In this document: positions 1 to 64,000 of the stretch, piece after piece
Layout: each line of letters begins with the position of its first letter
Numbering within the stretch: position 1 is the first letter of the stretch
Source of the DNA: Alphaproteobacteria bacterium HGW-Alphaproteobacteria-18
GTDB taxonomy: Bacteria; Pseudomonadota; Alphaproteobacteria; Caulobacterales; Hyphomonadaceae
Direction of reading: 5' to 3'
DNA: 64,000 bases
Assembly (NCBI GenBank): GCA_002841155.1
Contig: PHEH01000002.1
Coordinates: forward strand, 248,001 to 312,000
The notes under the pieces: model-generated
The model's input: only the letters and a program-made list of their open reading frames with translations
Told to the model about the DNA's origin: nothing
Database searches by the model: none
Position numbers and translations under genes: made by a program

Positions 1-376
1 GTTGGATTTTCTTCAGGGAAAAGGAGATCGATCTCTGGATAATCAGGGCCACGAGCACCATCACCGCCATCACCAGCGGAATCGGCAGCAGCGCCAGCAA
101 AGTCATCCCGAGCCAAACCCAGGTCGCGCCCCCATCGCCGTTGAAGATATCCTCGGCAAAAGCGTCGCCGTGATAGAGCATCCGCGAGAAATCATCGAAC
201 AGTTTCGGGCCTACCACAGCGTTGAGAATCAACGCCGCTACCAAAATGCCGAGTATCAGCGCGAAGGCATTTGCCTCTTTCGATTGCGGAACATTGCCTT
301 CCAGGCGCGCCTCGCGAATGCGCTGCTCTGTGGCTTCAAATTCCTTCTCGGCGCTGTCCTGATCTTGTTCGGCCAT
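1..376 (-). CDS. flhB: Flagellar export gate protein FlhB (partial, N-terminus only)
   Basis: From an ATG at 376 the minus strand encodes the first 125 residues of FlhB; the gene continues past the left edge. A highly charged cytoplasmic start (MAEQDQDSAEKEFEATEQR) is followed by the GNVPQSKE stretch typical of FlhB/YscU, then hydrophobic segments at about residues 36-57 and 85-110. FlhB is the substrate-specificity switch of the flagellar type III export apparatus in the inner membrane. The NPTH self-cleavage site lies outside the window, so integrity cannot be judged. It starts 9 nt after the fliR stop and is the last visible gene of the flgB-flhB operon. Confidence 0.93.
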   Translation of the reverse strand, partial: MAEQDQDSAEKEFEATEQRIREARLEGNVPQSKEANAFALILGILVAALILNAVVGPKLFDDFSRMLYHGDAFAEDIFNGDGGATWVWLGMTLLALLPIPLVMAVMVLVALIIQRSISFSLKKIQ

Positions 377-385
377 GGATTTACC

Positions 386-1141
386 TCACAGCCACCCGAT
401 AACCTGAAGCGCGCGATCTTTCCAGATGATCAGCATCCCGGAAATCGAAATCGCCAGCAGCATCACGCCAGCGCCGACCATGAAGGGCGCGCCGACAAAC
501 GCCACCATCAACGACGGCAGTGCCTTGTTTATGAAACCCAGGCAGATGTTGTAGAGCAGGTTTGCCGCCACAAAGGGCCAGGCCAGCATCAGGGCAAAGC
601 TCATGGCCGAAAAGAAGCTGCCATAAATCAGTGCCCAGCTCACCTGCGCAACCTGTCCCAGCGGAATTTCAGTATAAAGCCGCATCAGCCCATCGACCAC
701 CGCCACATGGTAATTTGCCGTCAACAGTATTGTCGTTCCGGCGAGCGACAGCATGTTCGATGTCACCGTCTGCGCCTCGTGCTCCAAGGCTACACCCAGG
801 AACTGGGCGAGGCCAATCGACTGGGCAATCACCGTTCCGGCGATCGTCAGCATCCAGACCGAAAGCCGAAGAAGCGCGCCAAGCCCGAGACCAATGATGA
901 CTTCGCTCGCAAGCAGCTGGACAAGGTCGCCCAGCCGGTCTGCCGAAGGCATCGGGACAACTCCGGTAGATGCTATCGCGGCAGCAAGCCCAAGCAAGAC
1001 AAACAGGCGCACACGCGCCGAAATCACTTGGTCCCCGATACCCGGCATCATGAACACGACAAAGGAGAGCCGCGCGATCACGGTCATGAACATGACCATC
1101 CACGGGCTCGCCTGCCCCAGATAAGGGGCGATCAGGTCCAT
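386..1141 (-). CDS. fliR: Flagellar biosynthetic protein FliR
   Basis: The 251-residue, very hydrophobic protein has the FliR length and the family features: several membrane helices, an early FMMPGIGD-type motif near residue 31, and a conserved GLGALLRL segment mid-protein. FliR forms the FliPQR core of the flagellar type III export gate in the MS ring. Its ATG overlaps the flhA stop (TGATG at 1141), indicating translational coupling, and flhB follows directly, giving the usual order fliQ-flhA-fliR-flhB. A long open frame on the opposite strand is a shadow. Confidence 0.95.
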   Translation of the reverse strand: MDLIAPYLGQASPWMVMFMTVIARLSFVVFMMPGIGDQVISARVRLFVLLGLAAAIASTGVVPMPSADRLGDLVQLLASEVIIGLGLGALLRLSVWMLTIAGTVIAQSIGLAQFLGVALEHEAQTVTSNMLSLAGTTILLTANYHVAVVDGLMRLYTEIPLGQVAQVSWALIYGSFFSAMSFALMLAWPFVAANLLYNICLGFINKALPSLMVAFVGAPFMVGAGVMLLAISISGMLIIWKDRALQVIGWL

Positions 1142-3219
1142 CAGGCAACGCCGATGATGTAGGGCTTGCTCTTGGAATTGATCTCTTCATAGGCGACGAC
1201 GGCATTGCGGATGCCCTTGCTCGCCAGCACGGTTTGCAGGAACCGGCGCCGGCGCGAAGAGGTCGCCACAGCGGCAACGATGCCCTTCTGAGCGGTCTCG
1301 TTGAGCTTGGCCTGAACCGAGTTGATCAGCTCCCCAAAAATCTCAGGCGGCAGCGCGATATCTGATCCACCGCTTTCATTGGTGACTTCATATTCGGCAA
1401 ACTTCTGCTCCCAGCTGGTGGAAAGCTGGATCAGTGGCAGCCTGCCCTGATCGTCCTGAAGCCGGTCGACGATCTGGAAAGCAAGACGCTGACGCACCAG
1501 TTCGATCACACGCGGCAGGGCCAGGCCCTGTGGTTTGGCTTCGGCCACAGTCTCTATGATCAGGAACAGATTACGGATCGCCAGTCGCTCGGACAGCAGC
1601 ATACGCAGGACCGAAAGCAGTATTTCCGGCGTTACCTTGCCTGGAATGTATTCGTCGAGGAAACGCTTGTTGGCGCTGGCCCGATCCATGTCCGAAATCG
1701 CCGTCAGAGCGTCCAGCGTCTCCATCATCACCATCCGGGTAAAGACAAGCGAGAAGTTGGACTGGATCACTTCCAGCATATGCGTCGCGAGCACTTCGAT
1801 CGGCTCGACAACGGGAACAGCGGCAGCTGCCAGTTCCTGTTTCTTGGCCGAAGGTAGCCATCGGGCGGCGGCCTTGTAGACAGGCTCACGGACTTTCTCA
1901 CCGCCTAGATGGGGCAGCTGGTTCTCCTCGATCAGCGCCAGCACCTGACCTGGGCGCAGAAAGCCTGAATCCACCCGCACGCCCTGGATGCGGATCCGGT
2001 ATTCATTCTTCTTCAGCGTCGGATTGTCCGTCATCCGGATGGGGGGCAGAACGAAGCCGTACTCCTCAGCGATATAGCGGCGGATCTTGTCAATCCGGCT
2101 CTCAAACCCGTTCTCCCCGACCAGGACCATACTGACCAGATCGGGCGCCACTTCGAGATGGATTTCGTCCGCATATATCGAATCGCCGATCTTGGGCGGC
2201 TTGGGCACGACTTCTTCGGATTCGACCACTTTCGCAGCAGCCTTCTCATCGGCAGCCTTCTTGGTGAAGTACGCCACTGCGGCAAAACCGCTGGCGCCCG
2301 CAATGAAGGGTATGAATGGCAAGCCAGGCAGAAGGGCAAACGCCATTAGGATGCCGGCAACAATATACAGCGCCGTGGAATTTCCAGCGAGCTGAAGGCC
2401 GAGCGCGCGATCGATGGCACCTTCTTCGCGGCCTTTGGAGAGCAGAAGCGCCGCAGCAACCGAAACGATGACCGCGGGGATCTGCGAGACAAGGCCATCG
2501 CCAACCGTCAGGACAGAGTAATTGTTCAGCGCTTCCACCACGCTGAGCTGATGCGCGATCACGCCGAAACCAATGCCGGCAATGAGGTTCAGGGCCGTGA
2601 TCAGAAGGCCCGCGATCGCGTCGCCCTTCACAAATTTTGAAGCACCATCGAGCGAGCCCAGGAAACCTGCTTCCTCCTGCTCCCTCTGCCGGCGCATCTT
2701 GGCTTCTTCATGCGTGATCGCGCCAACAGCCAGGTCAGAGTCGATAGCAAGCTGCTTACCGGGCATCGCGTCCAAGGCAAAGCGCGCGCCGACTTCGGCC
2801 ATACGGCCCGCGCCTTTTGTAATGACCATGAAGTTCACAATCACCAGCACGCCGAACACGACGAGGCCAACGAACAGATTTCCGCCCATGATGAACATGG
2901 CAAAACCCTCGATCACACCGCCGGCCGCATTGGTGCCGGTATGCCCTTCCCCAATGATCAGCTTGGTCGAGGAAACGTTGAGTGCCAGGCGCAGAACCAG
3001 CGAAGCCAGAAGGATCGACGGAAAGGAGGAGAAGTCGAGCGGCTTCTCCACAAAGATCACGGTCGTGAAAATCAGGATCGAAAGCGCAAAGGACAGCGTG
3101 AGCCCGATATCCAGAACCCATGCCGGCATGGGCAGCACCATCACCAAGATGATAGCCATGAGGCCAATGGCAAGGAGCGCCGTCGGCTTGGTGAAGTTCA
3201 GAAGGCTCTGCATCGGCAT
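1141..3219 (-). CDS. flhA: Flagellar export gate protein FlhA
   Basis: A 692-residue protein matching FlhA in length and layout. The N-terminal half is an eight-helix membrane domain containing the FHIPEP-family loop (DAMPGKQLAIDSDL at about residues 149-162) that links membrane and export activity. The C-terminal half is the soluble domain that forms the cytoplasmic nonameric ring and docks substrate-chaperone complexes. It converts proton flux into protein export together with FliI. It lies 10 nt after fliQ and overlaps fliR by one base, within the leftward flgB-flhB operon. Confidence 0.97.
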   Translation of the reverse strand: MPMQSLLNFTKPTALLAIGLMAIILVMVLPMPAWVLDIGLTLSFALSILIFTTVIFVEKPLDFSSFPSILLASLVLRLALNVSSTKLIIGEGHTGTNAAGGVIEGFAMFIMGGNLFVGLVVFGVLVIVNFMVITKGAGRMAEVGARFALDAMPGKQLAIDSDLAVGAITHEEAKMRRQREQEEAGFLGSLDGASKFVKGDAIAGLLITALNLIAGIGFGVIAHQLSVVEALNNYSVLTVGDGLVSQIPAVIVSVAAALLLSKGREEGAIDRALGLQLAGNSTALYIVAGILMAFALLPGLPFIPFIAGASGFAAVAYFTKKAADEKAAAKVVESEEVVPKPPKIGDSIYADEIHLEVAPDLVSMVLVGENGFESRIDKIRRYIAEEYGFVLPPIRMTDNPTLKKNEYRIRIQGVRVDSGFLRPGQVLALIEENQLPHLGGEKVREPVYKAAARWLPSAKKQELAAAAVPVVEPIEVLATHMLEVIQSNFSLVFTRMVMMETLDALTAISDMDRASANKRFLDEYIPGKVTPEILLSVLRMLLSERLAIRNLFLIIETVAEAKPQGLALPRVIELVRQRLAFQIVDRLQDDQGRLPLIQLSTSWEQKFAEYEVTNESGGSDIALPPEIFGELINSVQAKLNETAQKGIVAAVATSSRRRRFLQTVLASKGIRNAVVAYEEINSKSKPYIIGVA

Positions 3220-3229
3220 GAAAGGGTCG

Positions 3230-3493
3230 CTACCCGGCTATGATCGGCAAAACCCAGTTATTGAACAGGTCAAGAACAACCTTGGTCATGTAACCGAGCG
3301 AAAGGAAGAAAACGATGATGACCGCAAGGATCTTCGGTATGAAGGTGAGTGTCATTTCCTGAATCGAGGTCAAAGCCTGCACAAGGCCAATGACGAAGCC
3401 CACGATCAGCGCAGCAGCCAGGATCGGCAGGCCCATCATCGCTGCGCCCCAGATGTGCGCGCGGAGAACCTCGAAGACCTCACTCTCAGACAT
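3230..3493 (-). CDS. fliQ: Flagellar biosynthetic protein FliQ
   Basis: A short 87-residue protein with two long hydrophobic helices and a charged turn, the standard FliQ architecture. The internal GLVQALTSIQEMTLTFIPKI segment is the family hallmark. FliQ packs around FliP and FliR in the export-gate core. It sits between fliE and flhA with short spacers (19 and 10 nt), as in other alphaproteobacterial flagellar operons. Confidence 0.95.
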   Translation of the reverse strand: MSESEVFEVLRAHIWGAAMMGLPILAAALIVGFVIGLVQALTSIQEMTLTFIPKILAVIIVFFLSLGYMTKVVLDLFNNWVLPIIAG

Positions 3494-3512
3494 GGTATGC
3501 CCTCGCCAGCGA

Positions 3513-3812
3513 TCAGACCGGCATCCTCAGGAGTTCCTGATAGGCTTCCACTACCTTGTCGCGGATCGTGACGACGGCATCGAGCATGAGCTCTGCATTT
3601 GTCAGCGCTTCGACCATCGCATGAGGGTCAGCGCCAGACACCGCCGTCTGAATTGCGGTCTTTTCCGCTTCCTGCATTGTGGTGCGGAAATCCGAGATGC
3701 TCTCGGCAAACTTGCTCCCGGCCGCTTCCGGTGCCTGACCCGCCGTCTTTGCGGCATCAGCCGGGCGCGGGGTGCTTAGAGCGGTATACGGATTAAAACC
3801 CAGAGTTGACAT
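3513..3812 (-). CDS. fliE: Flagellar hook-basal body protein FliE
   Basis: The 99-residue protein has the FliE C-terminal pattern: a helix with HAMVEALTNAELMLDAVVTI followed by VVEAYQELLRMPV, which ends the protein as in the family. FliE links the MS ring to the proximal rod and is the first rod-type export substrate. It lies 12 nt downstream of flgC in the flgB-flgC-fliE order, which supports the assignment for a short and otherwise weakly conserved protein. Confidence 0.93.
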   Translation of the reverse strand: MSTLGFNPYTALSTPRPADAAKTAGQAPEAAGSKFAESISDFRTTMQEAEKTAIQTAVSGADPHAMVEALTNAELMLDAVVTIRDKVVEAYQELLRMPV

Positions 3813-3824
3813 CTACTGGCCTCC

Positions 3825-4211
3825 TCAACGGCGCAGGATATCCAGCAGGGACCGGTACATCGACCGCGCCTGCTGGAAAGAATTGAGATTGGCTTCATAC
3901 GACCGGTTGGCTTCCCGCATGTCGGCAAGTTCGGTCACGATGGAAACATTCGACATAATCACATAGCCGTCACCATCCGCCATAGGATGCGACGGATTGT
4001 AATTGCGCTGGCCTTCGGCCTCGTCCAGCTTGACCCGTGAGGCTAGGAACTGCTCGCCACTTGTCTGCTGGGTCTGCTCGACCATCAGGATCTTGCGCTG
4101 ATATCCGGGCGTGTCGGCGTTCGAGATGTTCTCTGCCGTCACGCCCATGCGGCGAGACTGGAGCTCCATGCCCGAGACCGCCTGTTGCAGGGTCGCCTTT
4201 AGGGGATTCAT
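3825..4211 (-). CDS. flgC: Flagellar proximal rod protein FlgC
   Basis: A 128-residue rod protein. The N-terminus carries the flagellar rod/hook motif ENISNADTPGYQRK and the C-terminus the paired motif ANRSYEANLNSFQQARSMYR, which together form the coiled D0 domain of axial proteins. It begins 14 nt after flgB and precedes fliE. FlgC is exported through the type III gate and polymerises in the proximal rod. Confidence 0.95.
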   Translation of the reverse strand: MNPLKATLQQAVSGMELQSRRMGVTAENISNADTPGYQRKILMVEQTQQTSGEQFLASRVKLDEAEGQRNYNPSHPMADGDGYVIMSNVSIVTELADMREANRSYEANLNSFQQARSMYRSLLDILRR

Positions 4212-4225
4212 GTCTCAGCCCTCCT

Positions 4226-4585
4226 TCAGCGGGACTTGCCCAGCGCAGTGCGCAGGAGATCGATGGACTTGGAATAGACGGTGAGCGCCATGTTGTGCTG
4301 GCCCATCGCCTCAGCGGAATTGAACACTTCCCGCTCAAGGCTGACATTGTTACCATTCGGGTCTGCCGGCCCGGCAGATGTGCCGACCTTGAAGCCAGCC
4401 GACATGTTTTCCGCACCTCCCGATTGCATCGTCCGGGAAAGGAACGCCTCGAAGCTTTCTATTTCGCCCGCCTTGAAGCCAGGCGCATCTGCATTGGCGA
4501 TATTGGTTGCACTGACCTTCTGGCTTTCGGCGGCATGCCGCGCCATCGCGCCGTAGACCTGAAAAAGCTTGAGATCAGAAATCAT
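4226..4585 (-). CDS. flgB: Flagellar proximal rod protein FlgB
   Basis: The 119-residue protein has the FlgB layout: an N-terminal helix, the motif ATNIANADAPGFKAGEI, a short middle, and a C-terminal helix ending LRTALGKSR. It is the first gene of the long leftward operon flgB-flgC-fliE-fliQ-flhA-fliR-flhB. The promoter region is shared with divergent fliI and holds CtrA-like boxes, matching the early (class II) position these genes occupy in Caulobacter. Confidence 0.94.
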   Translation of the reverse strand: MISDLKLFQVYGAMARHAAESQKVSATNIANADAPGFKAGEIESFEAFLSRTMQSGGAENMSAGFKVGTSAGPADPNGNNVSLEREVFNSAEAMGQHNMALTVYSKSIDLLRTALGKSR

Positions 4586-4601
4586 GGGGACAATTCACCA
4601 A

Positions 4602-4649
4602 GGTTAACCCTTTGGGAAAATGTTCGCATTAACTAAAGAACAGGTTAAC
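4602..4649. promoter_or_regulatory. Divergent flgB/fliI control region with two CtrA-like boxes
   Basis: The 97-bp gap between flgB and fliI holds two sites resembling the CtrA consensus TTAA-N7-TTAAC. On the minus strand TTCC-N7-TTAACC spans 4618-4602 (toward flgB). On the plus strand TAAA-N7-TTAACA spans 4634-4650 (toward fliI). The plus-strand box lies inside the first possible fliI start at 4620, favouring the downstream start. CtrA control of early flagellar operons is established in Caulobacter; binding here is inferred. Confidence 0.55.
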
Positions 4650-4682
4650 AGAAATGCGGGATTTGTTTACTTGCAGGCTTCC

Positions 4683-6008
4683 ATGGCTTCGCCGTCACAC
4701 CGGCTCTATCGGTTCTGGGGTACCGTCACGGACGTGGCTGCCGGCATGCTTCGCATCGCGGGCGTGAGCGAGCTTGCGGGTGTGGGCAATGAAATAGTCA
4801 TTGAGAAACAAGGCCAGAAAATCTACGGTGAGATCCTGAGCGTCTCCGGTGACAGCGTCTCGGCCCTCCTCTATTCGCCCAGTGACATCATCCGCATCGG
4901 AGATGTCGTACATATCGAGCAGGAAGCGCGCATCGAACCGGGCGATCACTGGCTGGGAACAATCATTAACTATCGCGGCGAAGTCGCCAGCGAATTGGGC
5001 CTGGGCGCCCCCCTGACCGCTGGCGGCGCGAGCCGGCCATTGCGGGCACCTGCCCTCCCGGCCCACCTCCGCCGGCGGCTGGGGCCGCGCCTGGCGACCG
5101 GCTGGATGGCCACCGATACCCTCCTGCCCATATGCCGGGGCCAGCGCCTTGGCCTCTTCGCAGGCTCAGGTGTGGGCAAATCAACCTTCCTGGGATCGCT
5201 CGCGGGAGGACTTGAAGCTGACCGGGTCGTCATCGCCCTGATTGGCGAGCGCTCAAGAGAAGTGGGTGAATTTGTCGAGGTGAACCTGCCTCAGGCCGTC
5301 CGTCCCAAGACGGTTGTTGTCTCGGCCACGGCGAGCGAATCGCCCGGCGCGAAAAAACGCGCCGCCTATTGCGCCATGGCGACGGCCGAACATTTCCGCG
5401 ATCAAGGGCACAGCGTTCTCTTCCTCTTCGATTCAATCACGCGCTTTGCCGAGGCCCACCGCGAGGTGGCCCTGCTAGCCGGCGAAACCCCTGCCCTGAA
5501 CGCCTTTCCGCCTTCCACCGTTCGCGTGATTGCCGAACTGGCAGAACGCGCAGGTCCGGGCACCAGCACCAAGGGCGATATTACCGGCATCTTCTCTGTG
5601 CTGGTGGCGGGTTCTGACATGGAAGAACCGGTAGCAGACATGATCCGCGGCATTCTGGATGGCCACATCATCCTTTCCCGAAGCATTGCAGAGCGCGGAC
5701 GATATCCCGCCATAGACGTTCTGAGGAGCGTTTCACGCGCCCTCCCGGCTGCTGCAAATGACTGGGAAAACGATCTTCTACGCGATTACCGCCGCATGAT
5801 TGCGCTCTATGATGAAGTGGCACCCATGCTGCGGGCGAGTCTCTTTGAGTTTGGCCGTGACGCAGATGCTGACCGCGCCATCGCGCTCTATCCGGCACTG
5901 GACGCCTTTGTCTCGGGACGGAATGGCCTTGGCATAGACGCAGCATTTTCCGAGCTGTCGGATCTGTTGAGTGGCAGCGCACACTCACCGCCCCCTGCTC
6001 AGATCTAG
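4683..6008 (+). CDS. fliI: Flagellum-specific ATPase FliI
   Basis: A 441-residue ATPase of the F1-beta-like type III export family. The Walker A loop GSGVGKST lies near residue 160 and the Walker B strand VLFLFDSITR near residue 240, followed by the arginine-finger region. FliI powers delivery of substrates to the FlhA/FlhB gate. ATG 4683 is preferred over 4620 because it gives the usual family length and lies downstream of the CtrA-like box at 4634-4650. No fliJ follows; the gene ends 6 bp from the convergent DUF1217 gene. Confidence 0.95.
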   Translation: MASPSHRLYRFWGTVTDVAAGMLRIAGVSELAGVGNEIVIEKQGQKIYGEILSVSGDSVSALLYSPSDIIRIGDVVHIEQEARIEPGDHWLGTIINYRGEVASELGLGAPLTAGGASRPLRAPALPAHLRRRLGPRLATGWMATDTLLPICRGQRLGLFAGSGVGKSTFLGSLAGGLEADRVVIALIGERSREVGEFVEVNLPQAVRPKTVVVSATASESPGAKKRAAYCAMATAEHFRDQGHSVLFLFDSITRFAEAHREVALLAGETPALNAFPPSTVRVIAELAERAGPGTSTKGDITGIFSVLVAGSDMEEPVADMIRGILDGHIILSRSIAERGRYPAIDVLRSVSRALPAAANDWENDLLRDYRRMIALYDEVAPMLRASLFEFGRDADADRAIALYPALDAFVSGRNGLGIDAAFSELSDLLSGSAHSPPPAQI

Positions 6009-6014
6009 GCTAGC

Positions 6015-6857
6015 TCAGAGAAAGCTGGACAGAAAAAGATTCCGGCTGGCGCCACTGCCATAACCATAACTGCTGCCACCGAGAATTGTCAGTGCCGCAG
6101 ACGCCGGAGAATAGCTGGCAGCGCCTTCCGAAATTGATTTCATGGCATGGTAGCGCACGATCATCTTGTCGACCAACTCAGGCGAGGCGATATCGGAAAG
6201 TTTGGAAACGCCCAGCGCCTTCTTCAGCCCGGTCTTGATAATTTCTGCCTGCCGCTCCACCGGCAGCTTGGAGATATCCGAGGGGAGATTAAGAGCAGTC
6301 TTGACGACCGTGTAGGTCGGAACATCCGCCATCAGACGATACGCAATTGTATCCTCTTTTGCTCCACTCCCGACAATTGCGCCAATCTCCGATTTATAGT
6401 TCAGCGACAGGCGCATCGTGTCATCGACTTCGCCGACGGCAACTTCGAACGAAATGGCCTCAAAACGGACCGCCATTGCGGCAATGTTGTCTGACTCAAG
6501 TGAGATCTTGCCATCGACTGGTTTCAGCGCGTTGGCAAAAGCAGTGTATTTGGGATTGTTGAGCCGGGCAAGAAAGGTACTTTCCGGGTCGTTGACTTCT
6601 TGCAGCACCTTCTTGATGTACCCCTTCTTCCACTCTTCACCTGAGAGGTCAAAAGCGGTCATCGTGGCACGCATGAGGCGCGAATCCTTGAGAAAATCCT
6701 CCACAGTGATCGGCTGGGAGAACTTTTCGATCATATAGTCACGGTCATTCCGGACCTGCGGCGAGTTTGTATAACTCTGCAGCTGCTTGTCATAGGTGGC
6801 CTGGAGGAACTTCCATCCTCCGATCCCTGACAAAGGAACGACCGGCTGGAACGCCAT
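6015..6857 (-). CDS. DUF1217 flagellar-region protein
   Basis: A 280-residue protein starting MAFQPVVPLSG. It shows DUF1217-type repeated patterns: paired DPESTFLARLNNPKYTAFA and VDKMIVRYHAMK-like segments, and a middle with alternating charged helices. DUF1217 proteins occur almost only in alphaproteobacterial flagellar clusters and their biochemical role is not established. The start at 6857 follows the flbT stop by one base, so flaF-flbT-DUF1217 is one transcript. The reading frame is open upstream to 7067, but that part overlaps flbT and is not coding. Confidence 0.8.
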   Translation of the reverse strand: MAFQPVVPLSGIGGWKFLQATYDKQLQSYTNSPQVRNDRDYMIEKFSQPITVEDFLKDSRLMRATMTAFDLSGEEWKKGYIKKVLQEVNDPESTFLARLNNPKYTAFANALKPVDGKISLESDNIAAMAVRFEAISFEVAVGEVDDTMRLSLNYKSEIGAIVGSGAKEDTIAYRLMADVPTYTVVKTALNLPSDISKLPVERQAEIIKTGLKKALGVSKLSDIASPELVDKMIVRYHAMKSISEGAASYSPASAALTILGGSSYGYGSGASRNLFLSSFL

Positions 6858-6858
6858 G

Positions 6859-7284
6859 TCAGGCGACTTTGCTCTCGGGCGGCGTGGCGCCGCGCATCGC
6901 AAGCAGTTCTTCTTCAATCGCCAGGATCTGACGGAGATGACAAAGCGCCGAATAATAGTTCCCGCGGCTGACCATAGAGCGCAGCGTCGGAATGAGATCA
7001 GCGTCGACAGGCTTGAAGATGTCGAGCAGTTGGGCGCAGGCCTCATCAAGGGCCGGCAGCGTGTCATTTTCTTTCAGGTCGCCGGTGATCAGCAGCTGGA
7101 TCGCATAGTACACGCGCTTGACGGGGGTGTTCACTTCAGTGGGGTGCATGGCATCGCGCAGACGCAGAACGCGGGCATCACCTTCAACCACACGGATGCG
7201 GGCAGGCTTGTCACCATTTTCCAGTGTTGCGCCATTGATGATAAAGCGTTCGCCGGGTGCAATTTTCAGAACCAGTCCAGACAT
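6859..7284 (-). CDS. flbT: Flagellin post-transcriptional regulator FlbT
   Basis: The 141-residue protein matches FlbT: an N-terminal beta-rich part with LVLKIAPGERFIINGA, then VYYAIQLLITGD and a C-terminal helical part. In Caulobacter FlbT acts on the flagellin mRNA leader to lower its stability until the hook is complete. It overlaps flaF by one base and lies two genes downstream of flagellin, so the regulator and its likely target are adjacent. The long (about 146 bp) flagellin upstream region fits a leader for such control, which is inference. Confidence 0.93.
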   Translation of the reverse strand: MSGLVLKIAPGERFIINGATLENGDKPARIRVVEGDARVLRLRDAMHPTEVNTPVKRVYYAIQLLITGDLKENDTLPALDEACAQLLDIFKPVDADLIPTLRSMVSRGNYYSALCHLRQILAIEEELLAMRGATPPESKVA

Positions 7285-7670
7285 CAGATAACCTCCTGCT
7301 CTACTGATGAGGCCGAGCCATCCAGGCCGGCCATGATTGTGCGGTTCACCTCGATGATGTCTGCAAGCCCCTCGGATCCGGAGAGGATTTTCATACTGGT
7401 GCGCCGTACAAATTCGGAAAGGGAAATCAGCCCTGCCTTGGTCTCATCGGGGAGCGCGTTATCCGGACCCAGAAGATCCGTCGCGATGATGGTCCATAAC
7501 TGCATGTTTCGATAAACTGCGTCACCCCAGGCGCCGAAATTTATTCCTCCGTCGTCATGTGCGCTTTGTAAATCCCGCGTAATCTGTTCGAACACTGCGT
7601 ATTCAAGCGCTCGGCCGGTCGCAGTCCGCTGCGTCACCTGGCCATAGGCCTTATATGCCAAAGCCTGCAC
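7284..7670 (-). CDS. flaF: Flagellar biosynthesis regulator FlaF
   Basis: A 128-residue helical protein with the FlaF start (MQALAYKAYGQVTQRTATGR) and the LISLSEFVRRTS segment of the family. FlaF is needed for flagellin synthesis or secretion in Caulobacter and acts with FlbT on flagellin levels. It is the first gene after flagellin on the minus strand, separated by a spacer with two CCCGGGC hairpins, and overlaps flbT by one base. Confidence 0.93.
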   Translation of the reverse strand: MQALAYKAYGQVTQRTATGRALEYAVFEQITRDLQSAHDDGGINFGAWGDAVYRNMQLWTIIATDLLGPDNALPDETKAGLISLSEFVRRTSMKILSGSEGLADIIEVNRTIMAGLDGSASSVEQEVI

Positions 7671-7700
7671 GATTCCCCTCCTGGGTATCTTATGAGTTGC

Positions 7701-7766
7701 CCCGGGCGCCGAAACGCCCGGGACAATCGGTTTAATTGAGTATCCCGGGCACTTCAGCGCCCGGGA
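7701..7766 (-). other. Twin GC-rich hairpins between flagellin and flaF
   Basis: Two perfect hairpins sit in the 108-bp spacer. One has 8-bp arms at 7701-7708 and 7715-7722; the other has arms at 7743-7750 and 7759-7766. Both stems are built on the same CCCGGGC core. Neither is followed by a clear T-run on the minus strand, so they are not classical terminators. They could stabilise the 3' end of flagellin mRNA, partly terminate, or serve as RNA-binding targets. Confidence 0.6.
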
Positions 7767-7778
7767 TTAAAAGTTCGA

Positions 7779-9026
7779 TTAGCGGAAGAGCGACAGCAGA
7801 GCCTGCGGCGCCTGGTTCGCAATCGACAGCGCCTGGACGCCGAGCTGTTGCTGAACCTGAAGAGCCTGCAGTTTTGCCGAAGCAGCTTCCATGTCCGTGT
7901 CGGTGAGGCCACCGATACCGGTTGTCATCGAGTCAACCAGCGTCTGAACGAATTCAGACTGGCTGGAGAGACGGTTCTGCGAAGAACCGAAAGCAGCAGC
8001 CGCATCGATTGCCGTGTTGAGGAGACCCTCGATCGTGGTCAAAGCAGCAGCCGCGCCAGCGGTCGACGTCACGTCGATATTGGCAAGGTTACCGAGGCCG
8101 CCGGAAGTCACGCCAGACGTACCACCGGTTGCTGTCACAGCCGTAACCGACAGGTTGCCTGTCGAACCGTTGGTGATGGTGATCTCATCGCCGTCACGAG
8201 TAACCGAGTAGTTGGTCTCGCCCGTTGCCGCGAAGAAGTTCGACATCTGCGTGGTCAGGTTGGCAGCAACCGACTCCAGGCTGTCAGACGAGGAAGCAAC
8301 ATACTCGAAGCTGCGAGTACCAAGCGAGTTGGCAGCGGTCGCATCGCTAAGGGTGATGCGATAGCTGTTACCATCAGCGACCGAAGCGATGGCGATGGTC
8401 TGGGTAGCAGCAGCTGCAACGGTTGCCGCTGTGCCGGCAGCTGTGCCACCGTTGTCCATGATGCTCGTATTGGTCACGGCCGTAGCGCCGAAGGTCGCCG
8501 CCGCGCCGGTGTTGGCAACCGACAGGTCATGACGGCTAACGGCAATGAAGGATGCCGAAACAGAGCCACCAGCCGAACGGTCGAGCGAAGCAAGGACGTT
8601 CACATCCTGGCTCGCCGAGCCGTTGATCAGGTTCAGGCCGTTGAACTGGGCGGCGCTGACATAGCCTTCGATCAGCGAGATCTTTTCAGCAATGTCGGTC
8701 TGGTATTTCGCGCGGTCAACGTTCTCGCCCTGGGCGCCAACGATCAGCGTCTTGATTTCCTGGAGGGTCGAGGTGACCTTTTCAGCGGCCGAACGGGCAA
8801 CGCCAACGGTCGACGAACCAAGGTTCAGAGAGTCGGAGATCGCCTTGAAGCTTTCAACATCGCTCGACATCACCGTCGAGACGGCCCAGACAGCGGCGTT
8901 ATCTTTGGCGTTGGAAACTTTCTTGCCGGTCGAGATTTCGCTCTGAACGGTCTCGAGGTTCCGGTTGATGTTGCGGAGGGTTTCCAGCGCAACCATCGAG
9001 CTGTTGTTGGTCAGGATGCTAGACAT
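7779..9026 (-). CDS. Flagellin
   Basis: A 415-residue flagellin, the only one in the window. The conserved N-terminal D0/D1 region (STGKKVSNAKDNAAVWAVS at about residues 32-50) and the C-terminal helix (AANA-type end, QAPQALLSLFR) are both intact. The roughly 200-residue centre is rich in Ala, Thr, Ser and Gly with few aromatics and is an expanded variable D2-like domain; Caulobacter flagellins (about 273 residues) largely lack it. An antisense frame longer than the gene exists but is a codon-bias shadow. Downstream lie flaF and flbT. Confidence 0.96.
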   Translation of the reverse strand: MSSILTNNSSMVALETLRNINRNLETVQSEISTGKKVSNAKDNAAVWAVSTVMSSDVESFKAISDSLNLGSSTVGVARSAAEKVTSTLQEIKTLIVGAQGENVDRAKYQTDIAEKISLIEGYVSAAQFNGLNLINGSASQDVNVLASLDRSAGGSVSASFIAVSRHDLSVANTGAAATFGATAVTNTSIMDNGGTAAGTAATVAAAATQTIAIASVADGNSYRITLSDATAANSLGTRSFEYVASSSDSLESVAANLTTQMSNFFAATGETNYSVTRDGDEITITNGSTGNLSVTAVTATGGTSGVTSGGLGNLANIDVTSTAGAAAALTTIEGLLNTAIDAAAAFGSSQNRLSSQSEFVQTLVDSMTTGIGGLTDTDMEAASAKLQALQVQQQLGVQALSIANQAPQALLSLFR

Positions 9027-9151
9027 CTATCTATCCATTCTTGTGTCGCCGCTATTTTTGACTGCGGCTGTTTGTTGAAACGCGTCTTCCTGACGTTGGA
9101 GCCGGGGCCCCGAACTTTCGTAGTTCCACACTCCTCTCATAAGACTGAGCG

Positions 9152-9167
9152 ATAAATGTACGGTTAA
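9152..9167 (-). promoter_or_regulatory. CtrA-like box upstream of flagellin
   Basis: On the minus strand TTAA-N7-TTTAT spans 9167-9152, 126-141 bp before the flagellin ATG. It has the same architecture as boxes at the fliK/flgJ and fliF/fliL divergent promoters. I found no convincing sigma-54 -24/-12 element (GG-N10-GC) between the box and the gene; the nearest sequence has GG-N10-GT. Confidence 0.4.
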
Positions 9168-9172
9168 TTCGC

Positions 9173-9553
9173 TCACACCCTTTTGAGATATTGTCCTGTG
9201 GCATGCGAGAAGGCGATCTGGCTTCCGCCCTGCCGGTAGGAACCGACGAAAGCATCGTTTGCCGGCCTTTGGAATCGTCCAATGAGACTGGTAACACCAT
9301 TGCGCACGGCATTGAGCAAAAGCGCGTTTTCCTCAGAGAGCTGAATAACGTCGAGAACGAGCTGGCGCGTTTCACCTGAGACAGCGATCGGCGTACGCTC
9401 ACCAAAGGCAGCTTCGAACGATTCCAGCGCAGCCAGTTTCTCTCCGCTGAGATTGGCCGCTTCCCTCACCAGCCCCGCCATGAGGTATTCCCTCTCCGCG
9501 ATCAGAATGTCTTCAAGGTCCAGTGCAGATGTTTGTATTCTCTGTTCAATCAT
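9173..9553 (-). CDS. FlgN-like flagellar chaperone (tentative)
   Basis: A 126-residue, mostly helical protein with the size, charge pattern and end motif of alphaproteobacterial FlgN-like proteins: a long N-terminal coiled region (ILIAEREYLMAGLVREAANL), a central VIQLSEENALLLNAVRNG helix and a C-terminal SYRQGGSQ tail. FlgN chaperones the hook-filament junction proteins FlgK and FlgL, both encoded at 21-24 kb. It overlaps the flgJ-like gene by 8 nt, which indicates translational coupling. The assignment rests on architecture and context rather than a diagnostic motif. Confidence 0.6.
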   Translation of the reverse strand: MIEQRIQTSALDLEDILIAEREYLMAGLVREAANLSGEKLAALESFEAAFGERTPIAVSGETRQLVLDVIQLSEENALLLNAVRNGVTSLIGRFQRPANDAFVGSYRQGGSQIAFSHATGQYLKRV

Positions 9554-9878
9554 CGGGCATCTCGCTCATTGATGTCGTGACAGCCTGCTGACCGGAAGTC
9601 ATTTGATCGACTTTGCGGGCAAGCCCGAGCGGGCGGGATTCGGCCAAATCTTCAGCGATCGCTTCCACAACATATCTGGAGAAAGCAGATGCGGCCTCTC
9701 CGCCTCCGAGCGTAAGGGATTTTTCCAGGCCGGCATGACTCAACATCTCTGCCCAGAGCATTTGTTCGAATCGCTTCCCAATATCGGAGCGCTCTTCGCT
9801 GGCCGCGCCAGGCGCCCTGCCCTCTCCTGATTGTAGCGCGGAAGGCAGCGCTACTCCGGGCATTGTGGGTAAGATCAT
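9546..9878 (-). CDS. FlgJ-type rod-binding protein without muramidase domain
   Basis: About 110 residues matching only the N-terminal rod-binding half of FlgJ: the helix KRFEQMLWAEMLSHAGLEKS, a glycine-rich turn, then AFSRYVVEAIAEDLAES. The peptidoglycan-hydrolysing domain of gamma-proteobacterial FlgJ is absent, as is common in alphaproteobacteria, so another enzyme must open the wall for the rod. Start 9878 is chosen because GGAG lies 6 nt upstream; an in-frame ATG pair at 9917/9914 is possible but has poor spacing. It is coupled to the FlgN-like gene. Confidence 0.8.
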   Translation of the reverse strand: MILPTMPGVALPSALQSGEGRAPGAASEERSDIGKRFEQMLWAEMLSHAGLEKSLTLGGGEAASAFSRYVVEAIAEDLAESRPLGLARKVDQMTSGQQAVTTSMSEMPDD

Positions 9879-9928
9879 GGGTTGCTCCGAAAATTTATTC
9901 CGCTCGGGGAGCATCATGTCCCCGTTGG

Positions 9929-9944
9929 TTAACTCATATTTTAC
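9929..9944. promoter_or_regulatory. CtrA-like box in flgJ-like/fliK divergent promoter
   Basis: TTAA-N7-TTTAC on the plus strand, one mismatch from TTAA-N7-TTAAC; the minus strand reads TAAA-N7-TTAACC. It lies 49 bp before the fliK ATG and just upstream of the flgJ-like gene, so one site could serve both. A further TTAA occurs at about 9965. Confidence 0.5.
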
Positions 9945-9992
9945 GGCGCATGGTTGTAGATAGGTTAATACGAGACATAGGTGGAAGGCAGG

Positions 9993-11378
9993 ATGACTTT
10001 CTCCGTTGATATGGACTTCTGGCCTTTTCAGGCAGGTTCATTGCAGGATGCGACAGCCCGTGCAGATTCGGGTAACGGCCGCGGCAAGGATTTTGCCAGC
10101 AGCCTAGTTGGCGTTTCGGCCGACACTGCCTCCAGTGTCGACCAGCCCCTTGCAGCGCGTGACGCCGTTCCGCTTGCCTCTTTGAACCTGTTTCACGGCT
10201 TGCCCACCCCAGCGCCTGAAACTCAAGACCAGCTTGCGTCCATGCCGGTCGAGGATATGGCAGCTCTATCTGTGCAGGCTGGACTTGTTGTCCCGATCAA
10301 TCAGGAAGCTCCGACGCCGAAGCAAGGCACCGGCACCGAGCCGGCCCCAGAGGCAGACGCAATCGCGGCAGAAGATGCCCCGCAGCCAGCAGACTCCGGA
10401 CTGATTGTAACCCTGCGCCCTGTTGCCGAGGCGCCGCCGGCCGACAATGTCGTTCAAACCGCCGCGCCAAACGCCGCCGCTGTTGGCGAAACACACAGCC
10501 AAGCACCAATCCTTCCCGAAAATGCAGTCACGCCGATGTCGGCGCCCGTCACCCTGGGGGCCACTTCCATCCCGGAATCCGTCCCGGTGGCCGACAAGCC
10601 TCGGATCGAGGCGGCTTCTGCGCTCGCCGGTACGCCCCCAATGACCGCCAAGACGCCCGCAGCCTCTCTCCCCGAACACGCCCCGCCCGCGAGGCGCAGC
10701 GCAACCGCTTCTCCAGATGCCAGATTTCCCGACAGCCTGCCGGCAGACATGCTTGCTGATCTCAGCGACCAGCCATCGCCTGCCATAGGCGCGGCAGGCT
10801 CCGAGCCTGGGCAGACTGGCAATTCCGGCGCGGATACAACCGCGAATCCCTCGATACCCGGCGCGGCGTTGGGCGGCGCTGCCCCGCCAGGGCAACCCTC
10901 ACCTCAACCAACCGGCAATCCGGCCACGGCACAACTGACGCCGGCGCACGCCATGCTCACAGCAACCGCGACGCAGCTGCCTGAGATCGTCGCGCGCGCG
11001 ACCAGCGACGGTCAGGATGACCGCATCATGGTCCAGCTTGATCCTCCCGAACTGGGCCGCGTCTCGATTGATTTCAAATTCGACGCTCAGGGACTTCAGC
11101 ATGTGACGATCACAGCGGAGAGCCCCGAAGCCATGCGCCAGCTCCGCCTGATGCACTTCGAACTTGTTCAGGCACTCGAGCGCAATGGCCTGACGGGTCA
11201 GAATATGAGCTTCCAGCATCAGGCCCCCCAGCAGAATGAAGGCTGGGGCGAGAATGCAAAACTGGCCGGCACACGCTTTGACACCCCTGCCCTCACCGGC
11301 ACTGGCCTCATGATAGCAGCAGACAGCAACCCCAACCGTCAGATCGCTTCCAGCGGCCGGCTGGATATCAGACTTTAG
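9993..11378 (+). CDS. fliK: Flagellar hook-length control protein FliK
   Basis: A 461-residue protein of typical FliK build. A long low-complexity Ala/Pro/Thr/Gln-rich region (about residues 20-330) acts as the molecular ruler. A compact C-terminal domain contains the family signature (IMVQLDPPELGRVSIDFKFD near residue 350) that interacts with FlhB to switch export specificity. A Gln/Asn-rich tail follows. The ATG at 9993 has GGAAGG just upstream; a GTG at 9981 is less likely. It is followed 9 bp later by flgD. Confidence 0.93.
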   Translation: MTFSVDMDFWPFQAGSLQDATARADSGNGRGKDFASSLVGVSADTASSVDQPLAARDAVPLASLNLFHGLPTPAPETQDQLASMPVEDMAALSVQAGLVVPINQEAPTPKQGTGTEPAPEADAIAAEDAPQPADSGLIVTLRPVAEAPPADNVVQTAAPNAAAVGETHSQAPILPENAVTPMSAPVTLGATSIPESVPVADKPRIEAASALAGTPPMTAKTPAASLPEHAPPARRSATASPDARFPDSLPADMLADLSDQPSPAIGAAGSEPGQTGNSGADTTANPSIPGAALGGAAPPGQPSPQPTGNPATAQLTPAHAMLTATATQLPEIVARATSDGQDDRIMVQLDPPELGRVSIDFKFDAQGLQHVTITAESPEAMRQLRLMHFELVQALERNGLTGQNMSFQHQAPQQNEGWGENAKLAGTRFDTPALTGTGLMIAADSNPNRQIASSGRLDIRL

Positions 11379-11387
11379 GAGTATCCA

Positions 11388-12041
11388 ATGACCACGGTAA
11401 GCTATGATGCAGCGGCGGCCAGCCCGGTAACGAATGCCTCCACGTCCAATGCGAAGATGGGCAGCGAATACAGCAGCTTCATCAAGTTGCTTACGGCGCA
11501 GGTGAAAAACCAGGATCCGTTGTCCCCAATGGACTCGACCCAGTTCGTGCAGCAGCTGGCCACTTTCTCGAGCCTCGAGCAGCTCGTGAACTCGAATACC
11601 GCTCTTTCCAGCATCGCCGCCATGATCAGCGACCTGAACGGGTTGATGGCAAGCCAGTGGCTGGGCCAGGACGTAACCTTTTCCTCCTCCTGGATGCCTT
11701 TTACAGGCAGCGCAGCAACCTTCTCATATGAAGCTCCGCTCGGAACGACAAACAGCATCCTTACCGTCAAGGATAAAGACGGCAATGCCGTCTGGACTGA
11801 AACGCTTGCCCCGGACGAAACGGTCTTCAAGTGGAATGGTCCGTATACCAATGGCGAAACCGCGACGGTGGACAATATGTACGAGTTCGTCATCGACCAT
11901 TACCAAGACAATACCTTCAAAGGGACAGCCGTGCCCAACGTCATCACCAAAGTCACGGATATCCTCAGCGACAATGGCGTGCTTCGTCTTGGGACCGCTT
12001 CAGGCCTCACGGTCGATCTATCTCAGGCCCGCAGGCTTTGA
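11388..12041 (+). CDS. flgD: Flagellar hook capping protein FlgD
   Basis: The 217-residue protein has the FlgD N-terminal motif FIKLLTAQVKNQDPLSPMDS (about residues 32-51) followed by TQFVQQLATFSSLEQLVN. A beta-rich C-terminal half with FlgD Tudor/FnIII-like content contains VFKWNG. FlgD caps the growing hook and scaffolds FlgE assembly. A good ribosome binding site (AGGAG) sits 6 nt upstream. It pairs with fliK as a two-gene hook operon and ends 42 bp from the convergent fliL paralog. Confidence 0.95.
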   Translation: MTTVSYDAAAASPVTNASTSNAKMGSEYSSFIKLLTAQVKNQDPLSPMDSTQFVQQLATFSSLEQLVNSNTALSSIAAMISDLNGLMASQWLGQDVTFSSSWMPFTGSAATFSYEAPLGTTNSILTVKDKDGNAVWTETLAPDETVFKWNGPYTNGETATVDNMYEFVIDHYQDNTFKGTAVPNVITKVTDILSDNGVLRLGTASGLTVDLSQARRL

Positions 12042-12056
12042 TGCCAAGGCAGGAAA

Positions 12057-12082
12057 CACCAGCCTCTGTCTGGAGGCTGGTG
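12057..12082. terminator. Hairpin between convergent flgD and fliL paralog
   Basis: A perfect 10-bp stem (CACCAGCCTC, 12057-12066, with 12073-12082) and 6-nt loop lies in the 42-bp gap between two converging operons. No U-run follows on either strand, so its role as a terminator rests on position. Confidence 0.5.
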
Positions 12083-12083
12083 A

Positions 12084-12647
12084 TCAGAGATCCTGACGGG
12101 CGATATCAAGGATCAGGACATTCTTGATCCCTATACTAGGGAACTTCTTCTGCAATGCCCCGAGAAGAAGAGACCGAAGAGTTTCATAATTCTCAATGCT
12201 GGTCATTGACTGGAACGTCCTGCCATCTCCACTGATCTCGATCAGCGTCGTCATTACGACATCCCTGAGCACGGGCTCCTGCGAGAAAAGCTTATCAGAA
12301 GACGCGGCATCCGCCTCGATATTGATGTTGAGGATAACCAGGCTGACGACTTTTTCATGCTGGATGATCGGAACTACGAACTCGCGGCTGAATTTGAAAT
12401 AGACAGCTCCTGAGCTGCTGCTGGACGCGCCGTGCCCGTCTTTCTTGGCTTTTTTATCGTCGCCGCCATGAGAATCCTTGGCCTTCACTTTCGGCGCATG
12501 GGCATCCTCGCCCGCATCCCCATGCCCCTTGCCATCCTCTTCAGCGGCAGCCGCGCTTGCCCCTCCGCCCCCACGGAGCATATGCCCGGCAACACCGCCT
12601 ATGACGATGCAGATAACAGCAACCAGAGCAGTGATGATGTGTTTCAT
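12084..12647 (-). CDS. FliL-family protein (second FliL paralog)
   Basis: A 187-residue bitopic protein. One N-terminal membrane helix (residues 4-24) is followed by a linker (about 30-75) extremely rich in His, Asp, Lys, Gly and Ser, then a FliL-like domain (FSREFVVPIIQHEKVVSLVI). FliL surrounds the stator in the periplasm and links it to the basal body. This is distinct from the fliL at 29458 and lies last in the flgF-flgG-flgA-flgH transcript. The linker could bind divalent metals or span the wall; that is inference. Confidence 0.72.
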   Translation of the reverse strand: MKHIITALVAVICIVIGGVAGHMLRGGGGASAAAAEEDGKGHGDAGEDAHAPKVKAKDSHGGDDKKAKKDGHGASSSSSGAVYFKFSREFVVPIIQHEKVVSLVILNINIEADAASSDKLFSQEPVLRDVVMTTLIEISGDGRTFQSMTSIENYETLRSLLLGALQKKFPSIGIKNVLILDIARQDL

Positions 12648-12656
12648 ACAGATACC

Positions 12657-13361
12657 CTAAAAGGGGACAATGCGATCAATGATCTTTGTACCGACCTTGC
12701 GGTCCGTAGCGGAGGATGCGTCGCCGTTGCTGACATAAGCCAACTTGGCATCTGCGATCTTCTCATAGGTTACCGTGTTCATCCTCGTGATATCCTGCGT
12801 GCGGATAACACCCGAAACCGTCAGATAGCGCACTTCATTGCTCACCCGCGTCTGTTGGTAGCCATGAATGATGAGGTTGCCATTCGGCTCAACGCCGACA
12901 ACCCGTGCCGCAAGCGTGAAGGTGACCTTCTCCGCGCGTTTGACTGCTCCCGAGCCGTTCTGGCTGGAATTTCGTGAGTAATCGACACCTGGAGAAAGGC
13001 TTGCGCCGCCAGGAAGAATGCCGTTTGCCCATTCAGGAAGGCCGAACATCGCGTCGACGCTCATGTCATCACTGGCATTCCGGTTGCGCGAGAGTGAGCT
13101 CTGGAGGCTCGCCTGATCGTTCATCTCGACAACCACGGTCAGAAGGTCGCCGACTTCTTTCGCCCGGCGCATGCTGAGCAACGCTGTTGGCGCCGTTTCC
13201 CAGAGCGATGCGTTCTGGATGTTCGGGTCTGCCGGTTCCGGTACAGCGCCTGGATAGCCGGCGTAAGGCACTGGCGGCGTAAAATCCGGAACAGGCTGGG
13301 CTGAACTGGCACACGCTGCGGCAGCGAGGGCGACGAAAGGCAGGGAGAAGAAGGTTTTCAT
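12657..13361 (-). CDS. flgH: Flagellar L-ring lipoprotein FlgH
   Basis: The 234-residue protein carries a lipoprotein signal (MKTFFSLPFVALAAAACASS; lipidated Cys near residue 17) and the FlgH core: a SLWE motif, AKEVGDLLTVVVEMND, then the conserved GVIRTQDI-type segment near the C-terminus. FlgH forms the outer-membrane L ring. Its ATG overlaps the flgA stop (ATGA), so the longer ORF start 15 nt upstream is not needed. Order flgF-flgG-flgA-flgH is the Caulobacter/rhizobial arrangement. Confidence 0.95.
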   Translation of the reverse strand: MKTFFSLPFVALAAAACASSAQPVPDFTPPVPYAGYPGAVPEPADPNIQNASLWETAPTALLSMRRAKEVGDLLTVVVEMNDQASLQSSLSRNRNASDDMSVDAMFGLPEWANGILPGGASLSPGVDYSRNSSQNGSGAVKRAEKVTFTLAARVVGVEPNGNLIIHGYQQTRVSNEVRYLTVSGVIRTQDITRMNTVTYEKIADAKLAYVSNGDASSATDRKVGTKIIDRIVPF

Positions 13362-13765
13362 TGTGCGAGGACCCATCCGTTTTCCTGGACAATTCCCTGA
13401 ACCAACTGACGTGATTGGAGGTTCAGTACGGTGACCGGTTCATTGAGAGAGGCTTCCCCCATGGCGCGACCCGTGGTGGAGATTTCGAGACCACCGTGGA
13501 TATACTTCACGGTGACGATCTGATTGCGCGTAACGAGCCTTGCAGGACGCGTGTTGTCCATTGTGATCGGCTGGCCTGCATAAATCGTGCGCTTGGCTTC
13601 CCGCCCGATTATCGCTTCTTCACTCGTGGCGGAGAAGCCGGAATCCACCAGAGCATTGACTGGCGTGACCCTGTCCCCTGCCCGGATAACTTCCGAAGCA
13701 ACCAGAGATGAAGCGTCTGTCAAGGCGATAAGCGCGCTGAAGCTGAGGGCGAACAAGGTGCTCAT
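13358..13765 (-). CDS. flgA: Flagellar P-ring chaperone FlgA (short form)
   Basis: A 135-residue secreted protein with a signal peptide (about residues 1-23) and a single SAF-like C-terminal region: AIIGREAKRTIYAGQPI, then VTVKYIHGGLEISTTGRAM and a final LVQGIVQENG. FlgA escorts FlgI in the periplasm for P-ring assembly. The protein is much shorter than enterobacterial or Caulobacter FlgA, so the N-terminal domain appears to be missing. It sits between flgG and flgH. Confidence 0.9.
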   Translation of the reverse strand: MSTLFALSFSALIALTDASSLVASEVIRAGDRVTPVNALVDSGFSATSEEAIIGREAKRTIYAGQPITMDNTRPARLVTRNQIVTVKYIHGGLEISTTGRAMGEASLNEPVTVLNLQSRQLVQGIVQENGWVLAQ

Positions 13766-13769
13766 GCCG

Positions 13770-14555
13770 CTACCTCAGACGCGTGGTGGCCGACAGCATC
13801 TCATCTGATGCCGTGATCACCTTGGAGTTGAGTTCATAGCCGCGCTGGGCCTCGATCAGGTCAGCGATCTCTTTCACGACATCCACGGCCGAGTCTTCTA
13901 TATAGCCCTGACGCAGGAATCCCATCCCTTCCGTTCCCGGAAGAAGCCGGTTTGCAGCGCCGGAAGCTTCGGTCTCTCGGAACATGTTGTCACCGATAGC
14001 CTCGAGCCCCTTCTCGTTGACGAAGCGAACGAGAGAGATATTCCCGATAGCCTGACCTGCTGTCTCATTGTCGAAGTAGGCAACCACTTCTCCATCCCGG
14101 CTGATGGATATGCGGCGGGCATCCTCAGGGATCACGATCCCGTCGGCGAGAGGGAAACCATCCGAGGTCACAATCTCGCCGTCAGCGCTACGGCTGAGTT
14201 TACCATCGCGTGTGAAGGCCGGCTCGCCCGAAGGCAGTGTGACTTCCAGATAACCATTGCCATCAATGGCAATGTCCAACTCGGCATTTGTCTGGCGCAA
14301 CGATCCCTGAGTAAGGTCCATCGATACGGTGGTTGGGCGCACACCCGTACCGAGCTGGATACCTGACGGCACAACCGTTCCAACCTGAGATGTAATCGTG
14401 CCTGGGGTCAGATATTGCTGGTACATGAGGTCCGAAAATTCGGCCGTTCGCGGACGATATGCGGTCGTACTCATGTTAGCGATGTTGTTCGAGATAACTT
14501 CCACACGCATTTGTTGGGCGGCCATCCCGGACGCGGCAATCTGCAATGACTTCAT
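13770..14555 (-). CDS. flgG: Flagellar distal rod protein FlgG
   Basis: The 261-residue protein matches FlgG: N-terminal motif VISNNIANMSTTAYRPR, a central beta-rich domain with LDIAIDGNGYLEVTLPSGE, and the C-terminal axial helix EIADLIEAQRGYELNSKVI. FlgG builds the distal rod. It lies 28 nt downstream of flgF and is followed by flgA. Confidence 0.97.
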   Translation of the reverse strand: MKSLQIAASGMAAQQMRVEVISNNIANMSTTAYRPRTAEFSDLMYQQYLTPGTITSQVGTVVPSGIQLGTGVRPTTVSMDLTQGSLRQTNAELDIAIDGNGYLEVTLPSGEPAFTRDGKLSRSADGEIVTSDGFPLADGIVIPEDARRISISRDGEVVAYFDNETAGQAIGNISLVRFVNEKGLEAIGDNMFRETEASGAANRLLPGTEGMGFLRQGYIEDSAVDVVKEIADLIEAQRGYELNSKVITASDEMLSATTRLR

Positions 14556-14583
14556 AGGCGTCTCCTACACCTGGCAAAATAGT

Positions 14584-15300
14584 TCAACGTTCCCGCACAG
14601 CTGTGATCAGCTGGCTGATGCGCTGGTCCTCCCTTTCAAGAAGTGCCTGGCCCGCCTCATAGGCGCGCTGGACTTCAATCATCCGGGCCACTTCCAGCAC
14701 CGGCGAAACATTCGACTGCTCAAGCGCGCCCTGGACGAGCTTTGCATCCTCAGCCTGCACGACGCCGCCTTCAGCAGAAAAGTATGTATTCGAATCACGC
14801 TGTAACTGCCCATCGGCGCGCATGATCCCGATTTGATCTATGATCTGACCATTGCCCGTGATCGAACCATCTGCGCCAAAGGACACATCCAGCGCGTCCT
14901 CGGGAATGTTGATCGGATTTCCGCCAGCACTGAGCACAGGATTTCCCTGCATGTCGATCAGCTGTCCGGCCGCCGAAAGCTGGAAATGCCCCGCCCGCGT
15001 CAAACGCTCCCCCTGCGGTGTTTCCACCCGGAAGAAGCCCTCGCCCTGGATAGCCAGGTCAAACCGGCCCCCTGTAAAGTTCAGTCCACCCTGCTCCATC
15101 TGGAAGATGTGCCCGCCAAGCCCACCCATCGAGAGCGACTGGTCGGCCGAGGTTCCCGTCGAGACCAGAAACTCGGTAAAGATGGCACGATCGGATTTGT
15201 AGCCCGTGGTGCTGGAGTTGGCGAGGTTGTTGGCCACCGACTGCATCTCGTGCATCAAGCCCTGCTGACGCGCCAGTGTCGTATAGATCGGACTCGACAT
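14584..15300 (-). CDS. flgF: Flagellar proximal rod protein FlgF
   Basis: A 238-residue rod protein with the motif SVANNLANSSTTGYKSD, a central FDLAIQGEGFFRVETPQGE and the C-terminal VARMIEVQRAYEAGQALLE helix. It is distinguished from FlgG by length and by preceding it. The start codon shares one base with the stop of the upstream 585-residue protein, so the two are translationally coupled, placing that unusual protein firmly in the flagellar operon. Confidence 0.95.
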   Translation of the reverse strand: MSSPIYTTLARQQGLMHEMQSVANNLANSSTTGYKSDRAIFTEFLVSTGTSADQSLSMGGLGGHIFQMEQGGLNFTGGRFDLAIQGEGFFRVETPQGERLTRAGHFQLSAAGQLIDMQGNPVLSAGGNPINIPEDALDVSFGADGSITGNGQIIDQIGIMRADGQLQRDSNTYFSAEGGVVQAEDAKLVQGALEQSNVSPVLEVARMIEVQRAYEAGQALLEREDQRISQLITAVRER

Positions 15301-17057
15301 CAGTTGCCCTCCCCTTCGAGAGATTCAAGCGCCATCCGTGTCGACATCAACCGCTCTGAAATACTCGTGACGTTGACCGGAGGTGGCTCTGCAACGCCCC
15401 CGGCCGCGGCCCGCCTCAGGGACAGAACGCGCTCAACCCGTGCTTTTTGTTCTATATCGGCAATCTTGCCGGCTGCCTGATAGATATTTTCCGGAACGAT
15501 CCAGCGCTTGTCCGCAGCGTCCTGTTCGATCAGGACAAGGACTGTCTTGTCATCGAGCGCGAGGCGGGAAGAAAATCTCTGAAGCTGCGAGGCATCATTG
15601 GCATTGATGGCGCTAAGCGCCGCGACCAGGCTGATATGCGCATTGCCTGGATTGGTTTCAGCCAGATCGAAAACCGCCGGATAATCGTTGAGGCGATATG
15701 CAAGTGTTGCGCGCTGCTCGGCGACCGTTTCACCCGGCTGGGTCTTGCGTGAAAGCTGGTCTGCCAGCGAGGCGAACCCCAGCCGCACGGCCTTGAGGGT
15801 GGCTTCTTCATAGAGCGCAGTGCGCTGCTCATGATGTTCGAGCAACCCAGCCTCGATCGACAAGGCCTCGATCGCTGCCAGGTTATGGAGCGGGTCGGCA
15901 CTTGTCAGATCGCGTTGCAGCCCTTTCACGAAATGATTCCGGATCTCGCTCTGAACCGTCTCGCTCTGCATGTTCTCGCGAGCCGCCATGTCGATCATCG
16001 TCAGGTAGCGGGACTCCGCGCTAAGTTCATCGAGTACAAATTTCATGCTGGCGCGGATATCTTCGTCCCGCTGCGACTGCTCTATCTTGAGCAACATACC
16101 ATCCAGAAGCAGGGATTTGAGCGGCGCATCAATTACACGGTGGTGTCGGATCAGGGCAAAGAGTGCTTCTTCCTGGAATCTGCCCGACAGAAGGAAGGTC
16201 CGGATACGGATTTCGGCTTCCGTGCTCCCCTGCCCCAGCTCAAGAATCGCATTGGCAAATTGCAGCTGCGCTGAGTCCTGGAGCTGCGCCTTGGAAAAGG
16301 AGGCGAGCATTTTCTGGGATAAGAAGCGGCCATCGGTACGATCCAGAGCCGGTATGGTAATCGCCGTCACGCTCGTACGCAGTTGCAGGGGCAAGTTACG
16401 GAATTCATTGAAGCCTTTGTCCAGATGCGTGGCCCCTGCGCCTTGCCCGTCTACAAGCAGGGCCACACCCAGCCAGAAGCCTGCCCGATCATGGCAGTGC
16501 GCAAGCTCCTGAAAATACGCAATACTCGGGCGAACTCGCCCATCCAGCAATAGCGCAATCTGGCGCAATGCATGCTCATCTGGATTATCCGGATTGCGGA
16601 GGTTCATGATCGCCTCTGACCCGAGGTCGAGCGCGATGTAGGCCTTCGCAAGACGGGGATCATCCGTGGGCGACACACCGTCAGCGAGCACGCGGGTCCG
16701 ATAGTTCAGAATGTCGGAATAGCTCGCCATGGTCTCGAAATCAGAGAAGTCGAGCGGATAAGACGCGCTGCAATCCATCGCGCCGGCAGCCCCCCAGACA
16801 TCCGAAAGTGCAGAAACGCGCTCAGTTTCCAGGCGCGCGGTTTCTCTTTCAATATTCTGCCCGGCAATCTCGACCGGTCCTGAGCCAGAGGGCGCCAAAA
16901 GGCCCTCATCGATTGCATCCCTGACAAACTGATTGAGCTCTGTCGCCAGCTCCTGTTTTCGCGCGTCTGGCCCCGCCGCACTTTCCGCCGGTTTGGCAGC
17001 AAGAACGGGCGGAGCCAGTAAGACACCGCAAAAGAGAAGCCAGAGGTATCGCCTCAT
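15300..17057 (-). CDS. Secreted alpha-helical motility protein, possible MotC-like
   Basis: A 585-residue protein with a signal peptide (cleavage predicted near APPVLA, residue 20) and an almost wholly helical body with a repeated helix-hairpin rhythm like TPR/solenoid proteins; I see no enzyme motif. It is coupled on both sides: 4-nt overlap with motA upstream and 1-nt overlap with flgF downstream. Position next to motA, periplasmic targeting, and a MotE-like gene at 30486 together suggest a counterpart of rhizobial MotC, which binds MotB and is escorted by MotE. Sequence resemblance to MotC is not something I can confirm; it is longer than the rhizobial protein (about 430). Confidence 0.55.
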   Translation of the reverse strand: MRRYLWLLFCGVLLAPPVLAAKPAESAAGPDARKQELATELNQFVRDAIDEGLLAPSGSGPVEIAGQNIERETARLETERVSALSDVWGAAGAMDCSASYPLDFSDFETMASYSDILNYRTRVLADGVSPTDDPRLAKAYIALDLGSEAIMNLRNPDNPDEHALRQIALLLDGRVRPSIAYFQELAHCHDRAGFWLGVALLVDGQGAGATHLDKGFNEFRNLPLQLRTSVTAITIPALDRTDGRFLSQKMLASFSKAQLQDSAQLQFANAILELGQGSTEAEIRIRTFLLSGRFQEEALFALIRHHRVIDAPLKSLLLDGMLLKIEQSQRDEDIRASMKFVLDELSAESRYLTMIDMAARENMQSETVQSEIRNHFVKGLQRDLTSADPLHNLAAIEALSIEAGLLEHHEQRTALYEEATLKAVRLGFASLADQLSRKTQPGETVAEQRATLAYRLNDYPAVFDLAETNPGNAHISLVAALSAINANDASQLQRFSSRLALDDKTVLVLIEQDAADKRWIVPENIYQAAGKIADIEQKARVERVLSLRRAAAGGVAEPPPVNVTSISERLMSTRMALESLEGEGN

Positions 17058-17920
17058 GCTGCCTGCTTGAGCCCCCTCACTGCCTGCTCGACTTCATCAA
17101 AGGTCGGGCGAACCCGCGCCGGGGCCTGACGGCGGGCCACCTCAACACAGATATTGACCGGGTTCTTGTACAGGCTCGACACCAGCACCTGCCCGATCAT
17201 GGAATAGAAAAGGTGCTCTTCGGTGCGGATCGTTTTGACGCGCGCCGCAAACGGACCAACCATGCCATAGGCAAGAAACACGCCGAGGAATGTCCCCACA
17301 AGCGCGCCGCCGATCATACCGCCGAGAACTTCCGGTGGCTTGTCGATCGAGGCCATCGTCTTGATAACACCGAGAACAGCCGCCACGATCCCCAGCGCTG
17401 GCAGAGCGTCTGCCGTTTGCTGAAGCGCGTGCGAGCCATGCAGCTTTTCTTCCAGAAGGCTCTCAAGGTGTTTATCGAGCAGTTCTTCGACCTGATGAAC
17501 ATTGTCGAAGTTCATGATCATCGAACGGATCGTATCGCAGATCATCTCGATGGCTTCGTGATCCTTCAGGATGCGCGGGTACTTCTTGAAGATATCGGAT
17601 TCATTCGGCGCCTCAATGTGAGGTTCAATATCAACAGGGTTCTGTTTCAGGATATGCAGCAACTCGTGCATCAGCAGGAGGATGTCCTGATAGTCAGTCT
17701 TCTTCCATTTAGGGCCCTTGAAAGCGGCAGCAATGTCGCCGCCCGTGTGCTTGACCGTCGTGAAATCGTTCGAGGCCAGGAACGCGCCTGTCGCGGCCCC
17801 GCCAATCATCATCATCTCAAAAGGAAGCGAATGCAGGATAATACCTAACTTGCCTCCGGCGAGCATATAGCCGCCAAAGACCATCACCATGGTAATTCCC
17901 AGGCCGAGTATCGCGTTCAA
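17054..17920 (-). CDS. motA: Flagellar motor stator protein MotA
   Basis: A 288-residue stator protein of the long, proton-type MotA class. Four membrane helices are seen (about residues 1-25, 30-50, 170-195, 200-225). The large cytoplasmic loop carries charged residues for FliG contact, and the conserved GIVAAVLGVIKTM and LGGMIGGALVGTFLGVFL helices line the channel. It pairs with MotB (divergent at 19046). It overlaps the downstream 585-residue gene by 4 nt and follows the fliM-like gene. Confidence 0.97.
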   Translation of the reverse strand: MNAILGLGITMVMVFGGYMLAGGKLGIILHSLPFEMMMIGGAATGAFLASNDFTTVKHTGGDIAAAFKGPKWKKTDYQDILLLMHELLHILKQNPVDIEPHIEAPNESDIFKKYPRILKDHEAIEMICDTIRSMIMNFDNVHQVEELLDKHLESLLEEKLHGSHALQQTADALPALGIVAAVLGVIKTMASIDKPPEVLGGMIGGALVGTFLGVFLAYGMVGPFAARVKTIRTEEHLFYSMIGQVLVSSLYKNPVNICVEVARRQAPARVRPTFDEVEQAVRGLKQAA

Positions 17921-17991
17921 ATGCCTATCTCCGTGTACCTATAAACCGCGCCACTCTTTGAGAGCGGTGGCTGCGGGGTGACCTTTCCTTG

Positions 17992-18882
17992 CTACATCTT
18001 CGCGACTTCCTGCGTGAAGGGTTCGAGTACCGGCTGTTTGAGCTTCAGCGCGCGTTGACGCTTCCACACACCCATTTCACAGTGCCCAATTTCAATCTGT
18101 CCATTGACGGTCTCGGCATTCAAACGGACCGATCCGGGATCGGTGTCTGGCAGCGGAATGAGATCGCCCACTTTCAAGCGCGAACATTCGCCGATTGTCA
18201 TTGATATTTTGTCAAGAACTGCTTCAACTCTGATTGAAGATCCCATGACACTGTCGCGCAGTAGCTTTGAAGTTGCCGGACGTTTCTGTTCCGCGGCGCG
18301 CCGTTCAGACTCATGTGCACAGCCCATGAGATAATCGAGGTCAAACACCAGCCAGATCTGCGATTGCAGCGCCTCTGGCATGACCGAATAGGAAATGACC
18401 AGATAGCGGCTGTCGGCGTCGAAACTACTGGCAGCCTGCACCGGCTCTGAGAGCGGGGAGGAAATGGTTGCCGCCTGATGACCTTCCAGCGAAGCTGCCA
18501 TGCTGCGCCAGAGTGACACGGCAGGCGCTTCAAACATGAGTTTAAGGAACAGCGCAGATGCTTCCTTGGCGCTCTCAAAATCCTGGCTGAGGCGTTTGGC
18601 TACGATCCGGGCAGCCCCTGCCCCATCTGTCGCAATGGCGCACAGGCCGGGAGAAACTCTCGAACTGAAGAAAAATGTCGTTCGTCGCTCAAGTGCTTCC
18701 AGCGCGGCAGTGCCTGTGTAGACCCGGCGCATTTCGGGCTCCTGTGGCACGCCGCCATCAAGTGACTCGCCGGCCCAGACCGATGCGGAGTGATGAACCG
18801 CGCCCCAGAAATCATGGTAACGCAGGATGGTCGGCGGTAATCCCGACCCTGCCCCCATCATTTTCCTGAGTACCGACGACAT
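17992..18882 (-). CDS. fliM: Divergent FliM-type motor switch protein
   Basis: A 296-residue protein. The C-terminal 75 residues form a SpoA (FliM/FliN) domain: SSIRVEAVLDKISMTIGECS, LKVGDLIPLP, VNGQIEIGHCEMGVWKRQ. The middle resembles the CheC-like FliM domain. The N-terminus lacks the LSQDEIDALL-type CheY-binding motif of canonical FliM. Adjacency to motA mirrors rhizobial motA-fliM, and a separate FliN is at 26812. No other FliM is in the window, so this is probably the C-ring FliM. Start 18882 is chosen from a GGGTGG ribosome site; the upstream ORF extension overlaps motB. Confidence 0.75.
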   Translation of the reverse strand: MSSVLRKMMGAGSGLPPTILRYHDFWGAVHHSASVWAGESLDGGVPQEPEMRRVYTGTAALEALERRTTFFFSSRVSPGLCAIATDGAGAARIVAKRLSQDFESAKEASALFLKLMFEAPAVSLWRSMAASLEGHQAATISSPLSEPVQAASSFDADSRYLVISYSVMPEALQSQIWLVFDLDYLMGCAHESERRAAEQKRPATSKLLRDSVMGSSIRVEAVLDKISMTIGECSRLKVGDLIPLPDTDPGSVRLNAETVNGQIEIGHCEMGVWKRQRALKLKQPVLEPFTQEVAKM

Positions 18883-18897
18883 ACTCCACCCTTCCAG

Positions 18898-18914
18898 GGT
18901 TAATAAAACTCCAA
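18898..18914 (-). promoter_or_regulatory. CtrA-like box upstream of fliM-motA operon
   Basis: On the minus strand TTGG-N7-TTAACC spans 18914-18898, immediately before the fliM-like start at 18882, in the divergent region with motB. It fits TTNN-N7-TTAAC. Because it is so close to the ATG the transcript leader would be short. Confidence 0.4.
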
Positions 18915-19045
18915 CGACTCTTAGTGCTACCCAATTGGTTGAAGAATGGTTATCAGATTGGGTCGATCCTTCCCCCCCTCCTACGCTCTTAATTGAGCAT
19001 GCGATGGTAAAAGCACCCCAGCAGAAGCAAAAACTGGTGGTTGAA

Positions 19046-19909
19046 ATGGCTACGGACTCCTCAGTACAGGGACCGACCATTATTAAGCGTAAGAAGGTCT
19101 ACAAGGGCGGCGGCCATCATGGCGGCGCCTGGAAGGTCGCTTATGCTGACTTTGTGACCGCCATGATGGCGTTCTTTCTTCTTATGTGGCTGCTCAACGC
19201 AACCACTGAGGAGCAGCGCAAGGGTATTGCCGATTATTTCAACCCGACAATCCCGATCAGCCGGATTTCTGGCGGTGGATCGGACGGCCTCAACGGCTCA
19301 TCCATCTTCTCCGAAGAGACATATGCCAAGATGGGTACCGGCGCGAACCGCAAGGAAACCGTCGAGAACCCAGCCTATGGGGACGGCAAGTCCAAGGAAG
19401 CCCAGGACCAGACAGACGATACTCATACCTTGGCCAGGCGCGCCGAGGAAAGGGAGATCGCCAACGAGCTACAGGGATTGAAAGAAGCTCTCAGCAAGGA
19501 AAGCCGCCAGCTTTCCGAGCATCTCATGATCAAGATGTCTCCTGAAGGCATCGTACTTGAGATTACCGACTCCGAGAGCACGCCCCTCTTCCCGCTTGGC
19601 CGCAGCGAGGCATCTGACACGATGGTGCAACTGATCGCCGTGGTCGCCGAAGCGTTTGCCGAGTTCGATAATGATATAAAGATAGTCGGCCATACCGACA
19701 GCCACCGCTTTCGAAACGGCGCGCTCTATGACAACTGGAACCTGTCGGCGGACCGTGCCAATACAGCCCGGCGCCTCCTGTCTGACGCGGGCGTCCCGGG
19801 GCAGCGGATTCGCGAGGTGTCCGGCAAGGCCGATACTGACCCCCTGGTTAGGGACGACCCGCAAGCGGCTCAGAACCGCCGGATATCCATCACCATACTG
19901 ACAGACTGA
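19046..19909 (+). CDS. motB: Flagellar motor stator protein MotB
   Basis: A 287-residue stator subunit. The single N-terminal helix carries the proton-binding aspartate in AYADFVTAMMAFFLLMWLLN (Asp35). A plug and linker region follows, then a C-terminal OmpA-like peptidoglycan-binding domain with VGHTDSHRFRN and NWNLSADRANTARRLL. ATG 19046 is chosen by comparison with Caulobacter MotB and a GGTGG site 5 nt upstream; 19004 is an alternative. Unusually motA and motB are not co-oriented: motA is transcribed leftward from 17920. Confidence 0.95.
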   Translation: MATDSSVQGPTIIKRKKVYKGGGHHGGAWKVAYADFVTAMMAFFLLMWLLNATTEEQRKGIADYFNPTIPISRISGGGSDGLNGSSIFSEETYAKMGTGANRKETVENPAYGDGKSKEAQDQTDDTHTLARRAEEREIANELQGLKEALSKESRQLSEHLMIKMSPEGIVLEITDSESTPLFPLGRSEASDTMVQLIAVVAEAFAEFDNDIKIVGHTDSHRFRNGALYDNWNLSADRANTARRLLSDAGVPGQRIREVSGKADTDPLVRDDPQAAQNRRISITILTD

Positions 19910-20023
19910 GCACCCCCGGCGATTTGTTTCCTGATAGTTAAGAAATTAGGCTAACAGGAGTTATCAGCTTATTTACGAGTTGCCTTCAATTTGCGTCATT
20001 ATCTGACGCAGGAGCAACCAGAT

Positions 20024-21328
20024 ATGAGCATCTCATCCTCCCTGAACGCGGGGGTTATGGGGCTGAGTGTCAACGGCACACGCCTCGCCACCATTTCCGA
20101 CAACATCGCCAACTCTGGTACCTACGGCTACAAACGCAGCGCCGTGGACTTTTCCAGCATGGTGCTACAGCAGAAAACTTCTGCCTATGCGGCTGGCGGC
20201 GTGCGTGTTGATACGTACAAGGATATTGCCGCGACAGGATCTCTGATCCGGACTGGCAGCGCCACTGATATCGCGATATCCGGACGCGGCCTACTCCCCG
20301 TGACCGATCTTGGCGGCATCTCCACACTGTCCTCGAACCGCAATATGATGCTCACTCCAACGGGTTCGTTCTTTGCGGACGAGAACGGTTATCTGCGCAC
20401 ACAGAGCGGCCTCTTCCTCCTTGGCTGGCCCGCCGACTCTGCTGGAGAAGTTGGCAATGTAAGCCGCAACAGCGGCGCAAATCTTGTGCCGGTCAACATT
20501 TCGACATCGCAGTTCAATGCGACCCCGACCACAAGTATAGAGCTCGGCATCAATATTCCGGCTGATGCCACGACCGCAGGCGCGCCGGGTGATCCCTTCA
20601 TGCTCCCGGTCGAATATTTCGATAACCTCGGCCGCGCCCAGACCGTCAGCTTCCAGTTCACCCCCACTGTTCCCGCTTCTGGCTCGAGCAATGAGTGGAG
20701 TGTCCAGATCTTCGACAGCGCCGGCAACCCGCTGGCATCAGTTGGCGATCTTGAGATCGCCTTCAACGATACCCCAACAGCCGGCGGCCGGATTGCCGCA
20801 GCAACCGCCTCAAATGGTGCCACGTACGATCCGGCGACTGGGCGTGTCTCGATCACCCTAGATCACGGCCCTGTCGAGGTCTTCATTGGCCGTCCGAATG
20901 ACAGCGCCGGCATCACTCAGCTGGCCGCCTCTTTTGCGCCGACTGCGGTCACAAAGAACGGTTCGCCCATCGGGGACCTTCAATCGATCGAAATCGACGA
21001 AAAAGGCTTCCTCCAGGCGATCTATGACAAGGGCTTCCGCCGGACACTGTATCAGATCCCGGTTGGCGATGTTCCGAACATGAACGGTCTGAGGGCGCTT
21101 GATTCCCAAGCCTACTCGGTCTCCAATTCGAGCGGGAATCTCTATCTGTGGGATGCCGGCAGCGGGCCTGTGGGCGGTATATCCGGCTACTCGCTGATGG
21201 AGTCCACGACAGATATCGCAGCTGAACTTACCGATCTGATCGAAACCCAGCGCGCTTACTCATCGAACGCCAAGATCGTTCAGACGGTCGATGAGATGCT
21301 CCAGGAAACCACGAACCTGAAACGCTGA
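20024..21328 (+). CDS. flgE: Flagellar hook protein FlgE
   Basis: A 434-residue hook subunit. It has the axial motif TISDNIANSGTYGYKRS at about residues 22-38, a conserved DIAISGRGLLPVTD strand, a central variable region and the C-terminal ELTDLIETQRAYSSNAKIVQ helix. Start 20024 is set by a GGAG site 11 nt upstream. It begins the rightward flgE-flgK-flgL-flgI run. The 114-bp upstream region shows TTAA elements but no clean CtrA box or sigma-54 element that I could identify. Confidence 0.95.
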   Translation: MSISSSLNAGVMGLSVNGTRLATISDNIANSGTYGYKRSAVDFSSMVLQQKTSAYAAGGVRVDTYKDIAATGSLIRTGSATDIAISGRGLLPVTDLGGISTLSSNRNMMLTPTGSFFADENGYLRTQSGLFLLGWPADSAGEVGNVSRNSGANLVPVNISTSQFNATPTTSIELGINIPADATTAGAPGDPFMLPVEYFDNLGRAQTVSFQFTPTVPASGSSNEWSVQIFDSAGNPLASVGDLEIAFNDTPTAGGRIAAATASNGATYDPATGRVSITLDHGPVEVFIGRPNDSAGITQLAASFAPTAVTKNGSPIGDLQSIEIDEKGFLQAIYDKGFRRTLYQIPVGDVPNMNGLRALDSQAYSVSNSSGNLYLWDAGSGPVGGISGYSLMESTTDIAAELTDLIETQRAYSSNAKIVQTVDEMLQETTNLKR

Positions 21329-21354
21329 CGGTGACGACAGGGGGACCTGCCTAA

Positions 21355-22806
21355 GTGAGCATCTCAGCCGCCATCCTTGCTGCACGATCCGGCCTTCAGG
21401 TTACCAGCCAGAAGGCCGAAATCGTCGCCACCAACGTCGCAAATGCGAGCACGCCGGGCTATGTCCGGCGCTCGCTGGTGGTGGGCGAACTTGTCCAGGG
21501 CTCACAGACCTCCGGCGTAACGTCGCTCGGTGTCTCCCGCTCGGGCGACGATGCGATCAAGGCGCAGCGCCGGGAGCTGACCAGCGACGTTGCCCAAGCG
21601 ACGGTGCTTGCCTCGACATGGCAAGCAATCTCCACACGGGTCGGGAATACGTCTTCCGGCGGCGGACTGTTCCGAACCTTTTCCAATTTCGAATCGGCGC
21701 TCACCGCTTCGATTACATCGCCGGAATCCACCGCCAATACATCTGCCCTGCTCAACGCGGCAAAATCCGTCGCCAGCGAGCTCAACAGCCTTGCAAAATA
21801 CGGCGCGCAGGCCCGTGCCGAAGCCGATAGCGAGATTGCCGAAGGCGTTGACGCAGTAAATAACGCGCTCAAGCAGATCCAGGATCTGAACAAACGTATC
21901 GCCAGCATCGACCGCACATCCACGCAGGCAGCAACACTGATGGATGAGCGTCAGCGTGTTCTCGATACGATTGCCCAATATTTGCCCATTCAGACCGTAC
22001 AGCGTGACGCGGGCACAATCGACGTTCTCACCACGCAAGGCGTCTATCTGATCAATGGCAGCACCGCGCGCCAGATCCAGTTCACCCCCTCCTCCGCCTT
22101 CACTTCGGCCCAGACCCTAGCGAACGGCACCTTATCCGGAATATCAGTAGACGGTATAGACATAACACCGGGATCGACCTCCTTCGGCGCTGTCTCCGGC
22201 GGCGTCTTCGGCGCTCTGTTTACACTCCGCGATCAGGATCTGCCCGCCTTCCTGGACCAGTTGGACATGGTGGCGAATGACATCATCACCCGGCTGTCGG
22301 ATGACTCCATTGACCCGACCAAGCCTCCAGGCGAACAAGGCCTGTTTGTTGACCCTGATGCGGCCGGCACACTGGGTCTTGCGGCTCGCATCTCCCTCAA
22401 CGCGGCGATAGATCCCGCCCAGGGCGGTGAAGCCTGGCGCCTGCGTGATGGCATAGGCGCAACGCAGTCTGGCCCACCGGGCAACTCGTCGATCCTTTCA
22501 GCCATGTTTGATGCCTTCACCCAGGTGAAGTCCCTCAATTCGAACGGCATACAGGGGGCCTTCTCGGCCAGCGATCTTGCAGCCCAGCTCTCATCTGTTG
22601 TCGGCCAGAAGCGCATTTATCAGGATTCAGTGCTTGCCTCGACGCAAGCCCAGCATCTGACGCTGGTTGAAGCCGAACAGGCGCTGACCGGCGTGGATGT
22701 TGATCGGGAAATGGAATCCCTGCTGCTGATCGAGCAGGCCTATGCTGCCAATGCGCGGGTGATTCAGGTTGCCCGAGACATGATCAGCATTCTGATGGAG
22801 CTCTGA
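21355..22806 (+). CDS. flgK: Hook-filament junction protein FlgK (HAP1)
   Basis: The 483-residue protein begins with a GTG at 21355 preceded by a strong AGGGGGA-type site. It has the FlgK N-terminal motif VATNVANASTPGYVRRS and C-terminal VEAEQALTGVDVDREMESLL with YAANARVIQVARDMI, the FlgK-specific ending. FlgK forms the first zone of the hook-filament junction and is an FlgN client. It follows flgE by 26 bp and precedes flgL by 5 bp. Confidence 0.95.
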   Translation: MSISAAILAARSGLQVTSQKAEIVATNVANASTPGYVRRSLVVGELVQGSQTSGVTSLGVSRSGDDAIKAQRRELTSDVAQATVLASTWQAISTRVGNTSSGGGLFRTFSNFESALTASITSPESTANTSALLNAAKSVASELNSLAKYGAQARAEADSEIAEGVDAVNNALKQIQDLNKRIASIDRTSTQAATLMDERQRVLDTIAQYLPIQTVQRDAGTIDVLTTQGVYLINGSTARQIQFTPSSAFTSAQTLANGTLSGISVDGIDITPGSTSFGAVSGGVFGALFTLRDQDLPAFLDQLDMVANDIITRLSDDSIDPTKPPGEQGLFVDPDAAGTLGLAARISLNAAIDPAQGGEAWRLRDGIGATQSGPPGNSSILSAMFDAFTQVKSLNSNGIQGAFSASDLAAQLSSVVGQKRIYQDSVLASTQAQHLTLVEAEQALTGVDVDREMESLLLIEQAYAANARVIQVARDMISILMEL

Positions 22807-22811
22807 TCGTC

Positions 22812-23789
22812 ATGCGTATCATCCCCCCCAACAGCATCATTTCAGCCTCCTTCAGCCAGAACATCGCTGACATGAGAGCGCGCGCCACGATCGTGGCCCA
22901 GGAATCGGTGACCGGTCAGCATGCTGACCTGACAAAACATCTTGGCGGCCGGATCGGCGACGCCATGATCAGCGAGAAGGCACTTTCCGATATCGAACTT
23001 GAGCGCGGTCTGCTCGGCGTCCGCGAGGGGCGGCTTGACCTCACCCAGAAAAGTCTTGCTGCGGTGCAGACGCGTATCACGGGCCTGGAGGTCCAGATGC
23101 TGACCGTGCTCGGCACAGGCGACATCCCTGGAAAAGACCTGGTTTCGCGCGACGCAGCAGCGGCCCTCTCTGATATCTTTTCAACGCTCAACACACGTCA
23201 TGGCGACCGATTCCTGTTTTCAGGCGATGAAACAGCCACCCAGCCCTTCGCCAATACAGACCAACTGCTCGCGGATATCCGCCAGATTGCCAGCACAGCA
23301 ACCAGCGCGGCCGATTTCGAGACACAGTTGGATGATTACTTTCAATCCCCGACAGGGGGCTGGCTGACCTCAATTTACAGAGGCGCGTCCACCACCACCG
23401 ACCCAAACAGCGTAACGGCGGCCGACCCGGCAATCGTCGAGGTGATTTCCGGCCTTGCTGTCATGGCGATCAGCGGCACGCAGGACAATCTTCCCCTCTT
23501 GACCCAGAATCCGGAGATCGTGCGCGCAAGCGCAGAGCGCATCGGCAGCGGCACAAACGCGCTCATTAACCTGCGCGCAGATGTCGGCATCAGCCAGGAG
23601 CGCGTCGCCAAACAGAAAGAAGCCCTCGATACCGAGGAGACCATACTCAACAGCGTCTACAACAATATGGTCGGGCGTGATCAGTATGATGCCGCGTCCG
23701 AGCTGAAACAACTCGAGGCAAGTCTGGAGGCAGCCTATCTGCTGACCTCCCGCCTGTCGAACCTTAGCCTCCTGAATTTTCTGAGGTAA
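22812..23789 (+). CDS. flgL: Hook-filament junction protein FlgL (HAP3)
   Basis: A 325-residue protein with flagellin-like ends. The N-terminal helix is ARATIVAQESVTGQHADL and the C-terminal helical part contains ELKQLEASLEAAYLLTSRLS, ending NLSLLNFLR. It is homologous to flagellin but lacks the flagellin variable domain, and it follows flgK by 5 bp, which identifies it as FlgL. It joins the hook-FlgK zone to the filament. Confidence 0.93.
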   Translation: MRIIPPNSIISASFSQNIADMRARATIVAQESVTGQHADLTKHLGGRIGDAMISEKALSDIELERGLLGVREGRLDLTQKSLAAVQTRITGLEVQMLTVLGTGDIPGKDLVSRDAAAALSDIFSTLNTRHGDRFLFSGDETATQPFANTDQLLADIRQIASTATSAADFETQLDDYFQSPTGGWLTSIYRGASTTTDPNSVTAADPAIVEVISGLAVMAISGTQDNLPLLTQNPEIVRASAERIGSGTNALINLRADVGISQERVAKQKEALDTEETILNSVYNNMVGRDQYDAASELKQLEASLEAAYLLTSRLSNLSLLNFLR

Positions 23790-23793
23790 CCCG

Positions 23794-24897
23794 ATGAAAT
23801 GGTCCGTCTGGCTGTTTGCCGCCTTCACTCTAACAGTTCTTGCCCTCCCTGCCGATGCGCAGGCACGTATTCGGGATGTGGTCGATGTCCAGGGTGTCCG
23901 GGAGAACGACCTTGTCGGCTACGGCATTGTCGTCGGCCTCAATGGCACTGGCGATACGGTCCGGAACTCACCGTTTACGGAAGATTCCCTCACCCACATG
24001 CTCGAACGTCTCGGTGTCAATGTGCAGGGGGAACAGATAAAGCCAAAAAACGTCGCGGCCGTTCTGGTCACCGCCTCCCTGCCGCCCTTCGCCCGCAACG
24101 GGTCCAGCATCGACGTCAATATTGCCTCGATTGGTGATGCAACGAGCCTGCAAGGCGGCACACTGATCCTTACCCCGCTCAGGGCCGGGGACAATGAGAT
24201 CTATGCTGTCGCGCAAGGCACCATCATCGTCAGCGGCATTGATGTAAGGGCGCAGGGCGCGCGCGAAACGCGCGGCTCGCCCACCACAGGCTCCGTCCCG
24301 AACGGCGCCAAGATCGAGCGGGAGGTCAATTATGACTTCAATCGCAATCCACTGATCTCGCTCGCCCTGCGCTCACCGGATTTCACGACAGCCGCCCGCA
24401 TCGAAGACACGATCAACGCTGCGCTTGGCGCCCCGCTTGCCTCCATGCGCGATCCCGGCACAATCGAACTTGACCTGCGCGGCATTTCTGAATCCCCCTC
24501 GCGCCTTCTGGCAAGCATCGAAAACCTTCAAATCCAGGTCGCCACCCCTGCGCGCATCGTCATCGATGAAAAATCCGGGACCATCGTTCTGGGAGAGGAT
24601 GTGACCATCTCCCGTGTGGCCATTGCCCAGGGCAATATCGCCATCAAGGTACGCGAGACGCCGGTTGCCTCGCAGCCGAATCCGTTCGCCCGCGGAGAAT
24701 CCATCGTCCTGCCGCGCTCGGAGATCACGATCACCCAGACCGGCAGCAACAATATCGCCGTGCTTGAGCCCAATGTGACACTGTCCCAGCTCATCTCAGG
24801 TCTCAACGCCCTTGGTGTTTCACCCCAGGAGATGGCTGATATCATCCGCTCGATGAAGGCCGCCGGCGCGATCCATGCAGACCTGGTAATCCGTTAG
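23794..24897 (+). CDS. flgI: Flagellar P-ring protein FlgI
   Basis: The 367-residue secreted protein has a signal peptide (about residues 1-24, ending ADAQA) and the highly conserved FlgI body: VRENDLVGYGIVVGLNGTGD near residue 36, PKNVAAVLVTASLPPFARNG near residue 84 and a C-terminal LVSQLISGLNALGVSPQEMA-type ending. It polymerises around the rod at the peptidoglycan layer with help from FlgA. It is last in the hook operon and is followed by a strong terminator. Confidence 0.97.
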   Translation: MKWSVWLFAAFTLTVLALPADAQARIRDVVDVQGVRENDLVGYGIVVGLNGTGDTVRNSPFTEDSLTHMLERLGVNVQGEQIKPKNVAAVLVTASLPPFARNGSSIDVNIASIGDATSLQGGTLILTPLRAGDNEIYAVAQGTIIVSGIDVRAQGARETRGSPTTGSVPNGAKIEREVNYDFNRNPLISLALRSPDFTTAARIEDTINAALGAPLASMRDPGTIELDLRGISESPSRLLASIENLQIQVATPARIVIDEKSGTIVLGEDVTISRVAIAQGNIAIKVRETPVASQPNPFARGESIVLPRSEITITQTGSNNIAVLEPNVTLSQLISGLNALGVSPQEMADIIRSMKAAGAIHADLVIR

Positions 24898-24916
24898 ACT
24901 AGACGGGAAAAACAGG

Positions 24917-24948
24917 AAAGGCCGGACTCCATGAGTCCGGCCTTTTTT
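24917..24948 (+). terminator. Rho-independent terminator after flgI
   Basis: Perfect 13-bp stem (24917-24929 with 24933-24945), a 3-nt loop and six T residues at 24943-24948 on the plus strand. It ends the flgE-flgK-flgL-flgI transcript 20 bp after flgI and insulates it from convergent fliG. Confidence 0.93.
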
Positions 24949-24965
24949 GATGCCCCTGCCGGCGC

Positions 24966-26060
24966 TTATCGTCCGTCCGGCCTCGTAATGGTAATTACGC
25001 CCCGGCGGCGCATGTCCATCAGGGTCGTCAAGAATTCTCGCTGGATCGTCTCGGTCTCGCTCGGAGCAATCGCCCCGATCTCCTTGAGGTCCTCACGATA
25101 CTGATCGGCCATGCGTGAGGAAATGTTCCCCAGAAGGTAATCAGCAACGCCGTCATTGGCACCGCGGAATGAAGCAAGAATCCGCAGGATTGTTTGCTGA
25201 TCCAGTTCCTTGAACACGACGGGAACCGCATTCCGGGGCAGAAGCTCCGGCAGGCCTTCAACGGTGAAGAGCCCTTTCTGAATGAGGGGCAACTTGGCTT
25301 CGTAACGCTGTTTCAGGAAGTCTACGAGGTTCTCCCGCTTATCGGAAGGTATGAGGCTGAGTACCTCCCCTATCGTTTCCAGATGGCTCTCATCTGTTCC
25401 TTCGCCGCCCTCATCGCTCTGTGCATTCAGGAACTCCATCTCCAGCATCCGCTCAATCACCGAATCGATGCCCGGATCAAGCTTGGGCGCTTCAACCATC
25501 TGGCCGAGCGTCGGCCCCAGCTTGTCGTCCTTCAGGTGGCAGATGATGTTGGAGGCAATCGACGCGTCCAGCCTACGCAGGATCAGCGCGATTATGTTGG
25601 GTGTCAGACGGTTGAGATAAGCGGCCACCTTCTTGCCGTCACGGGTGCTTAGGCGTGCCCAGACATCGCCTGTTTCATCAACCTGAGCCATCTGCGTGAT
25701 GGGCTCGTCTTCCCCAAAGATCGCCTTCATCCGGTTGGAGTCCACGACGCCTTTGATGACTTCGCGCGCGCGTGAGCGGCCCCCGCGCATCGCACCGGAC
25801 GTTTTGCGCAGCTGGGTCAGGAAATCGATCACGACTGCGATCAGGTCTTCACGTGAAAGATAGGTGACTGTCTCGAGCGATGACGCTACGCGCGCAAGCG
25901 CGGCATCATCCAGTTTGTTCACGATGGGTTTGGCGGCTCCGTCGCCCAACAGCGCAATGATGACCGCTGCCCGTTGCGCCTGGGTCAGCGCCGGTCCATT
26001 GACCTCGGTTTTGGCGCCCGCAGTTTCGCCGCGCCGGCTAAGCCGTGTGACTGTGCTCAT
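24966..26060 (-). CDS. fliG: Flagellar motor switch protein FliG
   Basis: A 364-residue C-ring protein with the three FliG domains. The N-terminal part (ALTQAQRAAVIIALLGDGAA) binds FliF. The middle has the EHPQ-equivalent region altered to PNIIALILRRLDASIASNI. The C-terminal stator-facing domain has the charged helix DQQTILRILASFRG and DYLLGNISSRMADQYREDL. It overlaps fliP by 4 nt at the end of the fliF-fliH-fliN-fliP-fliG operon. Placement of fliG after fliP, not next to fliF, is unusual compared with enterics. Confidence 0.95.
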   Translation of the reverse strand: MSTVTRLSRRGETAGAKTEVNGPALTQAQRAAVIIALLGDGAAKPIVNKLDDAALARVASSLETVTYLSREDLIAVVIDFLTQLRKTSGAMRGGRSRAREVIKGVVDSNRMKAIFGEDEPITQMAQVDETGDVWARLSTRDGKKVAAYLNRLTPNIIALILRRLDASIASNIICHLKDDKLGPTLGQMVEAPKLDPGIDSVIERMLEMEFLNAQSDEGGEGTDESHLETIGEVLSLIPSDKRENLVDFLKQRYEAKLPLIQKGLFTVEGLPELLPRNAVPVVFKELDQQTILRILASFRGANDGVADYLLGNISSRMADQYREDLKEIGAIAPSETETIQREFLTTLMDMRRRGVITITRPDGR

Positions 26061-26815
26061 ATCGCATAACCCCTGAGCACCGCTTCGGTGATCTTAAGCC
26101 AACCATCCGCCAGCACGAAAAATCCGAGCTTGAAGGGCAAGGATACAACCGTCGGCGGCACCATCATCATGCCGACCGCCATCAGAACGGAGGCAACAAC
26201 CAGGTCGATCACCATGAACGGCAGAAAGATTACGAAACCTATCTGGAAAGCATGTTTGATCTCGCTCAACATGAACGCCGTCGCCAGAAGGGAGAAGGCA
26301 GGCTCCTCCCCTTCCACCACCGGCCGGTTGACCGCATCGCCCAGCGTCAGCAGGGCTTCTGGATCAGTCCGCTGCATCATGAAGGCGCGGAACGGATCGG
26401 TGGAAAGGGCCCATGCCTGCGCCTCGTCCAGTGTCCCGTCCATATAAGGCGAGATACCATTCTCCCAGGCCGACATGAACACCGGCTCCATGACGAAGAA
26501 GGTGAGGAACATGGCAAGGGCCATGATCATCATGTTGGGAGGGGCTTGTTGAACACCGATTGCCTGACGCATGAACGAAAATACAACCACCATGAATGGC
26601 AGGCAGGTGATCATCATCGCGATGCCGGGCACCAGGCTCAGCACCGTCACAAGCAAGACTAGCTGTACGACGGAACTTGAAAGCTGTCCGTCACCAGAAG
26701 GGTTCAGAAGGCCATCCAGCGCAGCGGGCACTTCCTGGGCATGACTTGAAAAGGCAAGGCATGCCGAGAAAACGGCCAGGAACAGAATACGGTAGAGGGC
26801 CGCCGATCGGATCAT
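26057..26815 (-). CDS. fliP: Flagellar biosynthetic protein FliP
   Basis: The 252-residue protein has a cleavable signal sequence and the FliP core: VLSLVPGIAMMITCLPFMVV, RQAIGVQQAPPNMMIMALAM and the terminal VVASVLMAVGMMMVPPTVVS, all diagnostic. FliP forms the pentameric ring of the export gate. fliO, which often precedes fliP, is absent. It overlaps both fliN (4 nt) and fliG (4 nt), showing tight translational coupling. Confidence 0.96.
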   Translation of the reverse strand: MIRSAALYRILFLAVFSACLAFSSHAQEVPAALDGLLNPSGDGQLSSSVVQLVLLVTVLSLVPGIAMMITCLPFMVVVFSFMRQAIGVQQAPPNMMIMALAMFLTFFVMEPVFMSAWENGISPYMDGTLDEAQAWALSTDPFRAFMMQRTDPEALLTLGDAVNRPVVEGEEPAFSLLATAFMLSEIKHAFQIGFVIFLPFMVIDLVVASVLMAVGMMMVPPTVVSLPFKLGFFVLADGWLKITEAVLRGYAI

Positions 26816-27135
26816 TCCGGCTCAATCGCCTTTTCAATAATTTCAACAATCTTCACGGCAATCTGGCCATCATCGGTCTCGACAAGCTCGCCTTTGGCAA
26901 TCAGCTTGTCATCAATGAAAAGGTCAACGGGATCATCAACCTTCGAGGTCAGCGCGATCACCGAATCTGGTTGAAGCTCAAGAATTTCCTGAACACTGAG
27001 GCGCTTCTGACCGATCGAGACCGTTACGGTCACAGGCACACTGAAGATCGAACGGCGATAGGAATTTCGTCCCGAAGGATCGCGCCGATCCTGGCTCTCG
27101 AATTCCGGCATTACCTTTTCGGGGGTGACCATCAC
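26812..27135 (-). CDS. fliN: Flagellar motor switch protein FliN
   Basis: A 107-residue protein that is essentially one SpoA domain: FSVPVTVTVSIGQKRLSVQE, ILELQPDSVIALTSKVDDPV, VDLFIDDKLIAKGELVETDD and a final VKIVEIIE. FliN forms the base of the C ring together with the C-terminal domain of FliM. It overlaps fliH upstream and fliP downstream by 4 nt each. Confidence 0.95.
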   Translation of the reverse strand: MMVTPEKVMPEFESQDRRDPSGRNSYRRSIFSVPVTVTVSIGQKRLSVQEILELQPDSVIALTSKVDDPVDLFIDDKLIAKGELVETDDGQIAVKIVEIIEKAIEPE

Positions 27136-27749
27136 TTGTACTCCGTATTCGGTTTATATGTTGATCCAATATCATTCAGACAGGCAGCCAGCAGGCTTTC
27201 AAAATCAAACGTCACGCCACCCGTGCGCCAGGTAACTTCGGCATGGCCTGCGCCCTGTCCTTCCTGTGAAACAACATTGCAACGCCCCTCCAGAGAAGGA
27301 TGGCGGCTGATCATTTCCAGAAGCTGCGCGGCGAGACCCGGCTCTGCACGGATATCCACCACAGGCACCGCTGCCGGTATGAGACCGGGCAGATGTCGCC
27401 CGATTTCCTCGGCGAGAAAGCGTCGGGAGAGCTCGGGAAACAGCTGACCGGCAAGTGTGCGTATCGTTTCCACAGTTTGCTGACGGGACTCAACCTCAAC
27501 CCGCTCCATCAGCTTTGCCAGGTTCGAAACAGTGGTCTGTAACGCCGCGGTTTCCTGCGGGATCGGGCGCACGACTGAGGGCTCAGCCTTTGCCGGCGCT
27601 GGTGCAAGGCTCGTTTCGGCCGCTTCCGGCGGAGCCTGCCCCGAAGGCGCGTGCAGATCACTCTTGGTCATGGCCCGCAGCCAATCGGCCGGGCGGGGTC
27701 CACTGATCGCATCAAATCTTGGCAGCTGGGAAAAGACAGCGTCACTCAT
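27132..27749 (-). CDS. FliH-like flagellar export ATPase regulator
   Basis: A 205-residue protein between fliF and fliN, where Caulobacter has flbE and other bacteria fliH. It has a variable Ala/Pro-rich N-terminus, a helical middle (AKLMERVEVESRQQTVETIR) and a C-terminal part with LFPELSRRFLAEEIGRHLPG and VTWRTGGVTFDFESLLAACL, where the last segment resembles the FliH/YscL end. FliH dimers hold FliI at the C ring. The family is weakly conserved, so the call leans on gene order and length. Confidence 0.78.
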   Translation of the reverse strand: MSDAVFSQLPRFDAISGPRPADWLRAMTKSDLHAPSGQAPPEAAETSLAPAPAKAEPSVVRPIPQETAALQTTVSNLAKLMERVEVESRQQTVETIRTLAGQLFPELSRRFLAEEIGRHLPGLIPAAVPVVDIRAEPGLAAQLLEMISRHPSLEGRCNVVSQEGQGAGHAEVTWRTGGVTFDFESLLAACLNDIGSTYKPNTEYK

Positions 27750-29328
27750 TCACGGCTACCTTGCGATTATCAAACGCGGCCGCGATGGGGTCGCTCTGAC
27801 CAGTTTGCTGGTCCTCGGTAAGCCATTGCTGGAGCAGCGCAGCGGTTTCGTCCTGCCGCTCGCTGGCATAATCCTTGAGGTAGGCGAACGGATCGCTCTC
27901 CACATCGACTACACCGATGGCTGCCCCTGCCCCCGCAGCGCCGGCGCCAGCACCTTCGCCAACCCCTTCCGGAGACAGAGCATCCTTGGGTTTCTGCACG
28001 AGCATCGGGCGTACAACGCCAACCCCCAGCACGATGACGACGAGCCCAAGCAGCAATGCCTGAAGGCCCGACCAGAAATAGCGCTCCATCAGCTGCTCAA
28101 ACATGCCCGGTGCCTGGATGAGATCATCGACCGGCACCACCTGGAACGGCATCAATTCAATCGAGATCGTATCACCCCGGGCAATATCCAGACCTGCCGC
28201 AGACGCTATCAGCTTCTCAAAATCGGCCGCCATCTGCTGCGCGCGTGTTGCCGCATCCGCCGCAGCCGGATCAATTCCCAGCGCCTGTTCATTCAAAAGC
28301 ACGGCGATCGTGATCCGCTGCACCTCACCCGGCAGGGTTTCAACCTCAGTCCGCGTTTCGTTGATTTCATAAGAGACCGTTTCGGTCGAATTCTTGTTGG
28401 TCGAGGAACTGCCGCCACCTTCGCCGCCTTGTGGCAGGTTGCTGGCCACAGTCATTCCTCCGCCACCTCCGGCATTCGCGCCGCTGGAGTCATTGGTCGT
28501 CCGGTTACGGATGACGCGGGAATTGGGATCGTACGTGACCGCCGATGTGACCTGGCGATGCCGGCTGACATCAACGGTAGCTGAAACCCGCGCATTGCCC
28601 ATGCCGACACGCGGCTCAAGCAGGCTGAGGATTTTCTGCTCAAGCAGGCTTGCCTGGCTCGCCGCAGCCATTGCTGGCTCTTCGGTCCGGTTGGCTTTCG
28701 GCCCGGCAAGGATGCCCCGCACCGGATCAATCACCGCGACATCTTCAGCGCGCAGCCCGGAAACGGCGAGCGCCACCATGTACTGGATCGCTTCAGCCTG
28801 GCCGGCCGTCATGTCGCGCGCCGTCGTCAGGGTTACCGACGCAGTTTGATTGGGCTGCGAGCGTGAGAAACCAGAGCGTAGATTCGCACCGATATGGACC
28901 CGCGCCGAAGACACTCCGGGAATCGCCAGGATTGTTCGCGTCAGCTCACCTTCCTTTGCGCGCCAGTAGGCAGCGTTGTACATTTCCGAAGTGACCGAAA
29001 ACCCATTGACCTGATCGAGCAGCTCATACCCCTGCACCGAGGGGCGCGGCAGACCCTGCTGGGCGAGCGTGAAGCGTATCGAATCACGCTTTCCCTGGGG
29101 CACGAAGATCGCTTCACCCTTGATTTCATAAGAAATACCGGACTGCTCCAATTCCTTGATGATGTCGCCGGCATGCGCCGGCTCGAGTCCGGAATAAAGC
29201 AAGGTCATCGGATCGCGCGTAGCTCCCTGGAACAGGAAACTCATGGCCGCGATCATGCCGGCCACTGCGGCGGCGAGCATCAACTGCCGGGCAGGCGGCA
29301 GGGCCTTGATGGTATCGAAGAACTTCAT
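27742..29328 (-). CDS. fliF: Flagellar MS-ring protein FliF
   Basis: The protein is 528 residues from ATG 29328 (536 from 29352). It has two membrane helices (about residues 15-35 and 420-445) flanking a large periplasmic part with ring-building motifs: LYSGLEPAHAGDIIKELEQS, FTLAQQGLPRPSVQGYELLD and ARVHIGANLRSGFSRSQPNQ. The C-terminal tail SERQDETAALLQQWL binds FliG. FliF nucleates the basal body. The last codons overlap fliH by 8 nt. The promoter is shared with divergent fliL and has a CtrA-like box and a palindrome. Confidence 0.95.
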   Translation of the reverse strand: MKFFDTIKALPPARQLMLAAAVAGMIAAMSFLFQGATRDPMTLLYSGLEPAHAGDIIKELEQSGISYEIKGEAIFVPQGKRDSIRFTLAQQGLPRPSVQGYELLDQVNGFSVTSEMYNAAYWRAKEGELTRTILAIPGVSSARVHIGANLRSGFSRSQPNQTASVTLTTARDMTAGQAEAIQYMVALAVSGLRAEDVAVIDPVRGILAGPKANRTEEPAMAAASQASLLEQKILSLLEPRVGMGNARVSATVDVSRHRQVTSAVTYDPNSRVIRNRTTNDSSGANAGGGGGMTVASNLPQGGEGGGSSSTNKNSTETVSYEINETRTEVETLPGEVQRITIAVLLNEQALGIDPAAADAATRAQQMAADFEKLIASAAGLDIARGDTISIELMPFQVVPVDDLIQAPGMFEQLMERYFWSGLQALLLGLVVIVLGVGVVRPMLVQKPKDALSPEGVGEGAGAGAAGAGAAIGVVDVESDPFAYLKDYASERQDETAALLQQWLTEDQQTGQSDPIAAAFDNRKVAVNE

Positions 29329-29375
29329 AAATGCGGTCGCCCCAAGCTGCATACGAGTCAGCTGTAATGATTAAT

Positions 29376-29407
29376 ATTTGGCGCCAAATCGTTAAGGTTA
29401 TCTTTAC
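29376..29407. promoter_or_regulatory. fliF/fliL divergent promoter: palindrome plus CtrA-like box
   Basis: A perfect 14-bp palindrome ATTTGGCGCCAAAT covers 29376-29389. Three bases on lies TTAA-N7-TTTAC (29392-29407; TAAA-N7-TTAACG on the minus strand), the same architecture as at fliK. It sits 48-82 bp from fliF and 51-82 bp from fliL, so it can serve both. CtrA control of the orthologous Caulobacter fliL operon is established; the palindrome's ligand is unknown. Confidence 0.5.
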
Positions 29408-29457
29408 CCCGCATCAGTCATTAGGAACGTGCCTCACGAGATAGAATGAGGGGCTAG

Positions 29458-29973
29458 ATGGCTAAGAAACCCGACACGAACGAATCGGGACAGACAGAAT
29501 CCGGGAAGAAGTCCGGCGGCGGTATCGCCGGGCTGCTGATAGTTGCTGCCGCCTCTTTGGCGAGCTCTCTTGGCCTATTCTACTTCCTGAGTCCGTCTGC
29601 TCCTCCCACCGCCGCGGCGTGCCCGCCGGCAGGAACGGCTTCGGCTGCGCCGGTCACCAGACCGCTTGCGCAAGACCAAGTCTATGTCGAGATGAAGGAA
29701 ATCCTCATCACCATCGGCAATGCGCCGGCCAATCGTTATCTCAAGATGAACGTCACGATTGTCACCAGCAAGGACAACGCCAGCAAGATCAAGCAGGCTG
29801 AGCCGATGCTGATCGACGCATTCAACAACTATCTGCGCTCCATTGAACTCAAGGATCTGGAAGATCCGGGCTTTTATCCGCACCTGCGCGAACAGCTGGC
29901 GCGCCGCTCCGAACTCGTTGTCGGCAGCGCGGCTTCAAACGGCGTGCTGATCACAGAGTTTCTGCTGAGGTAG
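29458..29973 (+). CDS. fliL: Flagellar basal body-associated protein FliL
   Basis: A 171-residue bitopic protein: a charged N-terminal cytoplasmic segment, a membrane helix (about residues 21-42), a Pro/Ala linker and a FliL domain with YVEMKEILITIGNAPANRYL, LMIDAFNNYL-like and LEDPGFYPHLREQLARRSEL, ending LITEFLLR. This is the canonical FliL of the window. In Caulobacter fliL is followed by fliM; here it is followed instead by DUF6468 and motE-like genes. Confidence 0.93.
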   Translation: MAKKPDTNESGQTESGKKSGGGIAGLLIVAAASLASSLGLFYFLSPSAPPTAAACPPAGTASAAPVTRPLAQDQVYVEMKEILITIGNAPANRYLKMNVTIVTSKDNASKIKQAEPMLIDAFNNYLRSIELKDLEDPGFYPHLREQLARRSELVVGSAASNGVLITEFLLR

Positions 29974-29977
29974 CACC

Positions 29978-30466
29978 ATGGACATCTCAAGCATCCTCAA
30001 CAGCATCCAGCCCACGGACGTCGCGATCTTCCTCGTGTCCTCCGCCGCCTGCGTATACTGCTTCGTTCTCTCAAAACGCCTTCGCGCCCTTCAGGACACG
30101 AAGGATGGCCTGGGTGCGACAATCACCGCGATGACCAATTCGGTGTCGGCAATGTCCCAGGCCACACATGATACCCGCACGCGCGTCGAGAACATGGCGA
30201 CCCGTCTTGCCCACCTCATCAGTGATGGTGAAAAGATGTGTAAACGCCTTGAAGACACGATCATGACGATGGAGCGCTCCCAGACAGGCGTGACGAACCA
30301 GGTTCATGCCGCCCAGACCGAGCTCAACGTCATGATGCGCGACGTGCTGGACCAGTCCCGCGCCCGTATTGTCGAGATGACGACCCTGATGCGCCAGATG
30401 CGCGCCATGTCGGAAGCCGGCGAAGCAGACATCACCGCCCCTCCCCCCCGTGCAAAAACGGCCTGA
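29978..30466 (+). CDS. DUF6468-type flagellar-region membrane protein
   Basis: A 162-residue protein with one N-terminal membrane helix (about residues 14-32) followed by a long coiled coil from about residue 33 to 145. It matches the pattern I know for DUF6468: a helix, then SKRLRALQDTKDGLGATITAM with evenly spaced heptads. The function is unknown. It lies 4 bp after fliL and 19 bp before the motE-like gene, a syntenic trio in many alphaproteobacteria. Topology suggests a cytoplasmic coiled coil anchored near the stator or switch. Confidence 0.72.
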   Translation: MDISSILNSIQPTDVAIFLVSSAACVYCFVLSKRLRALQDTKDGLGATITAMTNSVSAMSQATHDTRTRVENMATRLAHLISDGEKMCKRLEDTIMTMERSQTGVTNQVHAAQTELNVMMRDVLDQSRARIVEMTTLMRQMRAMSEAGEADITAPPPRAKTA

Positions 30467-30485
30467 TCGAAAAGAGTTTCGCCCC

Positions 30486-31109
30486 ATGCACAACCGCTCG
30501 AACGTCCTACTCACCCTCGGCGTCCTCTTCACGATAGGCGGCGCAACCCGCTTCCTCCCGGACGCGCTGGCCTTTGCCGAACAGGCGCCCGTCACCGATG
30601 CGGCGACAATGGCCGCTATTGCCACTCCGGGTGCTGCGCCGGCGATCACGCCAGCCGCCAGCAGAACCGACAGCCTGACCCAGGTGTGCTTTTCCTCAGA
30701 AGCTGCCTCCCTCCTGGAGGAGGACCAGTGGCTGTTTGAATCCGAGCAGCAGCAACTGAAAAAACAACAGCTTGAGCTCCAGGCCTGGGAAAACCAGCTT
30801 GCGCAGCAGACCGCCGAGCTCAAGGTCTTGCAGCAAACCCTGGAAGCGCGCTGGGAGCAGATGCAGGCAAGCTCCGATCAGGACATCGAACATCTGGCCC
30901 GCATGTACAGCGCCATGAAGGCAGACCAGGCTGCGCAGATATTCAACCAGATGGACGCTGGCTTTGCCGCAGGCTTCCTGCGCCTCATGGTGCCTGATCA
31001 GGCGGGACTTGTGCTGGCCAATATGGAAGCCCAGAAGGCCTATCTCGTCAGCGTTAAGCTTGCCACGATGAACGACGATGTGCGCATCATGCCCCACTCG
31101 TCAAATTGA
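30486..31109 (+). CDS. MotE-like flagellar protein (MgtE_N-type C-terminus)
   Basis: A 207-residue secreted or anchored protein. A signal-like N-terminal hydrophobic stretch is followed by a Gln/Glu-rich coiled coil (about residues 85-140). A compact C-terminal domain has YSAMKADQAAQIFNQMDAGF and LRLMVPDQAGLVLANMEAQK, the MgtE_N-like fold shared by MotE and FlbB-type proteins. In rhizobia MotE is a periplasmic chaperone that stabilises MotC. The start is the ATG at 30486; an upstream ATG overlaps the previous gene. Confidence 0.75.
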   Translation: MHNRSNVLLTLGVLFTIGGATRFLPDALAFAEQAPVTDAATMAAIATPGAAPAITPAASRTDSLTQVCFSSEAASLLEEDQWLFESEQQQLKKQQLELQAWENQLAQQTAELKVLQQTLEARWEQMQASSDQDIEHLARMYSAMKADQAAQIFNQMDAGFAAGFLRLMVPDQAGLVLANMEAQKAYLVSVKLATMNDDVRIMPHSSN

Positions 31110-31253
31110 GGCGCTGACCCGCGCCTGCCCCTATCAATTGTAACAGCTATCCCCGCATACGGTCGCGCCTAAGCTGCCGGCTGACGCCACGTCGCGTCTG
31201 TTGAGACCATACGCTCTCAGCTACGCTGAAAAAAAACTCCTGGGGAGGAGCGC

Positions 31254-32177
31254 ATGAGCGACCCGAAAACTTATCTCGGCTGGAAGGTGGACTTCACTAT
31301 CCCGCCCGGCGAAGCCGCGCTTGTCCCACCAGACTCAGTCACCTGGCAGGTCTTCAAAAACCCCGTGGCCCTCGCCATTGGCGGCATCTGCGCCGTACTG
31401 CTCGAATTTGCCGATGCCCGCATCCGCTCGGGCGTCTGGGATCATTCCGTTTTCAAGACAGACCCGATCGGGCGCTCCAAACGCACCGGTATTGCCGCCA
31501 TGGTCGGCACCTTTGGCCCCGCAAGCGCCGCGCGCCGGGTGATCCAGAGCGTCACCAACATGCACGCGCGCGTGGATGGGGAAACACCTTCAGGGGAGGC
31601 CTACCGCGCGCTTGATCCGGAGCTGCTAGACTGGGTCAGTGCCACGGCGGCTTATGGCTTCCTGATCGCCTATCACCGCTTTGTCCGGACGCTGACGGAT
31701 GACGAGATGAACCGTTTCTTCGCTGAAGGCGAAGCCGTTGCACGCCTCTACGGCGTCCAGCATCCTCTGAAATCGGTTCAGCACTTTAACAGCATGATGG
31801 CTCACCTCCTGCCCCGCTTCGAGCCCCACCCCATCAACACCGAGTTTCTGGATATCATGAAATCAGGCCGCGCCGCGCCCGGCGTCCCCAAAGGCTTGCA
31901 AAGCGCGCTTGTCCATGCCGCGGTCGATATCCTACCCAAGCCCGTGCGCCAGCGTCTGGAACTCGGGCCGGAATATGATCTCTCTCCGCTTGGGCGGCTC
32001 ACGGTCAAAGGTATGGCTGCTATCGCCGAGCGTACACCCGACCTCAACGCCCCCGCCGCGCAGGCCTCCCTGCGCCTCGGCCTGCCGCGCAGCTTTCCCT
32101 GGAAATCTGAACCCGAGCGCCGCCGTCTCGTCGCGGCCGCCCGCATCGCATCAATGGCCAAGGAGGCCCCCGTATGA
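31254..32177 (+). CDS. Oxygenase MpaB family (DUF2236) protein
   Basis: A 307-residue helical protein with the DUF2236/MpaB pattern: WQVFKNPVALAIGGICAVLL near the start, SVTNMHARVDGETPSGEAYR in the middle, and AYHRFVRTLTDDEMNRFFAE later. Relatives include the latex-clearing (Lcp-like) heme oxygenases and the fungal MpaB cleavage enzyme. Conserved His residues (HARV, YHRF) could ligate heme. A strong GGGGAGGAG ribosome site precedes the ATG. It overlaps the next gene by 4 nt, suggesting a two-step oxidation or lipid catabolism pair. The substrate is unknown. Confidence 0.82.
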   Translation: MSDPKTYLGWKVDFTIPPGEAALVPPDSVTWQVFKNPVALAIGGICAVLLEFADARIRSGVWDHSVFKTDPIGRSKRTGIAAMVGTFGPASAARRVIQSVTNMHARVDGETPSGEAYRALDPELLDWVSATAAYGFLIAYHRFVRTLTDDEMNRFFAEGEAVARLYGVQHPLKSVQHFNSMMAHLLPRFEPHPINTEFLDIMKSGRAAPGVPKGLQSALVHAAVDILPKPVRQRLELGPEYDLSPLGRLTVKGMAAIAERTPDLNAPAAQASLRLGLPRSFPWKSEPERRRLVAAARIASMAKEAPV

Positions 32178-33394
32178 ACCTCTCCTTCACCCGCGAGGAA
32201 GAAGCCTTCCGCGCGCAAGTCCGCGATTTCCTGGACCAGAACCTGACGCAAGACCTGCGCGCCTACGCCCGGCGAATGACCAGCGTCTATTCCACCAAGG
32301 AAATCGGCATGGAATGGCAGCATATCCTGGTGAAGCAGGGATGGGCATGCCCCTCCTGGCCGGTCGAGTATGGCGGCACAGACTGGACGCCCGCCCAGCG
32401 CTACATCTTCGATGTTGAAATGGCCCGTGCCGGCGCTCCGCCCCTTTCGCCCATGGGCATCGGCATGTGCGGCCCCGCCCTCATCGGTCACGGCTCAAAG
32501 GAACAGAAGGATTACTACCTTCCCCGCATTCTCTCGGGCGAGGATTTCTGGTGCCAGGGCTATTCAGAACCCCATGCCGGCTCAGACCTTGCCGCCCTCA
32601 CCATGTCGGCGGTCGAGGAGGGCGACGCCTTCATCTGCAATGGCTCTAAGATCTGGACCACCCACGCCCATGAAGCCAATATGATGTTCTGCTTGGTGCG
32701 CACCGATGCATCGGGGAAACTGCAGCAGGGCATCACTTTCATTCTGATCGACATGGGCCAGCCGGGCGTGCGCGTCGACCCGATCCTGATGCTCTCGGGC
32801 GAGCATATCCAGAACGCGGTCTTCTTCACCGATGTCCGCGTGCCCAAGGCCAATGTCATCGGCAGGATCAATGAAGGCTGGACCGTTGCCAAATACCTGC
32901 TGGAATTCGAACGCGGCGGCTCGTCCTACGGCCCGCGCCTGCTCGCCCGCCTGCGGGCCATCCGCGCGACGGCCGCCGAAGAGGGCCTGCTGGACCCCGG
33001 CTTTGCCCGTAAACTCTCTCTCGCCGAAGCCAGCATCCTGGCACTCGAAGCCGCTGAGCTCCAGCAGATGTCCGACCTTTCCCGAGGCGGCACGCCGGGC
33101 CTCAAGGCCTCGATGATGAAAATCCGCGGCACCGAGCTCAGCCAGCACCTGACCGAACTCGCCATCGAGCTGGCGGGTGTCTATGTCGCACCCTTCCAGC
33201 CCCAGCATACCTGCCCCGGCGGGCCCGTTCCTGTCCCGGAATGTCTCAATTTGTCCCAGAATGTCCCGGTTGTGGGTCCCGAAAGTGCCGTCACGGCTTC
33301 GGCCAAATACCTCAATGACCGGGCCGGATCGATCTATGCCGGCTCCAACGAAATCCAGCGCGGCATCCTCTCGAAAGGGCAGCTGGGACTTTGA
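32174..33394 (+). CDS. Acyl-CoA dehydrogenase family protein
   Basis: A 406-residue flavoenzyme. It has the N-terminal helical domain (FTREEEAFRAQVRDFLDQNL), the beta-domain signature CQGYSEPHAGSDLAALTM with NGSKIWTTHAH, and the C-terminal YAGSNEIQRGILSKGQLGL. It would desaturate an acyl-CoA using FAD. A stretch near residues 350-370 encoded by a 10-bp tandem repeat (33232-33271) looks like an insertion relative to ordinary family members just before the FAD-binding end. It is coupled to the MpaB-like gene by a 4-nt overlap. Confidence 0.93.
   Translation: MNLSFTREEEAFRAQVRDFLDQNLTQDLRAYARRMTSVYSTKEIGMEWQHILVKQGWACPSWPVEYGGTDWTPAQRYIFDVEMARAGAPPLSPMGIGMCGPALIGHGSKEQKDYYLPRILSGEDFWCQGYSEPHAGSDLAALTMSAVEEGDAFICNGSKIWTTHAHEANMMFCLVRTDASGKLQQGITFILIDMGQPGVRVDPILMLSGEHIQNAVFFTDVRVPKANVIGRINEGWTVAKYLLEFERGGSSYGPRLLARLRAIRATAAEEGLLDPGFARKLSLAEASILALEAAELQQMSDLSRGGTPGLKASMMKIRGTELSQHLTELAIELAGVYVAPFQPQHTCPGGPVPVPECLNLSQNVPVVGPESAVTASAKYLNDRAGSIYAGSNEIQRGILSKGQLGL
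33232..33271. repeat. Four tandem imperfect 10-bp units inside acyl-CoA dehydrogenase
   Basis: Units TGTCCCGGAA, TGTCTCAATT, TGTCCCAGAA and TGTCCCGGTT are spaced exactly 10 bp apart. The array is in frame with the gene overall but the unit length is not a multiple of three. TGTCCC-based iterons resemble multiple terminal repeats at some insertion-sequence ends; that origin is only a guess. Confidence 0.8.
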
Positions 33395-33412
33395 TTTTGC
33401 AAGGGATCAGAA

Positions 33413-33487
<75 letters not shown>

Positions 33488-33612
33488 TTCTGGGAATGCC
33501 CCTTGCGGGCCAAGCCTGAAGAAGAGGCGTAATGGACAATCCGGACTGGCGCGTCAAGCGGCCTTTGATGCGCGATGTGCAGCTGGCCATCTGGCTGACT
33601 GCGGGGCAGGCT

Positions 33613-33972
33613 TCAGGCCGCCATGACCTTGTCCACCTCTTCCACGATTTCGCGGAGGTGGAAGGGCTTTGACAGCACCTTTGCGCCCGCTGGCGTCGGC
33701 GAGCCAGAGGACAGCGCAACGGCTGCAAAGCCGGTGATGAAGACGATCTTCATGGCCGGATCAAGCTCAGCGCCGCGGCGGGCCAGTTCGATCCCGTCAA
33801 GGCCTGGCATCACGATGTCGGTAAGCAGCAGGTCAAACACCTCCCGCTCGAGCGCCTGGAGGGCTGTTTCACCGTCTGCATAGTCCTGAACGTCATGCCC
33901 TGCCCTGCGCAGCGCCGAAGCCAGGAACATACGCATCGAATCATCGTCTTCAGCTAGCAGGATTTTGGTCAC
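33613..33972 (-). CDS. cpdR: Cell-cycle response regulator CpdR
   Basis: A 119-residue single-domain receiver. It starts with the acidic pocket (KILLAEDDDSMRMFL), has the phosphoacceptor Asp in LLLTDIVMPGLDGIELARRG, the Thr in FITGFAAVAL and the Lys in KVLSKPFHLREIV. These match Caulobacter CpdR closely; there the unphosphorylated form directs ClpXP to destroy CtrA and PdeA. GTG 33972 is preferred (AGGGGA upstream, family N-terminus) over a frame open to 34110. Its upstream region has a weak CtrA-like TAAT-N7-TTAAG at 34000-34015. Confidence 0.93.
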   Translation of the reverse strand: MTKILLAEDDDSMRMFLASALRRAGHDVQDYADGETALQALEREVFDLLLTDIVMPGLDGIELARRGAELDPAMKIVFITGFAAVALSSGSPTPAGAKVLSKPFHLREIVEEVDKVMAA

Positions 33973-34122
33973 GCAGGGTCCCCTGTGATGCGACTCGCAT
34001 AATTTACACATTAAGCCCACCGATAGTAAATCGGCAGTGAACACGCAGGCTTGCAAGACTGACGCCACACGCAAGCGCTGAAAAGCCTTGACCTTGCGAA
34101 CGATTTTCAAACCATTGCGCAG

Positions 34123-35025
34123 ATGCCCGATACGTCGCCGATCCTAACGATTCATGAAGGACCCCCCATCGAGCTTCAAGAGCTCGGCGATCCTTATCAT
34201 CTGACCTCGCCGGAAACGGGTGAAGCACCGATTGTTTTTGCCAGCCCGCATTCCGGCAGTCTCTATCCGGAAACCATGGTTTCGGCGCTATGCGTACCTC
34301 TGATGGATGTTCGCCGGACAGAGGACGCCTTCGTAGACGAGCTTTTTGCCAATGCCCCCCGTCATGGAGCATCCCTGCTCACAGCCCGCTATGGACGGTC
34401 GGTGGTTGACCTTAATCGCGACCCCCACGAACTCGACCCCACCATGTTTCATGATGGCCCTCCCCGCGCGTGCGCCCTCCCCACGCCGCGGGTTGAGGCA
34501 GGTCTTGGCTGCCTGCCCAAGGTCGGCGCCAGAGGAGAGCCTATTTATGGTCGCCTGTTATCAAAGGCCGAAGGGGAGCAGCGCCTCGCCGGTGTTCATG
34601 ATGTCTATCACGGCTGCCTGTCGGGTCTGCTGGAGGCCCAGCGCGCGCGGCATGGCAGGGCATTGCTGATTGATTGCCACTCTATGCCATCGGTCCAGCC
34701 CGGCCGGCGCAATCTCACGGATATCGTCCTGGGAGACCGTTTCGGATCAAGCAGTAACCCCCGCCTGGTCAACTGCCTGGAGCGGGTCTTCCGCAATCAC
34801 GGCCTCACCGTGGCACGCAATGCGCCCTATGCCGGTGGCTACACAACCCGGCGCTATGGCCGGCCCAAGCGCGGCATTCATGCCATCCAGATCGAAATCA
34901 ATCGCGGCCTGTACATGGATGAGCAGGCAATCACGCGGGCGGGCGGCTTTGCGCGCCTTCGCCCTGTCATGGACGCGGCCATCATAGAGATGATCGACGC
35001 GATCGGGCAGCTCTCAGAGCGATAG
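34123..35025 (+). CDS. N-formylglutamate amidohydrolase family protein
   Basis: A 300-residue zinc-amidohydrolase-like protein. Family features are FASPHSGSLYPETM (zinc-binding His) near residue 38, the RRTEDAFVDELFANAPRHGA segment, LLTARYGRSVVDLNRDPHEL, LLIDCHSMPS and a final HAIQIEINRGLYMDE. Characterised members release formate from N-formylglutamate in histidine breakdown (HutG type). No other hut gene is nearby, so the true substrate is uncertain. It is divergent from cpdR. Confidence 0.88.
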   Translation: MPDTSPILTIHEGPPIELQELGDPYHLTSPETGEAPIVFASPHSGSLYPETMVSALCVPLMDVRRTEDAFVDELFANAPRHGASLLTARYGRSVVDLNRDPHELDPTMFHDGPPRACALPTPRVEAGLGCLPKVGARGEPIYGRLLSKAEGEQRLAGVHDVYHGCLSGLLEAQRARHGRALLIDCHSMPSVQPGRRNLTDIVLGDRFGSSSNPRLVNCLERVFRNHGLTVARNAPYAGGYTTRRYGRPKRGIHAIQIEINRGLYMDEQAITRAGGFARLRPVMDAAIIEMIDAIGQLSER

Positions 35026-35043
35026 CAACTCCCTGACTTTAAA

Positions 35044-35119
35044 GAAAAAAGGCCGCGCCAATAGGCGCGGCCAAAGTCAAAGGGAGGAAACGCCAGAGGC
35101 GTCTGCACCGAAGTGCAAG
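35044..35119 (-). ncRNA. MmgR/suhB-type (alpha-r8) small RNA
   Basis: On the minus strand, a roughly 76-nt transcript is predicted. It has hairpin 1 at 35117-35104 (TGCAC stem with a TTCG tetraloop), hairpin 2 at 35102-35090 (ACGCC/GGCGT), the single-stranded motif TTTCCTCCCT at 35090-35081, and a 9-bp GC terminator (35072-35051) followed by a T-run. These are the features I associate with the Rfam suhB motif and its S. meliloti member MmgR (about 77 nt). A promoter is well placed upstream, and a SuhB-family gene lies about 0.7 kb away. No ORF occupies this strand. Confidence 0.85.
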
Positions 35120-35124
35120 ATCAG

Positions 35125-35152
35125 ATTATGTTGCGATGCACAAAGGGCCAAG
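35125..35152 (-). promoter_or_regulatory. Promoter of the MmgR-like sRNA
   Basis: On the minus strand a -35 CTTGGC (35152-35147), 16-bp spacer and -10 CATAAT (35130-35125) match the alphaproteobacterial housekeeping consensus CTTGAC/CTATAT. A start 6-7 nt later (about 35119) gives a transcript the size of known MmgR. Confidence 0.65.
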
Positions 35153-35299
35153 AACCTATTCGCCGCACCCCTGCTCCCCTCCCTTTCATGCCCAATCTTC
35201 GGGCAGTTTCGCCCCTCCGGCACGGCATTTGCGTAGAAACTGCGCGAATATCCTGTTTTGGGACTGATTGGTGGTCCCGCACCAGAATGGAGAGGGATC

Positions 35300-35698
35300 A
35301 TGGCTGACGAAACTGACCTGCACGTTGGCAAGCGCCTGCGCCGCCGCCGCCGCCTGCTTGGCATGACACAGCAGGATCTGGCGTCCCAGGTGGGCGTACG
35401 CTTCCAGCAAATTCAGAAATACGAGTGCGGCGCAAACCGTATCACGGCCTCGCGCCTTTACGATTTGGCCCGGGCAATGAATGTGTCGGTCCAGTATTTC
35501 TACGATGGCATGGTTGTGCCTGGCACAGTGCCAAATGCGGCCAATGACGCCGAACAGATGGAAGGCGACATCCTCTCCCAGAAAGAAACTCTGGAACTGG
35601 TGCGCGCCTATTACCGCCTGAGCGAACGCCCCCGCCGCCGCCTGCTTGAGCTTGCAAAAGCCCTTGAGCAGGACACCTCCAGCACCGGCGCGGCTTGA
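35300..35698 (+). CDS. XRE-family HTH transcriptional regulator
   Basis: A 132-residue regulator. An arginine-rich start (GKRLRRRRRLLGMTQQDLAS) leads into a Cro/C1-type helix-turn-helix (about residues 10-65) with VGVRFQQIQKYECGANRITA as recognition region. A short C-terminal helical part follows. This form is widespread and conserved in alphaproteobacteria, often single-copy, and unrelated to phage repressors. A GGAGAGGG ribosome site sets the start at 35300. It shares its upstream region with the oppositely transcribed sRNA. Confidence 0.9.
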   Translation: MADETDLHVGKRLRRRRRLLGMTQQDLASQVGVRFQQIQKYECGANRITASRLYDLARAMNVSVQYFYDGMVVPGTVPNAANDAEQMEGDILSQKETLELVRAYYRLSERPRRRLLELAKALEQDTSSTGAA

Positions 35699-35730
35699 CC
35701 TGATCTCATGGGCGGGGCATCGCCTCGCCC

Positions 35731-36543
35731 ATGATCGACACCCGAAATATCGCAGAGGACATCGCCCTCGCCCGCCAGCTTGCTGACGCCGCCTGGACCG
35801 CTATCCGCCCGCATTTCCGGAATCTGGACGCCGTCGACCACAAGTCCGGCCCCGCACAAGCCGGCTTTGATCCCGTGACGGAAGCAGACCGCGCCGCCGA
35901 GCTGGCAATGCGCGCCATCATTTCCGCAGAGCGCCCCCTGGACGGTGTCACCGGTGAGGAATTCCCGGAAACCGCCTCAGCCAGCGGCTGGCGCTGGTAT
36001 TTTGATCCCATCGACGGCACCCGCGCCTTTGTCGGGGGCCTGCCCGTCTGGACCACCCTCATTGCTCTTGTGAACCCCGAAGGGGTGCCCATCATCGGCG
36101 TGATTGACCAGCCGGTGGTCGGCGAGCGCTATATCGGCTGGCCGGGCGGGGCTGAGATGGAAACGGCTGAAGGCGCCTTCCCCATCAGGGTCTCCGGCAA
36201 TCCGGACCTGCGCACCGCGACCATCTCTACTACCGATCCCTTCATCTTTACCCCGCCCGAACAAGGGGCGTGGAACCATCTGCGCGCCACAGCCCGCATC
36301 ACCCGCTATGGCCTCGACGCCTATGCCTATGCCCGGCTTGCCGGCGGTACGCTGGATCTGGTGGCCGAATCCGACCTCAAGCCCTGGGACGTCGCCGCTC
36401 TGATCCCGGTCGTGCGCGGCGCTGGCGGCATTGCCACAAACTGGCGTGGCGAGCCCCCCGCGCTCGGTGGCCAGATCGTCTGCGCGGCCAGTGAAGGCAT
36501 TCTAGAGCAGGCGCTGCTCGCTCTGAGGCGTGCTGCCGACTGA
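35731..36543 (+). CDS. hisN: Histidinol-phosphatase HisN (inositol monophosphatase family)
   Basis: A 270-residue lithium-sensitive phosphatase-fold enzyme. Metal-binding motifs are TEADRAAE (about residue 51), GEEFPET (about 75) and the DPIDGTRAFVGGLPVWTTLI signature, with WDVAALIPVVRGAGG near the C-terminus. The GLPVWTTL version of the motif is typical of HisN, which dephosphorylates L-histidinol phosphate, rather than SuhB. No other his genes are adjacent. It follows the XRE regulator by 32 bp. Confidence 0.85.
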   Translation: MIDTRNIAEDIALARQLADAAWTAIRPHFRNLDAVDHKSGPAQAGFDPVTEADRAAELAMRAIISAERPLDGVTGEEFPETASASGWRWYFDPIDGTRAFVGGLPVWTTLIALVNPEGVPIIGVIDQPVVGERYIGWPGGAEMETAEGAFPIRVSGNPDLRTATISTTDPFIFTPPEQGAWNHLRATARITRYGLDAYAYARLAGGTLDLVAESDLKPWDVAALIPVVRGAGGIATNWRGEPPALGGQIVCAASEGILEQALLALRRAAD

Positions 36544-36572
36544 CAGGCAGAAGCCTGCAGCGAACATACGGA

Positions 36573-36634
36573 TTATATTTTTTATATTAGTCGCCCTTGC
36601 ATCCACCCCGCTCCATTTCATATAATAAATATAA
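36573..36634 (+). promoter_or_regulatory. AT-rich promoter/operator of the HTH-zinc ribbon gene
   Basis: Two nearly pure A/T palindromic stretches (36573-36588 and 36617-36634) stand out in GC-rich DNA. A -35 TTGCAT (36597-36602), 18-bp spacer and -10 TATAAT (36621-36626) form a near-consensus promoter. The A/T blocks flank and overlap it, as expected for an autoregulatory operator. Confidence 0.55.
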
Positions 36635-36649
36635 ATGGAGACTCAGGAC

Positions 36650-37057
36650 ATGTCGCGATTCAAGGCAGAACAACTCACACCGAACCACGTCAAGGCCGCA
36701 CGTGCCCTGCTCGGCGTCACTGCCGAAGAGCTCGCGAATGTTCTCGACATCGGCGTCGCGACCCTTCGAAACTTTGAAAGCGGCAAGGATGTCAGCGGAG
36801 CGAGCCGCGAAGAGATTTATAGCGGGCTCACCCGGCATGGCATGCGCTTCAAGGGCGGCGCGACGATCGGGGTCAGCCTGTCGGCACCCGATCAATGGGC
36901 CATCGATCTGAGTGCCCAGTCCTGCCCCGTCTGCGCGCACCCCTTGCCTGCAGTAAGGGTTCCGAAATCAGTGGGGCAGGCCCTCTGGGGCGGTTGGACA
37001 TGCAGCGAATGCGGAAGCACAGTGTCGAAGACCGGAAAGCTGATGCGCAAGGCGTGA
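36650..37057 (+). CDS. Small HTH regulator with C-terminal zinc ribbon
   Basis: A 135-residue protein in two parts. The N-terminal part is an XRE-like helix-turn-helix (about residues 8-60: VKAARALLGVTAEELANVLD, then VATLRNFESGK). The C-terminal part has two Cys pairs (SCPVCAHPLP and WTCSECGS) forming a probable zinc ribbon. The middle segment HGMRFKGG resembles small phage-type HTH proteins that end in this motif, so the ribbon is an added module. Start 36650 is preferred because the ATG at 36635 falls at the predicted transcription start. The target is unknown. Confidence 0.75.
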   Translation: MSRFKAEQLTPNHVKAARALLGVTAEELANVLDIGVATLRNFESGKDVSGASREEIYSGLTRHGMRFKGGATIGVSLSAPDQWAIDLSAQSCPVCAHPLPAVRVPKSVGQALWGGWTCSECGSTVSKTGKLMRKA

Positions 37058-37078
37058 AGTGACGCGGATGGCCGCAGG

Positions 37079-38083
37079 TCAGGGCCCGGCCACCTCGAAA
37101 CCTTCCGCGCGCAGCATCTTGATCACGCTGTCTTCGCCCGCAAGGTGCCCGGCGCCAACGGCGACCAGAACAGTCCCCGGCTCGTCCAGCAGCGCAATAA
37201 TCTGGGGTATCCAGCGCTCGTTCCGGTCGGTCATCATCACATCATAGATCGATTGGGACCCGAGCATCTCCGGATTGGCCATCATCAGGCCAAGTCCGGT
37301 CACATCCCCATCGGCCCATTCCTCAATCAGGAGGTCGAGCGTGCCCGCACCTTCGCCGATCCCGTCAACCGTCGCCATCAGGAAATCGACCTGCTCGCAA
37401 TAGCCAAGGCCAGCGAGGCCCCCGAGCTGCTCCTCGACCGTTTCGAGATAGGCAAAGTCTGCGCCATGCGCCCGCGCGGCCCGCTCGATCACCTGCTCGA
37501 CACCCGCCTCCGGATCAAACCCTTCATCCAGCATCTGCTTGACGGAGATATTGACCGCAGCCATCCAGGGCCGGTGGGGCAGCAGTGCCTCAATCGGCAG
37601 CCCCACTTTTTCCAGCGCCGCTGCCAGTTCCGCTGTCTCACTGTCCGAGAGGAAATTGGTCAACTGGCCGCCATCGGTGAAGAAGCCCTGGGTCGTGTAG
37701 AATTTCATCAACTCGCGCTGGGCTTCCGGGCTCGTTGTGTCAGCTTCGAAGACCACCGTACCTGCATCAGCAATGGCGTCCTCGATCTCTGATGTCAGCC
37801 AGTCGAGTTCCGGACGCAGAAGGTGGACGGTGCCGAGAAGGTAGATGGTCGTATCCTCGTCGCGCATCATCCACATCGCTGGGGCACCGCTGCCGCGACT
37901 GGCAGTGGCCGCCTCAAGGGCCGCCGCCTCAAGCGCAGGCCGGGCTGCCCGCAGCTCCGCCCGCCGCGCGGTGTCACACGCCTCTGCTGCCACGGTCTGC
38001 GCGCCGGTACTCGAAGGTTGGCACCCCCCGAGAAGAAGAACCGCGCAGCTGGCGAGCAGAGTATGGGCAAGAGGCAGCTTCAT
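37079..38083 (-). CDS. TraB/GumN family lipoprotein
   Basis: A 334-residue protein with a lipoprotein signal (LLASCAVLLLGGC, Cys about residue 21). The TraB/GumN fold has MWMMRDEDTTIYLLGTVHLL, the VVFEADTT metal-site-like strand and a C-terminal GTVLVAVGAGHLAGEDSVIK. The two GTVHL/GAGHL motifs with His are the family hallmark and suggest a metal-dependent hydrolase of the Tiki type. The biological substrate is unknown. It is transcribed alone and convergent to the HTH gene 21 bp away. Confidence 0.9.
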   Translation of the reverse strand: MKLPLAHTLLASCAVLLLGGCQPSSTGAQTVAAEACDTARRAELRAARPALEAAALEAATASRGSGAPAMWMMRDEDTTIYLLGTVHLLRPELDWLTSEIEDAIADAGTVVFEADTTSPEAQRELMKFYTTQGFFTDGGQLTNFLSDSETAELAAALEKVGLPIEALLPHRPWMAAVNISVKQMLDEGFDPEAGVEQVIERAARAHGADFAYLETVEEQLGGLAGLGYCEQVDFLMATVDGIGEGAGTLDLLIEEWADGDVTGLGLMMANPEMLGSQSIYDVMMTDRNERWIPQIIALLDEPGTVLVAVGAGHLAGEDSVIKMLRAEGFEVAGP

Positions 38084-38220
38084 CGGCGGCAGAGCCTTTC
38101 AGGTGAGGTCTTGGAATCGCTGGCTGCACCATAGAGATCCCTGCCCCGGCCCGTCTATGCCCGGCATCAGGCAAACGCGGTTGCGCCGCCCGCAAGCTTC
38201 GCATAAATACCCCCAGCGCG

Positions 38221-38297
38221 GCACCCATAGCTCAGCTGGATAGAGCGTTGCCCTCCGAAGGCAAAGGTCAGAGGTTCAAATCCTCTTGGGTGCACCA
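38221..38297 (+). tRNA. tRNA-Arg(CCG)
   Basis: A complete 77-nt cloverleaf with encoded CCA. Acceptor GCACCCA pairs with TGGGTGC, the D-arm has AGCTCAGCTGGATAGAGC, the anticodon loop CTCCGAA reads CCG (arginine, codon CGG), and the T-arm has GGTTCAAATCC. A TTGCGC/CATAAA promoter-like pair lies just upstream. Confidence 0.97.
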
Positions 38298-38401
38298 TCT
38301 TCCTCACGGCATTCTTCTCTGCTGCCGATTGGCTCGCGCGTGTTTCCCTCATACGGTTTAGCCAGATAAGCTGGCCAAACTTTGCAGGGAAGGAAACCAT
38401 C

Positions 38402-39172
38402 ATGGATCTCGGTCTTAAGGGCAAGAATGCCATAATCCTCGGGGGAACGCGGGGCATCGGGCGGGCGATTGCCGATACGCTGGCAAAGGAAGGCGCAAAT
38501 GTCGCTGTCTGCGCCCGCAATGCCGGTCAGGTCGCCACCGCCGTGGCCGAACTGAAAGCGCTCGGCGTCAACGCCACCGGCGCGCCCGTTGATGTCACTG
38601 ACGGCCCCGCCCTGAAGGCGTGGATAGGGGACGCCGCCGCAACGCTCGGCGGGCTCGACATACTTGTCTCCAATGCCGGCGCGATGGCGCAGGGCAATGA
38701 CATCTCCGCCTGGGAACAGAATTTCCAGCTCGACGTGCTTGCCGCGGTCAATGCCTTCGAGGCCGCCCAGCCCCTCCTCGGCAAGGCGGCCCAGACCTCG
38801 GGCGACGCGGCCTTTGTGATCATTTCGTCGATCTCTGCCGCCCAGGCTGACCGGGGCGACTCCTATGGTCCGATAAAGGCCGCGCTGATCCATATGGCCA
38901 AAGGTCTCGCCCGCCAGCACGCCAAGGCCGGCATCCGGGTCAATGTGGTCTCCCCCGGCATGGTCTTTTTCGAGGGCGGCGTGTGGCATACGGTCAAGAC
39001 CAACGCGCCTGACTTCTTCGAGCAGGCCAACGCCCGTAACCCCACCGGGCGCTGCGCCACGCCCCAGGAAATCGCCAACGCGGCGGTGTTCCTTGCCAGC
39101 CCCGCCTCCTCCTACACGACCGGGGCCAACCTGATTGTCGATGGGGCGGTCTCAAACCGCGTGAATTTCTAG
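38402..39172 (+). CDS. Short-chain dehydrogenase/reductase
   Basis: A 256-residue classical SDR. It has the NAD(P) loop [11 protein letters not shown] near residue 14, the NAG strand [13 protein letters not shown], catalytic Ser in [10 protein letters not shown] and Tyr/Lys in [10 protein letters not shown], and the conserved [19 protein letters not shown] and [10 protein letters not shown] near the C-terminus. It oxidises or reduces an alcohol/keto group; the substrate cannot be read. It starts 104 bp after tRNA-Arg and stands alone. Confidence 0.93.
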
Positions 39173-39340
39173 GCCGGTCAGCGCCCGCTGCCCGTTTTCC
39201 GGAGAAGTGTTATGCAGGGCCTGCATCGCTGGCAGGCCCTGCCCGGCCTTTTCTGAAAGCCCGGCATCCCTATCTGAAGGGCAACACGCTGCGCGCCGTT
39301 TTGAAAACTCAAAACGGCAGAAGGACAAGGAGGGCAGCAG

Positions 39341-40210
39341 ATGAGCAAGAAAATTCTTGGCCGCTTCGGCAACAATCAAGGCCATTGGGTCGGTGACGGG
39401 TTTCCCGTCCGTTCCCTGTTTTCCTATCATTCTCTGGGAGAGCATGTGAGCCCGTTCCTCCTCTTGGACTATGCCGGCCCGCACGTCTTTGAGCCCACAA
39501 CCGCGCGTCGCGGCGTCGGCCAGCATCCCCATCGCGGCTTTGAAACCGTGACGATCGTCTATGACGGCGAAGTGGAACACCGCGACTCGGCCGGCAATGG
39601 CGGTGTGATTGGCCCGGGCGATGTCCAGTGGATGACCGCCGCTGGCGGCATCATCCATGAAGAGTATCACTCGCCCGGCTTTGCCAAGGCAGGCGGTCCC
39701 TTCCGGATGGTCCAGCTCTGGGTAAACCTTCCGTCCGAGGACAAGATGACACCCGCTGCCTATCAGGGCATCCTCTCGGCCGACATTCCTGAGGTCCAGC
39801 TTCCCGGAAGCGCCGGCAAGGCCCGCATCATTGCCGGGGACTTTGCCGGCACCAAAGGCCCCGCCAGGACCTTCACGCCTGTGAATGTCTGGGATGTGCG
39901 GCTGAAGGCTGGCACGCAGGCAGACCTTCCGCTCCCGGAAGGGCATACCAGCCTGCTTGTCGTCCTGAACGGTCACGTGACCGTCGGCGGCGCTCAGCCT
40001 GTGGGCGAGGCAGAAGTCCTGCTTCTCAGCCGCGACGGCGAAGGCGTCCGCCTTCAAGCTGACGGCGATACCACGCTGCTTGTCCTGACGGGCGCGCCGC
40101 TGAACGAGCCCATCGTCGGCCATGGCCCCTTCGTGATGAACACCGAGGCGGAAATTCACCAGGCCATTGACGACTTCAACAAGGGCCGATTCGAACGGCT
40201 CCCGGCCTGA
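39341..40210 (+). CDS. Pirin family protein
   Basis: A 289-residue bicupin. The N-terminal cupin carries the metal-binding set HPHRGFETVTIVYDGEVEHR and GDVQWMTAAGGIIHEEYH (three His and one Glu). The C-terminal cupin is typical of the family (LVVLNGHVTVGG) and the end has FVMNTEAEIHQAIDDFNKGR. Some bacterial pirins have quercetinase activity; others bind enzymes such as pyruvate dehydrogenase. The role here is unknown. A bidirectional terminator follows. Confidence 0.94.
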   Translation: MSKKILGRFGNNQGHWVGDGFPVRSLFSYHSLGEHVSPFLLLDYAGPHVFEPTTARRGVGQHPHRGFETVTIVYDGEVEHRDSAGNGGVIGPGDVQWMTAAGGIIHEEYHSPGFAKAGGPFRMVQLWVNLPSEDKMTPAAYQGILSADIPEVQLPGSAGKARIIAGDFAGTKGPARTFTPVNVWDVRLKAGTQADLPLPEGHTSLLVVLNGHVTVGGAQPVGEAEVLLLSRDGEGVRLQADGDTTLLVLTGAPLNEPIVGHGPFVMNTEAEIHQAIDDFNKGRFERLPA

Positions 40211-40215
40211 AAAAA

Positions 40216-40240
40216 AGCCCCCGGATGATCTCCGGGGGCT
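40216..40240. terminator. Bidirectional terminator between pirin and phosphatase
   Basis: A perfect 10-bp stem (40216-40225 with 40231-40240) lies in a 45-bp convergent gap. On the minus strand the stem is followed by seven T residues, giving a strong terminator for the phosphatase. On the plus strand the tail is CATTTCATTT, weaker. Confidence 0.9.
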
Positions 40241-40255
40241 CATTTCATTTCCGGC

Positions 40256-41533
40256 TCACTTGCCCGCCAGGTGAGACCGGCGCTTGAAGCTCAGCGCCGC
40301 CTCCTGAACCGGCCGCCCGGACATATCCTCCGGCGTTGAATAGACCCGCACCGTCATATCCTCTTCATCAAGACCAATATGCATGAAGCCCCAGAGGGCG
40401 CCCTTCGAAAAGGGATTGGCAAGCCCCGGATTGGCGGCCAGCTGATTGGCCATGAATTTGGGATGCAGCGGGCGATATTTAGACCCTGCGCCTGAAACCA
40501 GCGCCGGCAGCACCGGAGCGCCCGAAACCCCTTCGCTGCGGCAGTCATCGGTGTACACTTCCATCATGTGATCATCGCCCGAGATATAGGCATCAGCATG
40601 CTTGCAGACAGAGTTCATGTAGAGCGCGCGCAGCGAATGGGCCTTCTCGAACTTGCTGCCCCCGCCCGACCATACCGCATGATGCCCGATCACGATCTTC
40701 CAGTGCGCGTCTGACGCGGCCAGCGACTCCTCCAGCCATTCGACCATGCGCTTCTCGGCCTCGGTCGCAGGCTTTACGAAATCATCCCATGCTTCCATTT
40801 TGCCGGTGCGCACTTCACGGCCCTCAGCATCCAGATTGTTCTTGTGCACCGCCGTGCTCGCCAGCAGCATTTCCGTATCGATCACGAAAATCTCGACAAA
40901 GCCCTCCATCCCGGCCGGCACAGCGCGATAGAAGAAATCCGGCATCGTGAAATTCGGATGCTGCTGGAAATACGCCATCTGCGCCACCGTCGCCTCGCGC
41001 GAGACGCGCCAGTCATGATTGCCCATCATGGCGTAGATCGTGAAATTCTCCACGCCCTCGCCGAGCTTCCCATAGGGCCGGTCGAGCATGTCATGGAAGC
41101 GCCGCTCATCGGAAATACCGTCGGCGCCCAGCGTCGCGCCATCGGGATAGATATTGTCGCCGACCATCGTGGCAAAATCACAGCCCAGCGTCCGGCAGAC
41201 CTCATCGGCCGCAAATGCCACCGGATACATGCCGCTCGCATCGATATACCCGCCCAGCGCCGATTCAAACACCCAGGGCGTCGGCCGGAAACCGGTCATG
41301 TCCGGATTGCGCTCCAGCCAGTCCTCCGCCTGCGCGGCGAGATATTCGCTCAGTGTCCGGTAAGGCGTCTCATCCTCATCAAGACGCTCATAGGACGGAA
41401 TATAGCCCGTATCCCCCACCACCGCGAAACTGGCGCTGCGCCCGTTTGAATTCCCATCTGCATTGGCCGGCCCCGAATGCGCACAGGCCGCCAGGCTCAG
41501 CGCGCCGAGCGCCGTCAAAAGATGTTTATACAT
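40256..41533 (-). CDS. Purple acid phosphatase-like metallophosphoesterase lipoprotein
   Basis: A protein of about 425 residues with a lipoprotein signal (LTALGALSLAAC). Dimetal phosphoesterase motifs appear in order: VVGDTGY, MVGDNIYPDG (GDN with Tyr, as in purple acid phosphatases), MGNHDWR, VIGHHAVWSGG and ISGDDHMMEV. The usual GHxH is GDDH here. It probably releases phosphate from organic esters at the outer membrane or periplasm. It lies 103 bp downstream of a TonB receptor on the same strand. ATG 41542 is an alternative start. Confidence 0.85.
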   Translation of the reverse strand: MYKHLLTALGALSLAACAHSGPANADGNSNGRSASFAVVGDTGYIPSYERLDEDETPYRTLSEYLAAQAEDWLERNPDMTGFRPTPWVFESALGGYIDASGMYPVAFAADEVCRTLGCDFATMVGDNIYPDGATLGADGISDERRFHDMLDRPYGKLGEGVENFTIYAMMGNHDWRVSREATVAQMAYFQQHPNFTMPDFFYRAVPAGMEGFVEIFVIDTEMLLASTAVHKNNLDAEGREVRTGKMEAWDDFVKPATEAEKRMVEWLEESLAASDAHWKIVIGHHAVWSGGGSKFEKAHSLRALYMNSVCKHADAYISGDDHMMEVYTDDCRSEGVSGAPVLPALVSGAGSKYRPLHPKFMANQLAANPGLANPFSKGALWGFMHIGLDEEDMTVRVYSTPEDMSGRPVQEAALSFKRRSHLAGK

Positions 41534-41586
41534 AAGTTCCATCCCGTTTGAGTGTCTGGGGCGTTTCACCCTCTTTGAAAGCAATT

Positions 41587-41609
41587 GGCCCCGGCTTTCT
41601 GCCGGGGCC
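41587..41609. repeat. Perfect GC hairpin between TonB receptor and phosphatase
   Basis: A 9-bp perfect stem (GGCCCCGGC, 41587-41595, with 41601-41609) and 5-nt loop sits in the 103-bp spacer between two same-strand genes. There is no T-run on the minus strand, so it may attenuate or stabilise mRNA rather than terminate. Confidence 0.6.
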
Positions 41610-41636
41610 TTTCACGATAATCAAGCGTGCCGTTCC

Positions 41637-44411
41637 TCAGTATTTGAGACGGGCGCCCACGAAAGCGGTGCGGCCAAACCGTTCACGCTCATACACGCGG
41701 CTGGTGGAGCCGAAATAGCGCAGACCCTCCGTATCCGTCAGGTTCTTGGCTTCGAGATACATCTCGAATCTCGGCGTGAATTCGTAGGAAGCCGAAAGGT
41801 CAAGCTGGTCGCGGCCCTGCCAGTAGAGGTCAAGATCGGCGTCTTCAAGATCAAGCGCGTCCACATAATCGCCCCGGTCATTATAGGAGAGGCGGATACT
41901 GGCGCGGTCGGTCTCCCAGAACAGGGCGAGGTTTGCAACATAGTCGGACTGGCCTTCCAGAGGCGCCTTGGAGCGGCCGCTGGTTGCCGCTGAACCAAGC
42001 TTCACTTCGGAGTCCGTCAGCGTCAGGTTGGCCAGCAGTCCGAAGGTTCCGGGAACAGCATCAAACTTGAAGTTCTGCTGCCAGTTGAACTCGACGCCCG
42101 CAATATATCCCTCATCGGAATTGCGAACCTCGATGATCGTTGCCGCCGCGCCTTCAAAAACACCCGAGGTACGGTTGGTGAAGGAGAAATCCTCCAGCTG
42201 CTTGTAGAACGCATTGACCGCGATGATCCCGAGGCTCGGAAGATAGTATTCCAGGCCCGCATCGATATTGTTCGAGATAGTCGGCTTGAGGTCTGGATTG
42301 CCGCGGGAAACGGTCAGCGGCGGTGTGTCACCAGCAGAAATGCGGGCGACGACATCTGGATAGCTCGGACGGTTGATTCCGCGCGTAATGGCAAACCGGC
42401 CGATCAGATTGTCGTTGATCTCATGGCGCAAGGTCAGGTTCGGAAACACGGTCGTATAGTCATTCGAATTGCTGACAGGGGTGCCCGTTTCAGTAACCGT
42501 ATTCAACCGGTAAGCGGTCGAGGAGAAATCCGTCTGCTCCACACGCAGACCGGCAATGACGTCCGTGCGGCCAACGGTGAAGTCCGTCATGCCATAGAGG
42601 GCCAGGATCTTTTCTTCAGCCGTAAAATCGGTTTCGATCGATTGGGCGTTGCGGCGATTGGCATCGCTGGAAAGCGCGGCATTGACGCTCGCCAGATACC
42701 GGTCTGCAAGGCCCGGATTGAGTTTGAAGCCAAGATTGTAATCGAAGTTTGTGGAGGCCTCGCCCGATTGCAGCTCTTCCAGGGTCTGTGTCGGGGCAAG
42801 CGGGGAATTGGCTGAGGCGCGCCAGCGCTCTTCGTTGCGAGTCACTTCCCGGTCACGATAGGCCGCGCCAAACCGGTGCTCCGCCGCATTCCCGAACAGG
42901 CTTCCCGGAACGGTGAAGTTGATCCGTCCGGCCATTTCATCAGTCTTCTGATCTTCTGCGCGGCGATCGAGCTGGCGGTAGGAGAAGGCTCCGAAGTTCA
43001 GATGCTCATTTGTTTCGAACAGCGAGAAAGTCGGGTTCTTGGCATCGGTATAGTCATAGCTGATCGTCGGGCGCAGTGACGACCGGAACAGAAGCTGATC
43101 GCGCTGAGGGTAGGACGATTCAGATGTGTTGAAGCTCAGCTGATAGTCGACCGCCATTGCACTGAAGATATTCTCACCACCAGCCGAGATCGTCTGGATC
43201 TCGTTCTGAACGGTGCGGTGGCGCAGTTCTTTTTGGATCCGAGTATTTACCCAGGTGCCCGTGGCATCCGTTGTACCGGGCTGGAATGTCCCTGCGGCCA
43301 GATCCACGAGAAGCTGGTTGCGGTACTCGTCATCCTCAAACTTCGAATAGGAACCGCGGACATAGTATTTCGCAAGGTCGCTCGGACGGAAATCAAACGC
43401 GCCGGTATAGGACTGACGTGTCCGCTTGGTGTCGTAATCCTTGAACAACACCTCCTCGACCGCGAAACCGCCATCGTCGTTCCGAACCCAGGCATTCTCG
43501 ATATTGTCGACAGAGCGCTCAGCCACCGCATAGCTGGCCGAGGCCAGGAAGCCGAACTGCTCGGTCGAACCGAACGTGTTGGAGGCCCGCAGGGAGCCTT
43601 TATAGTCTGATTTGTCGTCCATCTCGTTATGGCTGACGCCCGCATCGACAGAGATGTGTGGACCGCGGCGGTCAAACGCAGAGCGCGTGACAAGGTTCAC
43701 CGATCCGGCAATCGAATCGGCGTCCTGGCTCGGCAGAAGTGTCTTGGACACTTCGATGGCGCTGACGATGTCGGAGGGAACCGTATCCAGGTCGACCGCA
43801 CGTGTCGTCGCATTGGGCGAGGCAACGGCCACGCCATCGACCGTAATCGCGGTAAAGCTGGACGGGGCGCCGCGAAGATTGATCGTGCGGCCTTCGCCCT
43901 GATCGCGCGAGATGGCAAAACCCGGCACACGCTGGAGCGCTTCGGCAACGTTATAATCCGGGAAGCGCCCAATGGCGTCGGAGGAGACGATTGAGGTGGT
44001 GTTGCCGGCCGTGCGCTGCTGGTTGAGCGCGCGCGCCTGGCCATCAAGGATCGCCCCTTGAACGATGACGCGCTCAAGCTCACGCATGTCTTCGCCCAGC
44101 GTGACGATGATCATGGAGGGCTGGCCGGGCGCAATCTCCAGCCGGCGTTCCGCGCTCGGAAAGCCGATATATTCAATGCTGACGGTCACATCGCCCGAAG
44201 GAACGGACGAGAAAGAGAACTCACCCTGGCGGTTGGTTGCTGTGGAAGCGCCCGTCGCCGGAACGCTGACCCGCGCGCCCGGAAGCGGGGCACCATTGGC
44301 GTCAACTACGCGGCCGCTCAGGATTTCCTGAGCAGAAGCCGGCAGAGCAAGGAAGCCAGCCGCCATAAGGCCGGACAAGGCAAGAAAGGAAACAGAATTG
44401 CGGACGGACAT
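41637..44411 (-). CDS. TonB-dependent receptor (Xanthomonas/Caulobacter type)
   Basis: A 924-residue outer-membrane receptor with a signal peptide (residues 1-27). An N-terminal carboxypeptidase-regulatory-like domain (ILSGRVVDANGAPLPGARVS) is followed by a plug domain (AEALQRVPGFAISRDQGEGR, TINLRGAPSSFTAITVDGVA) and a 22-strand barrel ending in GARLKY. It imports a scarce substrate using TonB energy. The family often takes up sugars or vitamins. The neighbouring phosphatase suggests a phosphorylated substrate or phosphate-linked need, which is inference. No Pho box was found upstream. Confidence 0.95.
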   Translation of the reverse strand: MSVRNSVSFLALSGLMAAGFLALPASAQEILSGRVVDANGAPLPGARVSVPATGASTATNRQGEFSFSSVPSGDVTVSIEYIGFPSAERRLEIAPGQPSMIIVTLGEDMRELERVIVQGAILDGQARALNQQRTAGNTTSIVSSDAIGRFPDYNVAEALQRVPGFAISRDQGEGRTINLRGAPSSFTAITVDGVAVASPNATTRAVDLDTVPSDIVSAIEVSKTLLPSQDADSIAGSVNLVTRSAFDRRGPHISVDAGVSHNEMDDKSDYKGSLRASNTFGSTEQFGFLASASYAVAERSVDNIENAWVRNDDGGFAVEEVLFKDYDTKRTRQSYTGAFDFRPSDLAKYYVRGSYSKFEDDEYRNQLLVDLAAGTFQPGTTDATGTWVNTRIQKELRHRTVQNEIQTISAGGENIFSAMAVDYQLSFNTSESSYPQRDQLLFRSSLRPTISYDYTDAKNPTFSLFETNEHLNFGAFSYRQLDRRAEDQKTDEMAGRINFTVPGSLFGNAAEHRFGAAYRDREVTRNEERWRASANSPLAPTQTLEELQSGEASTNFDYNLGFKLNPGLADRYLASVNAALSSDANRRNAQSIETDFTAEEKILALYGMTDFTVGRTDVIAGLRVEQTDFSSTAYRLNTVTETGTPVSNSNDYTTVFPNLTLRHEINDNLIGRFAITRGINRPSYPDVVARISAGDTPPLTVSRGNPDLKPTISNNIDAGLEYYLPSLGIIAVNAFYKQLEDFSFTNRTSGVFEGAAATIIEVRNSDEGYIAGVEFNWQQNFKFDAVPGTFGLLANLTLTDSEVKLGSAATSGRSKAPLEGQSDYVANLALFWETDRASIRLSYNDRGDYVDALDLEDADLDLYWQGRDQLDLSASYEFTPRFEMYLEAKNLTDTEGLRYFGSTSRVYERERFGRTAFVGARLKY

Positions 44412-44648
44412 GGAAAGGCCCCCTCATGGTCCCGGACCGAAGGCACCAATCCGCCCTCAGTTGCTGAAGCGGCGCTTAATCGTGATCTGCGACGGTTTTG
44501 TTGCACTAAATACAGAGTTTTTTGACGTGATCGCAGAGCAACAGTCATCGGCGTGTGCTGAAGCCGCAATGATTTCGTCATGGAGGATAGGTGGCCCGAC
44601 CGGCGCGAGCGTACAGGTCAGATCAGGTCAGGTGAGAACAGGCCAACG

Positions 44649-46541
44649 TCAGGACTGGTCGCTGATGTCCTTGGCGGGCAGGCTCTCGGCCGGGCCGCCG
44701 ACCACGGCTTTCGGGCGGCGGACAAGTCCGGCGATTCGCCCCCCTCCCCGGCGCAAGAGGTCTGCCATCAGGGCGCCCGCGCCCGGATCTTCCTCACCGA
44801 TGACAATCCCGACCGTACCGACCCCGCCCGCATCATCAAGCGCGCAGACGACAATATCAACGTCCCCGATGGTGACCCGGTCCCCCAATACGGGATTGCC
44901 GTCGAATGACCGGTCGAGGAACTGACCTGCGGTCATGCCCTCACTCACATCCAGATCCTCCAGGCCGTACTGGCGCACGAGTTCAGACATTTTCGTTGCC
45001 CCTTTGACACGAAACTGGATGTCGGATTCCGTCGTCTTTTCATCCGATGGGCTGGCATAAATCTGGTCGAGCAGGCGCACGCGCCGGGATGAGGCAAAGA
45101 GATAGACCTGGTCATTCGCCTGAAGCGGCCCGATCGTGTGGACCGAATAGGAAAGCCCGTCCCGGATCACCATGACCGGCCGAGCCCAGCGCGGCACGCG
45201 CTCTCCTTTTGCAATCGCGCTGCCGGGATGGATCTTGTAGCCGACCAGTTCCATCTCAGTGGCGCCGCGCAACTCAAGCTCCACCCGGTCCACCAGCCCC
45301 TGATCGGAGGGCAGGCTCATCTTGAGCAGCTTCGCGGCCGGCCGGATGGTCCAGCCCTGGACCAGCAGCGAGACCATCACCATCACGAACACGACGTTGA
45401 AATAGAAACTCCCATTCGCCAGGCCCGCCAGGCCCGGCAGGATCGCCAGCAGGATGGAGACCGCCCCGCGCAGGCCGACCCAGCCGGTAAACAGGGTCTC
45501 GCGCGATCTGAAATCAAACGGCAGCAGACAGAGCCACACCGCCAGCGGACGGGCAAGAAAGATCAGGACTGCCGACAGGATGAGCGCCGGAATGAGAATG
45601 CTGGGAAACTCTGACGGCGTTGCCAGCAGGCCCAGCGCCAGAAACATCCCGATCTGGGCCAGCCAGGTCATGCCCACCTGAAACCGCCGCAGGCGATGCG
45701 CAAACTTCACCTTGCGATTGCCCGCAACCACACCGGCCACATACGCTGCCAGGAACCCGCTGCCACCAAAAAGCGCGCACACCGAGAAGACCACAAGCGC
45801 CAAAGCCAGGCCGGAAATCGGATAAAGGCCCGGGTCAAGATTCACGAGTTTGTTGAGCATCCAGGCAATGGCGAAGCCGCCGACGATGCCAAACAGGATG
45901 CCCAGGCCCATCTGCTGAACGAAGGTCAGCAGCACTTCAAAGCCGAACAGTGCATCGGTGCTGGCATTGGCCGCGATCAATTCGATCAGGAGAATGGTAA
46001 GGAAGATCGCCATCGGATCGTTCGCCCCGGATTCGATCTCCAGGGTGGCGCCCACCTTCTCCCTAAGCCTTATTCCCCCTGCCCGAAGCAGGAAAAAAAC
46101 TGCCGCCGCATCGGTTGATGCCACAATCGAGCCGAGCAGGAAGGCCTCCAGCCACCCAATCCCGAACAGGAAGTGCGCAGCCAGCCCTGTCAGTCCCGCT
46201 GTCAGCAGAACGCCAAACGTTGCCAGACTGAGCGCTGGCGCTGCCGCCACCTTGTAGCTGCGCATCGGCGTCTCGAACCCGCTGTCAAACAGGATGATCG
46301 CAAGCGCCAGGGAGCCTATGAAATAGGCCGTCGCACCGCTGTCGAACTGGATGCCCAGAAGCCCGTCTTCACCTGCAAGCAGACCGATCCCCAGAAACAC
46401 GAGCAGCAAAGGCGCGCCGAAACGCTGCGAAACCAGGCTCGTGAGAGCGGCAATGGCCACAAGCGCCGAGCCGATCAGGATGGCAATGTTCACAGACTCA
46501 AACAGCGTCCGGACCTCCTCTATCCTTGTCGCGGCGAGCAA
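44649..46541 (-). CDS. Potassium/proton antiporter (CPA1, NhaP2/CvrA type)
   Basis: About 630 residues. The N-terminal part is a Na+/H+ exchanger domain of about 12 helices (GAPLLLVFLGIGLLAGEDGL near residue 45; the ESGANDPMAIF catalytic Asp segment near 170). The C-terminal part has a TrkA-C domain and a CorC/HlyC-like domain (TIGDVDIVVCALD). It exports K+ under alkaline or high-K conditions. The listed start is a TTG with no ribosome site; an in-frame CTG at 46505 has AGGAGG 8 nt upstream and aligns with the E. coli NhaP2 start, so the true protein may be 12 residues shorter. Confidence 0.9.
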   Translation of the reverse strand: MLAATRIEEVRTLFESVNIAILIGSALVAIAALTSLVSQRFGAPLLLVFLGIGLLAGEDGLLGIQFDSGATAYFIGSLALAIILFDSGFETPMRSYKVAAAPALSLATFGVLLTAGLTGLAAHFLFGIGWLEAFLLGSIVASTDAAAVFFLLRAGGIRLREKVGATLEIESGANDPMAIFLTILLIELIAANASTDALFGFEVLLTFVQQMGLGILFGIVGGFAIAWMLNKLVNLDPGLYPISGLALALVVFSVCALFGGSGFLAAYVAGVVAGNRKVKFAHRLRRFQVGMTWLAQIGMFLALGLLATPSEFPSILIPALILSAVLIFLARPLAVWLCLLPFDFRSRETLFTGWVGLRGAVSILLAILPGLAGLANGSFYFNVVFVMVMVSLLVQGWTIRPAAKLLKMSLPSDQGLVDRVELELRGATEMELVGYKIHPGSAIAKGERVPRWARPVMVIRDGLSYSVHTIGPLQANDQVYLFASSRRVRLLDQIYASPSDEKTTESDIQFRVKGATKMSELVRQYGLEDLDVSEGMTAGQFLDRSFDGNPVLGDRVTIGDVDIVVCALDDAGGVGTVGIVIGEEDPGAGALMADLLRRGGGRIAGLVRRPKAVVGGPAESLPAKDISDQS

Positions 46542-46615
46542 AAATGATTTTTGACTGGTTTCTTCGTAGCTAGGGGCTATGCCGCTAAGACGCTAGAGGC
46601 GAAAAGGATTTTCCT

Positions 46616-46669
46616 CTCCCGCAGGGGAGTTTTGCAGTCCTGCCGTGCAAAAAGATCACGAAAACGTGA
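46616..46669 (+). promoter_or_regulatory. Three consecutive hairpins upstream of the RND efflux operon
   Basis: In the 243-bp divergent gap between the antiporter and the efflux operon are CTCCC/GGGAG (46616-46629), TTTTGCA/TGCAAAA (46630-46652) and TCACG-AAAA-CGTGA (46656-46669). They could be a structured leader or operators for a repressor; no regulator gene is adjacent. Confidence 0.45.
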
Positions 46670-46723
46670 GAGAGACTTAGACGGAATCTTTGCTCTCAAT
46701 CGTTTAAGGAAGCGCACGGCCAG

Positions 46724-46738
46724 TTAACTGCAAATTAC
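46724..46738. promoter_or_regulatory. CtrA-like TTAA-N7-TTAC upstream of efflux operon
   Basis: TTAA-N7-TTAC lies 46-61 bp before the efflux ATG. It resembles the flagellar boxes but may be chance in this AT-richer gap. Confidence 0.25.
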
Positions 46739-46784
46739 AAGGCGTTGACTTGATCGGTAATGTTCTTCGTCTAGTTCGGAAAAG

Positions 46785-48224
46785 ATGTCTGAGAAAGTGG
46801 TTTCCCGATACGCGCGCCTGTCTGGTGCGGCGGCGCTCGCGCTCATTATCGCGGGCTGCGCTTCTGTGCCGGAAAGACCTGGAGCCGCCGCCCCCCTAGC
46901 ACCGGGCGATACTTTCCGCGCGGGCGCCGACACGCAAATCGTGTCCTCCGAATGGTGGGCCGGTTTCAGCGATCCCGTCTTGGCAAGCCTGGTCAATACC
47001 TCCCTCCAGACCTCGCCTGCCCTCAAGGGCGCAGACTTCTCCGTCGCAGAGGCCGAGGCCGCTCTGCGTCTTGCCCTGCTCGGCGCCAGCCCCACCGCGT
47101 CCAGCCGCGCGGGGCTCACAGCCGCCCGCCCGACCGGCACCACTGCTGACCGGATCAATGTCAACGCCACCGGCACCCTGGCGGCCAGCTGGGAGCTCGA
47201 CGCTTTCGGCCGTATCGCCGCCCTCGTCGAGGCGGCCCGCTATGACGCTGCCACAGCGCGCGAGCTGCGCCGGGACATTGCCGTCACCCTCGCCTCCGAA
47301 ACGGCGCTGTCCTACATCAACCTGCGCGGCGCTGAAGCGCGCCTGGAAGTCGGGCGTCGCAATGCGCAAACCCAGTCTGAAAGCCTCGAACTCGTACGCA
47401 CTCTGGTCGACAATGGCCGCGCAACCCAACTCGATCTTGAACTGGCCCAGACCCAGTACCGTACCACGCTGGCGGGCCTGCCGGTCTATGAGGCCGACCG
47501 TGAAGCCGCCATAAGCCGCCTGGCAGCCCTCACGGCTGTTCCGGCCAGCTCTCCGGGCGGCCTTCTGCAACAGCTGACGACATCGCCAGGCATCATTCCG
47601 GCGCTCGAAGCGCCTATCACGGCGGGTACTCCGGAAGATCTCCTGCGTCGGCGTCCCGATATCCGCGTTGCCGAAGCCCGGATCGGCGCTGCCCTCGCAA
47701 TGGGCGAGGCCGCCCGCGCCGGCCTCTTTCCCCGCATCACGCTCAATGCAAATCTTCTAGGCTTGGTGCGCAACACAGGCGTCGCCATCAGCGATGAAAG
47801 CATTGGCTTCGATTTCGGGCCAGCCATCAGCTGGGCCGGACCCGACCTGCGCGGAGTATATGCCAATATCGACGTCACGGATGCGCGAACCGGGCAGATC
47901 ATCGCGAATTATCAGTCTACAGTACTTGATGCCCTGGCAGACGCGGAAACCGCGTTGACAGATCTGGCCGCAGAAAACCGCCGCACTGCGGACCTCGACG
48001 CCGCCCTTGCGTCTGCCCGCCGGGCGCTCGACCTTGCCCGCCTGAGATATCAGGAAGGGCTCGACAGCTACCTCAATGTCCTCGACGCGCAGCGCTCGCT
48101 GCTCGACGCGGAAGACCGCCTTGCGGTCAACCGGGCAGAAACCGCCCGGCGCGCCGTCCGCGCTTACAGAAGCCTGGGCGGCATCTGGACCGACGAAGAA
48201 CTCGCCGCCTTCAGGGCGGGATAG
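46785..48224 (+). CDS. Efflux outer-membrane lipoprotein (OprM/NodT family)
   Basis: A 479-residue outer-membrane channel with a lipoprotein signal (ALALIIAGC, Cys about residue 25). It has the OprM-type WWAGFSDPVLASLVNTSL, internal duplication of the helical hairpin (ELDAFGRIAALVEAARYDAA and ARTGQIIANYQSTVLDALAD), and RRRPDIRVAEARIGAALAMG. It forms the exit duct of a tripartite pump with the two genes downstream (9 and 4 bp spacing). Confidence 0.95.
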   Translation: MSEKVVSRYARLSGAAALALIIAGCASVPERPGAAAPLAPGDTFRAGADTQIVSSEWWAGFSDPVLASLVNTSLQTSPALKGADFSVAEAEAALRLALLGASPTASSRAGLTAARPTGTTADRINVNATGTLAASWELDAFGRIAALVEAARYDAATARELRRDIAVTLASETALSYINLRGAEARLEVGRRNAQTQSESLELVRTLVDNGRATQLDLELAQTQYRTTLAGLPVYEADREAAISRLAALTAVPASSPGGLLQQLTTSPGIIPALEAPITAGTPEDLLRRRPDIRVAEARIGAALAMGEAARAGLFPRITLNANLLGLVRNTGVAISDESIGFDFGPAISWAGPDLRGVYANIDVTDARTGQIIANYQSTVLDALADAETALTDLAAENRRTADLDAALASARRALDLARLRYQEGLDSYLNVLDAQRSLLDAEDRLAVNRAETARRAVRAYRSLGGIWTDEELAAFRAG

Positions 48225-48233
48225 GAAAATCCG

Positions 48234-49379
48234 ATGCTGACGCTTAGCCGATCCAATATTCTCAAAGCCGCTGGCGTAGCGATTGTGGCCGCGATCCTGG
48301 TCGCAACCCCCGCCCTCACCCAGCAGCGCGGCGGTGGCCCCGGAAATTCGGGCCGCACCCCTCCGCCCAGCAGCGTCTTTGCAGAACCGATCCGTGAACA
48401 GATATTCGCCAGTCGCGTCGAAGCCATCGGTACGCTGGAGCCCAATGAGCGGGTTGCCCTTACCCTGACCGCGTCAGACCGGGTGACCGCCGTGTTCTTT
48501 GAAGACGGTGACCGGGTCAAGAAGGGCAAGACCCTCCTCTCCCTCGCCCAGCGCGAACAGGTCGCCCTCGTCCAGTCTGCTGAAGCAGACCTCGCCCAGG
48601 CCAACCAGGATCTCGCACGAGTCGAGCCGCTGGCAAAACAGGGCGCTGTCTCAACCTCCGAACTGGACGCGGCCCGCCGCAACGTCAACACAGCCGCCGC
48701 CCAGCTGCGCGCCGTTCAGTCCCGCCAAAGTGACCGTGTCCTGGTTGCTCCGTTTGACGGTGTTCTGGGGTTCCGCCGTGTCAGCGTCGGCTCGCTCGTT
48801 GGCCCCGGTGACGTTGTCGCCACCCTGATTGATGACAGTGTCATGCGGCTTGAATTTGCCGTGCCCTCCAGCTTCTTGCGGGTTCTGCGCCCCGGCCTTG
48901 AGATCAAGGCCTCTACCGGCGACTTGCCGGGCCAGGTCTTCAGCGGCGCGGTCGATTCCATCGACAACGCCATTGATCCAGTGACCCGGTCCGTCCGTGT
49001 GCGTGCAAATGTTCCAAACCCGTCGGCAATCCTCAAGGCCGGCATGTATATGTCGGTCAATCTGGAAGCCGCGCCGCGCCGCGCCTTGTCCGTCCCGGAA
49101 GTTGCGCTTCAGCCGCGCGGCCCGGAAACCTTTGTCTGGGTCGCCGACACCAGCGGCGAACAGACCGTTGCCCGTCGCGTGAAGATCGAGCCAGGCCTGC
49201 GCCAGAATGGCCGCGTCGAAGTGGTGTCAGGGCTCAGCGCCGGCCAGATAGTCATCACCGAAGGCGCCCTGCGCGTGCGGGAAGGCGCCCCGGTCGTGAT
49301 CGTGGATGAAGGAATACTCCAGCCCAAACCCGCCGCACGCGGCGGGTCGGTCGGTGGGCCTGCCGTGAACCTGGATTAG
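48234..49379 (+). CDS. RND efflux periplasmic adaptor (membrane fusion protein)
   Basis: A 381-residue membrane fusion protein with a signal sequence. It has a lipoyl/barrel-sandwich region (VEAIGTLEPNERVALTLTAS, FFEDGDRVKKGKTLLSLAQR), a helical hairpin with AQANQDLARVEPLAKQGAVS, then DRVLVAPFDGVLGFRRVSVG and a beta-barrel domain. It bridges the RND pump and the outer-membrane channel. Its gene sits between the two. Confidence 0.95.
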   Translation: MLTLSRSNILKAAGVAIVAAILVATPALTQQRGGGPGNSGRTPPPSSVFAEPIREQIFASRVEAIGTLEPNERVALTLTASDRVTAVFFEDGDRVKKGKTLLSLAQREQVALVQSAEADLAQANQDLARVEPLAKQGAVSTSELDAARRNVNTAAAQLRAVQSRQSDRVLVAPFDGVLGFRRVSVGSLVGPGDVVATLIDDSVMRLEFAVPSSFLRVLRPGLEIKASTGDLPGQVFSGAVDSIDNAIDPVTRSVRVRANVPNPSAILKAGMYMSVNLEAAPRRALSVPEVALQPRGPETFVWVADTSGEQTVARRVKIEPGLRQNGRVEVVSGLSAGQIVITEGALRVREGAPVVIVDEGILQPKPAARGGSVGGPAVNLD

Positions 49380-49383
49380 GGCG

Positions 49384-52300
49384 ATGTTTCTTTCCGACAC
49401 TTCGGTAAAACGCCCGGTCTTCGCTTCGGTCCTGTCGATCCTGTTGATCGTGTTTGGCCTGGTGGCCTTTTCGCGTCTGCCGCTGCGGGAGTTTCCAGAC
49501 ATCGACCCGCCCGTCGTGTCGATCAGCGTGAATTATCCCGGCGCCTCGGCGTCTGTGGTGGAAACCCGCATCACGCAGGTCATCGAAGAACGCATCGCCG
49601 GCATTGGCGGCGTCCGGTTCATCAACTCACGTTCCCGCGATGGCCGCGCCAATATCTCGATTGAGTTTGACGTAAACCGCGACATTGACGCAGCCGCGAA
49701 TGATGTCCGCGACCGCGTCTCCAGCGTCGCAGACCGCCTGCCCCCGGAGGCTGACGCGCCCGAGGTCGAAAAGGCTGACGCAGACGACGATGTCATTCTC
49801 TGGCTGAACTTTGCCAGTGAGCAGATGACGACGCCGGAGCTCACCGACTATGCCAACCGCTTCCTCGTTGACCGCTTCTCGGCGATTGACGGCGTTGCCC
49901 GCATCCAGGTCGGCGGCGCGCGCGACTATGCCATGCGCGTCTGGCTAGACCGGCGCGCTCTGGCGGCCCGTGGCCTTACCGCCAGCGATGTGGAACGTGC
50001 CCTTCGCTCGGAAAACGTGGAGGCCCCTGCCGGCACCCTCGAATCCGGCGCGGTCAACTATACACTCCGCATTGATCGCTCCTTCCGCACCGCCGAAGAC
50101 TTTGCCGGCCTCGTCATTGCTCAGGGCGAAGGCTATCTCGTGCGTCTCGGAGACATTGCCCGTGTCGAGCGCGGCACCGTAGACGACCGCACCATTTTTC
50201 GCGGGAATGGCGAGCCGATGGTCGGGCTTGGTATCGTCAAGCAGTCGACCGCCAACACGGTGGAGGTGGCCAACGGCGCCAAGGCGCTCGCCGACGAGCT
50301 TAACGCGACCTTGCCCAGCGGCATGCAGCTCTACCGCGCCTTTGACAGCTCGGTCTTCATTGAAGCCTCCATTCGCGAAGTCTGGACCACCCTCGGCATC
50401 GCCGTGGTGCTCGTCACGCTCGTTATCTTCCTCTTCCTCGGCAGCTTCCGCACGACGATCATTCCGGCCATCACGGTCCCCGTCTCGGTGATCGCGACCT
50501 TCATCGTCCTCTACAGCCTCGGCTTCACGCTGAACCTGCTCACCCTGCTCGCGCTTGTCCTGGCCATTGGCCTGCTGGTCGACGACGCGATCGTCGTGCT
50601 GGAGAACATCCACCGGCGCATGCAGGAAGAACATGAATCTCCCCTCGTGGCAGCCTTCAACGGCGCCCGTCAGGTCGGTTTCGCGGTCATCGCCACAACG
50701 CTCGTGCTGATGGCGGTGTTCATTCCCATCACGCTGATGGAAGGCAATACCGGCCGTCTGTTTACGGAGTTTGCCGTTACAATTGCCGCCGCCGTCGCCT
50801 TCTCCAGCCTCATCGCGCTCACCCTGTCGCCGATGCTGGCCTCGAAGATCCTCAAGCCGCACGCGGAATCCCGCTCTGGCGCGCTGTCGGGCTTCATCCA
50901 GGGCATCGACACGGCGGTCGACAAGGTGCGCGGCGTATACTCCCGCATCTTTGATTTCCTGGTCCGCCGGCCGATTGCCATTGCGCTCGCCACCCTCGCC
51001 ATCATGATCGCCAGCTGGTTCGTCTTCCAGGATCTCGACAGCGAATATGCCCCCCGCGAGGATCGCGGCTCCTTCTTCGTGTCAATCCGCGGCCCCGAAG
51101 GCGCCTCCTTCGAATATATGGAACGCTATCTCGACGAGATCGAGCGCCGCCTCCTGCCCTACACAGAATCCGGCGAAATCAGCCGTCTGCTCATTCGCGC
51201 GCCGGGCTTTGGCTCAGCCGCCTCCTACAATCAGGGCAACGTCGTGGCTGTTCTGGCTGACTGGGACGAGCGCCGCCCGGCCGACGAGATCATTAACGAG
51301 ATCAACCAGAAGCTCTCCGACCTGCCCGGCATCCGCGGCTTTGCCATGATGCGTCAGGGGCTGGCGGGCGGGGGCGGCAAACCGGTCCAGTTCGTGATCG
51401 GCGGTCCCTCCTATGAAGAACTCGTCGTCTGGCGCGATACCTTCCTTGCCGCCGTCGAAGCCGATAATCCCGGCATCGTCGACATCGACTGGGATTACAA
51501 GGAAACCCAGCCGCAATACCGTATCCAGATCAATTACGAACGCGCCGCAGATCTGGGCGTCACCGTCGCCGAAATCGGCTCGACCCTGGAAACCATGCTC
51601 GGCTCGCGCCGGGTGACAACCTATATCGACAATGGCGAGGAATATGACGTCATCCTCGAAGGCATCCGCTCTGAGCAGAACACGCCCACCGATGTGCAGA
51701 ACATCTATGTTCGCTCCACCCGCTCAGGCGAGCTGATCCCGCTGTCCAGCATCGTCACCCTCCAGCCCTTCGCTGACAGTCCGACGCTCAACCGCTATAA
51801 CCGCGTGCGCGCGATCACCATCGACGCCGATCTCGCCCCCGGCGTCACCCTCGGCACCGCGCTGGACGGCATGGAACGCATCGCCCGCGATGTGCTGCCC
51901 ATCGAAGCCACAATCGACTTCAAAGGCCAGTCTCTGGAGTACCGCTCGGCCGGCGCCTCCATCGCCTTCGTTTTCGTCATCGGGCTTCTGATCGTGTTCC
52001 TGGTGCTCGCCGCGCAGTTTGAAAGCTGGATACACCCGCTCGTCATCATGCTCTCGGTGCCCGCCACCCTGGCCGGCGGCCTCCTCGGCCTCTGGCTGAC
52101 AGGTCAGACACTCAACATCTACACCCAGATCGGCCTGATCATGCTGATCGGCATCGCCGCCAAGAATGGCATCCTGATCGTCGAATTTGCCAACCAGCTG
52201 CGCGATGAGGGCAAGGATTTCGACACCGCCCTCAAGCAAGCCGCCCTCGCCCGCCTGCGGCCCATCCTGATGACCGGCCTCACCACCGCCGCCGGCGCCG

Positions 52301-52518
52301 TGCCCCTCATCATCACCAGCGGCGCGGGCGCCGAAACGCGCACCGCCATCGGCATCGTGATCCTCTTTGGCTCACTCGCTGCTGTCACCGTGGCGCTGAT
52401 CGTTGTGCCAACGGCGTACACCCTGCTCGCCCGCCGCACAGGTTCACCCGGTGATGTCGCCCGGCGCCTCAAGGAAGAAACGGCTCAAGTCCCCCCGGCG
52501 CCGCATCCGGCAGAGTAA
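49384..52518 (+). CDS. RND multidrug efflux permease (HAE1/AcrB-like)
   Basis: A 1044-residue inner-membrane pump with 12 helices. The start SVKRPVFASVLSILLIVFGL is followed by the large periplasmic loop and helix IV motif LVLAIGLLVDDAIVVLENIH with the paired Asp residues of the proton relay. Duplicate second-half features include IGLIMLIGIAAKNGILIVEF. Pumps of this HAE1 type export amphipathic drugs and dyes. It completes a channel-adaptor-pump operon. Confidence 0.96.
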   Translation: MFLSDTSVKRPVFASVLSILLIVFGLVAFSRLPLREFPDIDPPVVSISVNYPGASASVVETRITQVIEERIAGIGGVRFINSRSRDGRANISIEFDVNRDIDAAANDVRDRVSSVADRLPPEADAPEVEKADADDDVILWLNFASEQMTTPELTDYANRFLVDRFSAIDGVARIQVGGARDYAMRVWLDRRALAARGLTASDVERALRSENVEAPAGTLESGAVNYTLRIDRSFRTAEDFAGLVIAQGEGYLVRLGDIARVERGTVDDRTIFRGNGEPMVGLGIVKQSTANTVEVANGAKALADELNATLPSGMQLYRAFDSSVFIEASIREVWTTLGIAVVLVTLVIFLFLGSFRTTIIPAITVPVSVIATFIVLYSLGFTLNLLTLLALVLAIGLLVDDAIVVLENIHRRMQEEHESPLVAAFNGARQVGFAVIATTLVLMAVFIPITLMEGNTGRLFTEFAVTIAAAVAFSSLIALTLSPMLASKILKPHAESRSGALSGFIQGIDTAVDKVRGVYSRIFDFLVRRPIAIALATLAIMIASWFVFQDLDSEYAPREDRGSFFVSIRGPEGASFEYMERYLDEIERRLLPYTESGEISRLLIRAPGFGSAASYNQGNVVAVLADWDERRPADEIINEINQKLSDLPGIRGFAMMRQGLAGGGGKPVQFVIGGPSYEELVVWRDTFLAAVEADNPGIVDIDWDYKETQPQYRIQINYERAADLGVTVAEIGSTLETMLGSRRVTTYIDNGEEYDVILEGIRSEQNTPTDVQNIYVRSTRSGELIPLSSIVTLQPFADSPTLNRYNRVRAITIDADLAPGVTLGTALDGMERIARDVLPIEATIDFKGQSLEYRSAGASIAFVFVIGLLIVFLVLAAQFESWIHPLVIMLSVPATLAGGLLGLWLTGQTLNIYTQIGLIMLIGIAAKNGILIVEFANQLRDEGKDFDTALKQAALARLRPILMTGLTTAAGAVPLIITSGAGAETRTAIGIVILFGSLAAVTVALIVVPTAYTLLARRTGSPGDVARRLKEETAQVPPAPHPAE

Positions 52519-52652
52519 ACACGCGCCTCCCTCCGGCCACACACCCGCCTTGCCTTTCCGGCACAGGCTTCGCATAGACATGCCCGCCCATCTGGCACCC
52601 TTCGGGGCCGTTAGGGGCTTGTGAACATCGCCTTGCGTAGAGTCTGCCTGCC

Positions 52653-53177
52653 ATGAACCTATTCTTCCGGTTCCTTCGAATCTTCCTGCCGGCTTTCTTC
52701 AGCCGCGTGCACACCAGTCTCCTGGATCTGCACATCATCCGCTCGGCCGTCTGGCTCGGGGATCAGGACCCGATGGGTCACATGACCAATTCGCGCTACT
52801 CTTCGTTCACCGACCTGGCGATCATGAACTATATGGGCCGCACCGGCGCGCTGAAGGCGTTCCGCAAGCGTGGCTGGCTCCCGGTCATCCAGTACGAATC
52901 CTTCGCCTATCTACGCATGCTGCGTTATCCGCAGAAATTCGAGGTCCACACCCGCCTCATCGGCTGGGAGGACACCCATCTGGTCTTCCAGCACACCTTC
53001 CTCTCTGATGGCCGCGTGCATGCCGAAAGCACCATGATCGCCCGCCTCACCGGCCGCAAGAAACTGCGCGTCACAGCAGACATGGCGATGGACGCCCTCG
53101 GCGTGACGCTAGACAGCCCTGCGCTAGAGTCCCATGTTCTGGCCCTCCTCGAATATCTGAGATCGCGCACGCAATGA
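52653..53177 (+). CDS. Thioesterase family (hotdog fold) protein
   Basis: A 174-residue protein with the hotdog pattern of acyl-CoA thioesterases: WLGDQDPMGHMTNSRYSSFT (Asp catalytic region near residue 38) and VHTRLIGWEDTHLVFQHTFL. An N-terminal hydrophobic segment suggests membrane association. It resembles the mesenchymal-stem-cell-protein/4HBT-like family; the substrate is unknown. Its stop overlaps the nucleoside hydrolase start by 4 nt. Confidence 0.85.
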   Translation: MNLFFRFLRIFLPAFFSRVHTSLLDLHIIRSAVWLGDQDPMGHMTNSRYSSFTDLAIMNYMGRTGALKAFRKRGWLPVIQYESFAYLRMLRYPQKFEVHTRLIGWEDTHLVFQHTFLSDGRVHAESTMIARLTGRKKLRVTADMAMDALGVTLDSPALESHVLALLEYLRSRTQ

Positions 53178-54106
53178 CCGCCCCCCTGCCCCTCATCATT
53201 GATTGCGATCCTGGCATCGACGACGCCGTGATGCTGATGATGGCGCTGGGCTCGCCGCGCTTTGATGTGCGCGCTATTACCGCCGTTGCTGGCAACGTGC
53301 CCCTGCGCCTCACCAGCCGCAATGCCCGCATGATGGCAGAGCTTCTGGGTCGCAGCGACATTCCCGTTTTCGCCGGCTGCCCGCGCCCGATCCTGCGCCC
53401 GCCGGTCACGGCCGAGGATTTCCATGGCGAAAGCGGCATCTATGGCATCGACGTGTTCGAGCCGGGGGCCCCGCTCCAGCCCGCCCACGCGGTCGATGCC
53501 CTCATCGCCCTGCTGAAAGCCGCGCCGGAAAAGAGCATGACCCTCGTCATCACCGGCCCGATGACCAACATCGCCTGCGCCCTCATAATGGCCCCGGAAA
53601 TCGCCGCCCATATCCGGGAGATCGTCATCATGGGCGGCGCAGATGTCGAGGGCGGCAACATCACGCCCTTTGCCGAGTTCAACGTCTTTGCCGATCCCCA
53701 CGCCGCCGCCATCGTGCTGGACACCGGCCTGCCCGCCACCATCTTCAGCCTCGACGCGACCCATCAGGTCCGCGCCACGGACGCCCGCACCGACCGCATC
53801 GCCCAGATCCCCGGCCCGCGCGCCGCGATGATGGCCTCGCTCCTGAAAGCGGCCAACAATCTGGAAACCCGCGCCCGCCCCGGCACCAAAGTGCCAATGC
53901 ATGACCCCTCCACCATCGCCTGGCTTTTGGCGCCGGAAATGTTCGAGACGGTCAATGCCCGCGTCAGTGTCAATACAAAGCCGGGCAAGGAATTTGGCCG
54001 CACAAAAGTCAGGCCGTCAAAGACTGGTCCCCACCGCTGGGTCACCAAAGCCGATGCCGATGCCTTCTTTGCACGGATCGAAGACATATTGAGGATTGCC
54101 CCATGA
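53174..54106 (+). CDS. Nucleoside hydrolase (inosine/uridine-preferring family)
   Basis: A 310-residue enzyme with the calcium-binding DCDPGIDDAVMLMMALGS motif at residues 10-27. NIACALIMAPEIAAHIREIV, IMGGADVEGGNITPFAEFNV and HDPSTIAWLLAPEMF are also conserved. It splits nucleosides into base and ribose. The directly coupled ribokinase (4-nt overlap) would phosphorylate the released ribose, so the pair forms a nucleoside salvage route. Confidence 0.95.
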   Translation: MTAPLPLIIDCDPGIDDAVMLMMALGSPRFDVRAITAVAGNVPLRLTSRNARMMAELLGRSDIPVFAGCPRPILRPPVTAEDFHGESGIYGIDVFEPGAPLQPAHAVDALIALLKAAPEKSMTLVITGPMTNIACALIMAPEIAAHIREIVIMGGADVEGGNITPFAEFNVFADPHAAAIVLDTGLPATIFSLDATHQVRATDARTDRIAQIPGPRAAMMASLLKAANNLETRARPGTKVPMHDPSTIAWLLAPEMFETVNARVSVNTKPGKEFGRTKVRPSKTGPHRWVTKADADAFFARIEDILRIAP

Positions 54107-54945
54107 TCACGGTCGTCGGTTCGGTCAATCTCGACTTTGTCGCCAGCGGCAAGACCCTGCCCCAGGCGGGTGAAACCGTCACCGGCGCGCATCTCGCCCG
54201 GCATCCCGGCGGCAAGGGCGCCAACCAGGCCCTCGCGGCCCACCGCCTCGGCGCAGACGTCCGCCTCGTCGCCGCCGTCGGCAATGATGATATGGCAGAA
54301 GAGGCGCTCAAACTCCTGCGTGCCGGCGGCATCGACCTCTCCGCCACCCAGTACATCAATGGCGAGACAACCGGGGTCGCCCTCATCGCCGTCTCCGAGA
54401 ACGGCGAAAACCAGATCATCGTCTGCCCCGGCGCCAATGCCGCGCTCGACCCCGGCGATGTTGAAGGCGCAACCATCGAACATATGATGGGCGTCCTCGA
54501 AGTGCCCACCGCAACCCTGCTCGCCGCCGCAGAGCGCGCCACCGGCTTTGTCGCCCTCAACCTCGCTCCGGCGATGGCCGTTCCGCCCGAGCTCATCGCG
54601 CGCGCCAATCTCCTGATCGTCAATGAAACCGAAGCGGCCTTCTATGGCGCCGCGCTCCATGCCCCCGGCCGCTATGTCGCCATCTCCCTGGGCGCCGACG
54701 GCGCGCAGCTCTGGAAAGATGGCGCAAAAATCGCCTCCGCCACGCCCCCGCCCGTAAACGTCGTCGACACGACCGGCGCCGGCGACACATTCAGCGCCGC
54801 GCTGACGGTCAGCCTGATCAAGGACAAATCCCCGCAGGAGGCCCTCACCTATGCCGTGGCCGCCGGCTCCCTCGCCTGCACCAAACCCGGCGCCCAACCC
54901 AGCCTCCCCCGCCGCGCGGAAGTCGAAGCGCTGCTGAAGGGGTGA
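54103..54945 (+). CDS. rbsK: Ribokinase
   Basis: A 280-residue PfkB-family sugar kinase. It has the N-terminal GSVNLDFVASGKTLPQAGET, the substrate motif HPGGKGANQALAAHRLGADV, and the C-terminal ATP/anion-hole signature VDTTGAGDTFSAALTVSLIK with the catalytic Asp. Coupling to a nucleoside hydrolase makes ribose the likely substrate. It is the last gene of the thioesterase-hydrolase-kinase operon. Confidence 0.93.
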   Translation: MITVVGSVNLDFVASGKTLPQAGETVTGAHLARHPGGKGANQALAAHRLGADVRLVAAVGNDDMAEEALKLLRAGGIDLSATQYINGETTGVALIAVSENGENQIIVCPGANAALDPGDVEGATIEHMMGVLEVPTATLLAAAERATGFVALNLAPAMAVPPELIARANLLIVNETEAAFYGAALHAPGRYVAISLGADGAQLWKDGAKIASATPPPVNVVDTTGAGDTFSAALTVSLIKDKSPQEALTYAVAAGSLACTKPGAQPSLPRRAEVEALLKG

Positions 54946-54949
54946 CGGG

Positions 54950-55144
54950 CTACAACTTCAGTTTCATTAGCCAATGGCTCAGAAGGTCAGCAAAGGCGTC
55001 GGCGATGGGGGCAACTCCAAACCAACTAGCCGCCACAAATGCAATCAAACCGACAATTGTCACCCCAGCAGCAATTCGCACAGATTTAATTCCCTCGGCT
55101 TCGGTCTTCAGACCAAAGAATCGAAAGTTCATTTTCTCAGCCAT
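54950..55144 (-). CDS. Small single-span membrane protein of the low-GC pair
   Basis: A 64-residue protein. A charged N-terminus (KMNFRFFGLKTEAEGIKS) is followed by a hydrophobic helix (about residues 23-44) and an amphipathic tail ending in Lys-Leu. I do not recognise a family with certainty. Its ATG overlaps the end of the 370-residue gene by 8 nt, so the two are translationally coupled. It is noticeably AT-richer than the surrounding genome and ends 5 bp from the ribokinase stop. Confidence 0.65.
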   Translation of the reverse strand: MAEKMNFRFFGLKTEAEGIKSVRIAAGVTIVGLIAFVAASWFGVAPIADAFADLLSHWLMKLKL

Positions 55145-56249
55145 TTGAAACCTGCTTCGGTGCCGGAAGCAGGCTTATGGCCCGATCGTACCGCCCATTC
55201 GAAAAGTTTGTTTGGGCCAGCCTCATCTCTTGGGCGAAGTGTCCAATCTGCTCCATTTTGCGCGCGTAAGTCCGGCGCCTACCGGGCGTGTCAGCCTCGA
55301 TGCGCGGTTTAATAACGCCTCGGACTGCGGGCGCACTCACGTGAGATGGAAGAAAAATAAGTTGGTCGTCTGCGTATTTCTCTTGAACGTATACTTCGTC
55401 GCCCAGAAACGCTTCGATAGCAGAGTCGATTAGCAGATACAGTTCTTGCAGAGCATCATCCCCTCCCCAAAGTGGGATCAATGGTTCAGCGTCATCTTTA
55501 TCGCTCGTGTAAATCCAGTTCTCAACTTTCAGTGCACCGATATTAATCAAGGTTGTCAGTGCAGAGTATACGCTCCAGTTATTGGCCTTACTGCTCCCAA
55601 CTAGCTCAAGAACCTCTTTGTGCCACTCGGCGCCAACCTTCCAGACGTCTGGAAGTTGCAGTCTCCAAAGGTTGTGAACTCCCCGCTCGAATACTTTTTG
55701 CGCTGACTCATCGGGGCTTTTCCGCAACTGCTGCACTAACGATAGGGGGGCCGAAAAAGCTGCGTCCAGTTGAAGCGACCCGTAAATGTCGAGCAGCATT
55801 TTCAGAAGCACAAAATCTCCCGTCTCTCTAACTCGACGCAGCACAGGTTCTTCCCCTTGGAATCCTGTCACAATCTGCATTGGAAGAAAGATTTGATCGG
55901 GGCCGTCGCCAGGTGGCTCCATTACGTAACGAGGACGCGAAGGAGTTGCGTCATCGGCAACACTAACCAGTCCAGAATTTATCAACTCGACGATCGCGGC
56001 TGTGGCCCTAGGCCTCCCGATACCAATTTTTTCTTCGCATGCTTTTGCAGACCAGCTTGTTAGCCGGTGGTCTGCACCGGTGCCCGCCAGAAGCACCAGA
56101 TAAGCGAGGGTTAGATTGAGCAGATTTTCGGACTTTATGGACCGCAGCTTGGCGTAGTTTTCACGCCCAAGAACCATAAAGCGGCTACCCCGTCCTGCGC
56201 CGCGGAGACGTTTGGTTTTTCCTTCGCTGACACTTTGCTCGTGGTTCAT
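55137..56249 (-). CDS. Unrecognised winged-helix-like protein (accessory)
   Basis: A 370-residue protein. Residues about 30-110 look like a winged or tri-helical DNA-binding region: NLTLAYLVLLAGTGADHRLT, then SWSAKACEEKIGIGRPRATA and AIVELINSGLVSVADDATPS. The rest is mixed helix/strand with no catalytic motif I can name. ATG 56249 is chosen for its AAGGTG site 7 nt upstream; the frame is open to 56342. GC is clearly lower than in neighbours, indicating acquisition. It is coupled to a small membrane protein. It could be a replication- or defence-type sensor, but the function is unknown. Confidence 0.7.
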   Translation of the reverse strand: MNHEQSVSEGKTKRLRGAGRGSRFMVLGRENYAKLRSIKSENLLNLTLAYLVLLAGTGADHRLTSWSAKACEEKIGIGRPRATAAIVELINSGLVSVADDATPSRPRYVMEPPGDGPDQIFLPMQIVTGFQGEEPVLRRVRETGDFVLLKMLLDIYGSLQLDAAFSAPLSLVQQLRKSPDESAQKVFERGVHNLWRLQLPDVWKVGAEWHKEVLELVGSSKANNWSVYSALTTLINIGALKVENWIYTSDKDDAEPLIPLWGGDDALQELYLLIDSAIEAFLGDEVYVQEKYADDQLIFLPSHVSAPAVRGVIKPRIEADTPGRRRTYARKMEQIGHFAQEMRLAQTNFSNGRYDRAISLLPAPKQVSNG

Positions 56250-56935
56250 TTCTAGCACCTTAGCAGAAGAATAACTCCTATCAAGGAAAAAAAGGACGTC
56301 AAGGTTATCCAGTAATACAGTACTCAACATCAAGGGATTCAAATATCTGCTTGCACATGTTGTTTTTACATCGTTCCGCCCTTTGCGTCTGATGTCTTAC
56401 AGTCTTACAAACACCGCGCAGGCAGAAGTGACGGCAAGCTATTGGGTGCCGCTTCGCCGGGCTCAGCCTCAGGGCGTTTTGAATGGGGAATAGCGCGCCA
56501 CCCTATCCAACAGCCAGCTATCGCCGCTTCTGCCACAAATCCGGCCTTTGCAAAAATAATCCCGCCCACATATCCGCCCCAGCCCCCCGCCCCGCATACT
56601 CAGCGCATCCTTCTCACAGGGGCCGCGCCGGTACCGTTCGGTTTGTGAGAGGGTCGCCCCGGAGGATGGGGGTGGCTGGGGCTTACGGTCCAGCCTCTCT
56701 CTAGGGACGTTGATCCAGGCAAGCCGGACCAAAAAGCCGGTAGAGAATCCCCACTGGCCCGCCTCTCATCTGAGAGGTCACGAGAGTTGATGATAACGGC
56801 GGGCGATAGCGCCCAACCGCAACACTTTTACCTTTCCGGGCGCCGCGGCGCCCGCCGCGCACCGGCTCCATTTGAGCCACCCGAACTGCTCCGACCCCGG
56901 ATGGCAATGCCAGTCCGGATACTGCCGATTCTTCT
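56250..56935. other. Gene-poor interval, no confident feature
   Basis: About 690 bp upstream of the accessory gene. The first 150 bp is AT-rich and probably holds that gene's promoter. The rest returns to high GC with several short GC stems and no open frame that looks coding. I checked both strands for tRNA, tmRNA, RNase P, SRP and 6S hallmarks and found none. Confidence 0.5.
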
Positions 56936-57060
56936 CCCCTCTCCCATGAAATGGGAGAGGGGCCGGGGGTGAGGGCCTCAGCGCTTCAGCCGCAACGGGG
57001 TGCTCAAAGGAGAAATTGCTCCCTCACCCCTTCCCCTCTCCCGCGAGCGGGAGAGGGGAA
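56936..57060. repeat. Inverted pair of REP-like hairpins
   Basis: Hairpin 1 has perfect 12-bp arms (56936-56947 with 56951-56962). Hairpin 2 has perfect 14-bp arms (57031-57044 with 57047-57060). Both are built on CCCCTCTCCC and are flanked, in opposite orientation, by GGGGGTGAGGG (56963-56974 region) and CCCTCACCCC (57020-57030 region), so the whole is a REP doublet. Such elements are dispersed in many proteobacterial genomes. Confidence 0.8.
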
Positions 57061-57189
57061 AGAGCAAACGAACGCTCAAGGCCTGACGCCCCCACAAGCA
57101 AGGCGCAAGCGGTGAGCGGGATCAGAAATCGCACTGCGATTTCCCCGCGAACGCTCCCCGTCGCAGACGCGGAAATAGCCGCGAGCAAT

Positions 57190-57723
57190 CTAATCAAGAG
57201 CCCCGATAAACGGCAGCCCGCGATAGCGGCCCTTGTCGTCCATGCCATAGCCGACGAGGAAACGGCCCGGCGCGTCGAAGGCGCAGAAATCGACGCCAAG
57301 TTCCCCGCGCGGCGCCCAGGGCTTCTGCGTCAGCGCCACAGTGATCACCTCGCGCGCCCCCTTGGCGAGCAGGTGTTGCTTGGCGAAATCGAGGGTTCGT
57401 CCGGTATCGAACACGTCATCGACCAGGAGAATGCCCCTGCCCTCAACGCTGCGCGCGATGTCGGCGCGCACCACGACGCGGCCGGAACTCTCGCGCGCAT
57501 CGCGGTAGCTCTCCAGCCACATCACGTCCAGCACGGGATGGATATGGCGCCGGGCGAGCGCTTTCATCAGATCACTGGTGAAGGGCGTGGCACCGATCAG
57601 GATAGACACCGCCGTCCAGTCATCCGACCGCAAACGCGGCGCAAGGCGCTCGGCCAGTTCGTCCACCCGCGCCATCAGTTCGGCCTCGGGCAGGATCACG
57701 TCAATCTTGGGCAACTCGGTCAT
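57190..57723 (-). CDS. hpt: Hypoxanthine/purine phosphoribosyltransferase
   Basis: A 177-residue type I phosphoribosyltransferase with the PRPP-binding motif ILLVDDVFDTGRTLDFAKQH (about residues 96-115), an N-terminal VSILIGATPFTSDLMKALAR and a C-terminal FLVGYGMDDKGRYRGLPFIG. The last motif is characteristic of hypoxanthine-type enzymes. It salvages purine bases to nucleotides, complementing the nucleoside hydrolase at 53174. It overlaps the zinc-ribbon gene upstream by 4 nt. Confidence 0.9.
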   Translation of the reverse strand: MTELPKIDVILPEAELMARVDELAERLAPRLRSDDWTAVSILIGATPFTSDLMKALARRHIHPVLDVMWLESYRDARESSGRVVVRADIARSVEGRGILLVDDVFDTGRTLDFAKQHLLAKGAREVITVALTQKPWAPRGELGVDFCAFDAPGRFLVGYGMDDKGRYRGLPFIGALD

Positions 57724-58466
57724 TGTGGGCCGGGCGCTCCCTCTTGGGTAAATTCGTCAGCAGGCGGCAAAGGCGGGGCGGGCGCGATTATTTCATCGGC
57801 CGGAGCTTCCACCGGTGGCTCGGTCGGCACGTCGGAGCGGTCCACGAAGCTCAGCTCAAGCTCATAGCTCTCGATGGGCGTAGGCTCAACCACGACGCCA
57901 AACTGGCCAGCATTGCCGGGGGCAATCTCGACCGGCGTGACAAAGCTGTAGCGGGTGGCGACGATCTGCCCGGCCTCGTCCTTCAGGTCAACGCGCACGC
58001 CGGGCGTCTCGACCACGCCCTGTGAGACGTTGACCGCCCGGCCGGTGACGGTGACGATGGGGATCGTGTCATTGAAGGTGCGTGTGTGAACAATGCCCTC
58101 AAATTCGAGGCCAAACCGGTTCACCTCCATCCCGAACAGGCGGTAAACGGCGGCCGACTGGGGCCAGGCTTTGACCACCTCATTGCGGAAGAAGAAAAAG
58201 GCAGCCGTCAGCGCAATGAAAATCAGGCCAATGATCAGCCAGGACATCAACGCGGCCCAGCGGCTCTTCTCGCGGCGCGATTCGCGCATCTTCTCGCGGT
58301 AAAGCTCGTGCGGCGCGGGTGTGGCCTGGGTGTCTTCAGCCAGGTGAGCAGGCTGCACAAACCACGAATGACCGCAGCTCGCGCACTTAACAGTTCGCCC
58401 ACTTTCACCGATTGTTGAGTCATCGGCGAAATAATGGGTCCCACAGGAAGGACAGGTAAGGATCAT
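57720..58466 (-). CDS. MJ0042-type zinc-ribbon membrane protein (DUF3426-like)
   Basis: A 248-residue protein. An N-terminal zinc ribbon (ILTCPSCGTHYFADD and VKCASCGHSWF, two CxxC pairs) is followed by a Lys/Arg-rich linker, one membrane helix (about residues 91-113) and an extracytoplasmic beta-rich domain with VVETPGVRVDLKDEAGQIVA and FGVVVEPTPIESYELELSFV. The family is widespread but unassigned. It is divergent from ftsE, a common arrangement in alphaproteobacteria, and coupled to the phosphoribosyltransferase. Confidence 0.88.
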   Translation of the reverse strand: MILTCPSCGTHYFADDSTIGESGRTVKCASCGHSWFVQPAHLAEDTQATPAPHELYREKMRESRREKSRWAALMSWLIIGLIFIALTAAFFFFRNEVVKAWPQSAAVYRLFGMEVNRFGLEFEGIVHTRTFNDTIPIVTVTGRAVNVSQGVVETPGVRVDLKDEAGQIVATRYSFVTPVEIAPGNAGQFGVVVEPTPIESYELELSFVDRSDVPTEPPVEAPADEIIAPAPPLPPADEFTQEGAPGPQ

Positions 58467-58532
58467 GGCCCGAAGTCTTCCCCGCTATTCGCCCCGTTCG
58501 TTGAACCCGCAAACACCGGACGCGCCACAGAT

Positions 58533-59291
58533 ATGACCCAGCTACGCCCGGACATTTTCGACGAAGCAGCCGTCCGCCTCGACGCGGTGACGCTTCGCTA
58601 TGATGCGTCAGGTGAAATCCTTAGCGGGATTGACCTCGCACTGAAACCCGGCTCGTTCAGCTTCCTCACAGGAGCTTCGGGGGCGGGCAAGTCGAGCCTG
58701 CTGAAGCTGCTGTATCTGGCACGGCCGCCCAGCACCGGTGAAGTCTCGCTGTTCGGGCGCCCGACCAGCCGCCTCACCCGCGATCAGCTCTCGGCCATGC
58801 GCCGGCGGATCGGGGTCGTCTTCCAGGAATTCCGCCTGCTGGGACACCTCACCGCCTATGAGAATGCCGCCCTGCCCCTGCGCGTTATGGGCCGCAAGGA
58901 GGCGCAATACCGCGCTGATGTCGAGGAACTGCTCGCCTGGGTGGGCCTCGGTGAGCGGATGCACAAGCGCCCCGAAACCCTCTCGGGCGGGGAACAGCAG
59001 CGCGTGGCGATTGCCCGCGCGGTCGTCACCCAGCCGGATCTGCTGATCGCAGACGAGCCGACCGGTAACGTTGACCCTGAAATGGGCGCGCGGCTGATGC
59101 GCCTCTTCATCGAGCTCAACAAGCGGCTCGGCACCACCGTCATCATTGCGTCCCACGATCTCGGCCTCGTCCGCCAGATCAACGCGCCGGTCTATCACCT
59201 TGCCAATGGCCTCCTGGTGAAGAATGCGCCCGAACCCGGCAAGGCCTCCCGCCGCCGGGGCGATGGCATCGAGATAAAGGAAGCCGAATGA
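58533..59291 (+). CDS. ftsE: Cell division ATP-binding protein FtsE
   Basis: A 252-residue ABC ATPase. It has Walker A GASGAGKSSLLKLL near residue 45, Q-loop GVVFQEFRLLGHLTAYENAA, signature LSGGEQQRVAIARA, Walker B LLIADEPTGNVDPE and the switch His in VIIASHDL. With FtsX it regulates cell-wall hydrolases at the septum. ATG 58533 is chosen as it gives the family length; upstream frame overlaps the divergent zinc-ribbon gene. It overlaps ftsX by 4 nt. Confidence 0.95.
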   Translation: MTQLRPDIFDEAAVRLDAVTLRYDASGEILSGIDLALKPGSFSFLTGASGAGKSSLLKLLYLARPPSTGEVSLFGRPTSRLTRDQLSAMRRRIGVVFQEFRLLGHLTAYENAALPLRVMGRKEAQYRADVEELLAWVGLGERMHKRPETLSGGEQQRVAIARAVVTQPDLLIADEPTGNVDPEMGARLMRLFIELNKRLGTTVIIASHDLGLVRQINAPVYHLANGLLVKNAPEPGKASRRRGDGIEIKEAE

Positions 59292-60160
59292 AACGCGGTG
59301 AAACCTCTCTCCTTCCGCTGGAAGACGCCCGCGAGGCCGCGCTGTTCTTCGTCGTCGGCGCGCTCTGCTTCCTCGCCGCCCTGGCGGCCCTGACGGCAAA
59401 GTCCACCTATGGCGCCGCCCGCGCCTGGACGGCCGAAGTGGAGGGGGAATACACCATCTCCCTGTCAGACGCCGCCCCGCAGGATGCGCTGGCCGCCACC
59501 CTGCTCGTCCAGTCTGTGGAAGGGGTGGACGGCGCGCGCCTCCTCTCCGAAGCGGAGATTTCCGCGCTGCTGGAGCCAACCTTCGGCAGCCGGGGCCTGC
59601 CTGCGGACCTGCCCGTTCCGCGCCTGATCGCCGTGACTGCCGCGCCCGGCGCAGGTGACATCGGCCGCGCGCTGACCGAAACTCTGGACGAAGCGGGCTA
59701 TACGGCCGCGGTGGATTCTCATTCTGCCTGGGCAGGCGACGTCCGGCGGATGCTCGGCACCGCCCGGATCGTGGCGCTCGGCATCGTTGCCCTTCTCGCC
59801 TCGACCGCCATTGCCGTCATCGCGTTTGCCACCCATGCCGCCCTGCTCGCCCGGCGGGATATCGTGGACGTGCTGCACATAGCAGGGGCGCGGGACCGGT
59901 TCATCGCCGGCTTGTTCGAACGCCGCTTCTGGCTGCTGGGCCTGCGGGCGGGCACTGTCGGCGCCCTCGTTGCCCTCGCCTCTGTGGCGCTACTGATCGC
60001 CATCGCCCGCTCCAGCGGTAACCGGTCCGGCCTGCTGCCCGAGCTGACACTGGATTTCCCAGATCTCGCCGTGCTGGTGATCACCCCGGTCATTGCCGGC
60101 CTTGCCGCGCGCATTGCGGCCGGGATCACAGTGATGCGAGCGCTGAAATCGGTGATGTAG
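59288..60160 (+). CDS. ftsX: Cell division protein FtsX
   Basis: A 290-residue four-helix membrane protein: helix 1 (about residues 16-38), a periplasmic domain (about 40-155), and three C-terminal helices within the FtsX/MacB permease domain (IVALGIVALLASTAIAVIAF, LALLARRDIVDVLHIAGARD-like). The AGARDRFIAGLFERRFWLLG loop contacts FtsE. It transmits FtsE ATP use to periplasmic amidase activators. It is coupled to ftsE. Confidence 0.92.
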   Translation: MKRGETSLLPLEDAREAALFFVVGALCFLAALAALTAKSTYGAARAWTAEVEGEYTISLSDAAPQDALAATLLVQSVEGVDGARLLSEAEISALLEPTFGSRGLPADLPVPRLIAVTAAPGAGDIGRALTETLDEAGYTAAVDSHSAWAGDVRRMLGTARIVALGIVALLASTAIAVIAFATHAALLARRDIVDVLHIAGARDRFIAGLFERRFWLLGLRAGTVGALVALASVALLIAIARSSGNRSGLLPELTLDFPDLAVLVITPVIAGLAARIAAGITVMRALKSVM

Positions 60161-60206
60161 CGCGCCCCATAGTGACGGGCGGGCGGAACGCCGCTACAGC
60201 GCAAGA

Positions 60207-60947
60207 ATGACTGCGCTCCGATCCTACCTGTTTGTCGCCTGGCTCTATGGCTGGATGGCCATCTGCGGCATCCTCTACCTGCCCACCCTCTTCCTGCCCC
60301 GTATCGTGGCGCAGCGGGCAATCGGGATCTATGCGCAGATCATCCGCGTTGGCCTGAAGCTCATCTGCAATATCGACACCGAAATCCGTGGCCGGGAACA
60401 TATCCCGCAGGGCGCCTTCCTCTATGCCGGCAAGCATCACTGCATGCTGGACATATTCATCCCCTTCATCGTCTGCCGCGATCCGGCCATCGTGCTGAAG
60501 CGGGAGCTGTTATTCTACCCCTTCCTGGGCTGGTATGCGCTCAAGACTCATATGATCCCGATTGACCGGGCAGGCACCTCCAAGACGCTGAAGGGCATGA
60601 TTGCCTCGGCAAAACAGCGGGTCGCAAAGGACCGCCCGGTCGTCATCTTCCCGGAAGGCACCCGCACAGCCCCCTATTCGGCGCCCGCCTATCAACCCGC
60701 CGGCATTTCGGCGCTCAACAAGGCGCTGGACCTGCCGATCGTGCCGGTCGCCACCAATGCCGGGCTCTGCTGGCCTGGCCGTGGCACCCGGCGCACGCCT
60801 GGCAAGATCATCTACGAGATCCTGCCCGCCATTCCGCCCGGGCTTGACCGCAAGGCCCTGATGCCGCGTCTCGAAGAGGTGTTGGAAACCGCCTCTAACC
60901 GCCTTCTGGAAGAAGGCGCCGCCGCGCAGAAGGAAAAGCTGGGATGA
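60207..60947 (+). CDS. plsC: 1-acyl-sn-glycerol-3-phosphate acyltransferase (PlsC family)
   Basis: A 246-residue membrane acyltransferase. It has the catalytic HX4D motif in GKHHCMLDIFIPF near residue 80, an FPEGTRTAPYSAPAYQPAGI substrate motif near 150, and N-terminal hydrophobic segments. It adds the second acyl chain to lysophosphatidate in phospholipid synthesis. It overlaps the downstream glycosylase by 4 nt and follows ftsX by 46 bp. Confidence 0.93.
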   Translation: MTALRSYLFVAWLYGWMAICGILYLPTLFLPRIVAQRAIGIYAQIIRVGLKLICNIDTEIRGREHIPQGAFLYAGKHHCMLDIFIPFIVCRDPAIVLKRELLFYPFLGWYALKTHMIPIDRAGTSKTLKGMIASAKQRVAKDRPVVIFPEGTRTAPYSAPAYQPAGISALNKALDLPIVPVATNAGLCWPGRGTRRTPGKIIYEILPAIPPGLDRKALMPRLEEVLETASNRLLEEGAAAQKEKLG

Positions 60948-61585
60948 CCGCGCCGAGCCGCCGCCGGCTGAAAGCCGCCTGCGACCGCCTCGCCCTGGCA
61001 GACCCTGCCCTCGCCCGCGCCTATGATGTCCTCGGTGTCCCCGAATGGCGCGCCAGCGCGCCGGGCTACAACATGCTGGGCCGGATGATCGCCCATCAGC
61101 AGCTCTCCACCAAGGCCGCCGCCACGATCTGGGGACGCGTCGAAGTCTTCCTCGGCGAGGTGACGCCGGAAGCCATCCTCACCGCGAAGGAAGACGATCT
61201 GCGCGCCTGCGGCCTCTCCCGGCCCAAGGTCGCCCATCTCACCTCGATTGCTGAAGCGATGGTGTCAGGTAAGCTCAATCTGGCCCGGGTCTGCGCCGCT
61301 GACCTTGATACGGCCCGGGCAGAGCTGGTCGCGGTGCGCGGGATCGGGCCTTGGACGGCTGAATTATTCCTCCTCTACGCCGTCGGCGCGATGGATGCCT
61401 TCCCGGTTGCGGATGTTGGCCTAATGGAGGCCCACAAACAGCTCGGCGGCTACGAAACCCGCATGGAATCAAAGATATTCACCCAGCATGCGGAGATCTG
61501 GCGGCCCCAGCGCGGGGTCGCGGCCCACCTCCTCTGGGGGTGGCTGAATGCCGAGCGCGCCCGCGACGCAGCGCCCAGGGCCTGA
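60944..61585 (+). CDS. DNA-3-methyladenine glycosylase (AlkA/HhH-GPD type)
   Basis: A 213-residue base-excision repair enzyme. The helix-hairpin-helix VAVRGIGPWTAELFLLYAVG (about residues 126-145) is followed by the catalytic Asp in DAFPVADVGLMEAHKQLGG. The N-terminal MIAHQQLSTKAAATIWGRVE is also typical. It removes alkylated bases from DNA. The N-terminal AlkA domain is missing, as in the compact bacterial form. It is the last gene of the ftsE-ftsX-plsC run. Confidence 0.92.
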   Translation: MTAPSRRRLKAACDRLALADPALARAYDVLGVPEWRASAPGYNMLGRMIAHQQLSTKAAATIWGRVEVFLGEVTPEAILTAKEDDLRACGLSRPKVAHLTSIAEAMVSGKLNLARVCAADLDTARAELVAVRGIGPWTAELFLLYAVGAMDAFPVADVGLMEAHKQLGGYETRMESKIFTQHAEIWRPQRGVAAHLLWGWLNAERARDAAPRA

Positions 61586-61740
61586 GGCAACGCAGTGCAC
61601 AAGGCCTTGCGTTCGGCCTTCACTGTCATAATCTTATCAAAGGAATCGCTTAAACGAGCGGCAAGCAAGACTATCAGGAGCACGCGTCTTCAGCAGGATC
61701 AACCAGGATCACGCCCATAGGGGCCACATCGGAGGGACAT

Positions 61741-62304
61741 ATGGCTGAGATCATCACCACCCCGCCCAATGGTCGCCCTGCCCTCGTCCTGAATGCTGAT
61801 TTCAGGCCGCTCTCCTATTATCCGCTATCCCTGTGGCCCTGGCAGGAAGTGGTCAAGGCAGTGTTCCTCGACCGCGTCGATATCATCGCAGAGTATGATT
61901 ATGTGGTGCGCAGCCCCAGCCGGGAAATGCGCCTTCCCTCGGTCATTGCGCTGCGTGACTTCGTCCACCAGGACCGGGCGCCGGCCTTCACCCGCTTCAA
62001 CGTCTTCCTGCGCGACGGGTTCAAATGCGCCTATTGCGGCGCGCATGACAATCTGACGTTCGACCATGTGGTGCCCCGCTCCAGAGGCGGCCGCACGACC
62101 TGGGAAAACATCGTGACAGCGTGCAGTCCCTGCAATCTGGCCAAGGGCGGCAAACTGCTGCGCGCCAGTGGCCTGGATCTGCAACACAAACCCTTCCGCC
62201 CCAACAACTTCCAGCTGCAGGATATCGGCCGGCGCTTCCCACCCAACTACCTGCACGACACCTGGATGGACTATCTCTACTGGGATGTGGAACTGGAGGG
62301 CTGA
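61741..62304 (+). CDS. HNH endonuclease family protein
   Basis: A 187-residue protein with a central HNH fold: CAYCGAHDNLTFDHVVPRSR with RGGRTTWENIVTACSPCNLA (two CxxC pairs holding zinc; DH..N..H-type active site). The N-terminal LVLNADFRPLSYYPLSLWPW is highly conserved in alphaproteobacterial homologs. This common chromosomal form is not linked to restriction or phage genes. Its 3' end overlaps the convergent glycosyltransferase by 28 bp. Confidence 0.92.
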   Translation: MAEIITTPPNGRPALVLNADFRPLSYYPLSLWPWQEVVKAVFLDRVDIIAEYDYVVRSPSREMRLPSVIALRDFVHQDRAPAFTRFNVFLRDGFKCAYCGAHDNLTFDHVVPRSRGGRTTWENIVTACSPCNLAKGGKLLRASGLDLQHKPFRPNNFQLQDIGRRFPPNYLHDTWMDYLYWDVELEG

Positions 62305-64000
62305 TCGCCGCCGGGACAGCCGCCCCAGTCAAACCGCCAGGCGCGGAAATGCACCGGGTCACCATTTGAATAGTTGAGCGCGTAATAGGGCGCCCCTTCG
62401 GTCAGGCAAAGGCCGAGCTGGGCTGCCTGTTCGCGCAGGCTGGAGGCAGCTTCTGCAATCGCAGGCTCCGCCTTCCGGTCCTCGAAATTCAGGAGGTAGA
62501 CCACCGGATAGGCCGCTTCATCGGCGGGCAGATCGAGCGGCGTCTGCGGCGGGTGGAGGTTCTGCGTGCCGAGCGAGAGCACATAGGAGGGCTCGGCGTA
62601 GCCAAGCGCCAGGATGCGCTGAGGCGTCTTCACATTGCAGGCCGCATCCTCGCCCGGAACACCGCACACATCCTCCAGCGCGAGGCGCGCGGTCTCGGTA
62701 GGCTGCACCCAAACCTGGCTCGGCAGCATGAAGATGCGCACATGCCAGCCGATGGCGACGCTGGAGAGGACGGCAAGCGTAATCGCCGCGCCCATGCGCA
62801 GCCGCGCCGATTCCACCAGCGCCAGCCCCGCCAGCGCAAAGCCAGCCGCCCAGAACCAGAGCGGAAATTCCCGGTATCCCGACCAGGCGGCGAGAACCTC
62901 TTCCTTCGAGACGGTCGTGAAGTCCCCGGCCGTCTCGGCCATGAGATAGCTGGTAACCCCTGGATAGGAGACCGCCAGCAATAGAACCGCGCCCAGCAGG
63001 AAGGTGACCATACCGAGCCCCCGGGCGAGCGGCATCTTCATCCCGTCCATCATCTGCACGGCGGCATACCCACAGAGCAGGCCAAAGGCGGGATAGGCCG
63101 GCAGGATGTAATGGCTGAGCTTGGTCGGCAGGAGCTCGAAGAAAATCCAGGTTGGCACGCCCCAGGCGAGCAGGAATTTGAGCCCCGCCGTGCCATGCCC
63201 CAGCGCGCTGAGCGTTTCGCCCCGCAGCGCGCGGCGCGTCGCCACGATTGCAGGGATCAGCAGCAGGCTCGCCGGATAGAACCAGGCGGGAATATGTAAC
63301 AGGTGATAGCCCGGCCAACCGCCATGTCCTTCCGAGGCGCCAACGAACTTGTCCTTGAGATCCTTGCCGACCGCGCCCTGAACATAGAGCCCATCCGTCG
63401 CCATCTGTATCCAGATCAGCCAGGGCAGCACCAGCGCCACGAAGATGACCGGCCCCGGCCACCAGAGCAGCACCCGCCACCAATCCCCGCCCCGGCCTGT
63501 CTTCCACCGGTCCCAGAGCCAGACGCCAACGCCCGCATAGGCGGCCACCATCGGCGTGACAGGCCCCTTGATCAGGAAGCCCGCACCCATACAGACCCAG
63601 AACAGCAGCGCCATCGCCTTTGACTGGGACTTCTCGACATACAGCCGCACAAGCGCGCCAATCCCCAGCGTCGTCAGAAAGATCAGCATCCCGTCCGTCT
63701 TGGAGATGTGCGCCTCAGACGTCAGCAGCAGCGTCGCCCCGAAGAGGGCCGAGCCGAGGAAACTCGCCCGCCGCCCGATCAGCGGAATACCCGCCCAGAA
63801 ACAGGCGAGCGTGCCGAAGGCTGCGCCCAGCCAGCTCGGGATACGGTAAGTCCAGATGGCATTGGCTTCCGGGCCGGTGAAGATCGCCGTCGAGGCCGCC
63901 TGGAGCCAGTGGATCCCGGCCGGCTTCTTGTTGCGTAGCTCGTCCTGATACTGGATCAGGATGTAGTTATCCTCCTCCAGCATCTCCTTGGAGGCCTGAG
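62277..64000 (-). CDS. ArnT-like glycosyltransferase, GT39/GT83 type (partial)
   Basis: A polytopic membrane protein cut by the right edge; the first visible codons (QASKEM...) continue the frame beyond 64000, so the ATG at 63983 is not the start. The N-terminal region NYILIQYQDELRNKKPAGIH matches the lumenal loop of ArnT/PMT-type enzymes, with about ten further helices and a C-terminal extracytoplasmic domain. It transfers a sugar from a polyprenyl phosphate donor, for example to lipid A. The substrate is unknown. Confidence 0.88.
   Translation of the reverse strand, partial: QASKEMLEEDNYILIQYQDELRNKKPAGIHWLQAASTAIFTGPEANAIWTYRIPSWLGAAFGTLACFWAGIPLIGRRASFLGSALFGATLLLTSEAHISKTDGMLIFLTTLGIGALVRLYVEKSQSKAMALLFWVCMGAGFLIKGPVTPMVAAYAGVGVWLWDRWKTGRGGDWWRVLLWWPGPVIFVALVLPWLIWIQMATDGLYVQGAVGKDLKDKFVGASEGHGGWPGYHLLHIPAWFYPASLLLIPAIVATRRALRGETLSALGHGTAGLKFLLAWGVPTWIFFELLPTKLSHYILPAYPAFGLLCGYAAVQMMDGMKMPLARGLGMVTFLLGAVLLLAVSYPGVTSYLMAETAGDFTTVSKEEVLAAWSGYREFPLWFWAAGFALAGLALVESARLRMGAAITLAVLSSVAIGWHVRIFMLPSQVWVQPTETARLALEDVCGVPGEDAACNVKTPQRILALGYAEPSYVLSLGTQNLHPPQTPLDLPADEAAYPVVYLLNFEDRKAEPAIAEAASSLREQAAQLGLCLTEGAPYYALNYSNGDPVHFRAWRFDWGGCPGGDQPSSSTSQ

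Follow-up and report, generated by a model that had tools for sequence, protein, structure and literature searches.

What is encoded between a gene for N-formylglutamate amidohydrolase (FGase) and a gene for an XRE-type regulator in the 64,000-nucleotide stretch of DNA analysed here (the window), what controls it and which mRNAs might it act upon? A preliminary description made from the letters alone had proposed a small RNA of the MmgR/suhB family, and the window RNA is indeed a known kind of small RNA at its known site. Family and site being known already, the interest lies in a testable link from PhaR to TonB-dependent receptors, and in relatives of the RNA located in 3′ untranslated regions. 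Our best explanation, which we hold with moderate confidence, is that the locus encodes a trans-acting RNA of the alpha-r8 type (MmgR/SisA, RF00519) with an anti-Shine-Dalgarno seed, which would be repressed by PhaR and would lower nutrient receptors and catabolic genes when polymer is plentiful.

A small RNA gene of the MmgR/suhB family

The covariance search proposed in the preliminary description was carried out as a scan of the window against all 4227 Rfam families, and RF00519 (suhB/MmgR, alpha-r8) matched the minus strand at 35107-35036 over the full model length (1-77), with 53.0 bits against a gathering score of 41 bits and an E value of 4.5e-8. Membership in this family is settled, as had been claimed. 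The window copy is also the top RF00519 match of its genome (E 6.4e-10), two weaker matches of 35.2 and 30.4 bits lying elsewhere, and the family is found above cut-off in 55 of 61 genomes.

The gene occupies 35041..35119 on the minus strand, with a predicted transcript start at about 35119-35117 and an end at about 35045-35041, which gives a predicted RNA of about 75-78 nt, close to the 76 nt proposed earlier. Its own promoter and Rho-independent terminator are present as predicted sequence features on the same strand. The -35 element reads TTGGCC (35146..35151; relatives have TTGCTC or similar there) and is separated by 17 nt from the -10 element, TAATCT (35123..35128). Stem-loop 1 (TGCAC-TTCG-GTGCA, 35104..35117) lies mostly outside the RF00519 match, which starts inside this hairpin, while stem-loop 2 (ACGCC-TCT-GGCGT, 35090..35102), recognized from the RF00519 match and RNAfold, is a weak hairpin preceding the seed. 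The seed UUUCCUCCCU, an anti-Shine-Dalgarno motif read as TTTCCTCCCT, is placed at 35081..35090 by sequence and RNAfold, and the terminator (35045..35072) consists of the stem GGCCGCGCC-TATT-GGCGCGGCC at 35072-35051 followed by six T residues at 35050-35045. RNAfold predicts three stems, that is, the two hairpins and the terminator, at -36.6 kcal/mol, and leaves the seed unpaired save for its first two bases, which lengthen hairpin 2. Strand, promoter, seed, terminator and the two small hairpins, one with a TTCG loop, had thus been read correctly, and the single-strandedness attributed to the motif holds for all but these two bases.

A model that combines the seed with the terminator (R2), with a structure set by hand and trained only on FGase-linked copies, was used to scan the 61 genomes; it matches 35094-35045 with 72.6 bits, the window copy being part of the training set. 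All 53 FGase-linked copies contain TTTCCTCCC. A 5′ hairpin can likewise be folded in all 53 when the best one within 30 nt is taken, a choice that favours detection; it occurs as 24 distinct sequences, one of which is common to 25 copies. Hairpin 1 covaries, since its five inner positions each show three to five types of base pair across these copies, and compared with shuffled sequences its region has a mean z of -1.76, with 25 of the 53 copies below -1.5. In four loci of family f3 (L007, L013, L038 and L050), the final U of the 10-mer is replaced by A.

Genomic setting

The genome that holds the window comprises 3.88 Mb in 48 contigs and is that of a Hyphomonas; the nearest named relatives of its FGase protein are from Hyphomonas, including H. 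polymorpha (81-86% identity). The FGase gene (34123..35025, plus strand; PF05013, E 8.8e-71) is convergent with the sRNA and is the usual neighbour of the family, and the XRE-type HTH regulator gene (35300..35698, plus strand; PF01381, E 3e-13) is divergent from it. An FGase-adjoining copy was found in 53 of the 61 genomes compared, 36 of these 53 belonging to the genus of the window. A set of 80 named loci was reduced by the 26 closest ones, from Hyphomonas and its close relatives; of the other 54, exact TTTCCTCCC lies beside FGase in 42, one of which (L297) looks spurious, and 12 are without the exact seed by FGase. Beyond the genus it is the FGase gene that persists as the neighbour (compare PMC12559287).

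All 36 loci of the genus have genes for the XRE regulator and an inositol monophosphatase no further than 1.5 kb from the sRNA copy, and such constancy could be taken to mean that the RNA is a cis element of the adjoining inositol-monophosphatase (suhB/hisN-like) or XRE gene. We consider this extremely improbable, as the sRNA is encoded on the other strand and has a promoter and a terminator to itself, and outside the genus either gene is present within 1.5 kb in only one of 17 FGase-linked copies (L018). The name suhB itself derives from an adjoining gene, and the discoverers of the motif judged it most likely not to be a cis element of suhB and favoured a separate RNA on the opposite strand (PMC1273637). 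A cis element of suhB/hisN was therefore rejected on grounds of strand, synteny and literature. Since the family only took its name from a neighbour of this sort, for which a cis role was thought improbable, the nearby inositol-monophosphatase gene is no functional clue, and the weight given earlier to hisN as a SuhB-superfamily neighbour falls away.

A PhaR-type palindrome in the promoter

Between the -35 and -10 elements lies a putative PhaR/AniA operator, TTTGTGCATCGCAACATAA (35126..35144, minus strand), with the core TGCATCGCA at 35140-35132. In Sinorhizobium meliloti, the PhaR (AniA) motif has been described as a core YGCRNYGCR with AT-rich arms, and it is present in the promoter of mmgR (PMC12542648), a gene that PhaR represses (PMC12542648, PMC8401924); an EMSA with the mmgR promoter is listed in a figure legend (PMC12542648), and a review mentions a conserved dyad between the -35 and -10 elements of mmgR (PMC8401924). 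TGCATCGCA fits the published core, and the outermost 5′ flank base of the published motif misfits.

The core is present in 47 of 53 FGase-linked copies, with a rate of 1.1% in mononucleotide shuffles. When 41 named loci (L297 left out) are joined to these 53 copies from the 61 genomes, a set in which the same species may recur, 85 of the 94 have the core between -105 and -30 relative to the seed. Seven control windows gave 12, 12, 6, 8, 3, 9 and 21 cores per 94. The exact core is missing in 9 of the 94 linked copies. With regard to the six coreless copies among the 53, five belong to family f3 and have identical half-sites that are spaced by two bases instead of one; these PhaR-like two-base-spacer sites (L007, L013, L038, L050 and L055) account for five of the six f3 copies, and L005 has neither the core nor the two-base-spaced form.

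A single PhaR match was found in the genome (PF07879, 111.6 bits), on the contig that carries the sRNA and some 36 kb further along. A search with PF09361 returned a single Phasin_2 match, and the region upstream of this phasin gene carries TTTTGTGCGCTGCAACATTAA, nearly the same palindrome as in the sRNA promoter. Genome-wide there are 43 sites for TTGTGCNNNGCA versus 17 for the reversed motif, and the motif core is present in 17 of the 43, two of which overlap. Of ten proteins encoded beside core sites and picked by hand, six are a thiolase, an acyl-CoA thioesterase, an AMP-binding enzyme, an acyl-CoA dehydrogenase, the phasin and a member of the zinc-type alcohol dehydrogenase family; the other four are an HlyD-type protein, a TetR regulator, a GNAT acetyltransferase and a protein that matched no family. 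A motif core also occurs at L126 (G000:C30:70722-70733), some 16 nt ahead of the probable start codon of a receptor gene, which could be chance. At the sequence level we thus find both marks of a PhaR/AniA-regulated promoter, a promoter with the motif core and a genome that encodes PhaR, and we infer that the sRNA promoter is under the control of PhaR.

The RNA and PhaR also tend to occur together. Among 389 genomes of the class, 168 have both, 12 the RNA only, 82 PhaR only and 127 neither, corresponding to an odds ratio of 22 from raw counts in which kinship, descent and genome size are ignored. Here the RNA was counted as present at E<=1e-6, so that 51 genomes with weaker RNA matches were scored as without it; the genome lists behind the RNA and PhaR counts have totals of 231 and 250. 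We count the 82 genomes that have PhaR without a strong RNA match against our explanation. On a smaller scale, four of the five genomes of family f4 without an RF00519 match are also without PhaR (G043 has it), and the sole f4 genome with an RF00519 match has PhaR; in G054 the RNA is present and a PhaR match absent.

The window RNA resembles SisA of Caulobacter crescentus in its FGase-linked site, 10-mer seed and terminator. Unlike the window RNA, SisA is one of four copies (SisA-D), and it is described as nearly constitutive (PMC12559287), an observation that counts against control by PhaR, which predicts otherwise. The promoters of sisA-D are moreover said to have no common motif (PMC12559287). 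Accordingly, the RNA could be a constitutive housekeeping anti-Shine-Dalgarno RNA, with a palindrome that is no PhaR site or on which PhaR has little effect. We regard this as rather unlikely, since the palindrome core also lies upstream of the FGase-linked copies in Caulobacter loci and the palindrome resembles the site upstream of the phasin gene in the window's own genome. As the core is conserved upstream of both Hyphomonas and Caulobacter copies, it is a testable prediction that sisA answers to PhaR. PhaR is not mentioned in the body of the paper on SisA (PMC12559287), and no paper joining PhaR and SisA was found, by title and opening abstract, among the matches listed from published open-access papers. 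Two literatures would meet here, one in which PhaR controls MmgR in Sinorhizobium and another in which SisA controls TonB-dependent receptors in Caulobacter.

Candidate targets

In Caulobacter, SisA represses TonB-dependent receptors through pairing of the 10-mer with their 5′ UTRs, and pairing with a receptor 5′ UTR has been demonstrated by compensatory mutants (PMC12559287). The Shine-Dalgarno (SD) sequences of receptors here appear to fit the seed in the manner of SisA targets. Start codons were chosen in a way that is biased towards strong SDs. Of 51 receptor loci, 30 entered the test, and 14 of these have a complement to the seed of at least 7 nt in the start region, versus 3 of 49 other genes, which are uncurated, non-overlapping ORFs of the window with 150 codons or more; the reversed motif reached 7 nt in 2 of 30 receptors and 4 of 49 other genes. 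A rank test of receptors versus other genes gave p 3.5e-4, compared with p 0.04 for the reversed motif, and a paired test on receptors p 5e-4. SDs are on the whole stronger in receptor genes (mean score 5.3 vs 4.4), and when genes are compared at equal SD score the mean seed match of receptors versus others is 7.4 vs 5.2 nt at a score of 6, 5.4 vs 5.0 at 5 and 4.2 vs 4.5 at 4. The excess is clear at a score of 6 and not at 4 or 5, and is therefore confined to receptors with strong SDs. The contrast in duplex energy is weak (p 0.06 and 0.04), and one receptor locus (L214) was mis-stranded in that test.

Genome-wide, there are 60 sites for GGGAGGAAA versus 17 for the reversed motif, and 32 of these stand 1-12 nt ahead of the start codon of an ORF with 80 codons or more; when Pfam was run on 20 of these 32 proteins, five had TonB receptor plugs and many others were catabolic enzymes. 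The genome-wide excess itself was considered as proof of targeting and rejected, as it recurs in f4 genomes without an RF00519 match, with counts of GGGAGGAAA versus its reverse of 23/8 in G039, 36/6 in G043, 12/7 in G051, 18/5 in G055 and 11/6 in G059; it is for that reason better attributed to SD habit, and our case for receptors as targets is built on their contrast with other genes. In this family, model R2 finds a weak match in G039 (30.4 bits) and marginal ones in G043 and G059.

An alternative set of targets is suggested by MmgR of S. meliloti, which like the window RNA is about 77 nt long, has the same seed and carries a PhaR motif in its promoter (reported in PMC12542648 and PMC8401924), and whose reported phenotype concerns polyhydroxybutyrate (PHB) and phasins. 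The RNA could then be a storage regulator of the MmgR kind that pairs directly with the mRNA of the phasin or other polymer genes, receptors not being its main targets. That MmgR limits PHB and keeps PhaP1 and PhaP2 protein down (PMC8401924, PMC7143759) argues for this, as does the PhaR-type promoter here, and against shuffled seeds the phasin has a z of -1.0, near the receptors' mean of -0.84. On the other hand, the phasin start region offers a 5-nt run of seed complement only, with a duplex energy of -10.8 kcal/mol compared with a control mean of -14.2, receptors fit the seed better, and a 2020 review states that no direct target of MmgR was known (PMC7143759). We consider a main role in direct pairing with storage genes unlikely. 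The evidence for direct pairing with the phasin, itself drawn from the sequence, is mixed, as is the phasin fit in comparison with MmgR, and TonB-dependent receptors are the better-supported targets. A link to PHB storage, which the preliminary description mentioned for MmgR of S. meliloti, is plausible by way of PhaR control of the promoter; for direct repression of phasin the evidence is mixed.

Proposed mechanism

Under the preferred reading of a PhaR-repressed anti-Shine-Dalgarno RNA, PhaR would block transcription of the sRNA as long as storage polymer is scarce. Once polymer granules form, they would draw PhaR from the DNA and the sRNA would be made. Together with Hfq, its seed would then cover Shine-Dalgarno sequences of the GGGAGGAAA type on mRNAs of TonB-dependent receptors and catabolic genes, upon which translation would stop and carbon uptake would be tuned to stored carbon. 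The anatomy of the RNA, its family and site, the operator-like palindrome, the PhaR gene and the fit of receptor SDs are what the DNA itself provides; transcription, repression by PhaR and its relief by granules, the involvement of Hfq, pairing and repression of uptake are what we infer from them. Taken together, this suggests that stored carbon restrains further uptake.

Seed-bearing relatives elsewhere in Hyphomonas

Seeds and terminators of the same type are also found at other sites in the genus. From the R2 matches, 20 loci were fetched by choice rather than exhaustively, 12 with TTTCCTCCC and 8 without; of the 12, three follow etfA, three follow receptor genes and four are LysR-linked, while L236 follows a ChsH2-like gene and L247 is without a nearby gene end. 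The same seed, accompanied by a terminator, lies in the 3′ UTR of etfA in four Hyphomonas genomes, G002, G005, G015 and G028 (L231:1518-1570, L232, L233 and L074), and marks a candidate RNA there; the assignment to etfA (electron transfer flavoprotein alpha) rests on Pfam in G005 and on the same C-terminus in the other three. Seed-bearing terminators also follow TonB-dependent receptor genes in G000 (contig C25), G001, G002, G014, G015 and, from another family, G053 (L234, L237, L243, L090, L169/L003 and L082); the distance to the stop codon is 82 nt in L090 (G001) and 7-12 nt in the others. On G000 C25, the R2 match covers CCTCCC and the terminator, with exact TTTCCTCCC just upstream, and on G000 C3 a beta-barrel outer-membrane gene is followed by a seed 16 nt past its stop codon and a terminator 30 nt further on.

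A further group, class B, is found after a gene of the GDPD family in six genomes of the genus (6 of 6 by Pfam), two of which (G016 and G034) are above the RF00519 cut-off. An example is L139:2288-2365 (G000:C30:74287-74364), with an RF00519 score of 35.2 bits, just past the GDPD stop codon. The gene preceding the GDPD gene ends alike in all six and encodes a TonB-dependent receptor in G000; this is the receptor gene of L126, mentioned above for its PhaR motif core.

In the genome as a whole, a terminator lies within 75 nt of TTTCCTCCC at 5 of 60 sites on the seed strand, one being the window copy, versus 2 of 60 on the other strand, and such pairs are weak proof of further RNAs. In 12 loci scanned, which include the 3′-UTR relatives and the LysR-linked RNA, no Rfam family reached its gathering score. 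Within the window, 41560-41612 (plus strand) gives a weak R2 match of 21.3 bits with GGCGTTTCACCCTCTTTG, a hairpin and a short T run, which is probably due to chance.

We tentatively extend the proposal, with considerable doubt, to Caulobacterales and their kin, where PhaR might throttle outer-membrane uptake through the FGase-linked alpha-r8 RNA, the network being widened in Hyphomonas by 3′-UTR RNAs that have this seed and are borne by receptor transcripts or follow the GDPD gene. If true, full stores would lead to more RNA and fewer TonB-dependent receptors, and one receptor mRNA would release a 3′-end RNA that holds down other receptors.

A second candidate anti-Shine-Dalgarno RNA was observed in six Hyphomonas genomes, with (C/A)TTCCTCC in a hairpin loop, a second TTTCCTCCC and a terminator (L170:1372-1586 on G000 C25, with TTTCCTCCC at 305366, as well as L238, L239, L240, L241 and L249). 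No Rfam family reached gathering score in the four of these loci that were scanned. AbcR1 and AbcR2 (alpha-r15) are like the window RNA in having CU-rich anti-SD motifs and partial homology to suhB, and unlike it in having two such motifs and lsrB as a neighbour (review PMC7143759). It is this layout that the second RNA has, and a LysR gene directly upstream on the same strand in four of four loci checked (L170, L238, L240 and L249) recalls the position of AbcR1/AbcR2 beside lsrB.
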